From IMG/VR virus record IMGVR_UViG_3300044701_000863, positions 1 to 36,626 of that record: a DNA stretch of 36,626 nucleotides. The stretch is one strand, 5' to 3'. Both the position numbers and the translations under genes were made by a program. The notes below the pieces were generated by a model. The model had not been told where the DNA came from and searched no databases. It saw nothing but the letters and a program-made list of their open reading frames with translations. Source of the DNA: a virus. Below are positions 1 to 36,626 of the stretch, in pieces. Positions within the stretch are counted from its first letter, which is position 1. Every line of letters starts with the position of its first letter.

Positions 1-95
1 GGCGTGAGCGCGAGCGCACCGAGCAAAGGCGGGAGCGCGAGCGCGGCACCGATACCTGCAGCAAGTAGAGCGAGAGCGAATAGAGCGCGCATCAT
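1..95 (-). CDS. 5' part (duplicate copy) of small membrane peptide gene
   Basis: This is the first 31 full codons of the small hydrophobic peptide gene whose complete copy lies at 36463-36594. It is cut only because the circular genome was opened here. Its ATG (95-93) overlaps the TGA (94-92) of the 120-residue gene in an ATGA junction, suggesting coupled translation. Confidence 0.6.
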   Translation of the reverse strand, partial: MMRALFALALLAAGIGAALALPPLLGALALT

Positions 96-127
96 TGGGT
101 CTCCGCGACGGGTTCGGCTGCGCGAGC
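1..127. repeat. Terminal overlap, left copy (circular closure)
   Basis: Bases 1-127 are identical to 36500-36626. Joining the copies restores two minus-strand genes: the 43-residue gene at 36463-36594, whose first 32 codons are also present here, and the 92-454 gene, whose last codons are repeated at the right end. The 127-base length equals a common maximum assembly k-mer, so I read this as circular closure of the contig rather than a phage terminal repeat. Confidence 0.97.
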
Positions 128-454
128 GTGCGCGCGATCAATAACGGCTTCAAATTGATCAATCCCGACGCGATCGACAAGCCGATCGATATCGGCGAGC
201 GCGCGCGTGCGCGCCTGTGCCAGTGTCAGATCCGCCGACGATATCGGCATCCCTTTATAGTGCGCGTTAACGCGTAGCAGGCGATACCCGCTGACCGGGT
301 CGGAAACAATCCACTCTTTGCGGGTGGTTTTGCTGTGCTCGCGATGAAGGGCAAAGATGTGCGCGCGGGTTCCGCGCGTGTATAGCAAGCGGTCGTATTT
401 TGTCGCGATGATCTTATCGCCCGCGCGAAGATTGAAAACGGGTTTCGTTGGCAT
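92..454 (-). CDS. Hypothetical early protein, 120 aa
   Basis: Unrecognised protein of 120 residues. The ATG at 454 follows a GGAG element at good spacing. The N-terminal half is basic, with many Arg, Lys and His residues, and looks beta-rich. The C-terminal third (about residues 70-112) is predicted by eye to be helical, with an Ala- and Arg-rich pattern around ADIDRLVDRVGIDQFEAVI. It belongs to the leftward operon from 1809 and its TGA overlaps the next ATG (ATGA). No catalytic motif or membrane segment is seen. The gene is very likely real because of its ribosome site and its place in the gene chain; function is unknown. Confidence 0.75.
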   Translation of the reverse strand: MPTKPVFNLRAGDKIIATKYDRLLYTRGTRAHIFALHREHSKTTRKEWIVSDPVSGYRLLRVNAHYKGMPISSADLTLAQARTRALADIDRLVDRVGIDQFEAVIDRAHARAAEPVAETQ

Positions 455-468
455 GGTGAATTCTCCGA

Positions 469-708
469 TTAGGCTTGCGGCGCGCGCTCGAGCAGCGCGA
501 TCGTGCGAAGGTCGGTAATCTCAGCGCCGTCGCCCGGCCGATACCATCGGCCATCGTGCGCGTGCGCCAATTGCGTGCCGTGAGTATGAGCGCGCTCGGC
601 GAGCGTGGTTCCGGGTCGATCGTTGACGTGTTGGGGCTGCACGGCGTAAACCGCGCGGTTGCCCGAGGGCAGGGTCACAAGGAAAATTGAATCGGATAGC
701 ACGGCCAT
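469..708 (-). CDS. Hypothetical early protein, 79 aa
   Basis: Small protein of 79 residues with ATG at 708 preceded by GGAG about 8 bases upstream. The N-terminus (residues 2-25) is beta-like and moderately hydrophobic. The middle is His- and Arg-rich (RAHTHGTQLAHAHDGRWYR), which could bind metal or nucleic acid, though this is only composition. It ends 14 bases before the 120-residue gene and starts just after the small HTH gene, so it is an internal gene of the leftward operon. An overlapping ORF in another frame (521-715) lacks comparable start signals. Function unknown. Confidence 0.65.
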   Translation of the reverse strand: MAVLSDSIFLVTLPSGNRAVYAVQPQHVNDRPGTTLAERAHTHGTQLAHAHDGRWYRPGDGAEITDLRTIALLERAPQA

Positions 709-711
709 GGC

Positions 712-864
712 TCAAGCTCCCATCAAAAGCTTTTTGAGAAAGGGCACAGCAAACCCCGTGAGATTAGACAATTCCCGCAACGTCATGTTCGGGTTGTTGT
801 CGTATATCCGCTTGATGTCATCAAGGGTTAGACCATTAACGGATTTTTTCAGTGTGTAGGCCAT
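712..864 (-). CDS. Small helix-turn-helix-like protein, 50 aa
   Basis: I start this gene at the ATG at 864, which follows GGACAATTCACC, close to the spacing of neighbouring ribosome sites. The longer frame up to 1002 overlaps the upstream gene and is Arg/Cys-rich shadow sequence. The 50-residue product has helices around TLDDIKRIYDNNP and then TLRELSNLTGFAVPFLKKLL, a spacing that resembles a helix-turn-helix with its recognition helix at the C-terminus. It could be a small regulator acting on one of the palindromic sites at 1831-2382, but that link is inference. No dimerisation domain is visible. Confidence 0.6.
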   Translation of the reverse strand: MAYTLKKSVNGLTLDDIKRIYDNNPNMTLRELSNLTGFAVPFLKKLLMGA

Positions 865-908
865 GGTGAATTGTCCAAAAAGAGCGCCCTGAAAAGCGCG
901 AGGGTTGA

Positions 909-1574
909 TCAGGCAGCAAGCTTGATGTCGATTACACGTTTGCGCGATCCGTGGGCAGGGAATCCGACGATCACGTCGCGCGGGCGTGCGCACAGTTGGC
1001 ACGTCGCGCAGCTAACGTTATCGCGCTGGGTCGCGGGGCAAACGACGACGCGACGACCGGCCGGCGTGCGCGTGTTTTCGGTCGTGGTGGACGGAACAAC
1101 GCACACGACCGGACCGGCGCCGGTATCGGCGAGCGTATCCGCGTCGGTGAGATCGTTAGCGCTCAGATTGATCGTGAATCCCCATTCATTGGCCGTTTTG
1201 ATCCAGGACAAGCTTGCGCCGTCTCGATAGTGTGAATAGGTGAACCCGCGTCGGCCGATGTTGGCAGCAACTAGTTGCCCCAACGCGACCGGATCGACCG
1301 TCTCGCCGTCGCCGGGTAAATCGCCCGCTTGATTGTGTCGCCACAATTGGCCGTCGGGCAGTTGCGCGATCTGATCGACGAAGGTTTGCCAATCGGACCC
1401 GCGCGCACCTGATGAGACGGCCGACCAATGAAGGGCAAGCGGACCAGACGACGCGTAACACGCGTCGCGCATGCCGCAGCTAGTTGGACATGTCGCGCGC
1501 GTCGTCGTTGATACGGGAATCGGACCGGTTTTGACGTTCGCGGATTTTGGGGACAGGTGGACAGTGTAGGACAT
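909..1574 (-). CDS. Cys-rich phage protein, DUF7227/GP88-like
   Basis: The 221-residue product begins MSYTVHLSPKSANVKTGPIP. It carries a cysteine cluster CPTSCGMRDACYA at about residues 29-41 and a second one near residues 180-198 (CPATQ...CATCQLCA). The pattern of a TGPIPVSTT segment followed by CPxxCxxxxxCYA is one I associate with phage proteins called DUF7227, and it recalls the GP88 family. The cysteines could hold zinc or an iron-sulphur cluster; no enzymatic activity is established to my knowledge. It is the second gene after the leftward promoter, so it is probably made early. The start ATG at 1574 follows a GGAGGC element (about 1579-1584) at short spacing. Family assignment is from memory of the motif. 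Confidence 0.75.
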   Translation of the reverse strand: MSYTVHLSPKSANVKTGPIPVSTTTRATCPTSCGMRDACYASSGPLALHWSAVSSGARGSDWQTFVDQIAQLPDGQLWRHNQAGDLPGDGETVDPVALGQLVAANIGRRGFTYSHYRDGASLSWIKTANEWGFTINLSANDLTDADTLADTGAGPVVCVVPSTTTENTRTPAGRRVVVCPATQRDNVSCATCQLCARPRDVIVGFPAHGSRKRVIDIKLAA

Positions 1575-1626
1575 TGCAGTGCCTCCAAGGGTGAGAAAGC
1601 GCGCCCGTGGGCGCGCGGATAGGTGG

Positions 1627-1809
1627 TCAAATCTTCCAGCGCCCGTAAGCGTCCACAGTGCCGCGTGCTGCTAGTCGGTCCATGACGCGACACAAAACTT
1701 CGTTGGCGACTTGATGAGACGGCTTACCATTAGGCATCGTGTAGCACGGTTGCGCGAGTATGTTGCGCGCCCAGTCCATCTCAGCGCGATTAAATTGTGC
1801 AGGTTGCAT
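1627..1809 (-). CDS. Hypothetical early protein, 60 aa
   Basis: First gene of the leftward operon that runs through the circle junction. I choose the ATG at 1809 because GGAG lies 9 bases before it; an upstream in-frame start at 1848 would place coding sequence over the perfect palindrome at 1831-1846. The 60-residue product looks like a single helical domain (FNRAEMDWARNILAQPCY, then SHQVANEVLCRVMDRLAARG) with a short C-terminal tail. No motif is recognised. Position directly behind the promoter and operator sites suggests early expression. Confidence 0.65.
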   Translation of the reverse strand: MQPAQFNRAEMDWARNILAQPCYTMPNGKPSHQVANEVLCRVMDRLAARGTVDAYGRWKI

Positions 1810-1830
1810 GTTGTGTGCTCCTCGGTTGAC

Positions 1831-1846
1831 GCGCTCACGTGAGCGC
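1831..1846. promoter_or_regulatory. Perfect 16-bp palindrome in early leader
   Basis: GCGCTCACGTGAGCGC is a perfect palindrome between the leftward promoter candidate and the ribosome site of the first gene (ATG at 1809). It could be an operator just downstream of the transcription start or a leader hairpin without a loop. Its position and symmetry support regulation; the binding protein is unknown. Confidence 0.55.
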
Positions 1847-1855
1847 ATGAGTGAG

Positions 1856-1885
1856 ATTCTGCTACAGATTTTGTAGCATTGTCAA
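1856..1885 (-). promoter_or_regulatory. Leftward early promoter candidate with operator
   Basis: On the minus strand a perfect -35 TTGACA (1885-1880) is followed after 18 bases by CAGAAT (1861-1856), a 4/6 match to the sigma70 -10 box. The spacer contains the inverted repeat GCTACA-N5-TGTAGC (1861-1877), well placed for a repressor to block RNA polymerase. It would drive genes 1627-1809 and onward through the circle junction to the terminator at 36165-36184. Confidence 0.6.
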
Positions 1886-2040
1886 GCGGTTTTGCATGAC
1901 CCATTGACGCTTGCGACAAGTCTTGTCGCGGGTAACCCTCGCGTGAATACGTGGCCCCCAACGGGGTTGTGGCATGGGTTAGTGGCGCGCCCCCCAGTTT
2001 CATAGGGCAATGGGTTATATGGGTTATAGGTTTATAGATG

Positions 2041-2049
2041 TTATCCAAA
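2041..2049 (+). promoter_or_regulatory. DnaA-box-like site
   Basis: TTATCCAAA differs from the strong DnaA box TTATCCACA at one base. It sits at the edge of the most AT-rich segment of the intergenic region, between iteron-like repeats, as expected for an origin that recruits host DnaA. A single 9-mer with one mismatch is weak evidence alone. Confidence 0.4.
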
Positions 2050-2061
2050 TAATTAAAAATA

Positions 2062-2077
2062 CTGTATATCCATACAG
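2062..2077. repeat. Inverted repeat in AT-rich patch
   Basis: CTGTAT-ATCC-ATACAG is a perfect 6-bp inverted repeat with a 4-base centre. It lies in the AT-rich segment next to the DnaA-like box and may be a protein site or a small cruciform aiding strand opening. Confidence 0.4.
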
Positions 2078-2324
2078 CAGTAGAAATATGGTGGCGCGCG
2101 CAAACCGTTGGCGCGACTAAAACCGGGGTGCCCATGTGACCCAGATGACCCATAAGCCCCGTCCCCCCACGTTTTCAGGCCTTCGTTCAAAACTGTTTAT
2201 CAATTCAAATGGCCATGACCCATTTGACCCATTAACCCGGTTCGCATGCTACCTGAGACGCAAGCTTGCGACCTTGATGGGCATGACCCATGTGACCCAT
2301 TGGCCGCACACGCCTACTGGCGTG

Positions 2325-2382
2325 ACGTTATAACGTAGCCAGGCGTGATGTTATAACATCACATTGTGTGACGTGATAACGT
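2325..2382. promoter_or_regulatory. Three-site palindromic operator array, 23-bp spacing
   Basis: Three related palindromes are ACGTTATAACGT (2325-2336), TGATGTTATAACATCA (2346-2361) and ACGTGATAACGT (2371-2382). Their centres are at 2330.5, 2353.5 and 2376.5, exactly 23 bp apart. The first two are perfect palindromes; the third has one changed base near its centre. They share the core GTTATAAC or GATAAC. Regular spacing of about two helical turns is typical of operators bound side by side by repressor dimers, as at lambda OR. They lie about 110 bp before the TerS promoter candidate. No cognate repressor is recognisable in the genome. Confidence 0.65.
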
Positions 2383-2469
2383 AACAGCTGGGGTGTGGGA
2401 GCCGGTCGGGCTGGTCGGCTGATAGCCCCCGGTGAGGGCCGGCGGCTGGCCCGGTCAAAAACGGAGGGC

Positions 2470-2498
2470 TCGCAAGAAATTTTTTATTGCAGTAAAAT
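2470..2498 (+). promoter_or_regulatory. Weak promoter candidate for the packaging/structural operon
   Basis: A good -10 box TAAAAT (2493-2498) lies 27 bp before the TerS ATG. At 17-bp spacing the -35 region is TCGCAA (2470-2475), a 3/6 match, so the promoter would be weak or need an activator, fitting late expression. The AT-rich stretch just upstream of the -10 supports promoter function. The GC-rich bases 2383-2465 contain only short hairpin-forming sequence. Confidence 0.4.
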
Positions 2499-2525
2499 AG
2501 ACGCACCACACAATCTGTTACAGCC

Positions 2526-2969
2526 ATGACCTTCCAGTCACTTCCGCTCACGGCGCGTACGCTGGTCGCTACCGAGGCGCGTCTGCAGCGCATCTACGAC
2601 GCCGCCAAGCTAGGTTTGAAAGGCGACGCATTGGCGCTTGCATCAGGCATGTTGCCCACCGAGTTCCGGCGTCTGTGTCAGATGGACCCCATCGCCGAGA
2701 TGGCCGAGCTAAAGGGGCGCGCTGACGCCGAGCAGGCGTTAGCTACTGTTATGATGGATGCTGCATTGGCCGGCGACACCAAAGCGGCGTTAGAGGTGCT
2801 TCGCCACAGACACGATTGGGTGGCCAAGCAACAGGTGCAGATCGACGTCGCGCAACAGATCAGCGTCATCAGCGCGCTTGAGCAGGCAGAGCAACGCGTC
2901 ATCGACGTGCAGGTCACCGAGAAACTGGAGCCAACGCTTGCAACAGCCGATCTACAGCGCAGGGGATGA
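2526..2969 (+). CDS. Terminase small subunit (probable)
   Basis: The 147-residue mainly helical protein lies immediately before the large terminase gene, the usual place of the DNA-recognition subunit. Residues about 15-60 (TEARLQRIYDAAKLGLKGDA and following) look like a helical, HTH-type DNA-binding region, as in TerS proteins that select the packaging site. Residues about 75-125 form long helices likely to mediate ring assembly. It would bind the pac site and deliver DNA to TerL. No strong Shine-Dalgarno precedes the ATG at 2526. The call rests mostly on position, size and helical character. Its frame ends 11 bases before the TerL start. Confidence 0.75.
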   Translation: MTFQSLPLTARTLVATEARLQRIYDAAKLGLKGDALALASGMLPTEFRRLCQMDPIAEMAELKGRADAEQALATVMMDAALAGDTKAALEVLRHRHDWVAKQQVQIDVAQQISVISALEQAEQRVIDVQVTEKLEPTLATADLQRRG

Positions 2970-2979
2970 GCAGCAGTTG

Positions 2980-4464
2980 ATGGTGCGGCTCTGGCAGCCG
3001 CGCATCAAAGACGACCCGGAAGCGTTTGTATTGTTCGCCTTCCCGTGGGGCCAGAAGGGCACGCCACTAGAGCATTTCACAGGGCCGCGCAAATGGCAGC
3101 GGAACATCCTGCGAAGCCTGGCGCAGCACATCAAAGACAACGGCGGGCGTCTGGACTACAACGTCTTCCGGCTGGCTGTGGCCTCCGGCCGTGGGATCGG
3201 TAAGTCGGCGCTAGTCAGTTGGCTGGTGCTGTGGATGCTGTCCACGCGAATCGGCAGCACCACGATTGTGTCGGCTAACAGTGAGGCGCAGCTCCGCTCG
3301 ATCACCTGGTCGGAAATCACCAAGTGGCTGGCGATGATGATCAACAGCCACTGGTTTGAGATCAGCGCAACGCGTGTGACGCCTGCAAAGTGGCTGGCTG
3401 AGATCGTCGAACGGGACTTGAAGAAAGGCACGCGCTTCTGGTCTGTGGAAGGCAGGCTGTGGTCAGAAGAGAACCCCGACGCGTACGCGGGCTTGCACAA
3501 CAGCGACGGCGTGCTGCTGATCTTTGATGAGGCGTCAGGTATTCCAGACCCGATCTGGGACGTGGCGCAGGGGTTCTTTACCGAGAACACGCCACATCGG
3601 TTCTGGTGCGCGTTTAGCAACCCCCGGCGTAACCAAGGCTATTTCTTTGAGTGCTTCAACAGCAAGCGCGACTTCTGGGCAACAGAAAACATCGACGCCC
3701 GCGACGTAGAAGGCACCGACAAGCAGATCTACGAGCAAATCATCGCGGAGTACGGCGAGGACTCGATACAGGCCAAGGTCGAGGTGTTCGGGGAGTTCCC
3801 AAGCGCGGGCGATGACCAGTTCATCGGCCCTAGCCTAGTAGACGCTGCCTTTGGCCGCGCCAAACACAAAGACGAGACGGCGCCGATTGTGATCGGGATT
3901 GACCCGGCCAGGTCAGGCGGTGACTCGACAGTCATTGCGGTGAGGCAGGGGCGGGACATCATCGCAATCAAGCGCTACCGGGGCGATGACACGATGACGA
4001 CCGTCGGGCACGTCATCGACGCGATCGAGGAGTACAAGCCCACGCTGACGGTCATTGACGAAGGTGGGCTGGGGTATGGCATACTTGACCGACTGGTAGA
4101 ACAGCGGTATAAGGTGCGTGGGGTAAACTTTGGCTGGAAAGCCAAGAACCAGATCATGTGGGGCAACAAGCGCGCGGAGATGTGGGGGCTGATGAGGGAC
4201 TGGCTGAAGAACGCCAGCATCACGCCAGACCGACAGCTCAAGGCGGACCTGACCGGCCCCAAGACCAAGCCGGACTCAAGCGGTACGATCTTCTTGGAGA
4301 GCAAGAAGGACATGAAGGCTAGAGGACTTGCCTCACCCGACGCGGCCGATGCGATCGCCGTGACGTTCGCTTACCCCGTCGCCAGCCGCGAACCCCGCGT
4401 CGCTCAGGCCCGCCGCACCTACAGCGACCGCTCATCGGGCGCTACAAGCTGGATGGGGGCGTGA
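2980..4464 (+). CDS. Terminase large subunit, TerL
   Basis: The packaging motor ATPase and nuclease, which cuts the concatemer and pumps DNA through the portal. With the ATG at 2980 it has 494 residues. The frame is open further upstream but that part overlaps TerS and is shadow; a TTG at 2977 is an alternative start. Visible motifs are Walker A GRGIGKS (about 70-76), Walker B LLIFDEASG (about 179-187) and the RNase H-like nuclease with Asp in GIDPARSGGDST (about 306-317), Asp in TVIDEGG (about 357-363) and a late Asp in SPDAADAIAV. With a P22-like portal and circular assembly this suggests headful packaging. It ends TGATG into the next gene. Confidence 0.96.
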   Translation: MVRLWQPRIKDDPEAFVLFAFPWGQKGTPLEHFTGPRKWQRNILRSLAQHIKDNGGRLDYNVFRLAVASGRGIGKSALVSWLVLWMLSTRIGSTTIVSANSEAQLRSITWSEITKWLAMMINSHWFEISATRVTPAKWLAEIVERDLKKGTRFWSVEGRLWSEENPDAYAGLHNSDGVLLIFDEASGIPDPIWDVAQGFFTENTPHRFWCAFSNPRRNQGYFFECFNSKRDFWATENIDARDVEGTDKQIYEQIIAEYGEDSIQAKVEVFGEFPSAGDDQFIGPSLVDAAFGRAKHKDETAPIVIGIDPARSGGDSTVIAVRQGRDIIAIKRYRGDDTMTTVGHVIDAIEEYKPTLTVIDEGGLGYGILDRLVEQRYKVRGVNFGWKAKNQIMWGNKRAEMWGLMRDWLKNASITPDRQLKADLTGPKTKPDSSGTIFLESKKDMKARGLASPDAADAIAVTFAYPVASREPRVAQARRTYSDRSSGATSWMGA

Positions 4465-4721
4465 TGGCTACGAAATCTGTGAGTCTGGCAGTCGGACGGG
4501 GCGAGAAGCGCCCTACAAGCCAAGGCGCGGGCCTGACCGCTAAGGGCAGAGCTAAGTACAACGCAGCTACCGGTAGCAACCTGAAAGCGCCTGCGCCGAA
4601 CCCTAAGACAGAAGCAGACAAGGGGCGCAAGGCGTCGTTTTGTGCCAGGATGGGCGCAGTGGCCGCCAAGGCCAAGGACGGCGAGCGGGCTAAGGCGTCA
4701 CTCAAACGAGGGAAGTGCTGA
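4464..4721 (+). CDS. Basic phage protein, DUF6321-like
   Basis: The 85-residue, Lys/Arg-rich protein starts at the ATG in a TGATG overlap with TerL. The segment GAGLTAKGRAKYNAATGSNL followed by APAPNPKTEADKGRKASFCARMG is the hallmark I associate with DUF6321, a small family common in aquatic phages between terminase and portal genes. The charge suggests nucleic acid contact, perhaps with packaged DNA or the packaging complex, but no function is established. No membrane segment or enzyme motif is seen. Confidence 0.8.
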   Translation: MATKSVSLAVGRGEKRPTSQGAGLTAKGRAKYNAATGSNLKAPAPNPKTEADKGRKASFCARMGAVAAKAKDGERAKASLKRGKC

Positions 4722-4722
4722 C

Positions 4723-5220
4723 ATGAAGACTTGCTTTAAGTGCAAGACCAGCAAGCCGTTTGACTTGTACTTTAAGCACGCGCAGACAACAGACGGCTAT
4801 CATAGTTGGTGCAAAGAATGCTGCACAGCAGGCAATGAGCGGTCTAGAGCTAAGCAAAATTCCACAATTGAAGGCCGCGCAAGAGTGTTTTTGCAAAACG
4901 CCCGAAAAAGTGCTACCAAACGAAAGCAAATTTTTGCTTTGACTGTTGCCGACATTGTCGAATGTTGGCACACCCAATGGGGTGTATGTGCGTACAGCGG
5001 ACGTCAAATGACGCTTGAAGCGGGGCATTTGCATACGGTTTCCATAGAACGTATTGATAGTTCCGTTGGTTACACGCCAGAAAACACAATTTTGGTGTGC
5101 CAAGCAATAAATCGCATGAAATCAGACTTTGCATACGAAGATTTTTACGCGCTGTGCCGAGATGTTGCACAATTTCTTGGTGACGATAGACTAGAGCTTG
5201 CGGTTGGAGCGCACAAATGA
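4723..5220 (+). CDS. HNH endonuclease, free-standing (1 of 3)
   Basis: The 165-residue product starts at ATG 4723, one base after the previous stop. Residues 4-34 carry cysteine pairs CFKC and CKECC, a zinc-ribbon-like element. The nuclease part follows CAYSGRQM (about 114-121), with SIERIDSSVGYTPENT and then VCQAINRMKSD, the usual HNH core with Arg-Ile-Asp and a late Asn. These genes are normally mobile homing endonucleases that cut alleles lacking them. It sits between two small basic virion-associated genes and overlaps the next start (ATGA). Its codons look more AT-rich than TerL, consistent with transfer. A role in packaging, as for some HK97-type HNH proteins, is less likely. Confidence 0.88.
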   Translation: MKTCFKCKTSKPFDLYFKHAQTTDGYHSWCKECCTAGNERSRAKQNSTIEGRARVFLQNARKSATKRKQIFALTVADIVECWHTQWGVCAYSGRQMTLEAGHLHTVSIERIDSSVGYTPENTILVCQAINRMKSDFAYEDFYALCRDVAQFLGDDRLELAVGAHK

Positions 5221-5375
5221 AAAAACCAGGCAGCCCCGGTCTTTATGCTGCAATTCACGCCAAACAAGAGCGCATCAAAGCCGGATCGGGCGAGAAGATG
5301 CGAAAGCCTGGTTCAGCAGGTGCGCCGACTGCCAAAGCGTTCCGTGAGTCAGCCAAAACAGCTAAGAAGAGGTAG
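5217..5375 (+). CDS. Small basic conserved phage protein, 52 aa
   Basis: A 52-residue gene starting in an ATGA overlap with the HNH gene. It begins MKKPGSPGLYAAIHAKQERI and continues with KAGSGEKMRKPGS; this Gly/Lys-rich sequence recurs in podovirus packaging regions as far as I recall. It is basic and probably disordered. Its location between terminase and portal suggests a DNA- or head-associated role, but function is unknown. The stop is two bases before the next ATG. Confidence 0.75.
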   Translation: MKKPGSPGLYAAIHAKQERIKAGSGEKMRKPGSAGAPTAKAFRESAKTAKKR

Positions 5376-5377
5376 AC

Positions 5378-5521
5378 ATGCCCCTCGTCAAGTCACCCAG
5401 TAAAGCCGCCTTCCGTAAGAACATCTCTGCGGAAATAAAAAGCGGCAAAAAACCGGCGCAAGCCGCTGCAATCGCGTACGCAACCCAGCGCGCGGCAGCC
5501 AAACCAATGAAAAAGAAGTAA
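5378..5521 (+). CDS. Small basic protein, DUF6496-like
   Basis: The 47-residue gene has ATG at 5378 and a TAATG overlap with the portal gene. The sequence SPSKAAFRKNISAEIKSGK then KPAQAAAIAYATQRAA matches the pattern of DUF6496, small proteins next to phage portals. The first half would form an amphipathic helix; the C-terminus ends in a Lys run. Function is not known. Confidence 0.78.
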   Translation: MPLVKSPSKAAFRKNISAEIKSGKKPAQAAAIAYATQRAAAKPMKKK

Positions 5522-7656
5522 TGGCCTACGACGCTACAGGTATAGGCGGCGCTGCTGAAGTCGCAGACGTAGGCGGCTACGAAGGCGACCCGCCCGACAA
5601 CACGAGCGGGCATCGGCTGTCGTTAATGCGCGACCGTTTTAGAACGGCGGTCAGCGCCTACAGCGACACCCGCGAAGACCAGTTGGACGACTTGCGGTTC
5701 ATGGCCGGATCGCCTGACAACCACTACCAGTGGCCAGCCGACGTGCTGTCGGTACGCGGGTCGGTGCAAGGGCAGACGATTAACGCCAGGCCATGCCTGA
5801 CAATCAACAAGCTGCCACAGCACGTGCGTCAGGTGACGAACGAGCAGCGGCAAAACCGGCCGTCGCCCAACGTCATCCCGGCCGATGACAAGGCCGACGT
5901 CGAGGTGGCTGAGATTTTTGACGGCATGATCCGGCACATTGAGTACATCTCAAATGCGGACGTGGCGTACGACACCGCGTGCGACAACCAGGTGACGTTC
6001 GGCGAGGGTTACATCAGGATTCTGACCGAATACTGCGATGAGACGAGCTTTGATCAGGACATCAAGATCGGGCGCGTACGGAACAGCTTTTCGGTTTACA
6101 TGGACCCGACGATCCAAGACCCGTGCGGTGCGGATGCCGAGTGGTGCTTTATCACCGAAGACATCCTGAAGACCGATTACGAGCGGATGTACCCGAACGC
6201 CATGCCGGTCAGTTCGATCATGACGCAAGGGGTGGGCGACCAGTCGCTGTCGCAGTGGCTGGGCGAGATGACGGTGCGGATTGCAGAGTATTTTCACTGC
6301 GAATATAAGCCTGCCACGCTCAACCTGTACCCGGACGGCACCACAACGTTCCAAGGCACGCCCCAAGACAAGATGATGCGTCAGATGGGGCTAAAGCCCT
6401 CCCGGCAGCGCAAAGTTCAGCGCAAGAGCATCAAATGGTGCAAGACGAACGGGTACGAGATGATTGAAGAGCGCGAATGGGCAGGGGCGTACATCCCTGT
6501 CGTGCGCGTAGTGGGTAACGAATGGAACATTGAGGGCCAGCTTGAGATTTCAGGTTTGGTCAGGAACGCCAAAGACGCCCAGCGGATGTACAACTACTGG
6601 GTAAGCCAAGAAGCGGAAATGCTGGCGCTTGCGCCCAAGGCACCGTTTATCGGCTACGGCGGTCAGTTTGAGGGCTACGAAGAAAAGTGGAAGACCGCCA
6701 ATACGCAAAATTACCCGTATTTAGAGGTCAATCCCGACGTTACCGACGGCGCAGGCAATATCTTGCCGTTACCGCAGCGCGCCCAGCCGCCGATGGCCCA
6801 AACGGGGCTAATTCAGGCCAAAATGGGGGCGTCAGAAGACATTAAAGCGGCTACCGGGCAGTACAACGCAAGCCTTGGCATGACGTCAAACGAACGGTCT
6901 GGACGGGCGATTCTGGCCCGCCAACGTGAGGGTGACGTCGGTACGTACCACTACGTTGACAATTACGCCCGTGCAATTCGCTACGTAGGCCGCCAACTGG
7001 TCGATCTGATTCCCAAAATCTACGATACGCCTCGAATCGCTCGGATTATTCAGATTGACGGGCAGTCAGACATGGTGCGGCTTGACCCCAACCAGCCGGA
7101 ACCGGTGCGAAAGATGGTGAACGAAGCCGGTGTGGTCGTGCAGAAGATTTACAACCCCGGCGTTGGCAAATACGACGTCAAGGTGACCGTTGGGCCGAGC
7201 TATCTGACCAAGCGTCAGGAGTCGATGGACGCGATGAGCCAGATTCTGCAAGGCAACCCGAACTTGTGGATGGCAGCCGGCGATCTGTTTGTGAAAAACA
7301 TGGATTGGCCCGGCGCCCAAGAGCTGGCAGAGCGTCTGAAAAAGATGATCGACCCGAAACTGCTGCAAGACGAGGACGATCCCGCGCTGCAAGCGGCCAA
7401 TCAACAGATCCAAGCGATGCAAGCGCAGATGGAGCAGATGTACAACATGCTTCAGAACGCTAGCAAGTCGATGGAAGCGCAGAAATTACGAATTGACGAG
7501 TACAATGCTGAAACGAAGCGTTTGCAAGCCATCCAAAGCGGTATGACGCCCGATCAGGTGCAGGATGTGGTCATGCAAACGCTAAAAGACGTGATGACAG
7601 CGGGTGATATGGTCATGGCCCAACAACAAATGGCTATGCAAGGAGTGCCACAGTGA
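5521..7656 (+). CDS. Portal protein, P22-like
   Basis: The 711-residue protein forms the dodecameric ring at the head vertex through which DNA enters and leaves. Size and order (TerL, portal, scaffold, coat) fit the P22 gp1 group, as do features such as NARPCLTINKLPQHVRQVTN (about 90-109), QNRPSPNVIPADD, the TACDNQVTFGEGYIRILTEY segment and GMTSNERSGRAILARQREG (about 450-468). The C-terminal 90 residues, with QQIQAMQAQMEQMYNMLQNA and similar stretches, are strongly helical and Gln-rich, like the barrel that projects into P22 heads. The ATG overlaps the previous TAA, and the stop overlaps the next GTG (GTGA). Confidence 0.94.
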   Translation: MAYDATGIGGAAEVADVGGYEGDPPDNTSGHRLSLMRDRFRTAVSAYSDTREDQLDDLRFMAGSPDNHYQWPADVLSVRGSVQGQTINARPCLTINKLPQHVRQVTNEQRQNRPSPNVIPADDKADVEVAEIFDGMIRHIEYISNADVAYDTACDNQVTFGEGYIRILTEYCDETSFDQDIKIGRVRNSFSVYMDPTIQDPCGADAEWCFITEDILKTDYERMYPNAMPVSSIMTQGVGDQSLSQWLGEMTVRIAEYFHCEYKPATLNLYPDGTTTFQGTPQDKMMRQMGLKPSRQRKVQRKSIKWCKTNGYEMIEEREWAGAYIPVVRVVGNEWNIEGQLEISGLVRNAKDAQRMYNYWVSQEAEMLALAPKAPFIGYGGQFEGYEEKWKTANTQNYPYLEVNPDVTDGAGNILPLPQRAQPPMAQTGLIQAKMGASEDIKAATGQYNASLGMTSNERSGRAILARQREGDVGTYHYVDNYARAIRYVGRQLVDLIPKIYDTPRIARIIQIDGQSDMVRLDPNQPEPVRKMVNEAGVVVQKIYNPGVGKYDVKVTVGPSYLTKRQESMDAMSQILQGNPNLWMAAGDLFVKNMDWPGAQELAERLKKMIDPKLLQDEDDPALQAANQQIQAMQAQMEQMYNMLQNASKSMEAQKLRIDEYNAETKRLQAIQSGMTPDQVQDVVMQTLKDVMTAGDMVMAQQQMAMQGVPQ

Positions 7657-8015
7657 GCTGCGCAGACTTTATCGGCACGCTTTTTCTGGCGCGGGATGTC
7701 ACCCATTCGGTCCATCTTAACACCAAGTCTTACGCTAAACACGTCGCATTGAACGAGTTTTACGACGGTATTGTCGATCTGGCCGACAAGTTTGCCGAAG
7801 CCTATCAGGGCAGGCACGGGCTAATCGGCCCCATCTCGCTCATGAGCGCCAAGAAGAACAGCGACGTGATTGAGTTTCTTAAAGACTCGCTTGCCGACAT
7901 TGAAGAGATGCGGTACAAGGTCTGCGATAAAGACGACACGCCGTTGCAAAACATCATTGATGAGATTGCAGGGCAGTATCTCAAAACTTTGTACAAGCTT
8001 CGCTTCCTCGCATAA
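7653..8015 (+). CDS. Helical conserved phage protein, DUF5856/Dps-like
   Basis: The 120-residue protein starts at GTG 7653 in a GTGA overlap with the portal gene. The segment SVHLNTKSYAKHVALNEFYD followed by GIVDLADKFAEAYQGR resembles the first helices of ferritin-like/Dps proteins and a family I recall as DUF5856 from aquatic podoviruses. His and Glu/Asp residues lie at helix-like intervals (H20, H29, E34, D37, D41, E48), but whether they form a ferroxidase-type site cannot be judged by eye. Its place between portal and head genes suggests a virion or DNA-protecting role, which is inference. Confidence 0.75.
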   Translation: MSCADFIGTLFLARDVTHSVHLNTKSYAKHVALNEFYDGIVDLADKFAEAYQGRHGLIGPISLMSAKKNSDVIEFLKDSLADIEEMRYKVCDKDDTPLQNIIDEIAGQYLKTLYKLRFLA

Positions 8016-8024
8016 GGATGCACG

Positions 8025-8327
8025 ATGGAACTTCTTAATCCTCTTGCCGATGGCAACTTTCCAGCCCGCACCGCGTCCTATACGGGCACGGCTGGCAGCA
8101 CAGCCACGTGGCCAGCAGGCCCGCAAGGCGTGGTGATATGGTCAACGACTGCGGCTTACGTGACCGTGGGCGAAGGTGTGACCGCGACTACCAGCTCAAC
8201 GCCGATCCCGGCCAATACGCCTATCCCGTTCATCGTACCGTCTGGCACCGGCGCAGACTGGCGGGTTAGCGCGATCCAGATTGGATCGGCAGGCACTGTG
8301 TACGCCAAACCCATCAATATCCGATGA
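8025..8327 (+). CDS. Small beta-rich structural protein, 100 aa
   Basis: The ATG at 8025 follows AAGGATG. The 100-residue product is rich in Thr, Ala, Gly and Pro with alternating hydrophobic strands (VVIWSTTAAYVTVGEGVTAT, then RVSAIQIGSAGTVYAKPINI). This fits a small beta-sandwich virion protein, for example a head decoration or fibre-base component. There is no signal peptide or catalytic motif. Its stop overlaps the next ATG (ATGA), so the two are probably co-translated. Exact role unknown. Confidence 0.75.
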   Translation: MELLNPLADGNFPARTASYTGTAGSTATWPAGPQGVVIWSTTAAYVTVGEGVTATTSSTPIPANTPIPFIVPSGTGADWRVSAIQIGSAGTVYAKPINIR

Positions 8328-8551
8328 GCTTCGGCATACCCGTCCGAAACGGACTTAGTTTAGGGCTGGGCACGGTCGCCACGCTGGCGACTGACTTTGC
8401 CGGCCCTAATCCTGGCCCGCCGTGGATTGTGTTGACCAGCGATGCAACGCCGTACACTGTTGATGAAGAAGTGCTGAACAGTTCAGGCACCAGTTTTTAC
8501 GTTGTTGAGACTGTGCTGACTTCAGGCGGCACGTCTTACAGCCCAATTTAA
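8324..8551 (+). CDS. Hypothetical structural protein, 75 aa
   Basis: The ATG overlaps the previous TGA. The 75-residue product has a Gly-rich N-terminus (GIPVRNGLSLGLGTVATLAT) and a C-terminal part with strands IVLTSDATPYTV, FYVVETVLTSGG, and may be a small beta-structured virion protein. It ends ten bases before the GTG of the second HNH gene, so that insertion lies directly behind it. Function unknown. Confidence 0.68.
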   Translation: MSFGIPVRNGLSLGLGTVATLATDFAGPNPGPPWIVLTSDATPYTVDEEVLNSSGTSFYVVETVLTSGGTSYSPI

Positions 8552-8561
8552 GGAGAGCGCC

Positions 8562-9131
8562 GTGGCCGTTTGTCATGCCCCGGGGTGCACTAAAGAAGCG
8601 AAAAATCGCTCTTTTTGCTGGGCGCATTACGAACGGCAGCGCAAATACGGAGCGTTTGACTTGCCCGTAAAAAAGAGTCTGTTTCAGATGTTTGCTGAGT
8701 CAGTAGAAGTTGATGAGCCAGACAAGTGTTGGCTCTGGCAAGGCAATTTTTTAAAGACAGGTCTTGGCTACGGACGAATAAACGCCAACCGTAAAAGCCA
8801 CATGGCGCATCGTCTATCGTATGAGTTTTTGGTTGGTCCGTTAGAAGATGGATTGCTGGCGCTGCATAAATGCGATAATCCCCGTTGCGTAAACCCTCAT
8901 CATCTGTACGCAGGGACGCACAAAGATAACGCAATTGATCGAGCCACCAGAAAACCGAACAGCTATGCAGTCGGGGCTAACGCAGCAAAAGCAAAACTAA
9001 CGGAAGATCAGGTAATTTCAATCAGGCAAGACGAACGCTCTTGCTACGCTTTGGCAAAACAATACGGTGTGACACCTGGGCTGATAAGCATGGTGAAAAA
9101 CCGTAAAGTTTGGAAACATTTAGGAGCCTAG
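8562..9131 (+). CDS. HNH endonuclease with C-terminal HTH (2 of 3)
   Basis: The 189-residue gene begins at GTG 8562 behind AAGGAGAG. An N-terminal zinc-binding segment (CHAPGCTKEAK...CWAHYERQRKYG, about 4-29) is followed by an HNH_3-type domain: CWLWQG, GYGRIN, HMAHRLSYEF, ALHKCDNPRCVNPHHL (about 105-120) and AGTHKDNA. The C-terminus (about 145-186) is a DNA-binding module, LTEDQVISIRQDERS then ALAKQYGVTPGLISMVKNR, ending WKHL. It is probably a mobile homing endonuclease. It sits between small structural genes and a fibre gene; GGAG for the fibre start lies inside its last codons. Confidence 0.9.
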   Translation: MAVCHAPGCTKEAKNRSFCWAHYERQRKYGAFDLPVKKSLFQMFAESVEVDEPDKCWLWQGNFLKTGLGYGRINANRKSHMAHRLSYEFLVGPLEDGLLALHKCDNPRCVNPHHLYAGTHKDNAIDRATRKPNSYAVGANAAKAKLTEDQVISIRQDERSCYALAKQYGVTPGLISMVKNRKVWKHLGA

Positions 9132-9133
9132 TC

Positions 9134-10348
9134 ATGCCACCCGCATATGAAATTTTGTTGCTCAACACAGCAGTCCCCCAGATCCAAGCTGCACAGTCAG
9201 GCGACACCTACGTTGTGCCGAGGGATATTGCGTTTTCGGCTGCGCTTACGCTGTCGGCAGGCACCGCGAACGGAGTGCCGTACCTTAGTAGTCCCGGCAA
9301 AGTCCTGACTACGGGGAGTGCGCTGACGTTTGATGGGAGTCAGTTGGGTGTGGGCGTGTCCTTGCCTGTTGCGCCCGTTGAAATTCAAAGTAACTCTGGC
9401 GCTACTGCCATCCGCATTCGTGGGAGAGCTTCTGCAAACTCTGGGACTCTGCGTTACTTTTCCAATGATGGCACTACGCAGCTTGCGCGGATTGAAGCAA
9501 GCGACAACGCTTTTGAAATAGGTGGGATTGCAAACATCCCAATTACGTTTTTGCAAAACGGCACCGAACAAATGCGCCTGACCTCTACAGGTCTGAAGGC
9601 ATCTATTGCTGGCACTAACGCTGATCCTGTTTTCTCTTACACCTCTGACACTAACACCGGCATCTTTTTCCCCGCAGCAGACAAGTTAGGGTTTGTCGCT
9701 GGCGGCGGGTCAGATCAGATGGTGCTGACCACCACAGGTCTGGGTATTGGGACGAGTTCGCCGGGATTTGCAGTTGATATAGCAAAAGCTACCGCAGTTT
9801 TGAGAGTTCAATCAACAACGGGAACGAATAGCGCTTATATGTTCACCACCAATACAGGTGGTGATTTTTACGTAGGGCGTGACAACAGCACAGGGTCAAC
9901 ATTTGGAAGTAACACCGCATACACATCGGTTTTGTGGTCTGCTGGCGCTTATCCAATGGCGTTCTTCACTAACGGCGGCGAACGCGCCCGGATAACGTCG
10001 GGTGGGGATTTTCAAACATCGTCTGGTGGCAGCGTCCAAGTAGGCGGCACTGCTGCTCGCGCAACAACCGCTGGCACAAATCGCCTAGACATCTTTGACG
10101 GCACTGCTCCCGTAGGCACTCTTGCAAACGGGGTGTCGTTCTATTCAACAGCAGGCGAAGCGCGGGTAATGGACGCAGCAGGAAACGCAACTTTGCTTTC
10201 CCCGCACGATACAGAAACAAACGAGTGGATTTTCCATTCCAAGCACACTCCGACCGGCAAGGTGTTGCGGATTGATGTTGAGCGTTTGCTTAAATTCGTC
10301 AACGACCATTTCGGTCTTGACGCTGTTCAAGAATTTATTGAAGAATAA
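9134..10348 (+). CDS. Tail fibre / tail appendage protein
   Basis: I start it at ATG 9134 (MPPAYEILLL), which has GGAG upstream; the longer frame from 9110 overlaps the HNH gene. The 404-residue product is Gly, Thr and Ser rich with repeated beta units such as FDGSQLGVG, FSYTSDTNTGIFFPAADKLG and TTTGLGIGTSSPG, typical of trimeric phage fibres. The C-terminal part, LLSPHDTETNEWIFHSKHT then GKVLRIDVERLLKFVNDHFG, is a recurring fibre end segment. It likely contributes to host-surface recognition. Being encoded before the capsid genes rather than with the second fibre gene at 17754 is unusual. Confidence 0.82.
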   Translation: MPPAYEILLLNTAVPQIQAAQSGDTYVVPRDIAFSAALTLSAGTANGVPYLSSPGKVLTTGSALTFDGSQLGVGVSLPVAPVEIQSNSGATAIRIRGRASANSGTLRYFSNDGTTQLARIEASDNAFEIGGIANIPITFLQNGTEQMRLTSTGLKASIAGTNADPVFSYTSDTNTGIFFPAADKLGFVAGGGSDQMVLTTTGLGIGTSSPGFAVDIAKATAVLRVQSTTGTNSAYMFTTNTGGDFYVGRDNSTGSTFGSNTAYTSVLWSAGAYPMAFFTNGGERARITSGGDFQTSSGGSVQVGGTAARATTAGTNRLDIFDGTAPVGTLANGVSFYSTAGEARVMDAAGNATLLSPHDTETNEWIFHSKHTPTGKVLRIDVERLLKFVNDHFGLDAVQEFIEE

Positions 10349-10360
10349 AGGAGCATAAAC

Positions 10361-10678
10361 ATGACCCCCGTTTGGATGATCGAGTGGTGTGAGACCACCC
10401 CGGATAACGCCGACCCTGCCAAAGCAGTTCTCCAAGTCGGCTGGCGCTGCTCTGGCACCGAGGACAACTTCTCCGGTACGGTCTACTCGACCTGCACACT
10501 GCCTGCTGCTGATCCCGCGTCCTTCGTCCCCTACGCCAACCTGACCCAAGAGCAAGTGCTCGGTTGGATCTGGGCCAACGGTGTGAATCAGGCGGCGACC
10601 GAAGCGGCAGTCGCGCAGCAGATTGAAAGCCAGAAGAACCCGCCAGTCATTCAGCCACCCCTCCCCTGGGCAGCCTGA
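10361..10678 (+). CDS. Small phage protein following the fibre gene, 105 aa
   Basis: The ATG at 10361 has AAAGGAG upstream. The 105-residue product starts MTPVWMIEWCETTP and has an AVLQVGWRCSGTED strand region and a helical YANLTQEQVLGWIWANGVNQ segment (about 62-82), followed by AATEAAVAQQIE and a Pro-rich end. Proteins with a similar WxWANGVNxxATEAAV stretch occur next to phage structural genes, but I know no assigned function. It could be a small assembly factor for the preceding fibre; that is inference from position. Confidence 0.72.
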   Translation: MTPVWMIEWCETTPDNADPAKAVLQVGWRCSGTEDNFSGTVYSTCTLPAADPASFVPYANLTQEQVLGWIWANGVNQAATEAAVAQQIESQKNPPVIQPPLPWAA

Positions 10679-10679
10679 C

Positions 10680-10838
10680 ATGCAAGAGTTCACCATTAAA
10701 GTCACGGTCGAAGAAGCCAACATCATTGCGATGGGGCTGGGAAAACTGCCGCTTGAGATGTCAGTTGCTCTGTGGCAGAAGCTGCGCGAGCAAGTGCAAG
10801 AGCAAAGTAACTTGACACCGGCCGAGACTACTGTATAA
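10680..10838 (+). CDS. Small hypothetical protein, 52 aa
   Basis: The ATG at 10680 lies two bases after the previous stop. The 52-residue product, MQEFTIKVTVEEANIIAMGL and onward, forms a strand followed by helices (EMSVALWQKLREQVQEQSN). Similar short proteins ending in a helix occur commonly in phage structural operons. The last codons contain the near-consensus promoter that serves the scaffold and coat genes, and the TAA lies in its -10 box. Function unknown. Confidence 0.65.
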   Translation: MQEFTIKVTVEEANIIAMGLGKLPLEMSVALWQKLREQVQEQSNLTPAETTV

Positions 10839-10839
10839 A
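10812..10839 (+). promoter_or_regulatory. Strong sigma70-like promoter for scaffold/coat genes
   Basis: TTGACA (10812-10817), a 16-bp spacer and TATAAA (10834-10839) make the best promoter match in the window. It lies at the end of the 52-residue gene, about 50 bp before the scaffold ATG, where a large supply of coat and scaffold mRNA is needed. A perfect hairpin CTGGTG-CGGTT-CACCAG (10852-10868) would be near the 5' end of the transcript and might stabilise it. Confidence 0.75.
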
Positions 10840-10887
10840 TTTACACCCGTACTGGTGCGGTTCACCAGGTACTCACACTGAGTAGAC

Positions 10888-11649
10888 ATGGAAAACACTC
10901 CTGAAGTTGTAGCGGATATCCCCGCGCCGGAACAGGCCGCAACGGCTGCGCCTGCCCCCGAAGTAGCAGCAGCAACGCCGGACGAGCAAACCACGGTCAA
11001 GACGTTCACGCAAGAAGAAGTGGACGCGATGATTGGCAAACGGCTCGCAAGAGAGCGTAGAACTTGGGATCGAGAGCGCACCAAGGCACCTGAACCCGTC
11101 GCAGCACCGGTTTCGCAAGAACAGTTTGAGTCTGTTGAAAAGTATGCCGAAGCATTGGCGACTCAGAAGGCAGAACAACTGTTGCAGCAACGCGAGATCG
11201 AGCGTCAGCAGTCTGCGATTATTGAGTCATACCACGAGCGCGAAGAACAGGCGCGGGACAAGTACGAAGACTTTGAAGCCGTCGCGTACAACCCCAGCCT
11301 GAAAATCACGACCGTGATGGCTCAAACGATTCAAGCCTCGGATACTGGCCCTGACGTAGCGTATTACTTGGGTCTGAATCCAAAGGAAGCGGATCGCATC
11401 TCGCGTTTGTCGCCGTTCTTGCAGGCTAAAGAAATTGGGAAACTTGAGGCTAAAGTCGCCTCCAGCCCTCCCACTAAAAAGCCTTCTAGTGCCCCAGCAC
11501 CGATTCAGCCTGTTGTTGCGAGTTCATCTCGCGGCCCGGCGTACGACACCACCGACCCGCGCTCACTGAAGTCGATGAGCACGAGCGAATGGATCGCCGC
11601 CGAGCGGCAACGCCAGATTCGGGCGTGGGAAGCAAAGAACGGTAGGTAA
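10888..11649 (+). CDS. Capsid scaffolding protein (probable)
   Basis: The 253-residue protein precedes the coat gene, the normal scaffold position in P22-like phages. It is Ala/Pro/Glu-rich and disordered for about 40 residues, then strongly helical and charged (TQEEVDAMIGKRLARERRT, QKAEQLLQQREIERQQSA, ESYHEREEQARDKYEDFEAV). The C-terminal end (MSTSEWIAAERQRQIRAWEA) is a basic amphipathic helix, matching the known coat-binding C-terminus of P22 scaffold. It would direct procapsid assembly and then leave. The ATG at 10888 has only a weak ribosome site (AGTAG). Confidence 0.85.
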   Translation: MENTPEVVADIPAPEQAATAAPAPEVAAATPDEQTTVKTFTQEEVDAMIGKRLARERRTWDRERTKAPEPVAAPVSQEQFESVEKYAEALATQKAEQLLQQREIERQQSAIIESYHEREEQARDKYEDFEAVAYNPSLKITTVMAQTIQASDTGPDVAYYLGLNPKEADRISRLSPFLQAKEIGKLEAKVASSPPTKKPSSAPAPIQPVVASSSRGPAYDTTDPRSLKSMSTSEWIAAERQRQIRAWEAKNGR

Positions 11650-11679
11650 TCTCTATCAACCAAAGGAGTTTTATAGATC

Positions 11680-12882
11680 ATGGCTAACTCAATCCTTACG
11701 ATTGACATGATCACCCGCAAGAGTTTGGAAATCCTTGAAAACTCGCTGGTGATCACCCGTAACGTAAACCGTCAATATGACGACTCGTTCGCCGTTCAAG
11801 GCGCAAAAATCGGTTCCACGCTGCGTATCCGTCTGCCGGACCGCGCGCTGGTGACCGACGGTGCTGCGCTGCAAGTCCAAGACGATCAGGAACAGTTCAC
11901 CACTCTTACGGTGTCGAGCCAGAAGCACATCGGCGTGAACTTCACGACCGCTGAGCTGACCATGCAGCTCGATGACTTCGCAGAGCGTGTGCTGAAGCCT
12001 CGTATCAGCCAACTTGCGTCCAGCATCGACGCTGACGTTGCGAACTCGTTCAAGAACGTCTATCAGTCGGTTGGCACCCCCGGCACCACCCCCGGCACCT
12101 CGCTCGTTCTGCTGCAAGCGCAACAGAAGCTGAACGAAGCCGCTGCGGTAATGAACCCCCGCTACGCCACCGTTAATCCGGCGGCCAACGCGGCGCTGGT
12201 CGAAGGCATGAAAGGCCTCTTCAACCCGACCTCCACCATCAGTCGTCAGTTCAAGAACGGCATGATGGGCGAAGGCATCCTCGGGCTGGATGAAGTCAAC
12301 ATGTCGCAGTCGATCAAGCAGTTCACGACTGGCAGCCGGACCGGCGCGCACTCGGTGACGACCACCGTGTCGTCGCAAGGCGCGACCACCATCGCCATCA
12401 CTGGCACTGGCACGCAGGTCATCAAGCAAGGTGACGTGTTTACCATCGCCAACGTGTACGCGGTGAACCCGCAGACCCGTGAATCGACTGGCTCGCTCCA
12501 GCAGTTCGTTGCGACCGCTGACGCTACGGCGGTTGGTGGCGCGTACACGGTCAGCGTCAGCCCGGCGATCTACACTGCCAGCCAAGCCCTTGCGACCGTG
12601 GACTCGTTCCCGCAAGCCAGCGCAACGGTCACCTTCCTTGGCAGCGCCAGCACTCAGTACCCGCAGAACCTGGTGTACCACCGTGACGCCATCTCGTTTG
12701 CGACCGCTGACCTGCTGATGCCGCAAGGCGTTGACATGGCCTCGCGTCAGGTCCATAACGGCATCTCGATGCGTATCGTACGGCAATACGACATCAACAA
12801 TGATAGGCTACCTTGTCGCATCGATGTATTATATGGTTTTTCTGTCATCCGGCCCCAAATGGCCGTTCGTCTCTGGGGCTAG
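11680..12882 (+). CDS. Major capsid (coat) protein, P22 gp5-like
   Basis: The 400-residue protein fits the P22 coat family: N-terminus MANSILTIDMITRKSLEILE, early EDQ-rich strands, KHIGVNFTTAELTMQLDDFA, VNPAANAALVEG and a C-terminal RIDVLYGFSVIRPQMAVRLWG segment. It folds as the HK97-type shell subunit, probably with an inserted domain around residues 210-330 (Thr/Ser/Val-rich). AAGGAG lies rather far (about 12 bases) before the ATG at 11680. Codon use is strongly biased through most of the gene, but the last 28 codons (from about 12799) switch to AGG, CTA, GTA, TTA, TAT and TCT. This change sits directly next to an HNH gene and suggests replacement of the 3' end. Confidence 0.94.
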   Translation: MANSILTIDMITRKSLEILENSLVITRNVNRQYDDSFAVQGAKIGSTLRIRLPDRALVTDGAALQVQDDQEQFTTLTVSSQKHIGVNFTTAELTMQLDDFAERVLKPRISQLASSIDADVANSFKNVYQSVGTPGTTPGTSLVLLQAQQKLNEAAAVMNPRYATVNPAANAALVEGMKGLFNPTSTISRQFKNGMMGEGILGLDEVNMSQSIKQFTTGSRTGAHSVTTTVSSQGATTIAITGTGTQVIKQGDVFTIANVYAVNPQTRESTGSLQQFVATADATAVGGAYTVSVSPAIYTASQALATVDSFPQASATVTFLGSASTQYPQNLVYHRDAISFATADLLMPQGVDMASRQVHNGISMRIVRQYDINNDRLPCRIDVLYGFSVIRPQMAVRLWG

Positions 12883-12893
12883 CCTCCAAAGAG

Positions 12894-12923
12894 TTGACAG
12901 TACGGAACTAGTTGGGGCATACT
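12894..12923 (+). promoter_or_regulatory. Promoter candidate for the third HNH gene
   Basis: TTGACA (12894-12899) and CATACT (12918-12923, 4/6) are separated by 18 bp in the 65-bp gap between the coat stop and the HNH ATG. Three ACTAGT hexamers (12907, 12921, 12942) occur in this gap; one lies in the spacer and one overlaps the -10, so they may be regulatory or remnants of the insertion. GGAG (12938-12941) gives a good ribosome site. Confidence 0.5.
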
Positions 12924-12947
12924 AGTTCTCCCTAATAGGAGACTAGT

Positions 12948-13724
12948 ATGGACCCTAAAATCTGCTGTATTAAGGAATGCGAGAACGTCGTGTTGGCTTT
13001 AGGACTTTGCGACAAACACTGGAAGCGAAACCGTAAGTTTGGTTCGCCGATAGCGGTTGCGCAGCATTCAGGACAGTTTCGCGGCTTGCCGGCCGAGACA
13101 CGATTCTTTATGCAAGTCAAAAAGACTGATACGTGCTGGGAGTGGATAGGCGCTCGGGACAAAAACGGCTACGGCATGTTTAAGGGTGAAGTTGGCGGAA
13201 TGCTCTTCAAAAAAGCGCATCGCTTTTCGTTAGCGTTTCACACTGGCGATCTGCTAGTAGGAACGCAAGCGCTTCACTCTTGTGACAACCCATGCTGTGT
13301 AAATCCCGCGCATCTCCGCGCTGGCACAAATGCAGAAAACATGGCAGAAAAAATTGCCAAAGGCCGTGCTCGAGCGGCTCCTGGCATTCGCAACCGCGCA
13401 GCCATCCTTACAGATGAGCAAGCGGCTGCGATTCTCGCAGACCCGCGCCCTTACGCTGCGATCGCCGCAGACTACGGTGTCACCGCGTCAACCATCGGCA
13501 GCTTGAAACAACGGCTTTCTTGGCGGCACATTGCCGGGGAAGTTGTGCACCACAAGCGCGTTGGAAAACAAGGTGAGACTTGCTATGCTGCGAAGATAAC
13601 AGCGGAAGACGTGCTGGCGATTCGGGCTAGTTCCGAACCAGGAAAAGACTTAGCTCTGAAATACGGCGTGTCGCGGCAGTCAATTACTGACATCCGCAAG
13701 CGTCGGTCTTGGAAACATATCTGA
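12948..13724 (+). CDS. HNH homing-type endonuclease with two HTH modules (3 of 3)
   Basis: The 258-residue protein has a zinc-binding N-terminus (CCIKECENVVLALGLCDKHWKR, shown here split: CCIKEC, then CDKHW), an HNH_3 domain (CWEWIGARDKNGYGMF, KKAHRFSLAFH, ALHSCDNPCCVNPAHL at about 107-122, then AGTNAENMAEK) and two C-terminal HTH-like repeats. Repeat one is LTDEQAAAILADPRP to SWRHI; repeat two is ITAEDVLAIRASSEP to SWKHI. The HNH gene at 8562 has only one such module, so this protein carries a duplicated DNA-binding unit. It lies directly behind the coat gene whose 3' codons are altered, as expected for a free-standing homing endonuclease. It has its own promoter candidate. Confidence 0.9.
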   Translation: MDPKICCIKECENVVLALGLCDKHWKRNRKFGSPIAVAQHSGQFRGLPAETRFFMQVKKTDTCWEWIGARDKNGYGMFKGEVGGMLFKKAHRFSLAFHTGDLLVGTQALHSCDNPCCVNPAHLRAGTNAENMAEKIAKGRARAAPGIRNRAAILTDEQAAAILADPRPYAAIAADYGVTASTIGSLKQRLSWRHIAGEVVHHKRVGKQGETCYAAKITAEDVLAIRASSEPGKDLALKYGVSRQSITDIRKRRSWKHI

Positions 13725-13735
13725 AAGGATTTATC

Positions 13736-14167
13736 ATGGCTCTTCCCAATGGTGCTGGTGGCTATCAGGTCGGTGACGGTAATCTTAACGAACCCGTCCT
13801 CGGCTATCTGCCCGACCCCGCGTCTGAAGCTGGCGTAACTGCCGTTACGCTAACGGCCGCTGAAGTAACCGGCGGTATTTTGGTGGCTAACCCCGGTACT
13901 ACCGCCACGACCTACACGATGCCCATCGTAGTAACGTCGGGCGCTACCACCGGCGTCAATGATCTAGTGTCCAGTGCTAAAGTTGGCAGCACCTTTAGCT
14001 GGGTGATCGTCAACATTGGTACCACGACCGGCGACATCACGATGTCCGCTGGCACGGGTACGGGTTGGACGATTGTCGGCTCGCTGACCATCGACAACGA
14101 AAAGTCAGCCTCGTTTATCGCTCGTAAAACCAGCGACACGACTTGGACTCTGTACCGCGTAGCCTAA
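13736..14167 (+). CDS. Head decoration-like protein, 143 aa
   Basis: I start it at ATG 13736, behind GAAAGGA; the upstream extension overlaps the HNH gene. The 143-residue product begins MALPNGAGGYQVGDGNLNEP, an N-terminus seen in proteins encoded just after P22-like coat genes. The rest is Thr/Gly-rich beta structure (TWVIVN-like strands: FSWVIVNIGTTTGDITMSAG, then SASFIARKTSDTTWTLYRVA). This suggests a trimeric decoration or head fibre protein bound outside the capsid. A strong terminator follows directly. Without the HNH insertion it would be next to the coat gene. Confidence 0.75.
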   Translation: MALPNGAGGYQVGDGNLNEPVLGYLPDPASEAGVTAVTLTAAEVTGGILVANPGTTATTYTMPIVVTSGATTGVNDLVSSAKVGSTFSWVIVNIGTTTGDITMSAGTGTGWTIVGSLTIDNEKSASFIARKTSDTTWTLYRVA

Positions 14168-14175
14168 GCTCAACC

Positions 14176-14195
14176 GGGGCTTCGGCCCCTGTTTT
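14176..14195 (+). terminator. Rho-independent terminator with TTCG loop
   Basis: GGGGC-TTCG-GCCCC followed by TGTTTT forms a stable UUCG-capped hairpin with a short U tract. It lies eight bases after the 13736-14167 stop and before the ribosome site of the next gene, so it probably reduces transcription beyond the coat/decoration genes. Confidence 0.85.
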
Positions 14196-14207
14196 AAGGA
14201 AGTTACT

Positions 14208-14567
14208 ATGCCGAACAATAAGTCTGTCGGCGTTGCGTATTCCGACCCAGCCCTCACGGCGTTTTATCTCAACGCTCCGGTCACCAAGACCGCCAGCTTC
14301 ACGCTGGGCGATGAGGAAAACTACGTGATTTGTAACGGTTCTGCTGCCAACGTCACCGTGACGCTGCCCAGCGGTTCTGCTTACATCGGTCGGACCGTCA
14401 CGCTCAAAAATCTGTCAGGCACCTACACGGTGATCTCGGCGTCCTCAAACGTCAAACCGTTGAACTCGGGCACTGCAGGCACGGCCATTCTGGCCGCGAC
14501 TGCGGGCGCGTTTGCGACGCTGGTTTGCGAAGACGGGACCAACTGGGTCATCATGGCGGCTGCCTAA
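14208..14567 (+). CDS. Beta-structured decoration/head fibre protein, 119 aa
   Basis: The ATG at 14208 follows AAGGAAG. The 119-residue product resembles small phage structural beta-prisms: FTLGDEENYVICNGSAANVT then TVTLPSGSAYIGRTVTLKNL, YTVISASSNVKPL, AILAATAGAFATLVCED and TNWVIM. The pattern of NGSAANVTVTLPS and NWVIM is shared with fibre-tip and capsid decoration modules in many phages. It lies between two strong terminators, suggesting controlled dosage relative to coat and tail genes. Confidence 0.75.
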   Translation: MPNNKSVGVAYSDPALTAFYLNAPVTKTASFTLGDEENYVICNGSAANVTVTLPSGSAYIGRTVTLKNLSGTYTVISASSNVKPLNSGTAGTAILAATAGAFATLVCEDGTNWVIMAAA

Positions 14568-14572
14568 AGGGG

Positions 14573-14595
14573 CGGGGGCTTCGGCCCCCGTTTTT
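14573..14595 (+). terminator. Rho-independent terminator, strong
   Basis: CGGGGGC-TTCG-GCCCCCG (14573-14590) is followed by TTTTT (14591-14595). This is a second, stronger UUCG hairpin in the same operon. The next ATG (14598) begins two bases after the U tract, so expression of tail genes needs read-through or another start. Confidence 0.9.
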
Positions 14596-14597
14596 CT

Positions 14598-14804
14598 ATG
14601 CCTATCATCTATCTAAGACACCCAGTCCACGGCGATAAAGTAGCAATTGCCGAGCAAGAAGCCGAATTTGATGAACAAAACGGCTGGACACGCTATACTC
14701 TGGGCGCAGACCCTGACGGGGCCGTAGACAGCGTGCCGGACAATCAACTCGCACGCCGAGGTCGTCGTCGTAAGGAGACGGTCGATGGCAACTACAGCGG
14801 GTGA
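14598..14804 (+). CDS. Small conserved phage protein, 68 aa
   Basis: The 68-residue product reads MPIIYLRHPVHGDKVAIAEQ then EAEFDEQNGWTRYTLGADPD and ends in an Arg/Lys-rich LARRGRRRKETV segment. Short proteins with this RHPxHGxKVA and NGWxRY pattern are frequent between coat and tail genes of podoviruses, probably head-tail region components. The ATG has no Shine-Dalgarno because the terminator U tract lies right before it, which is unusual. The end overlaps the gp4-like gene by 20 bases and contains its AAGGAG site. Confidence 0.75.
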   Translation: MPIIYLRHPVHGDKVAIAEQEAEFDEQNGWTRYTLGADPDGAVDSVPDNQLARRGRRRKETVDGNYSG

Positions 14805-15498
14805 CATTATCACGGGCGCGCTGCGCCTGATTGGTGTCGTAGCAGAGGGCGAATCGCCTTCGCCTGAGTCGGCAGCCGATGCGTTGTCGGCTATGAACCA
14901 GATGATCGAGTCGTGGAACACCGAGCGGTTGTCGGTCTTTGCCACAGAAGATCAAATCTTCAGTTGGCCTGCGACTGAGATTAGCCGCACGCTAGGGCCA
15001 ACGGGTGATTTTGTTGGCAATCGGCCTATTCTGGTCGATGACGCAACGTACTTCAAAGACCCGTCCACCGGCGTCTCGTACGGCATCAAGCTCATCAACC
15101 AGCAGCAATACAACGGGATCGCGCTAAAAACGGTGCGAAGCACTTACCCGCAGGTCATGTGGGTCAACATGACCTACCCCGACGTTGAGATGTATATCTA
15201 TCCAGTACCGACGCGTGTGCTGGAGTTTCACATTGTGTCGGTGGAACAGTTGTCGCGGCCAGCTATCTTGGCCACAAATTTGACGTTCCCGCCAGGCTAC
15301 CTGCGAGCGTTCCGGTACAACTTGGCCTGTGAGCTGGCGCCTGAGTTTGGCGTTGAGCCTTCGCGCCAAGTGCAGCGGATTGCCATGACGTCTAAGCGCA
15401 ACCTGAAGCGCATCAACAATCCTGACGATTTGATGTCGATTCCCTACCCCATCGTGGGCAATCGTCAGCGCTACAATATCTACGCGGGCAATTTCTAA
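14785..15498 (+). CDS. Tail accessory/head completion protein, P22 gp4-like
   Basis: The 237-residue protein starts at ATG 14785 behind AAGGAG. It begins MATTAGDIITGALRLIGVVA then PSPESAADALSAMNQMIESW, the helical opening typical of the P22 gp4 family, which binds the portal after packaging and forms the ring that the tail joins. The middle (YPDVEMYIYPVPTRVLEFHI, then LRAFRYNLACELAPEFG) also fits. It is directly followed by the gp10-like gene, the usual order. Confidence 0.9.
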   Translation: MATTAGDIITGALRLIGVVAEGESPSPESAADALSAMNQMIESWNTERLSVFATEDQIFSWPATEISRTLGPTGDFVGNRPILVDDATYFKDPSTGVSYGIKLINQQQYNGIALKTVRSTYPQVMWVNMTYPDVEMYIYPVPTRVLEFHIVSVEQLSRPAILATNLTFPPGYLRAFRYNLACELAPEFGVEPSRQVQRIAMTSKRNLKRINNPDDLMSIPYPIVGNRQRYNIYAGNF

Positions 15499-15500
15499 GC

Positions 15501-17120
15501 ATGAAGTCGCCTATCCTCGGCGCCGCTTATGTCGCCCGCAGCATCAACGCTGCGGACAACCGGCTCATCAACATGTACCCGGAGTCCACGCCGGATGGTG
15601 GCAAGACGGCGGCGTACTTTCAGCGAGTACCGGGGATTCAAGGCATTTTTAACTTAGGCGGCACCGGCGCTGTTCGCGGCATGTGGGTCGTTAAGAACGT
15701 CTTGTACGCGGTGGTGGGCGCGCGGTTTATCTCGCTGACGGGAATTGGCACCAGTATTGTCACCCCGACAACTATCAGTTCCAGCATTTCTGGCACCGGC
15801 CCTGTCAGCATGGTGGACAACGGCGTGCAGATTTTTATCGCCACTAACCCAAACGGCTACATCTACAACATCAACACGACCGCGTTTGCGCAGATTGGCG
15901 ATCCTGACTTCCCCGGCGCTGTCACCGTGGGCTACATCAACGGCTACTTTGTGTTCAACGAGCCGAACAGCCAACGGGTGTGGGTGACTGAACTGTTTGA
16001 CGGCACCAGCATCGACCCGCTGTCGTTTGCCAGCGCCGAGGCGTCGCCCGACAACGTGGTGTCGTTGATCGTCGACCACAAAGAAATCTGGATCTTCGGC
16101 AACAATTCGACTGAGGTCTGGTACGACGCTGGCCAGCCCGACTACCCGCTTGCGCCCATCCAAGGCGCGTTTATTGAGACGGGCTGCGCTGCGCCCTACT
16201 CAGTCGCCAAGATGGACAACAGTGTCTTTTGGCTGGGCACCGACGCTCGCGGCGCAGGCATGGTGTACCGCGCTAGGGGCTATCAGCCGCAGCGCATCTC
16301 GACGCACGCAATCGAGTACGCTATCCAGAGCTACAGCACAATTTCAGACGCGATTGCGTACACGTACCAGCAAGACGGGCACATGTTCTATGTGCTGACG
16401 TTCCCCACTGCAAACGTTACGTGGGTGTACGACGCGTCTACGCAGATGTGGCACCAGCGCGGGTACATTTCAGAGACAACAGGCCAGCTAAATCGGCACA
16501 CGCCTACTTGTATAGCGACACTTGGTACGCGGGTGTACGTAGGCCACGACACGCTGCCTCAGATTGGCTTCTATGATTTTTCATATCTTAACAATGAGTT
16601 TACCAACGCGCGCCGGCAGGTTTGGCTGCGGTCGTGGCGGGCACTGCCGCCCGACGCAAACAACTTGAAGCGCACGGCGCAGCACAGTCTACAATTAGAT
16701 TGCGAGGCTGGCACGTCAGTATTTGCTATCCCGGCTCAAGCAGCGCCGGGTGTGCAAGGCCCACCGTGGGAGGTGTTGACGTCAAACGGGACGATATACA
16801 ACGTAACTAATCCATCTGTACTAAGTAGCAACGGCACCGCGTATCTGTTCCAAAATGCTGAGTTTGCCATTCAACGCCGACCGGTTAGTAACGGTGAGAT
16901 GATTGCTAGCCTGCGTTGGTCAGACGATGGTGGCCATACGTGGTCTAACTTGCACGTCACGTCAATGGGCTTTCAAGGCCAAACCGGCCGCCGGGTAATT
17001 TGGCGTCGGCTGGGGATGACGCAAAAGTTGCGCGACCGCGTTTATGAAGTCAGTGGTTCAGGCTTTGGTAGCGTTGCCATTATGGGCGCCGAACTGATTG
17101 CGAGCGGCACCAATGCCTAA
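15501..17120 (+). CDS. Packaged DNA stabilisation/tail hub protein, P22 gp10-like
   Basis: The 539-residue protein starts MKSPILGAAYVARSINAADN followed by RLINMYPESTPDGGK, the N-terminal signature of P22 gp10 relatives. These form a hexameric propeller hub below gp4 that closes the tail and holds tailspikes. The body is beta-rich with Trp/Tyr/Gly motifs (GMWVVKNVLYAVVGARFI, EIWIFGNNSTEVWYDAG, SLRWSDDGGHTWSN), consistent with a beta-propeller. There is only a poor ribosome site at ATG 15501, two bases after the gp4-like stop, so translation may depend on coupling. Confidence 0.9.
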   Translation: MKSPILGAAYVARSINAADNRLINMYPESTPDGGKTAAYFQRVPGIQGIFNLGGTGAVRGMWVVKNVLYAVVGARFISLTGIGTSIVTPTTISSSISGTGPVSMVDNGVQIFIATNPNGYIYNINTTAFAQIGDPDFPGAVTVGYINGYFVFNEPNSQRVWVTELFDGTSIDPLSFASAEASPDNVVSLIVDHKEIWIFGNNSTEVWYDAGQPDYPLAPIQGAFIETGCAAPYSVAKMDNSVFWLGTDARGAGMVYRARGYQPQRISTHAIEYAIQSYSTISDAIAYTYQQDGHMFYVLTFPTANVTWVYDASTQMWHQRGYISETTGQLNRHTPTCIATLGTRVYVGHDTLPQIGFYDFSYLNNEFTNARRQVWLRSWRALPPDANNLKRTAQHSLQLDCEAGTSVFAIPAQAAPGVQGPPWEVLTSNGTIYNVTNPSVLSSNGTAYLFQNAEFAIQRRPVSNGEMIASLRWSDDGGHTWSNLHVTSMGFQGQTGRRVIWRRLGMTQKLRDRVYEVSGSGFGSVAIMGAELIASGTNA

Positions 17121-17745
17121 CATCACGCGCATCCCCGCGCAGCGTGTGCCGGTCATTGAAGGGCCGGACAACGTGATGCAGCGCGAGTGGTATCGCTTCT
17201 TCAACAACGCGTTTACGCTGTTGGGGCTTGGCCAGAACCAGTTCTCGCTGGAAGATGTACAAACCATCCCGGCGATTGATACGCCGCAGCTCATCACCAC
17301 GCGGTTTGGCTACTTCTACGACACCACGACGCAGACCGCAGCAGCCATCAACGTCGCATACGGCATGACGTTCAACAGCATTGGCTTTCAGCGCGGCGTG
17401 ACCATTGGTACGCCGACGTCGCGCATCTACGTTGACCGGCCAGGCATCTTCAACATTGAATTTTCAGCGCAGCTCGATAAAATCTCTGGCGGCACCGCGT
17501 TTATTTTTATCTGGTTGCGCGTTAATGGTGTAGACGTGCCCGACTCGGCATCCCAAATCCGCATCCAAGGTAACAACGCTGAAATTGTGGCCGCGTGGAA
17601 TTACCTTCACGAATTTAACGCTGGCGATTACTTTGAAATAATGTGGTCCACCGACGACACAAGCTGTCAAATACTTGCTGCGGCAGCTTCCCCACCGGTT
17701 CCGGGCATCCCCTCGGTCATTTTGACCGTCACGAATAACATCTGA
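17113..17745 (+). CDS. Tail protein with C1q/TNF-like jelly-roll domain
   Basis: Starting at ATG 17113 it overlaps the gp10-like gene by 8 bases and has 210 residues. Residues 4-38 (TRIPAQRVPVIEGPDNVMQR then EWYRFFNNAFTLLG) form a conserved helical anchor. The C-terminal 130 residues, with YVDRPGIFNIEFSAQLDK, FIFIWLRVNGVDVPDSA, EIVAAWNYLHEFNAGDYFEI and IPSVILTVTN, follow the pattern of C1q/TNF-like beta sandwiches. In P22-like phages gp10 is followed by the tail needle gene, and the Sf6 needle has a TNF-like knob; this could be its counterpart, although the long coiled-coil shaft is missing. Confidence 0.72.
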   Translation: MPNITRIPAQRVPVIEGPDNVMQREWYRFFNNAFTLLGLGQNQFSLEDVQTIPAIDTPQLITTRFGYFYDTTTQTAAAINVAYGMTFNSIGFQRGVTIGTPTSRIYVDRPGIFNIEFSAQLDKISGGTAFIFIWLRVNGVDVPDSASQIRIQGNNAEIVAAWNYLHEFNAGDYFEIMWSTDDTSCQILAAAASPPVPGIPSVILTVTNNI

Positions 17746-17753
17746 GGTCGCAC

Positions 17754-19268
17754 ATGGCAACCATTTCACCGACCCCAAAGCTGCAGTTTCTTGACGCTAA
17801 CGGCGATCCGCTGTCGTATGGTTTGCTATATACGTACATAGCGGGCACCACGACGACTAAGACGACCTACACGACCGCCGCGCAAACGACGGCCAACACC
17901 AATCCAATTTTGCTGGACTCGCGTGGCCAAGCGGATGTGTGGCTGCTTGCTGGCGAGGCGTACAAGTTCACGCTGCAAAATTCATCCGGCGTCTTGCAGT
18001 ACACGGTGGACCAAATCACCGCTGCCGGAACGATGTCCACGCAAAACGCTAACGCTGTTGCCATCACTGGCGGCACAATCAGCGGCGTTACGATTACCGG
18101 CCCTATCACCGGCGACGTGACGGGCAACGTAACCGGCAACGTGACCGGCAACGTGACCGGCAACGTCACCGGCGGCAGTGTCGTAGCGACGTCGTACAAC
18201 GGTGGCCAGCTTGCGGGCTTGCGGAACAAAATCATTAACGGGTCAATGATTGTTAACCAGCGTGGGTCCGGCGCGCTAACAACCAGCACTGGCACTGCGA
18301 CGTTTTTTAACTCGACCAAAATGCTAGACCGCTGGACGTATTGGGCGGCGACTCCAGCCGTGTTTTCAGTTACGCAATCAACTGATGTGCCCGCATCAAC
18401 GCCCGACTTGTACTACAGCCAGCGTCTGACGGTTACGACCGCAGACGCCGTGATTGCCGCAAACAATGGCTTTTCTATGCTGCAAATTATTGAAGGTTCT
18501 ACAGCACGCACGCTTGTAGGAAAAACTTTTACTGTTTCATTTTGGGTGCGGTCATCTGTAATTGGAACGTATTGCCTTTCGCTATACAACGGCAACTGGC
18601 CTAGCACTGATGAGAGCTATGTCGCCACGTACCCAGTTAATGTTGCAAACACATGGGAATACAAAACTATTACTGTGATTGGCGGCTTGCCAACTACAGG
18701 ATCGTTTTGGAACTGGACAAGCGGCGACGGCGTAACTTTAGCTTGGTCTCTTGGCACAGGCACTAATTTTCAAACCGGATCACCTGGCGTCTGGACTACA
18801 GACTGGGGTCTGTCTACGATTGATCAGGTCAACGCAGTAGACACGATTGGCAACATTTTTGCATTGACTGGCGTTCAAGTTGAAGTCGGCAACGTCGCTA
18901 CCCCGTTTGAACATCGCCCGTTCCACATGGAATTGGCGTTATGCCAACGGTACTACGAAAAATCTTTCCCTTACGCCACCGCCCCTGCGCAAAACGTGGG
19001 GTCATCATTAGGCGCAGTGCTCGCAACAGGTCAAGTAGCTAATCAAACATTTTCGAGCGCGGTAAACTTTGCAGTTACTAAGCGACGCGCGCCGACTATG
19101 ACTTTGTACGCGCCAGACGCAGCAACTGCAAACTGGTCTACAAACACCACTACGCCAACTGCGGCTGCGGCAAACATCGGCGACAGCGCGTTTGCGATCA
19201 CCGGCTCTACTGCAGTGACGGCAGGCAATAACTACTCAATTCATTGGCTTGCTAATGCGGAGCTATAG
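17754..19268 (+). CDS. Tail fibre with collagen-like repeats
   Basis: The 504-residue fibre begins MATISPTPKLQFLDANGDPL then SYGLLYTYIAGTTT, a common podovirus fibre anchor domain (to about residue 95). Residues about 115-142 form a Gly-rich repeat of NVTG units encoded by 12-bp repeats (18111-18170). This is followed by AGLRNKIINGSMIVNQRGSG and DRWTYW, the start of a frequent carbohydrate-binding-like C-terminal region (to residue 504). Aromatic strands such as FTVSFWVRSSVIGTYCLSLY and NIFALTGVQVEVGNVATPFE are typical of this module. It is the likely host-receptor-binding protein. Confidence 0.87.
   Translation: MATISPTPKLQFLDANGDPLSYGLLYTYIAGTTTTKTTYTTAAQTTANTNPILLDSRGQADVWLLAGEAYKFTLQNSSGVLQYTVDQITAAGTMSTQNANAVAITGGTISGVTITGPITGDVTGNVTGNVTGNVTGNVTGGSVVATSYNGGQLAGLRNKIINGSMIVNQRGSGALTTSTGTATFFNSTKMLDRWTYWAATPAVFSVTQSTDVPASTPDLYYSQRLTVTTADAVIAANNGFSMLQIIEGSTARTLVGKTFTVSFWVRSSVIGTYCLSLYNGNWPSTDESYVATYPVNVANTWEYKTITVIGGLPTTGSFWNWTSGDGVTLAWSLGTGTNFQTGSPGVWTTDWGLSTIDQVNAVDTIGNIFALTGVQVEVGNVATPFEHRPFHMELALCQRYYEKSFPYATAPAQNVGSSLGAVLATGQVANQTFSSAVNFAVTKRRAPTMTLYAPDAATANWSTNTTTPTAAAANIGDSAFAITGSTAVTAGNNYSIHWLANAEL
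18111..18170 (+). repeat. 12-bp tandem repeat in tail fibre gene
   Basis: Five tandem 12-bp units (starts 18111, 18123, 18135, 18147, 18159) with the form GGCAACGTGACC encode the (G)NVTG repeat. Units differ mostly by synonymous bases. The repeat number sets linker length between anchor and receptor-binding part and could vary without shifting the frame. Confidence 0.85.
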
Positions 19269-19270
19269 CC

Positions 19271-19414
19271 ATGTACCAACTGACTAAACATCCAGAAGTA
19301 ATCCACCGCTTGGCAGATGGCGCATGGATTCCGGCTGATTCCGGCAACCGCGACTACTGTATGTATTTAGCATGGTTAGCCGAAGGTAACCAGCCGTTGC
19401 CTGCCGAGGACTGA
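19271..19414 (+). CDS. Small protein behind tail fibre, 47 aa
   Basis: The 47-residue gene starts at ATG 19271, two bases after the fibre stop. It reads MYQLTKHPEVIHRLADGAWI then PADSGNRDYCMYLAWLAEGN and ends QPLPAED. The PxDxxNxDYxxYLAWxxxGNxPxPA pattern recurs in small proteins and protein ends next to phage tail fibres, where it is often assumed to help fibre assembly. A chaperone-like role is possible but unproven. Confidence 0.78.
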   Translation: MYQLTKHPEVIHRLADGAWIPADSGNRDYCMYLAWLAEGNQPLPAED

Positions 19415-19415
19415 C

Positions 19416-19751
19416 ATGCCTATCAATGCCAGGACGCTGGTCGAAGCGAAGTCAGTTGAGCAAGTTCAGACGACGCAGTACGTGGTGACGGTCACAGCAG
19501 TCATCATCGACAAGATGACCGCTACCAATTACAGCGCTGCTGCGCGTACAATCAGCGTCAATCTGGTGCCAGCGGGGCAGGGCGCAGGCGACAGCAATCT
19601 AATCGTCAAGGCCAAAACCTTGCAGCCGTCTGAAACCTACACATTTCCTGAGATTGCAGGGCACATCTTGAACACCGGCGACTCGATTTCAACGCTTGGC
19701 AGCCTTGCTGCGTCGATGAACTTCCGCGTAAGCGGCAGGGAGATATCGTAA
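19416..19751 (+). CDS. Beta-structured hypothetical virion protein, 111 aa
   Basis: The ATG at 19416 lies one base after the previous TGA; the stop overlaps the next ATG (TAATG). The 111-residue product has alternating strands (YVVTVTAVIIDKMTATNYSA, ARTISVNLVPAGQG, NLIVKAKTLQPSETYTFPEI, GDSISTLGSLAASMNFRVSG) as in a beta sandwich. Similar short proteins lie between fibre and ejection-protein genes in podoviruses. Likely a small tail or capsid component; function not known. Confidence 0.72.
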   Translation: MPINARTLVEAKSVEQVQTTQYVVTVTAVIIDKMTATNYSAAARTISVNLVPAGQGAGDSNLIVKAKTLQPSETYTFPEIAGHILNTGDSISTLGSLAASMNFRVSGREIS

Positions 19752-21535
19752 TGGGCTTTTTTAGCGATTTAGAAGATTTTGCCAAAGGCATTATTACGAC
19801 TGTTGGCGGGATAGTTGACGACGTAGCGTCAGCAATTGCGCGACCGCTTGGCGTTCACCCTGACGTAGTTAAAGTTGCTGCCGCCGCGTTGGGGATGTAT
19901 TACCAAGCGGGAGGTTTTGCTAATGCGGCAGGGGAAGCGGTGTCCGAGGCGGCAGCCGCTGACTTGGTTGCGGCTCACGGTGCAGAGGCGCTTGCGGTTA
20001 TGGGGGACGCTTCCGCAGCCGCCGAGCTTGCTGCTGCTACAGGCACCGCGCTGCCCTATGGCATAGACCCAGCGATGCTTGCGTCGCAGTTGGCCGCTGA
20101 AGGCAGCATAGCATCTGCGGCGCACATTGCATCTACCGCAGGCGTTTCTACCGCGCCGATTGTTGACTCTTTGATTGCAAGTGGTCAGTACGACGCCGCA
20201 GTTCAATTGACGATGGCTACTAACCCAATGGAACTTGGGTTTGTAAACCAAAACATTGGCTTGGCAAAAACGGCGGCTGAAGCCGCCACTGCGTTTCCAG
20301 TCGCTACATCGCCGCTGGCGGCGCCGTCAGCGTTGGCTGGCGATACATTAGGGGCGTCTCTTTCAGGATTAACTTCTGAACAAATTGCAGCAGCTACGTC
20401 AGCGAACGCGCTTGCACCTGGGGCTGCTGCAACTGGCGCGGGCGTGGCTAACGCACTTAGCCCCGAGGCGTTAGCGGCTTACGATGCGTCCGTGGGCTTG
20501 ACGGCTGGCGGCACCCCCGCGACGCTCACCCCAGAGGCGTTAGCCGCGTATGACGCCTCTGTAGGTTTGACTGCCGGAACTGGTGCTGGTGCTGGTGCTG
20601 GTGCTGGGGCCGCTGGTGCTGGGGCCGCTGGTGCTGGGGCCGCTGGTGCTGGGGCCGCTGGTGCTGGGGCCGCTGGTGCTGGGGCCGCTGTTTCGGGCGC
20701 TAACGCATTGGCTGACATGGTATCCCCCGGCGAGGGCATTGATGCTTCAATAGGAGAGGCGTATACCGACCTTGGAATAGGAACTGCTGGTTTGGGCGCC
20801 GGCGCATTCGACACCCTTGCCAAGTTTGCCAAGGACTACGGCGTACCGTTGTCGGCGCTCATCAGCGGCATCACCGGCTCTCAGGCCGCGCAGTCAGCCG
20901 CTGACACGCAGGCGCAGTCAGCGCGAGAGGCGCGCGATCTTGCAAAGCAGATCTACGAAAAGCAGGTCTCGCTGCAAGAGCCGTTCCGCACGGCAGGCAT
21001 CACCGCACAGAACCAACTGCTGACGCTCTTGGGCCTGCAGGGTGGCACGCAAGGCGCTGAGTTTGGCAGGTACGCACGCCCGTTTGGTATGCAAGACTTC
21101 CAGGCCGACCCCGGCTACGCGTTCCGGATGTCAGAGGGCATGAAGGCGCTCGAGGCCAGCCGCGCGGCGCAACGGGGCGGCTCTACGGGTCTGTTGTCAG
21201 GCGCTACCGGCAAAGCTCTTCAACGCTACGGCCAAGACCTTGCCTCACAAGAGTATGGCAACGCCTTTAATCGTTACCAGACCGAGCGCGTTAACCGTCT
21301 GCAGCCCCTTGGCGCTCTGATGGGCACTGGCCAAGCTGCAGCATCAAACCAAGGCGCGGCCGCTGGCCAGTACGGCACGACTGCGGGTGGGCTGACAACC
21401 GACATTGGCGCAGTGACCGCAGGGGGACAACTTGGCGCGGCTCGCGCAATCAGTAACGCACTCAGCGCGTACGGCAATTACATGGGCAATCAGAATTTGG
21501 CTCAGGCTATCCGCGAGTCTCAATACATTCGGTAA
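19751..21535 (+). CDS. Internal virion/DNA ejection protein (probable), 594 aa
   Basis: The protein starts MGFFSDLEDFAKGIITTVGG in a TAATG overlap. It is extremely Ala/Gly-rich to residue about 340, contains a duplicated segment PEALAAYDASVGLTAG (two copies 23 residues apart, about 236-275) and a Gly-Ala repeat (about 276-314). The C-terminal third, QSAREARDLAKQIYEKQVSL, GRYARPFGMQDFQADPGYAF, RMSEGMKALEASRAAQRGGS, RYQTERVNRLQPLGALMGTG, is a pattern typical of internal proteins that pass into the cell with the DNA. With the next two genes it forms the trio expected of P22 ejection proteins gp7, gp20 and gp16. Which corresponds to which is not clear. Confidence 0.8.
   Translation: MGFFSDLEDFAKGIITTVGGIVDDVASAIARPLGVHPDVVKVAAAALGMYYQAGGFANAAGEAVSEAAAADLVAAHGAEALAVMGDASAAAELAAATGTALPYGIDPAMLASQLAAEGSIASAAHIASTAGVSTAPIVDSLIASGQYDAAVQLTMATNPMELGFVNQNIGLAKTAAEAATAFPVATSPLAAPSALAGDTLGASLSGLTSEQIAAATSANALAPGAAATGAGVANALSPEALAAYDASVGLTAGGTPATLTPEALAAYDASVGLTAGTGAGAGAGAGAAGAGAAGAGAAGAGAAGAGAAGAGAAVSGANALADMVSPGEGIDASIGEAYTDLGIGTAGLGAGAFDTLAKFAKDYGVPLSALISGITGSQAAQSAADTQAQSAREARDLAKQIYEKQVSLQEPFRTAGITAQNQLLTLLGLQGGTQGAEFGRYARPFGMQDFQADPGYAFRMSEGMKALEASRAAQRGGSTGLLSGATGKALQRYGQDLASQEYGNAFNRYQTERVNRLQPLGALMGTGQAAASNQGAAAGQYGTTAGGLTTDIGAVTAGGQLGAARAISNALSAYGNYMGNQNLAQAIRESQYIR
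20606..20689 (+). repeat. 15-bp tandem repeat encoding Gly-Ala units
   Basis: The unit GGGGCCGCTGGTGCT starts at 20606, 20621, 20636, 20651, 20666 and (partial) 20681, preceded by GGTGCT repeats from about 20580. Units look identical, so recent slippage or recombination is likely. The period is a multiple of three, so copy number changes only lengthen or shorten the AAGAG linker of the ejection protein. Confidence 0.9.
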
Positions 21536-21544
21536 GGTGTAAAC

Positions 21545-22795
21545 ATGGCCGTCAGACCAGAACTGTCGTTGAACGTCCCGACGTTTGAGCTGCCCAATCC
21601 CCTTGCGCAGATGGCGCAAGTCACGCAGATCCAGAACGCTCTGCAACAGCAGCGTATGGGCGACATCCAGATGCAGAACGCCCTGCGCGAGCAGCGGCGC
21701 AAAGCAGAAGAAGCGCGCCTCAAAGGTGTGATTAGCCAAGCAGACATCGTAGGGCGCGTGCTGGGCGCGGCTAAAGATCAAGATTCGTTTGACTTTGCAG
21801 TTAGAAAGCTGTCGGAGCAAGGTATCTTCAAGCCTGCCGACGTACAGTTTTTGGGGACGACGTACGACCCGGCTCGCGTTAAGCAGATTCTTGACACCAC
21901 CATGTCACAGAAAGATCGGCTCGAGGCAGCGTTTAAAGAACGCACGACAGTGGCTACTGAGACAAAAGCCCAAGCGGCTGCGTCACAAGCGCAGACGGCG
22001 GCACAAAAAGCGCAGCGCGACCGCGTGCCAATGTCCGTGCAAGAGTTTGAAGCGTTTAACCGCATGGCGCCAGACCAACAGGCGGCGTTTACGGCGTTCC
22101 GAGCCAGCCAACGCCCAACGACTACGATTACAAATGACCTTCGTCAAGAATCGGCGCTTGTTACAGCGCTGGGCAAAGAGCAGGCAGAGGCAATTGCCAA
22201 AGGGCGTGAGGGTGCGTCATCAGCGGCGAGTAACTTGGCGACCATTAACACCGGTCGCCAGTTGCTAAAGGAAGGGGTTATTACGGGCACCGGCGCAGAG
22301 TTCCTTGTGAACTTAAACCAAGCGCTCAAAACGGCGGGCATTGATTTTGGGTACGCCGACGCGGCGGCTAACTCGCAGGCATTCAGCGCTAACATGGCGC
22401 AAAGCGTCGGCCAGCTTATCAAACAGTTTGGTGCGGGTACGGGCCTGTCAAATGCTGACCGCGAATACGCTGAAAAAATGGCGGGCGGCAAAATCACGTT
22501 GGACGAAAAAGCTATCCGACGCATTCTTGACATCAACGAGCGCGCGTCTCGCAACGTCATCGCAACGCACAATAAGTTTGCTGATAAAGCAGGCAAAGCT
22601 GCCGAGGCATTTAAGGTAGAAGAACCAACATTTGAGCCGATAGATTTGCCTTCGTTGCCAGCAGCGCCGCGCAGCACAGTACCGCGTTTGCGCGGCTCAG
22701 CCCCTAGCGCCGCGCCCGTTCAGACACCTGCGCCAGCAACCGCGCCCGCTGCGGGCAGCGCTAAATTTATCGGGTTTGAGGAACAACAGCCGTAA
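21545..22795 (+). CDS. Internal virion protein, coiled-coil rich, 416 aa
   Basis: The ATG at 21545 follows GTAAGGTG. The N-terminal 65 residues (FELPNPLAQMAQVTQIQNAL then QQQRMGDIQMQNALREQRRK) are a Gln-rich coiled coil common in podovirus internal proteins. Further helices span residues 120-360 (QAAASQAQTAAQKAQRDRV, LINTGRQLLKEGVI-like region, REYAEKMAGGKITLDEKAIR). The C-terminus is Pro/Ala-rich. It is probably a capsid-internal ejection protein that helps the DNA cross the cell envelope. No enzymatic motif such as a transglycosylase is seen. Confidence 0.75.
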   Translation: MAVRPELSLNVPTFELPNPLAQMAQVTQIQNALQQQRMGDIQMQNALREQRRKAEEARLKGVISQADIVGRVLGAAKDQDSFDFAVRKLSEQGIFKPADVQFLGTTYDPARVKQILDTTMSQKDRLEAAFKERTTVATETKAQAAASQAQTAAQKAQRDRVPMSVQEFEAFNRMAPDQQAAFTAFRASQRPTTTITNDLRQESALVTALGKEQAEAIAKGREGASSAASNLATINTGRQLLKEGVITGTGAEFLVNLNQALKTAGIDFGYADAAANSQAFSANMAQSVGQLIKQFGAGTGLSNADREYAEKMAGGKITLDEKAIRRILDINERASRNVIATHNKFADKAGKAAEAFKVEEPTFEPIDLPSLPAAPRSTVPRLRGSAPSAAPVQTPAPATAPAAGSAKFIGFEEQQP

Positions 22796-22806
22796 GGAAT
22801 GCCGCT

Positions 22807-24693
22807 ATGCCAGTCGCACGGTTTGAATTGCCTGACGGCCGCATTGCTCGGTTTGAAGTGCCAGAAGGCACGACACCCGAACAAGCGCAAAAGTTGATTG
22901 AAGCGCAACTGCCGTCTTTGATGGCTGCTCCCGCAACAGCGGAGGCAGCAGCGCCTGCCGCTGAAGCGACTTCAGCAGCGCGGCGTACTTATGCTGCGAC
23001 AGAAGTGCCGCTGGCTGCGGCTAAAAATTTGCCGGCTAGCGCAAAACAATTTGCCACTGGGCTGTATGAGGCAGTTACGCAACCGGTTCAAACTGCAAAA
23101 GCAGTCATGGACGTCGGCGCTGGCGCGCTTCGCGCTGTCATGCCTGAATCAGTCCGCGCGTTTATAGATAGATTTGACGCTAACCCCGCCGCTACCCAGC
23201 AAGCTATGGACATGGCAAATGCTGTAGGCGGCATGTACAAAGATCGCTATGGCTCCTACGAAAGCATTAAACGTACGTTAGCTGAAGACCCTGTAGGAGC
23301 CGCCGCTGATTTGTCTACGCTGTTAACCGGCGGCGCGGGTGTTGCACGGACCGGAGCGGGGATTAGCCAACGAGCGCTAGGTGCAGGCGCAGGTGTGGCT
23401 CAACGTATGCAAGCACCTGCTGTGGCAAATGCTTTAGCTGCAACAGGCGCAAACGTAGGCGCGCAAGCATCTCAAATTGCAAACGCGTTAACTACCGCCG
23501 CGACGGCTACTAATCCACTGTCAGCGGTCACTGTCCCGGCGCAAGCGGCGCTTGGCGGGGTGCGACAAGTATTTCCAAGCTCGCTTACGGCAAAACAACA
23601 GCAGAATCTACCGCGTGATACGACGCTAGCGGCGGGGCAAGCAGAAGGCTATGTCGTGCCGCCTGGTAGTGTTGATCCTGTTTCTGGCCGTTTTGTGATG
23701 GCAGAACGAATTGCCGGCAAAACGATGCTTGAACAGATGATGTCGGCTAAGAACCAAGAAACAACCAACAAGTTGGCGCGGCGTGCGGTTGGGCTACCCG
23801 AAGACGCACCGTTGACGTCCGAAGCATTGCAAGGTGTCCGTAAGTATGAATTTGCCAAAGGCTATGAGCCAATCAAACGGCTAGGTAACATATCTATTGA
23901 TAATAACTACATTAACGATTTGATAGGTATTGAGCAAAAATTTAAGGGCGCTGCTAATTCATTTCCGCAGGCTGTCCCTGATCCGGTGGCCAAACTTGTC
24001 AATTCATATCTAGTGCAAAAATTTGACGCCCGGGATGCTATCGAAATTGTGCAAAAGTTGCGAAACGATGCGTCTGCCAGCTTTAGAAAAGGCGACAACG
24101 ACAGTGGATTCGCGCAAAGAGAAATTGCTAAGTCTTTGGAAAATCAAATTGAACGAAGCATTTTTAACAGCGGCGTAGTAAACGCATCTGAAATGCTGGA
24201 TGACTTTCGCGCCGCTCGGCAACGAATGGCTATCAGCCATACAATTGAAGATGCGTTGCGCGAAGGCACTGGAAACGTTAGTGCTCAAAAACTTGCCAGC
24301 CGACTGCAATCTGGCAAGTATTTGTCCGGCGACTTGAAGACCGCCGCAGAATTTGCAAGCGCGTTTCCACGCGTCACGCAAATGCCGCAACAGTTTGGCA
24401 CGCCCAGTTCCGGCGCGATGCTGGGCACAACTGGCGCCATAGGCGCGGGGCTTGGTGCGCTAGCAGGCGGCGCACCTGGCGCGGCGATTGGAGCACAAGC
24501 GGGGGCAATGGCGCCGAACATGATTGCAGCCACCATGCGCCGGTATCTTATGTCCGGCATGGCGCAACGAGCGGCGCAACCGCAATACGACCCGCTTGCC
24601 GAACGATTGATAAGTGATATTGCGGCGCGTAATGCGTTGCTTACGCAACAAGCCGGTCAAATGGTGCCGGTAGATAACGCCCTTGCGAGGTAA
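22807..24693 (+). CDS. Internal virion/ejection protein, 628 aa
   Basis: The protein starts MPVARFELPDGRIARFEVPE then GTTPEQAQKLIEAQLP, a small beta-alpha domain (residues 1-35) that opens many phage internal proteins. An Ala-rich linker and a long helical body follow, with Gly/Ala-rich membrane-active-looking stretches near the end (about residues 535-580: MLGTTGAIGAGLGALAGGAP and following). That segment could insert into or cross the host inner membrane during DNA delivery, as proposed for P22 gp16-type proteins; this is inference. It is the last gene before the lysis cassette; the next ATG lies three bases after its TAA. Confidence 0.76.
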   Translation: MPVARFELPDGRIARFEVPEGTTPEQAQKLIEAQLPSLMAAPATAEAAAPAAEATSAARRTYAATEVPLAAAKNLPASAKQFATGLYEAVTQPVQTAKAVMDVGAGALRAVMPESVRAFIDRFDANPAATQQAMDMANAVGGMYKDRYGSYESIKRTLAEDPVGAAADLSTLLTGGAGVARTGAGISQRALGAGAGVAQRMQAPAVANALAATGANVGAQASQIANALTTAATATNPLSAVTVPAQAALGGVRQVFPSSLTAKQQQNLPRDTTLAAGQAEGYVVPPGSVDPVSGRFVMAERIAGKTMLEQMMSAKNQETTNKLARRAVGLPEDAPLTSEALQGVRKYEFAKGYEPIKRLGNISIDNNYINDLIGIEQKFKGAANSFPQAVPDPVAKLVNSYLVQKFDARDAIEIVQKLRNDASASFRKGDNDSGFAQREIAKSLENQIERSIFNSGVVNASEMLDDFRAARQRMAISHTIEDALREGTGNVSAQKLASRLQSGKYLSGDLKTAAEFASAFPRVTQMPQQFGTPSSGAMLGTTGAIGAGLGALAGGAPGAAIGAQAGAMAPNMIAATMRRYLMSGMAQRAAQPQYDPLAERLISDIAARNALLTQQAGQMVPVDNALAR

Positions 24694-24696
24694 TGA

Positions 24697-24864
24697 ATGG
24701 CAACCGCTAACGAACTGGAGGGTCGCTTGAACACGCATGAAGCTGTCTGTGCGGAGCGCTGGACTGAGACGATTCTGCGCATCAAGCGGCTGGAGCATAT
24801 CTTGATTGGCGCGGCGGGGGCGATTATCCTGCTGCTCTTGGGGATCGTCTTAAAGGTTCACTGA
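24697..24864 (+). CDS. XhlA-like small lysis/holin-associated membrane protein
   Basis: The 55-residue gene starts at ATG 24697 and its TGA overlaps the next ATG (TGATG). Residues 1-35 form an amphipathic charged helix (NELEGRLNTHEAVCAERWTE, then TILRIKRLEH), followed by one transmembrane helix (about 35-52, ILIGAAGAIILLLLGIVL) and a short VKVH-type end. This layout matches small XhlA-like proteins that work with holins in lysis. It opens a chain of five overlapping genes ending in the endolysin. Confidence 0.75.
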   Translation: MATANELEGRLNTHEAVCAERWTETILRIKRLEHILIGAAGAIILLLLGIVLKVH

Positions 24865-25370
24865 TGCTTGACCCAATCAGTCTGTTGGCGACTGCTACCG
24901 CTGTCTTTAACGGACTGAAGAAGGCGGTCGAGCTGGGCCGTGAGGCCGAAGACATTTTCGGCCAGCTAGGGAAATGGGCGTCTGCGGTCAGTGATCTACA
25001 AGAGTGGATGAGCGGGGCGCAAGCTAAGCCCCCTCTCTTTGGCCGGATCGTATTTGCTAAATCTGCCACCGCCGAAGCGTTTGATGAGTATGCGGCGCAG
25101 GTAAAAATCCGAGAGATGGAGAAGACTCTCTATAACTGGTTTCATTATGGGCCATTGCAGCATCTAGGTAGAGATGGGTACATTGAGTTCACCCATATGC
25201 GGCGGCGCATCAAAGAGCAGCGCGAAAAGATGATTTACGAACAGATTAGACGCAGGAAGAGGTTCATCAAGAATACGTCGGATGCTATCTTTATCTCTGT
25301 CGTAGTGGGCATGGGATCAATCATCATGTTCCATATTGTCATGTTCATCGTGGACCGGTGGCCGAAATGA
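24864..25370 (+). CDS. C-terminally anchored membrane protein of the lysis cassette, 168 aa
   Basis: The 168-residue product begins MLDPISLLATATAVFNGLKK then AVELGREAEDIFGQLGKW, a helical segment recurrent in uncultured phage proteins. Basic helices follow (MRRRIKEQREKMIYEQIRRR, about 110-130), then a single transmembrane helix near the end (about 142-163, AIFISVVVGMGSIIMFHIVM). It looks like a tail-anchored inner-membrane protein facing the cytoplasm. Position between XhlA-like and holin-like genes implies a role in lysis, but there is no recognised spanin motif (no signal peptide or lipobox). Start and stop both overlap neighbours by 1 and 4 bases. Confidence 0.75.
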   Translation: MLDPISLLATATAVFNGLKKAVELGREAEDIFGQLGKWASAVSDLQEWMSGAQAKPPLFGRIVFAKSATAEAFDEYAAQVKIREMEKTLYNWFHYGPLQHLGRDGYIEFTHMRRRIKEQREKMIYEQIRRRKRFIKNTSDAIFISVVVGMGSIIMFHIVMFIVDRWPK

Positions 25371-25441
25371 ACTACATCTTTGGCATCATCGTCCTGCTCA
25401 TGGCCGTATTGATGTTAGCCCTTGCGGAGGTTAGTTACTGA
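25367..25441 (+). CDS. 24-residue membrane peptide in lysis cassette
   Basis: This tiny gene starts at an ATGA overlap with the 168-residue gene and ends in a TGATG overlap with the holin gene, leaving no non-coding base. Its product MNYIFGIIVLLMAVLMLALA plus EVSY is one hydrophobic helix with an acidic end. The exact double overlap argues strongly that it is translated. It could be a mini-holin, a holin regulator or an assembly partner for neighbouring membrane proteins. Confidence 0.7.
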   Translation: MNYIFGIIVLLMAVLMLALAEVSY

Positions 25442-25926
25442 TGCTTCCCATCGTCGCTGGTATCGTATCTACCTTGATCCAGAACAACCTGCCCAAAGTC
25501 GCGCAAGCGGTCGTGGACAAGGGGCTTGATTACGTCCAAGAAAAGACGGGTGTAGAACTCAAGCCCGACATGAACGCCGAAGACATCACGCGCCTGCGCG
25601 AGCGGGCGATGCAGCATGAAGAGTTCATGGTCGAGCAGGCGAACAAGAACACCGCTGACGCCCGCGCCATGCAGATCGCTGCGCTCATCAACGGCAACGC
25701 CATCAGCCGGTCGTTCGTCTACGTGCTGGCGACCTTCTGGTCGTTTGTCGCAGCGGGCTACATCTTCCTGATTACGATGGTGAAGATCCCGACCGACAAC
25801 GTGCGCTTTGCCGACACGGTGCTGGGCTTCATCTTGGCCACGGTCGTCGCCACCATCCTCAACTTCTTCTTTGGCTCGAGCGCTGGGTCCAAGGCCAAGC
25901 AAGACACCATCGAGAGCAAGAAATGA
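25441..25926 (+). CDS. Holin-like membrane protein
   Basis: The 161-residue product has a helical N-terminus (MLPIVAGIVSTLIQNNLPKV) that may be membrane-associated, a charged middle (EDITRLRERAMQHEEFMVEQ) and two clear transmembrane helices at about 90-112 (SFVYVLATFWSFVAAGYIFL) and 126-146 (LGFILATVVATILNFFFG), followed by SSAGSKAKQDTIES. This matches phage/gene-transfer-agent holins of the three-TM type. It would form the inner-membrane lesion releasing the GH108 endolysin, whose start overlaps its stop (ATGA). Confidence 0.82.
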   Translation: MLPIVAGIVSTLIQNNLPKVAQAVVDKGLDYVQEKTGVELKPDMNAEDITRLRERAMQHEEFMVEQANKNTADARAMQIAALINGNAISRSFVYVLATFWSFVAAGYIFLITMVKIPTDNVRFADTVLGFILATVVATILNFFFGSSAGSKAKQDTIESKK

Positions 25927-26441
25927 AAGAGAACTGGGACGCCGCGCTAGCTGCTGTGCTGCATCACGAGGGCGGTTATGTTCATCACCCGCTCGACCCT
26001 GGCGGCATCACCAACCTCGGCTGCACCAAGACAACCTGGGAGCGCTGGTGCGGGCGCCCGGTGGACGAGGGCGAGATGCGGGCGCTGACGCCCGCTGACG
26101 TGGCGCCGCTCTACAGGGAACGATACTGGGACAAGGTGAAAGCCGACGAGCTGCCGGCGGGCGTGGATTACGTCGTCTTTGATACGGCCATCAACTCAGG
26201 CCCAGGCCGCGCGGTCAAGCTCTTGCAAGAAGCCATCGGTGCCACGCCGGACGGCGCGATCGGGCCGCTTACGCTGCGGGCGATCGCGGCCATGCCGGCG
26301 GCAGAGGTCATCAACAAGTTCCAAGACAATCGTCTGGTCTATCTTCAGACGCTACCCACTTGGCCCACGTTCGGTCGGGGTTGGGCACGTCGCGTAGAGG
26401 AAGGTCGAACTGCGGCGTTACAGATGTGTCAATCAGCTTAG
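25923..26441 (+). CDS. Endolysin, GH108 lysozyme with peptidoglycan-binding domain
   Basis: The 172-residue enzyme degrades peptidoglycan at lysis. The N-terminal GH108 domain (about 1-90) shows AVLHHEGGYVHHPLDPGGIT with the catalytic Glu in HEGGY (E16), NLGCTKTTWERW and YRERYWDKVKADELPAGVDY. A PG_binding_3-like domain follows (about 85-165): VVFDTAINSGPGRAVKLLQE, DGAIGPLTL and LVYLQTLPTWPTFGRGWARR. There is no signal peptide or SAR segment, so it needs a holin. Its last 131 bases overlap the convergent DUF3310 gene on the other strand, and no terminator separates them. Confidence 0.95.
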   Translation: MKENWDAALAAVLHHEGGYVHHPLDPGGITNLGCTKTTWERWCGRPVDEGEMRALTPADVAPLYRERYWDKVKADELPAGVDYVVFDTAINSGPGRAVKLLQEAIGATPDGAIGPLTLRAIAAMPAAEVINKFQDNRLVYLQTLPTWPTFGRGWARRVEEGRTAALQMCQSA

Positions 26442-26631
26442 CGATGTACCACTGAGCCTTCCGCAGATCCTCGACGCCGTTCTTCTGCTTCCAGCGCCAC
26501 AGGTACTTGATGGCGTTGGCCGTACAGACCGCATCCAAGCCTTCCAGTCCTGCGGTCGCTGACGCCAGCGCGTCGATGCACTCCACGCCGCCGCGTGTGT
26601 AGTGCGGTGGGTGGTTCACCATGTCTACCAT
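26311..26631 (-). CDS. DUF3310 family protein, 106 aa
   Basis: The last gene of the leftward early operon; ATG 26631 follows GGAG at good spacing. MVNHPPHYTRGGVECIDALA, then ANAIKYLWRWKQKNGVEDLR and KAQWYIAKLID are the clear DUF3310 pattern (sometimes labelled a putative nucleotide kinase; no Walker motif is visible). These small phage proteins are probably linked to nucleotide metabolism, but the function is unproven. The family core ends around residue 68; the remaining 38 residues are encoded opposite the endolysin 3' end and may be a poorly constrained tail. Confidence 0.88.
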   Translation of the reverse strand: MVDMVNHPPHYTRGGVECIDALASATAGLEGLDAVCTANAIKYLWRWKQKNGVEDLRKAQWYIAKLIDTSVTPQFDLPLRDVPNPDRTWAKWVASEDRPDDCLGTC

Positions 26632-26646
26632 TTCGCTTCTCCAAGT

Positions 26647-26937
26647 TCAGTCGTCATATCCGCGTGCGTGCGGGTACGAGTTGACCATCGGTCGGTTGTA
26701 GGTGGCTCGCGGTGGGGTAGGCTCGGGTTCGACGGGAGCGGCCACCGTGGGAACGGCCATGCGACAGATGTGCCAGGTGCGCTGCTGGGTGCGCATGACT
26801 TTGCCTGCTTGTTCAAGTTCATTGAGTGCCTTTTGTACTGCGGATTTGCTTAACATGAAATAGTCGGCAATCTGCTTGACGGTGACCGGGCGCTTCCGGT
26901 CAAACAGATACCGTTCAACCTTGCTTATCGCTGTCAT
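26647..26937 (-). CDS. Winged-helix DNA-binding protein, 96 aa
   Basis: I start at ATG 26937 because of GAGG seven bases upstream; an earlier start at 26961 lies inside the previous gene. Residues 1-62 form a compact winged-helix: TAISKVERYLFDRKRPVTVK then QIADYFMLSKSAVQKALNEL and EQAGKVMRTQQRTWHIC, with a clear HTH and wing. A Pro-rich tail follows. It may control early/middle transcription, for instance at 29912-29923 or the 2325-2382 sites; that is inference. It overlaps the previous gene end by 23 bases. Confidence 0.75.
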   Translation of the reverse strand: MTAISKVERYLFDRKRPVTVKQIADYFMLSKSAVQKALNELEQAGKVMRTQQRTWHICRMAVPTVAAPVEPEPTPPRATYNRPMVNSYPHARGYDD

Positions 26938-27103
26938 TCCGGTCCTCGCTCTGAATGCCAATCTGGTGCCGCAGCAGCCGCGCCTCGACCACAGTCGCCG
27001 CGCAGATGTCGCGTGCGCGGGTCATGTCGTTCTCCATGATGGCTTGCCAAATCTCGTCCACCATGCGCTTTAAGTTCAAGTAGCCTTCGCTGTAATCAAC
27101 CAC
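26915..27103 (-). CDS. Small helical early protein, GTG start, 62 aa
   Basis: The best start is GTG at 27103, with GGAGG six bases upstream; the longer frame to 27154 has no such site. The 62-residue product (VVDYSEGYLNLKRMVDEIWQ, then AIMENDMTRARDICAATVVE and ARLLRHQIGIQSED) is predicted helical, with an acidic C-terminus. Similar small proteins with a MEN-x-RARDICA-type segment occur in phage early regions, but function is unknown. Its start lies eight bases inside the preceding gene. Confidence 0.68.
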   Translation of the reverse strand: MVDYSEGYLNLKRMVDEIWQAIMENDMTRARDICAATVVEARLLRHQIGIQSEDRNDSDKQG

Positions 27104-27224
27104 GTCCGACCTCCGAAATGCGTGTGGGTTGTTGGGCGCGCGCCCACTTCTCATGGTACTCCGGCAGTTCAGACGGCGGCACCCAGCCGTACCGGCGCCA
27201 CGTCTTCTGCACGTCAGTGGCCAC
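27096..27224 (-). CDS. Small early protein, 42 aa
   Basis: The frame is open from 27365, but its first half is the shadow of the 27227-27418 gene. A GTG at 27224, three bases after that gene's stop, gives a 42-residue product, (V)ATDVQKTWRRYGWVPPSEL then PEYHEKWARAQQPTR. The TxxxWRRxGWxPPSE motif is one I have seen in small phage early proteins, which supports the reading. The ribosome site is weak (AGG close to the GTG), so translation may depend on coupling. Confidence 0.55.
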   Translation of the reverse strand: MATDVQKTWRRYGWVPPSELPEYHEKWARAQQPTRISEVGRG

Positions 27225-27226
27225 GC

Positions 27227-27418
27227 CTACGGCGTAGATCGCGTCGCGCGTTTCAAAAGATCCAGCCTCTCGCGGGTAGTGCGTAATGCTGCCACCCGCA
27301 TGTGCATGCGCTCGATCAGCGACACGCGCCGTTGCCCGTTCAGTTCCGCTTCGATCAGGTTCCATAGTTCCTCCTCAGTGAGTGTGTTAAGCCTTCGTTG
27401 TAGCTCGCGCCAATTCAA
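27227..27418 (-). CDS. Small helical early protein, TTG start, 63 aa
   Basis: The conserved-looking part, LNTLTEEELWNLIEAELNGQ then RRVSLIERMHMRVAALRTTR and ERLDLLKRAT, is a helical phage protein type with a typical RMHxRxxxLRTxRER end. I place the start at TTG 27418 with GGAG seven bases before it; no ATG suits. It overlaps the upstream coiled-coil gene by 32 bases in another frame. Its function is unknown; the basic C-terminus could bind nucleic acid. Confidence 0.7.
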   Translation of the reverse strand: MNWRELQRRLNTLTEEELWNLIEAELNGQRRVSLIERMHMRVAALRTTRERLDLLKRATRSTP

Positions 27419-27545
27419 TTTTCTTCTCCAAGTTTGCAACCTCCGCAAGCACCCGGTTAAGCGCGCGTTGGGCGGCGTTGAACTCCCGCTGCCGTATGCG
27501 CGCCTCTGACCGGGCGGCCTTTAACTTCTCATTCCATCGGTTCAC
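27387..27545 (-). CDS. Small coiled-coil protein, 52 aa
   Basis: This gene starts at a GTG overlapping the helicase stop (GTGA) and ends at TAA 27387. The 52-residue product, MNRWNEKLKAARSEARIRQR then EFNAAQRALNRVLAEVANLE and KKIELARATTKA, has a continuous hydrophobic heptad-like pattern, so it should be a single coiled coil. The exact GTGA overlap, the consistent helical composition and the tight packing of the operon support it. Function unknown; it may oligomerise or accompany the helicase. Confidence 0.62.
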   Translation of the reverse strand: MNRWNEKLKAARSEARIRQREFNAAQRALNRVLAEVANLEKKIELARATTKA

Positions 27546-28831
27546 TTCAATGCCTCCAGTGCCAGCGACGCCAGCTCACGTTTGTCGTGCAGTGCGCTCC
27601 AGATCGTCTCGTCGATCGTGTCCTTGGTCTGCAGCACATAGTTCCAGACGTCGCGCGTCTGGCCACCACGGTGCAGTCGCCCTACCGCCTGCTCGTAAAG
27701 CTCCAGCGACCACGGCAGAGACATCCAGACCATGCGCGACTGGCCTTGCAGGTTCAGCCCGTGCCCGGCCGAGGCCGGGTGGGCCGCCAGCATCTCGATC
27801 TGACCGGCGTTCCACCGCAGGATGCTGTCGTCGTTGTCGAGCGTTTGCAGGCGTGGAAAGCGCGCCTTGAGCGCCGCAAGCTCGGCCTTGTACTGATACC
27901 AGACCAGCATCGGCGCGCGTTGGTTCTCGTCGTGCAGGTCTTCGATCGCGTCCAGCTTGTGCGACGACATCCAGATCGTTTGTCTGTCGGTGTCGTAGAC
28001 AAACCCGCTGGCGAGTTGTTGCAGCTTGCTTGTGACCGCTGCGGCGTTGGCCGCGATCACCTCGGCGTTGGGGTAGATGAGCGCCATCTCGCGCTTCATC
28101 TCGCGGTAGTCGTCCATCGGCATGGTCTGCTCAAGCAGCACCGTGTGAAGCGGCGGCAGTCGGTCGCGGTACTCGCCAGGCTCCAGCACATACGTCCACG
28201 GCTTAATGCGCTGCATGACCGCCTCAAGTGCGCCTGGCAGCGCCACGTAATCGCCGTAGTCACGGTTGACGCAAAAGAAGTATTGCTGCTGGAACGCGCC
28301 TTTGCTGCGCCCCAGCATGGTCTGGTCAACGATCTTGCACTGGCCAAAGACGTCTTCCAAACCGTTGCTGGTGAAGCTACCCGTCAGCCCCCACCGGATC
28401 TGCATCGGGTCGATGACGGCTGAAAGCGCCTTAAACCGCTTGCCGCTGGAGTTCTTCAGCCGCGTCAGCTCATCAAACACCACGGCATCAAAGTTCATGT
28501 CTTGCTCGGCGAGCCATTGCAGGTTGTCGTAGTTGGTGACCACCACCTGCGTGTTGCCGTGAAGCGCCGCCAAGCGCCGCGCAGGTGAGCCGACTGCGAC
28601 CGCAAGCTTGAGCTTGGGCACCCACTTGCGCGCCTCGTCCGGCCAGACCGACTGCGCGACGCGAAGCGGCGCGAGCACCAGAAAGCGCGAGGCGTAGCCA
28701 TCGGTCAGCATCGCGTGCATGGCCGTCAACGTGATCGCGGTCTTGCCTGCGCCGACTGGCGCCAGCACCAGCGCGCGGTCGTTGGCGTAGAGGAAGTCAG
28801 CGGCTTCGTCTTGATACGGTCGAAGGTTCAT
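27542..28831 (-). CDS. SNF2-like DEAD/DEAH-box helicase
   Basis: The 429-residue superfamily 2 ATPase would remodel or unwind DNA during phage replication or recombination. I use ATG 28831, behind GAGG at six bases; GTG 28849 is the alternative. Motifs are LRPYQDEAADFL (Q-like, residues 3-14), Walker A APVGAGKT (24-31), LVLAPLRVAQSVWPDE (Ia), FDELTRLKNSSGKR (motif II, DELT at 120-123), WGLTGSFTSN (III), AAHPASAGHGLNLQ (V) and YEQAVGRLHRGGQ (VI). It overlaps the upstream 54-residue gene by 35 bases and ends GTGA into a coiled-coil gene. DELT in place of DEAH/DEAD is common in this phage group. Confidence 0.94.
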   Translation of the reverse strand: MNLRPYQDEAADFLYANDRALVLAPVGAGKTAITLTAMHAMLTDGYASRFLVLAPLRVAQSVWPDEARKWVPKLKLAVAVGSPARRLAALHGNTQVVVTNYDNLQWLAEQDMNFDAVVFDELTRLKNSSGKRFKALSAVIDPMQIRWGLTGSFTSNGLEDVFGQCKIVDQTMLGRSKGAFQQQYFFCVNRDYGDYVALPGALEAVMQRIKPWTYVLEPGEYRDRLPPLHTVLLEQTMPMDDYREMKREMALIYPNAEVIAANAAAVTSKLQQLASGFVYDTDRQTIWMSSHKLDAIEDLHDENQRAPMLVWYQYKAELAALKARFPRLQTLDNDDSILRWNAGQIEMLAAHPASAGHGLNLQGQSRMVWMSLPWSLELYEQAVGRLHRGGQTRDVWNYVLQTKDTIDETIWSALHDKRELASLALEALK

Positions 28832-28961
28832 TCTCAGCCTCAAGTTCACGCAGGTCCATCGCTACGTCCGCCACGCCGTGCCAGTCACACCGCGCGATCA
28901 TGACGTGCAGGTACTCTCTCAAAATGCGGTGCTGCGTTTCGTAATCGCTGTAGTCAGTCAT
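28797..28961 (-). CDS. Small acidic early protein, 54 aa
   Basis: ATG 28961 follows GGGGGAAG and overlaps the previous stop (ATGA). The 54-residue product, MTDYSDYETQHRILREYLHV then MIARCDWHGVADVAMDLREL and EAENEPSTV, is helical and acidic. A CDWHGVADxAMDLRELE end is frequent in small phage early proteins I have seen, which supports a real gene. It overlaps the helicase start by 35 bases, so the two are probably coupled. Function unknown. Confidence 0.78.
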   Translation of the reverse strand: MTDYSDYETQHRILREYLHVMIARCDWHGVADVAMDLRELEAENEPSTVSRRSR

Positions 28962-29356
28962 GCTTCCCCCTTTATGCCGTGTGCGGCTTCGATAGCTCGG
29001 GCAAAAGCAAAGGCAAGCCTCTCATCTGTCGCCCGTAGCGTCTGGTTTGTTGCTGTGATGTATGCCGTGTAGATTTCGCCGTTTGTCAGCGGCTTGCGCT
29101 GTGGTGGGGTGGTGTAAAGCGGTGCAATCTTTTGCCATCGAGGGTTGTTTTTTTCAAAACCCCAGTCAACTTGTTGCGTGTCTACGCACTCTGTCAGCCC
29201 CGTTTCTTCGTGCTGGAATAGCCACGCCACCGGCTCCTGCGCCTGCTCGATTGCAGCGCGGAGAGCGGCAATGACATTTGCATCAGGCTTAGGATTTTCT
29301 AAATAATTCCACGCTTCCAACGCCTCCAGCGCCTGCTTCATTGCGTCAATGCTCAT
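28958..29356 (-). CDS. Ea22-like/PLYTxPP-motif early protein, 132 aa
   Basis: ATG 29356 has GGAGAA upstream; the in-frame extension to 29395 overlaps the previous gene. Residues 1-45 are helical (SIDAMKQALEALEAWNYLEN then DANVIAALRAAIEQA). A middle module begins EPVAWLFQHEETGLTE and ends IAPLYTTPP (about 82-90); this EPVAW...PLYTxPP module appears in many phage early proteins of unknown function. The C-terminus (about 100-130) is helical, with RLAFAFARAIEAAHGI. Its TGA overlaps the next ATG. Confidence 0.8.
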   Translation of the reverse strand: MSIDAMKQALEALEAWNYLENPKPDANVIAALRAAIEQAQEPVAWLFQHEETGLTECVDTQQVDWGFEKNNPRWQKIAPLYTTPPQRKPLTNGEIYTAYITATNQTLRATDERLAFAFARAIEAAHGIKGEA

Positions 29357-29369
29357 GTGTTCTTCTCCT

Positions 29370-29597
29370 TCAGCTTGTATACCCATCCTTAACAACTTTG
29401 TGCAGTGTTTCAGTCAGCGCACCGATCAGTTGCAACCTGTCTTGTGTCGGGCTGCTCTTGATCTTGAACTGACCACGATCTTTCCAGAACAACACAACGA
29501 TCGCTGTGTCTGGGTTTTCGTCGATAGCTTCATAGAGTATTTCCGCTGCGGCCTCTTTGTACTTGTCTGTAATTGCTACCGGTTGTAGTTTGGTCAT
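29370..29597 (-). CDS. Hypothetical early protein, 75 aa
   Basis: ATG 29597 overlaps the VRR-NUC stop region (ATGA) and follows GGGGG. The 75-residue product reads MTKLQPVAITDKYKEAAAEI then LYEAIDENPDTAIVVLFWKD, RGQFKIKSSPTQDRLQLIGA and LTETLHKVVKDGYTS, a small alpha-beta layout with a central hydrophobic strand IVVLFW and a final helix. No motif is known to me. Position just behind a nuclease gene in the early operon suggests a DNA-metabolism or host-takeover role, only by context. Confidence 0.7.
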   Translation of the reverse strand: MTKLQPVAITDKYKEAAAEILYEAIDENPDTAIVVLFWKDRGQFKIKSSPTQDRLQLIGALTETLHKVVKDGYTS

Positions 29598-29869
29598 CTC
29601 ACCCCCTTGATAAACGTATCGACGTCGTCCATGTCCCACAGCGTCATGTGGTTCTGACCGAGCGCCAGCATGTCGCGTTTAAACAGCTCCTGCAGCGTGG
29701 ACAGGCGGCCGCCTATGCGCTTGACCTCAACGAACCACACCACGCCGCCTGGCAGCACGACCAGCCGGTCGGCCACGCCCCGGTGGGCGGGGCTGACAAA
29801 CTTGTACGCAATGCCACCGATGTCCTTGACCCGGCGCACCAAGTACCTCTCAATATCGCGTTCTAAAAT
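29594..29869 (-). CDS. VRR-NUC nuclease, apparent ATT start
   Basis: First gene of the leftward early operon. A VRR-NUC domain (PD-(D/E)XK nuclease) is clear: VRRVKDIGGIAYKFVSPAHR then GVADRLVVLPGGVVWFVEVK, with Asp in GVADR, Glu-x-Lys in VEVK and Gln in LSTLQELF. Family members usually begin several residues earlier. Reading back adds LERDIERYLV, up to ATT at 29869, which lies 7 bases after GAGGAG. The ATG at 29876 is in another frame and too close to GAGGAG. So either ATT initiates (91 residues), or the AAAAA run (29869-29873) holds one extra base; with four A's an ATG would open in frame. TTG 29842 would truncate a conserved helix. Confidence 0.85.
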   Translation of the reverse strand: MLERDIERYLVRRVKDIGGIAYKFVSPAHRGVADRLVVLPGGVVWFVEVKRIGGRLSTLQELFKRDMLALGQNHMTLWDMDDVDTFIKGVR

Positions 29870-29893
29870 TTTTCATCTCCTCAACTGCTTCAA

Positions 29894-29922
29894 AGTTTAA
29901 GCTGTTGCAAACTTGAAAGCAA
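29894..29922 (-). promoter_or_regulatory. Leftward early promoter candidate
   Basis: On the minus strand TTGCTT (29922-29917) and TAAACT (29899-29894, 4/6) are 17 bp apart, placing a start about 5 bases before the GAGGAG ribosome site of the VRR-NUC gene. The -35 match is weak (3/6). It would drive the operon ending at 26311. Confidence 0.4.
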
Positions 29923-29933
29923 GTGTGTACCAT
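29905..29933 (+). promoter_or_regulatory. Rightward replication-operon promoter candidate
   Basis: TTGCAA (29905-29910) and TACCAT (29928-29933), each 4/6 to sigma70 boxes, are separated by exactly 17 bp. The DUF2800 ATG follows 33 bp later with AGGAG. The box interleaves with the leftward promoter, so RNA polymerase could not easily occupy both. Confidence 0.5.
29912..29923. promoter_or_regulatory. Inverted repeat between divergent promoters
   Basis: CTTG-AAAG-CAAG lies in the spacer of the rightward promoter and overlaps the -35 of the leftward promoter. A protein bound here could switch between the two. The arms are short (4 bp), so the support is modest. Confidence 0.4.
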
Positions 29934-29965
29934 CTGGTTTTGCAAGTCAACTACAGGAGAATCAA

Positions 29966-31036
29966 ATGCACTCAAAGATCGTAGGCGGCTCGACCGCAGA
30001 ACGTGTGATCAACTGCCCCGGCAGCGTGGCGCTGGCCGCGCAGATGCCCCCGCAGGTCGAGAACGAGGCCATGCGCGAGGGCACGCGCCGGCATGAGCTG
30101 GTCGCAGAGATCCTGAACGAGAAGATCGACTCGCGTTCTATCGACGACGAGAAGGTGCTCGAGGCGCTGGACCTATTCGACAACGAGTTCGACCCCAAGG
30201 GCTACGCGTTGTTTGACGTCGAAGAGCGCGTTGAGTTCCCGTGGAACAAGACGATCTTTGGCACCGCCGACGTCATTGGCGTGTTGTCAGACACCAAGGC
30301 ATTTGTAATGGACTTCAAATTCGGTGACGGCTATCAAGTCGAGGCCGAAGAGAACCAGCAACTGATGTTTTACGCCGCAGCGGCGCTCGAGAGCGGCCAC
30401 TGGTCCATGAAGGGCCGCACTGATGTCGAACTGATCATCATCCAGCCGCCTTTCATCCGGCGCTCGATGATCGACATCCGGCGCTTGCACGACTTCTCTG
30501 CCGATCTCAAGCGCGCGGTCAAGCAGGCGCAAGCGCCTGACGCGCCGATCGTCGAAGGCAGCCACTGCCGCTTCTGCCCGGCGAAGGCCATCTGCCCGCA
30601 GAAGACCGGCGCTGCCGAGCGCGCGGTGCTGGTGGCGATCGACAAGATCGGGCCGGAGCAGATCGGGCACTGGATGGACGTCGCGCAGAACCTCGAGGAC
30701 TGGGCCTCAGACGTGCGCAAACTGACCCAGAAAGCGCTCGAGGTGGGCAAGCCTGTGCCGGGCTGGAAGTTAGTCAACAAGCGCGCCCAGCGCTCGTGGG
30801 TGGATGAGAAGGCCGCGCACGCAGCGCTTACCGCGCTTGCGCCTGCCGTGACGTTCACTGAGTTGATGTCGCCTGCGCAGGCCGAGAAGGCGCTGAAAGC
30901 GAAAAAGATGAAGCTACCCGACGGGCTGACCGTCGCGGTATCATCGGGGTTGACCATTGCGGAGGAGGCAGACAGCCGACCCGCAGCGGTCACAATCGGG
31001 ACGACGCTCGTGTCGGCCCTTTCTAAACTAGCCTAA
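29966..31036 (+). CDS. DUF2800 PD-(D/E)XK (RecB/Cas4-like) nuclease
   Basis: The 356-residue protein starts at ATG 29966 with AGGAG. It shows GGSTAERVINCPGSVALAA at the N-terminus, a nuclease core with Asp in FGTADVIGV (about 97-105) and Asp-x-Lys in VMDFKFGDGY (about 113-122), a QLMFYAAAALE helix, and cysteines CRFCPAKAICP (about 201-211) that with an N-terminal Cys (C17) could bind an Fe-S cluster, as in Cas4/AddB. DUF2800 proteins are phage nucleases beside polymerase genes and probably process DNA ends in recombination or replication. Confidence 0.9.
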   Translation: MHSKIVGGSTAERVINCPGSVALAAQMPPQVENEAMREGTRRHELVAEILNEKIDSRSIDDEKVLEALDLFDNEFDPKGYALFDVEERVEFPWNKTIFGTADVIGVLSDTKAFVMDFKFGDGYQVEAEENQQLMFYAAAALESGHWSMKGRTDVELIIIQPPFIRRSMIDIRRLHDFSADLKRAVKQAQAPDAPIVEGSHCRFCPAKAICPQKTGAAERAVLVAIDKIGPEQIGHWMDVAQNLEDWASDVRKLTQKALEVGKPVPGWKLVNKRAQRSWVDEKAAHAALTALAPAVTFTELMSPAQAEKALKAKKMKLPDGLTVAVSSGLTIAEEADSRPAAVTIGTTLVSALSKLA

Positions 31037-31044
31037 AGGTGAAA

Positions 31045-31698
31045 ATGATGTCCAATCTCGTAAAGTTTGCTCAAGCAGGTCTTCCCGCAGTTCAAACGCT
31101 CGCCAGCAGCCTCCGGACGCTGGAAACCGTCGCGCCTACCCAGTCGGCCATCCTGAAAATGGACAAGACCGGGCATTGGGTGTTCGGCGCGGACCAGACC
31201 GAGGCCGAAGACGACAGCCGCTGGGCGGTCAACCCCTTCTCGTTTGTCCACGGCTTTATTGCGTGGGGAGATGGTGAGGTGTTGGGCGAAAAGATGGCGT
31301 CCGTCACTCAGCCGCTGCCTGAACTCGACACCGCGCCTCCTGGCGCGAAGAAGGGCTGGGAGCAGCAGGTCGGAATGATGCTCAAGTGTCTGAACGGCGA
31401 GGATGCGGGTCTGGAGTGCCGCTACACTACCACCAGCGTCGGCGGTAAGCGCGCGGTGCAGGAGTTGGCTGTGGCGATTGCCACGCAGGTAGAGAAAGAC
31501 CCGTCGAAGCCCGTGCCGATCGTCTCGCTGGGTAAGGACCATTACCAGCACAAGTCGTACGGCCGCATCTACACGCCCGTTTTCAAGGTCGTCGAGTGGG
31601 TGTCGATGGACGGTGAAGCTGACAAGGATGTCCAAGAACCGGACGCCCCTGCGGCGGATAGCGCTGAAGGCCCACGCCGTCGCCGGCGCGCGGCCTGA
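31045..31698 (+). CDS. Probable ssDNA-binding protein
   Basis: The 217-residue protein (ATG 31045 behind AAAGG; ATG 31048 and GTG 31039 are alternatives) lies between the DUF2800 and polymerase genes, where such phages encode a single-strand DNA-binding protein. The body looks beta-rich (SAILKMDKTGHWVFGADQ, FVHGFIAWGDGEVLGEKMA, YTPVFKVVEWVSMDGEAD). The tail is acidic (DKDVQEPDAPAADSAEG), as in SSBs, but ends unusually in PRRRRRAA. Function is inferred from position and composition; I do not recognise an exact family signature. Confidence 0.62.
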   Translation: MMSNLVKFAQAGLPAVQTLASSLRTLETVAPTQSAILKMDKTGHWVFGADQTEAEDDSRWAVNPFSFVHGFIAWGDGEVLGEKMASVTQPLPELDTAPPGAKKGWEQQVGMMLKCLNGEDAGLECRYTTTSVGGKRAVQELAVAIATQVEKDPSKPVPIVSLGKDHYQHKSYGRIYTPVFKVVEWVSMDGEADKDVQEPDAPAADSAEGPRRRRRAA

Positions 31699-31826
31699 TG
31701 GTGACGCCCAGCCGGCGGTGGCGTAAAACACCGGCAGCTTGCCACGCCCACGTGCAGTGTCTCCTCGGACGGGGGCAAGCTGACAGCCGGGAAAGACCGG
31801 CAATCCAATCCACTACAGTAGAGTAA
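31698..31826 (+). CDS. Small Cys/His-containing protein, 42 aa
   Basis: The ATG overlaps the previous TGA (TGATG), and the TAA lies three bases before the polymerase ATG, so this frame fills the gap exactly. The 42-residue product, MVTPSRRWRKTPAACHAHVQ then CLLGRGQADSRERPAIQSTT, is basic and contains C-H-A-H-V-Q-C (15-21), perhaps a small metal site. The same bases can fold into hairpins (31738-31778 arms AGCTTGCC/GGCAAGCT; 31785-31800 GCCGG-GAAAGA-CCGGC), so a structured leader is the alternative or additional role. Confidence 0.5.
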   Translation: MVTPSRRWRKTPAACHAHVQCLLGRGQADSRERPAIQSTTVE

Positions 31827-31829
31827 ACG

Positions 31830-33788
31830 ATGATTCTCTGGCTTGACTTCGAGACGCGCTCCGAATGCGACCTGATCGCACGGGGCGCTTACAACTACGC
31901 GATGGACCTGAGCACCACGGTGCTCTGCATGGCGTATGCCTTCGATGATGAGGACGTGCAGGTCTGGACGCCTGATCAAGAATTTCCGTTTGAGGTCGGC
32001 GCGGCGATTCTGCAAGGCGCGCAGATACGTGCGCACAACGCGGCGTTCGAGCGTCTCATCTGGACCTATGTGCTGGGGCCGGACTACCGTGCGCCCGTGC
32101 CGGCGCTTGAGCAGTTCTACTGCACTGCAGCGCAGGCTCGCTCCAACTGTGCGCCTGGCTCGCTCGAGGACGTCGGGCGTTTTGCGGGCGCCAGTATGAA
32201 AAAGGACCATAAAGGCGCGCAATTGGTCAGAAAATGCTGCATTCCACCGTTCAAGCACACGGCGCAGGACATGCAGGACTTGTTCGACTACTGCGCTCAA
32301 GACGTGCGCGCCATGCGAGCGGTGAGCAAGGCCATGCGCGACCTGTCGCCCGACGAGCTACGCGACTATCACGTGAACGAGCGCATCAACGACCGAGGCG
32401 TGCTGGTCGATGTTGACCTGTGTCACGCGGCGATGCGATACAGCGAGGCCGAGCGCGTGGAGATTGAGGCGCGCGTCGTGGAGTTGACCGAAGGCATGGT
32501 GACGAGCGTGCGCTCACCTAAGATGCGTGCGTGGGTGCTAGACCGGCTGGGGCCGGAGGCCCGCAAGCTCGCGCGGTCTAAAGAGCGCGATTCCATTGAC
32601 AAAACCGTGCGCGCCAATCTGTTGGCGCTCGCAGAGGAAAACCCAGATGAAGTACCGAGCGTCGTCTCCGAAGTTATCCAATGCGCCGACGACCTATGGG
32701 CGTCATCGACTGCGAAGTTTGGCCGCCTCGCGGCGTTGGCTGATGACGAGGATTCGCGCGTTAGAGGCGCATTTGTATTTGCTGGAGGCGCAGCGACAGG
32801 TCGAGCTAGCTCATATGGCGCACAGGTTCACAACTTCCCCCGGAAGGCCGCCAAAAAGCCCGTTGAACTTCGACACGCCCTCGTTCGAGGCCACAGCGTC
32901 GTTCCAGCCTACGGATCGCGAGTCACCGACGTCCTGAAGTCAATGCTCCGGCCCGCGATGATGCCCGCGCCCGGCAAGTCGTTTGTCGTGGCCGACTGGT
33001 CGGCTATCGAGGGCCGGGTCAACCCGTGGCTGGCTGCGTCTGCGGCGGGTGAGAAGAAGCTCGACATCTTCCGCGAGCGCCTTGACCCGTACAAGGTCAA
33101 CGCCGCTGCGACGTATGGTGTCCAGTATCTGGACGTCACCGATGAGCAGCGCCAGGTCGGTAAGGTGCAAGAATTAGCGCTCGGATTCGGCGGGGCGACC
33201 GGCGCGTTTGCCGCGATGGGCCGGGCGTACGGCGTGCGGTTCGATGAGCCGCAAGCGCGTCGGATCGTGGACGCCTGGCGTCGCGCGAACCCGTGGGCCG
33301 TGGCGTTCTGGCAGGAATTGGAAAACGCCTACATGAGCGCGATGCGTCACCGTGGGCATGAGTTCAGCGCGGGCCGGGTGACGTATGTTTATGACGGACA
33401 GCACCTCTGGTACATGCTGCCGAGCGGGCGCGTGCTGTGCTACCCGTACGCCAAATTCGAGGGCGAACACTTGACTTACTGCAAGGCCGCATGGAAACCG
33501 GCGGCTGATGCGACCGAGTGGCCGCGCGCGCGCCTCTGGTCTGGGCTTGCGTGCGAGAACGTGACGCAGGCAAGCGCCCATGACATCCTCAGGGTTAATC
33601 TGCGCCAATTGGACGCAGACGGACGCAGTCGGACTGTATTGCACGTTCATGACGAGATCGTCGTTGAGACAGCCGACCCGGACCGTGCCAAGCTAGAGCT
33701 TGCGCGTATCATGACAACCCCACCGGCGTGGGCCACAGGATTGCCGCTGGCCGTCGAGGCCAAGGTGATGGAGCGTTACGGGAAATAA
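31830..33788 (+). CDS. DNA polymerase I (family A), Leu762-type
   Basis: The 652-residue replicative polymerase has an N-terminal 3'-5' exonuclease: LDFETRSE (D6, E8), AHNAAFERLIW (about 68-78) and YCAQDVRAM (Y154, D158). Polymerase motifs are A, VVADWSAIEGRVNPWLA (D389); B, RQVGKVQELALGFGG (R441, K445); and C, VLHVHDEIVVE (H607, D608, E609). Aligning motif B to E. coli Pol I R754/K758 puts Leu449 at the Phe762 position. Motif A reads SAIEGR rather than SQIELR, a phage subgroup. No 5'-3' exonuclease domain is present. Only a weak ribosome site (GAG) precedes ATG 31830. Confidence 0.96.
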   Translation: MILWLDFETRSECDLIARGAYNYAMDLSTTVLCMAYAFDDEDVQVWTPDQEFPFEVGAAILQGAQIRAHNAAFERLIWTYVLGPDYRAPVPALEQFYCTAAQARSNCAPGSLEDVGRFAGASMKKDHKGAQLVRKCCIPPFKHTAQDMQDLFDYCAQDVRAMRAVSKAMRDLSPDELRDYHVNERINDRGVLVDVDLCHAAMRYSEAERVEIEARVVELTEGMVTSVRSPKMRAWVLDRLGPEARKLARSKERDSIDKTVRANLLALAEENPDEVPSVVSEVIQCADDLWASSTAKFGRLAALADDEDSRVRGAFVFAGGAATGRASSYGAQVHNFPRKAAKKPVELRHALVRGHSVVPAYGSRVTDVLKSMLRPAMMPAPGKSFVVADWSAIEGRVNPWLAASAAGEKKLDIFRERLDPYKVNAAATYGVQYLDVTDEQRQVGKVQELALGFGGATGAFAAMGRAYGVRFDEPQARRIVDAWRRANPWAVAFWQELENAYMSAMRHRGHEFSAGRVTYVYDGQHLWYMLPSGRVLCYPYAKFEGEHLTYCKAAWKPAADATEWPRARLWSGLACENVTQASAHDILRVNLRQLDADGRSRTVLHVHDEIVVETADPDRAKLELARIMTTPPAWATGLPLAVEAKVMERYGK

Positions 33789-33791
33789 AAA

Positions 33792-33812
33792 CGCCCGCGG
33801 GCAAGGCGGGCG
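33792..33812. other. GC-rich hairpin behind the polymerase gene
   Basis: CGCCCGC-N7-GCGGGCG lies four bases after the polymerase TAA. AAAAA comes before it and no T run follows, so as an intrinsic terminator it works only leftward, against antisense transcription. In the sense RNA it may act as a 3' stabiliser between polymerase and primase coding parts. Confidence 0.6.
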
Positions 33813-33833
33813 CTAACTACCAGGAGAAATGCG

Positions 33834-36161
33834 TTGAACTTCGTTGATTATCTCACATCCCTCGCCGCCGAGGGCGAAACCGTACTTTTCGTGCGACAGA
33901 AACCGCGCAAGGGCGGCGACGGTGGCTTGCAGTACCACGCGGACGGGGCACTCAAGGCGACGTGGCCCGCGTACCTGCCCGAGCGGGCGCACACGTCCGA
34001 GGGCGCTTGGTACTGCAATACCGGGTCATTTATTCTCGACCGCTTCACCGACGGCAAACCGTCTGCGGGCGCGGCGTGCTGCGAGTACGTGATCTGCCTA
34101 GTGCTCGATGACGTCGGGACCGACAAAGCCCCCAAAGCCTCGCCCGTGCCGCCGACGTGGATCATGGAGACTAGCGCCGGGTGCTACCAATGGGGCTACG
34201 TCTTTGGCGAACAGCCGACGAAGGGCGCATACAGCGCGGCCATCCGCGCGATCACTCAAGCGGGCTACGGCGACACCGGCGCCATTAACGCGGTCAGGAA
34301 CTTCCGACTGCCGGGATCGGTCAACCTGAAGCCCGACAAGGGCGGTTTCAAGGCCCGTCTGGTCGAGTTCCACCCGGAGCGCGAGTTCGACCTGCCCGAG
34401 CTTTGCGCTGCGCTGGGCGTCGAGCCGGGGCCGGACGACAGCGGCGGCGTGCGGCCGATTCGACTGAGCGACGACGGGTCCGACGACGTGCTGGCGTGGT
34501 TGTCGGCGCAGGGGTTGGTCACCGAGCGCCCGAACGCTGAGGGCTGGGCCGGTGTCGTGTGCCCGAACTCGAGCGAGCATAGCGACGGTTCGCCCGAGGG
34601 CCGTTACCTTGCCGCGAACCGCGCTTACTGCTGCTATCACGGCCACTGCGATGGTTGGGACAGTCAGCGCTTCCTGTCGTGGGTGGCCGAGCAGGGAGGC
34701 CCGCGCCACACGCCCGGTCTGCGGGATGAGCTGCTGGCCGCCCGCATGGCCGAGGCGATGCGCAAGCTCACCCCGACCGAGGCGTTCCCGGACGCTGCGG
34801 CGGCCGTGGTGGCCGAGGTCGAGCGCCGGGAAGCGGGGCGTGTTGAGCGGGACGGTTGGTTCGCGCGGTTTGCGTACCTGCACGCCGATGACGGTTACTT
34901 CGATCTGATCGAGCGTAAACAGTATTCGCGCAGCAACTTCAATGCGGTCTACCGGCATGTCACCTGCTGGTCGGTGCACGCCGGGTCAAACGGGAAGAAG
35001 CGTCGGGTCGAGGCGTCAATATCGTTCGACGAAAACCGTCAGGACATGGGCGCGCGGGTCTTGCAGGGTGTTACCTATGCTGCGGGCGAGTCGGTGCTGG
35101 TCGCGCGCGCTGGGGACGTCTACGCGAACCTGTGGCGGGACGCGCGGCCGAAGGTCGAGGGCGAGGCAGACGTGCGCCCGTGGTTGGATCTGGTCGAGCG
35201 CCTGCTGCCCGAGGCGTCCGAGCGCGAGCACCTGTTCGATTGGATGGCATTCAAGGTCCAACACCCCGAGGTCAAGATTAATCACGGCGTGCTGCTGGGC
35301 GGCGCCCCCGGTATCGGGAAGGATACGACCTTCGAGCCGTTTTTGTACGCGGTCGGCGGGCCATCGCGCGAAAACGTCGCGTTGATTAAAAATGAAGAAT
35401 TGAATTCTCAATGGGGCTATTCGCTGATGGCCGAGGTGCTGGTCATCAATGAACTACGCCAGGCTGATGCGTCCGATCGGCGCGCGCTCGAGAATCGGCT
35501 TAAGCCCTTGCTCGCTGCGCCCCCGGAACTGATACCTGTTAATCGCAAGGGTTTGCACCCGTTCGACGCTTTGAACCGGCTTTCGGTGGTCGCATTCTCG
35601 AATGAGCGCATGGCGATCACGCTGCCTAGCGACGATCGGCGCTGGTTCGTGTTGTGGTCGGACGCGCGCCCATTGACGAAGGTCGAGGGCGCTGCGGTTT
35701 GGGACTGGTTCAAGGCGGGCGGGCGGGCTGCGGTCGCGGGTTGGTTACGCTCGAGGGACGTGAGCGCATTCGCGCCTGGTGGCGCGCCCCCGTTTACGGA
35801 AGCGAAGGCGATCATGCTATCGGCGGGCCTGTCGCTGGTCGAGTCGGCGCTGGTCGAGATGATGCGGGACAAGCGCGGGGAATTCGCTTTGGGCGCGATT
35901 AAAGCCCCCTGGCAGGCTTTGGTTGACCGGCTGCAGGCTCAGATGCCGGTCGGGTCGAAAGCGAGCGTGCATGCCCTGTTTCATGCGCTCCGCGAGGCGG
36001 GTTGGATCGACCTGGGCCGGGTCAAGGCCACGCCGAACGGTAGCAAGGTCCACTTGTACGCATCGCCCGATACGCTCGAGCGGGTCGACGGCAATCGCGC
36101 GGAGATTAAACGTATGCTTGATAACGCAAGCGGGTCGGTCGGGCTGAAGATCGTGAAATAG
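33834..36161 (+). CDS. Primase-helicase: RepB-like AEP primase fused to SF3-like ATPase
   Basis: The 775-residue protein makes primers and unwinds DNA at the fork. I accept TTG 33834 as start: AGGAG lies seven bases before it, while ATG 33829 gives only Met-Arg-stop. The N-terminal AEP/RepB-like region shows YVICLVLDDVGTD (about 84-96), SAGCYQWGYVFGE and AVRNFRLPGSVNLK (about 158-171). A Cys/His zinc-finger-like element follows (about 241-271, with CPNSSEH and CCYHGHC). The helicase has Walker A GGAPGIGKDT (489-498), VLVINELRQA (Walker B-like, about 530-539) and RLSVVAFSNERMAITL then DDRRWFVLW, typical of phage D5/DUF5906-type SF3 ATPases. The C-terminus looks winged-helix. Confidence 0.9.
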   Translation: MNFVDYLTSLAAEGETVLFVRQKPRKGGDGGLQYHADGALKATWPAYLPERAHTSEGAWYCNTGSFILDRFTDGKPSAGAACCEYVICLVLDDVGTDKAPKASPVPPTWIMETSAGCYQWGYVFGEQPTKGAYSAAIRAITQAGYGDTGAINAVRNFRLPGSVNLKPDKGGFKARLVEFHPEREFDLPELCAALGVEPGPDDSGGVRPIRLSDDGSDDVLAWLSAQGLVTERPNAEGWAGVVCPNSSEHSDGSPEGRYLAANRAYCCYHGHCDGWDSQRFLSWVAEQGGPRHTPGLRDELLAARMAEAMRKLTPTEAFPDAAAAVVAEVERREAGRVERDGWFARFAYLHADDGYFDLIERKQYSRSNFNAVYRHVTCWSVHAGSNGKKRRVEASISFDENRQDMGARVLQGVTYAAGESVLVARAGDVYANLWRDARPKVEGEADVRPWLDLVERLLPEASEREHLFDWMAFKVQHPEVKINHGVLLGGAPGIGKDTTFEPFLYAVGGPSRENVALIKNEELNSQWGYSLMAEVLVINELRQADASDRRALENRLKPLLAAPPELIPVNRKGLHPFDALNRLSVVAFSNERMAITLPSDDRRWFVLWSDARPLTKVEGAAVWDWFKAGGRAAVAGWLRSRDVSAFAPGGAPPFTEAKAIMLSAGLSLVESALVEMMRDKRGEFALGAIKAPWQALVDRLQAQMPVGSKASVHALFHALREAGWIDLGRVKATPNGSKVHLYASPDTLERVDGNRAEIKRMLDNASGSVGLKIVK

Positions 36162-36164
36162 AAA

Positions 36165-36184
36165 AGGCCCGCGCGAGCGGGCCT
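36165..36184 (-). terminator. Leftward terminator between convergent blocks
   Basis: The 8-bp perfect stem AGGCCCGC-GCGA-GCGGGCCT lies just after the primase stop. On the minus strand it is followed by TTTTC, giving an intrinsic terminator for the leftward operon that crosses the circle junction. On the plus strand only GTAGGG follows, so it would terminate rightward RNA poorly. Confidence 0.75.
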
Positions 36185-36207
36185 GTAGGGTTGGACGGGC
36201 GATCGGG

Positions 36208-36270
36208 TCAGAGTCTGAGCACGATCGCAAGGATTGCGGCCGCGAGGGCGATCAGGGCTGCCGTTACCAT
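36208..36270 (-). CDS. 20-residue hydrophobic peptide (tentative)
   Basis: ATG 36270 lies in an ATGGTAA overlap with the previous gene's stop and has CGGAA upstream. The product MVTAALIALAAAILAIVLRL is entirely one hydrophobic helix with a basic end. It is the last possible gene before the leftward terminator. A longer overlapping frame from 36414 is Arg-rich shadow. Translation is plausible but the ORF is very short. Confidence 0.4.
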   Translation of the reverse strand: MVTAALIALAAAILAIVLRL

Positions 36271-36461
36271 GTGATATTCCGCGCGATACAGTACTGATCG
36301 ACCGCTTCGGCCATTGGCATGCCGGAATAAAAATAGTAAAGCACGGCCGGCCATTCGATCCGGCCGGACAGGCCAGGCGCGCGGGTTAAGAGCGCATCGG
36401 AAAACCGAGCGCAATAATCGGCTTGGCGTTCGGCTTTGGTTTGCCCATAGTGTCGTCTCAT
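36264..36461 (-). CDS. Hypothetical early protein, 65 aa
   Basis: I use ATG 36461 (MRRHYGQTKAERQADYCARF), one base after the upstream stop; TTG 36488 is possible but would overlap the membrane peptide gene. The 65-residue product continues SDALLTRAPGLSGRIEWPAV then LYYFYSGMPMAEAVDQYCIA and RNITW. The C-terminal part resembles an HTH-like helical unit (SGMPMAEAVDQYC), so it could bind DNA, but this is weak. No family recognised. Confidence 0.6.
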   Translation of the reverse strand: MRRHYGQTKAERQADYCARFSDALLTRAPGLSGRIEWPAVLYYFYSGMPMAEAVDQYCIARNITW

Positions 36462-36462
36462 G

Positions 36463-36594
36463 TCATTTTCCAATGGTAAACATAGCAACGATTAAGCCTG
36501 GCGTGAGCGCGAGCGCACCGAGCAAAGGCGGGAGCGCGAGCGCGGCACCGATACCTGCAGCAAGTAGAGCGAGAGCGAATAGAGCGCGCATCAT
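36463..36594 (-). CDS. Small membrane peptide spanning the circle junction, 43 aa
   Basis: The complete copy of the gene also begun at 95-1. ATG 36594 overlaps the stop of the 120-residue gene (ATGA). The product, MMRALFALALLAAGIGAALA then LPPLLGALALTPGLIVAMFT and IGK, is hydrophobic throughout: either a signal peptide-like helix plus a second helix around a Pro-Pro turn, or a two-helix membrane hairpin. It could act on the host membrane early in infection. The gene's presence across the join supports correct circular closure. Confidence 0.6.
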   Translation of the reverse strand: MMRALFALALLAAGIGAALALPPLLGALALTPGLIVAMFTIGK

Positions 36595-36626
36595 TGGGTC
36601 TCCGCGACGGGTTCGGCTGCGCGAGC
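36500..36626. repeat. Terminal overlap, right copy
   Basis: Identical to 1-127. It holds the start of the small membrane peptide gene and the last codons of the 120-residue gene (36591-36626, minus strand). It should be collapsed to one copy to obtain the 36,499-bp circle. Confidence 0.97.

Follow-up and report, generated by a model that had tools for sequence, protein, structure and literature searches.

A candidate free-standing HNH homing endonuclease and a synonymously recoded tract at the 3' end of its neighbouring phage coat gene

Why should the gene of a phage major coat protein change its codon choice close to its 3' end without changing the encoded protein, and is this related to the HNH gene that lies immediately behind it? 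We addressed this question in the virus record IMGVR_UViG_3300044701_000863 (positions 1 to 36,626; we refer to this whole stretch of 36,626 bases as the window), which comes from a podovirus-type phage carrying a P22-type coat gene. The major coat protein gene (11680..12882, + strand, 400 aa; PF11651, E 3.3e-37; PHROG 283 'major head protein') is followed by an HNH endonuclease gene (12948..13724, + strand, 258 aa; PF13392; PHROG 59/3593) which encodes an HNH_3 domain and then two helical repeats, the spacing between the two agreeing with the 65 bp given in an original prediction made for this DNA. The coat gene is uninterrupted and the HNH gene is found inside neither an intron nor an intein; as an Rfam search of the window returned 0 matches, an intron explanation was dropped. 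At the 3' insertion boundary, the TGA stop of the HNH gene overlaps with the leader of the next gene (TGAAAGGATT; 13722..13735, + strand), a leader which HNH-less relatives share, and in the window and its relatives alike the HNH gene is located between the coat gene and this next gene. The next gene itself (13736-14167) is only ~34-52% identical in most relatives, including some whose coat is 98% identical, and its start and leader are conserved despite the low overall identity; its junction is likely a recombination boundary.

The HNH assignment is based on a PF13392 match of 27.8 bits (cut-off 24.8) and on hits to PHROG HNH families (E ~1e-26), and the active-site residues were invariant across 31 sequences. 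An AlphaFold model of the protein (pLDDT 76, pTM 0.41) had I-HmuI and I-PpoI as its best matches in a fold search, both of them weak (E 0.02-0.06); a profile sequence search of solved structures gave no useful match, and only the fold search pointed to these two enzymes. I-HmuI, the best match (E 0.02, weak and partial), is a phage group I intron enzyme that nicks a DNA polymerase gene; it has the HNH active site in common with the protein studied here but is intron-encoded, whereas the HNH gene in the window is free-standing.

We favour, with a probability of about 0.82, the explanation that this gene encodes a free-standing homing endonuclease which targets the 3' end of the coat gene and is inherited together with a tract of synonymous changes that would confer resistance to it.

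Recoded codons in the coat gene

To locate the codon switch, we scored codon typicality in consecutive 13-codon segments, taking as reference the codon use of coat gene cores from the window's own clade. Codons 365-377 and 378-390 scored -1.44 and -1.51, respectively, while all other segments of the coat gene scored -0.84 or higher. The difference between tail and core typicality was -0.85 in the window's clade, compared to an average of +0.01 in coats outside the clade.

The cleanest comparison was with L222, an HNH-less contig whose coat is 99% identical to that of the window. Specifically, codons 366-393 contained 20 synonymous differences in 28 codons and 0 replacements, compared to 20 synonymous and 5 replacement differences in the remaining 365 codons (20/28 vs 20/365, Fisher p = 1e-16); a codon switch arising by chance is excluded. 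Because the differences from L222 fall in codons 366-393, the recoded tract spans approximately 12775 to 12858 (+ strand), which also contains the codon-typicality minimum. The jump in synonymous divergence from an HNH-less relative had thus been correctly anticipated, as had the preserved protein end and the presence of the codons AGG, CTA, GTA, TTA, TAT, TCT and CCC, every one of which occurs in the tail. The limits of the tract, by contrast, had to be revised: the switch begins at codon 366 (12775), ~24 bp before the predicted position 12799, and the block, although indeed ~28 codons long, does not comprise the last 28 codons of the gene but stops near codon 393 (12858), with the final seven codons being close to ordinary codon choice.

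Coat-end alleles and HNH genes among relatives

A first sample of the clade had been gathered using a tail sequence pattern; because such a search was biased, we replaced it with a tail-blind sample of 61 contigs, collected through a DNA pattern located within codons 86-98 that was itself derived from loci of the first sample. Most contigs are short metagenomic fragments. Amongst those tail-blind contigs that cover the coat end we found two alleles, ordinary (typically GACCGTCTGCCCTGCCGTATTGACGTG) and recoded (GATnGnCTnCCnTGTCGCATCGATGTA). Ordinary tails occurred in 22 haplotypes without the HNH gene and in 0 with it, while recoded tails occurred in 10 haplotypes with the gene and 11 without it (Fisher p 1.8e-4, in a test that treats sequences as independent). 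Correction for ancestry left 8 independent pairs, in ~4 of which the tail differs, each time in the direction expected (p ~0.125), meaning that the corrected link comes from few (~4) informative pairs. The three combinations found (ordinary, recoded with HNH and recoded without HNH) match the genomes that a homing cycle would produce, namely sensitive, occupied and resistant-empty ones. The central claim of the original prediction, namely a free-standing homing enzyme with the coat gene as target and a linked recoded tract, is supported by the divergence jump, by the occurrence of HNH genes only with recoded tails and by the same codons being altered in separate HNH-carrying lineages (see below); yet that prediction had counted HNH-less relatives with the same codons as evidence against itself, and, taken literally, the 11 recoded haplotypes without the gene are such relatives.

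The two alleles differ in the tail far more than in the core: within this one coat clade, recoded and ordinary alleles are separated in the tail by 0.61 synonymous differences per codon and in the core by 0.21, the latter being the same as within each group. Within-group values for the tail were 0.17 (ordinary) and 0.35 (recoded). As the tail, unlike the core, is more diverged between alleles, the gene appears to contain an 84-bp block that diverges within an otherwise mixing background. On average, recoded tails are ~0.6 residues and ~17 silent changes apart from ordinary tails of the clade, whereas two ordinary tails with as much divergence usually encode different proteins, most often 5 residues apart (only 4 of 89 pairs have no residue difference). 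So small a residue difference is more easily explained by silent changes arising in situ, or by a donor encoding an identical protein, than by acquisition of the tail from a distant coat. The clade's recoded tail could have a single origin, in which case selection need not have acted on every one of its codons.

We also found three contigs (L202, L207 and L217) with recombinant tails, in which recoded-like flanks surround an ordinary centre and which have no HNH gene. These narrow the link with HNH to the middle of the tail, namely codons 379-383 (12814..12828, + strand), which read TGT CGC ATC GAT GTA in the window and TGC CGT ATT GAC GTG in ordinary tails. Together with the distribution of codons for Arg380 and Asp382 described next, this suggests that the resistant target site probably has its core at codons 379-383.

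HNH relatives with 65-73% identity (L094, L095/L097 and L099/L100) and with 31-36% identity (L103, L110 and MW202691) are likewise located directly behind P22-type coat genes, and every relative with at least 65% identity lies immediately 3' of a coat gene wherever its upstream end is covered. In all of these named loci Arg380 is encoded by AGG, AGA or CGC, and Asp382 by GAT. Across all distinct tails, CGT at Arg380 was found in 0/19 tails with HNH vs 177/213 without it (p 8e-14, sequences again being treated as independent), and GAT at Asp382 in 19/19 vs 31%, the distant coats L103, L110 and MW202691 being included. None of 80 coats related to that of the HNH-carrying L099 (83-90% identical) had an HNH gene, and none had the altered codons of L099. 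As tail and HNH gene can transfer together, the HNH-carrying lineages may not be fully independent.

Evidence for such transfer comes from the core tree, on which the tail allele changes at least 10 times and HNH presence at least 10 times. For example, the cores (codons 45-365) of L001 (HNH-less) and L083 (HNH-carrying) are identical whereas their tails differ, and L192 combines the core of L083 with the tail of L089 to within one codon. These observations suggest that the tail and the HNH gene jump between coat core lineages. The recoded haplotypes without HNH are consistent with loss of the gene from resistant phages, and several carry what appear to be relics of it: L001, L164, L173, L177, L180 and L181 retain the TTGACA promoter and the hairpin (both described below), as well as bases which, when read by eye, resemble the first HNH codons. 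As these are the remains that loss of the HNH gene would be expected to leave, they fit this scenario. Another recoded, HNH-less type (L010) has a terminator hairpin in place of the promoter and hairpin, an arrangement also found behind ordinary tails.

Two loci from other coat lineages, L185 and L077, have recoded tails (GATAGGCTACCATGCCGCATCGATGTA; GATAGATTGCCATGTCGCGTGGATATC) with no HNH gene behind them, and may represent resistant-empty alleles or transferred tails.

Proposed homing at the coat gene and competing explanations

According to the explanation we favour, the HNH enzyme would recognise the final part of the coat gene, at about codons 376-386, and would cut or nick it in related phages that co-infect the cell and have no HNH gene. 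Repair templated by the HNH-bearing genome would then copy the HNH gene along with the adjoining coat tail. The HNH-bearing genome would itself be spared because its own tail encodes the same protein with other codons at the recognition site, and phages that later lose the HNH gene would retain the resistant tail. Support at the sequence level comes from the recoded block, the one-way association with HNH, the transfer between coat lineages, the codons shared with other HNH-carrying lineages and the covarying hairpin described below; from these we infer that the enzyme cleaves the coat gene and where it does so, that it homes in crosses and that the promoter is used.

The alternative that survives best, although we consider it unlikely, is that the HNH gene homes to the intergenic region or to the leader of the next gene, and that the coat tail is a passive flank from a donor with different codon use. 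Co-conversion flanks are indeed expected on either side of any homing site, and the GC3 of both the tail (0.46) and the HNH gene (0.54) is below that of the coat core (0.79). However, clade phages with ordinary tails often have the same downstream terminator and leader as those with recoded ones, hence it is the tail and not the leader that separates HNH-excluding from HNH-permitting genomes. A passive flank is also at odds with the recombinants, which restrict the HNH link to the middle of the tail, with the alteration of the same two codons (380 and 382) in several coat lineages, and with a residue difference far smaller than that of equally diverged ordinary tails.

One could also suppose that the tail was recoded against another nuclease (e.g., an intron-encoded enzyme of relatives, or host restriction or defence) and that HNH merely tends to adjoin it, which would account for recoded tails without HNH in the 11 clade haplotypes, L185 and L077, and which draws on the presence of further homing introns within this coat gene in relatives. 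We find this very improbable, considering that those introns are located near codons 18, 33 and 46, ~1 kb from the tail, that no HNH gene was found with an ordinary tail, and that the codon change tracks the HNH gene across lineages.

Slightly less credible still is a role of the recoded bases in HNH expression, through a promoter, an operator or an RNA element located within the coat gene, even though the tract ends only ~90 bp upstream of the HNH start. A promoter scan of the recoded tract returned no consensus site, and the leader was no more similar to the ordinary target than were shuffles, so both the tail as an HNH promoter and the leader as an operator mimicking the target were rejected; moreover, recoded tails are kept in HNH-less phages, and the predicted promoter and hairpin are downstream of the coat stop codon. 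Finally, drift of local codon use or a relaxation of codon selection towards the gene end, to which the somewhat atypical first 13 coat codons (-0.84) might point, has next to no chance of being correct, being refuted by the L222 comparison; coats outside the clade also show no drop at their ends, near-identical coats have ordinary tails, and divergence is not raised in the core.

Predicted control of the HNH gene and relation to known systems

Between the coat and HNH genes we identified a candidate sigma70-like promoter (TTGACA-N18-CATACT, TATACT in relatives; 12894..12923, + strand; consensus match only), overlapped by a hairpin (12918..12950, + strand; -17.7 kcal/mol, z -5.3) whose 5' arm includes the -10 box and which pairs both the Shine-Dalgarno sequence GGAG (12938-12941) and the HNH ATG. 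In the HNH-carrying loci examined, the hairpin pairs the Shine-Dalgarno sequence and start codon, or reaches up to the start codon. Amongst closer relatives, pairing of the stem is preserved by compensatory changes: 4 of 11 pairs were changed on both sides (counted in 7 sequence rows hand-trimmed to the hairpin), with 97.4% paired and no shuffle as high. The window's clade has the promoter TTGACA-N18-(C/T)ATACT with its -10 in the 5' arm of the hairpin, L083 being an exception. The candidate promoter is weaker in diverged HNH loci; in MW202691 (HNH 32% identical) the hairpin arm contains TATAAT, and in L110, which has a longer leader, folding gave no clear hairpin case.

These features suggest that the HNH gene is under control similar to that known from T4, where a hairpin hides the ribosome site of I-TevI, segB and Aeh1 mobE and a transcript from a local promoter lacks the 5' arm (PMC2988022). 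Here, mRNA reading through from the coat gene would fold into the hairpin, which would cover both ribosome site and start codon, and translation would be held back; mRNA from the local promoter would start inside the 5' arm, lack that arm and be translatable. The hairpin over the ribosome site is shared with the T4 cases, and the candidate promoter is sited so that its own transcript would omit the 5' arm, as there, but the promoter predicted here is sigma70-like and not a T4 late promoter, and the gene encodes an HNH enzyme in podoviruses with P22-type coats.

The proposed homing itself resembles that of T4 SegF, SegG, SegE and MobE, as in each case a free-standing nuclease gene lies by a conserved gene and is polymorphic for presence and absence. 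The T4 enzymes cut the neighbouring gene in relatives without the nuclease, and repair transfers the linked flank, as we propose here. Targets of free-standing homing in T4 are genes 56, 32, uvsW and nrdB, while segD adjoins capsid gene 23 and its target is not known (PMC2988022). Unlike in these cases, the coat gene itself is the apparent target here, and the resistant allele appears to be a synonymous rewrite. Cyanophage S-PM2 offers a further parallel in F-CphI, which carries out collaborative homing at psbA: there, too, a free-standing enzyme is found next to an essential-type gene and the HEG-less allele is the target (PMC6083498). The owner of F-CphI, however, is protected by an intron at the cut site, whereas here silent recoding seems protective; an intron at or near the cut site, characteristic of collaborative homing, is absent, those of relatives being ~1 kb away.

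Phage nuclease genes are reported to cluster near capsid genes and at recombination boundaries, and there are precedents both for homing enzymes close to capsid genes and for introns within coat genes (PMC10448857, PMC3706429). Those reports of HEG islands and capsid introns describe neighbourhoods; here, a probable target and its resistant allele can be inferred from populations. In the literature we searched, the coverage of which was partial, we came across no case of a free-standing homing enzyme demonstrated to target a coat gene and no described set of silent resistant alleles.

If the favoured explanation is correct, the locus documents in natural populations how a homing cycle runs within one gene, through alleles that are sensitive, occupied or resistant-empty, and it yields a homing target predicted to about five codons from sequence alone. 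It would also extend the promoter-in-hairpin control of T4 to podoviruses, and it suggests that a conserved protein end may be no safe target, because silent changes let phages escape. More generally, a block of odd codons beside a nuclease gene could serve as a predictor of homing targets in phages. A more speculative reading, which we hold only tentatively, is that of a running arms race, in which the coat-cutting nuclease serves as a weapon on relatives infecting the same cell, and 'armour' tails of synonymous codons spread and diversify, even without the nuclease. Diversifying selection at the silent level would be expected to raise the diversity of recoded tails, and this diversity (0.35 synonymous differences per codon) does exceed that of their own cores (0.21) and of ordinary tails (0.17).

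Introns and further candidate homing genes were found in the same coat gene family and elsewhere in the window, respectively. Group I introns (Rfam RF00028) interrupt this coat gene family at differing sites near the 5' end, namely at codon ~33 (L085:356-1081 and L089:3058-3783), codon ~18 (L086:3016-3737, below the gathering score, E 9e-8) and codon ~46 (L110:4777-5497). The codon-33 intron encodes an HNH gene of its own, and several intron-bearing coat loci also have a free-standing HNH gene at the 3' end. The window contains a second HNH_3 gene (8562-9131), 13 close relatives of which (74-83%) are found just upstream of the start of a fibre-like gene, most of them preceded by a homologue of a small 75-aa gene. 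Lastly, an endonuclease VII-like gene (4720-5220; PHROG 1035), which immediately follows a short gene downstream of the terminase gene, is a candidate for a third homing gene in this one 36-kb genome.
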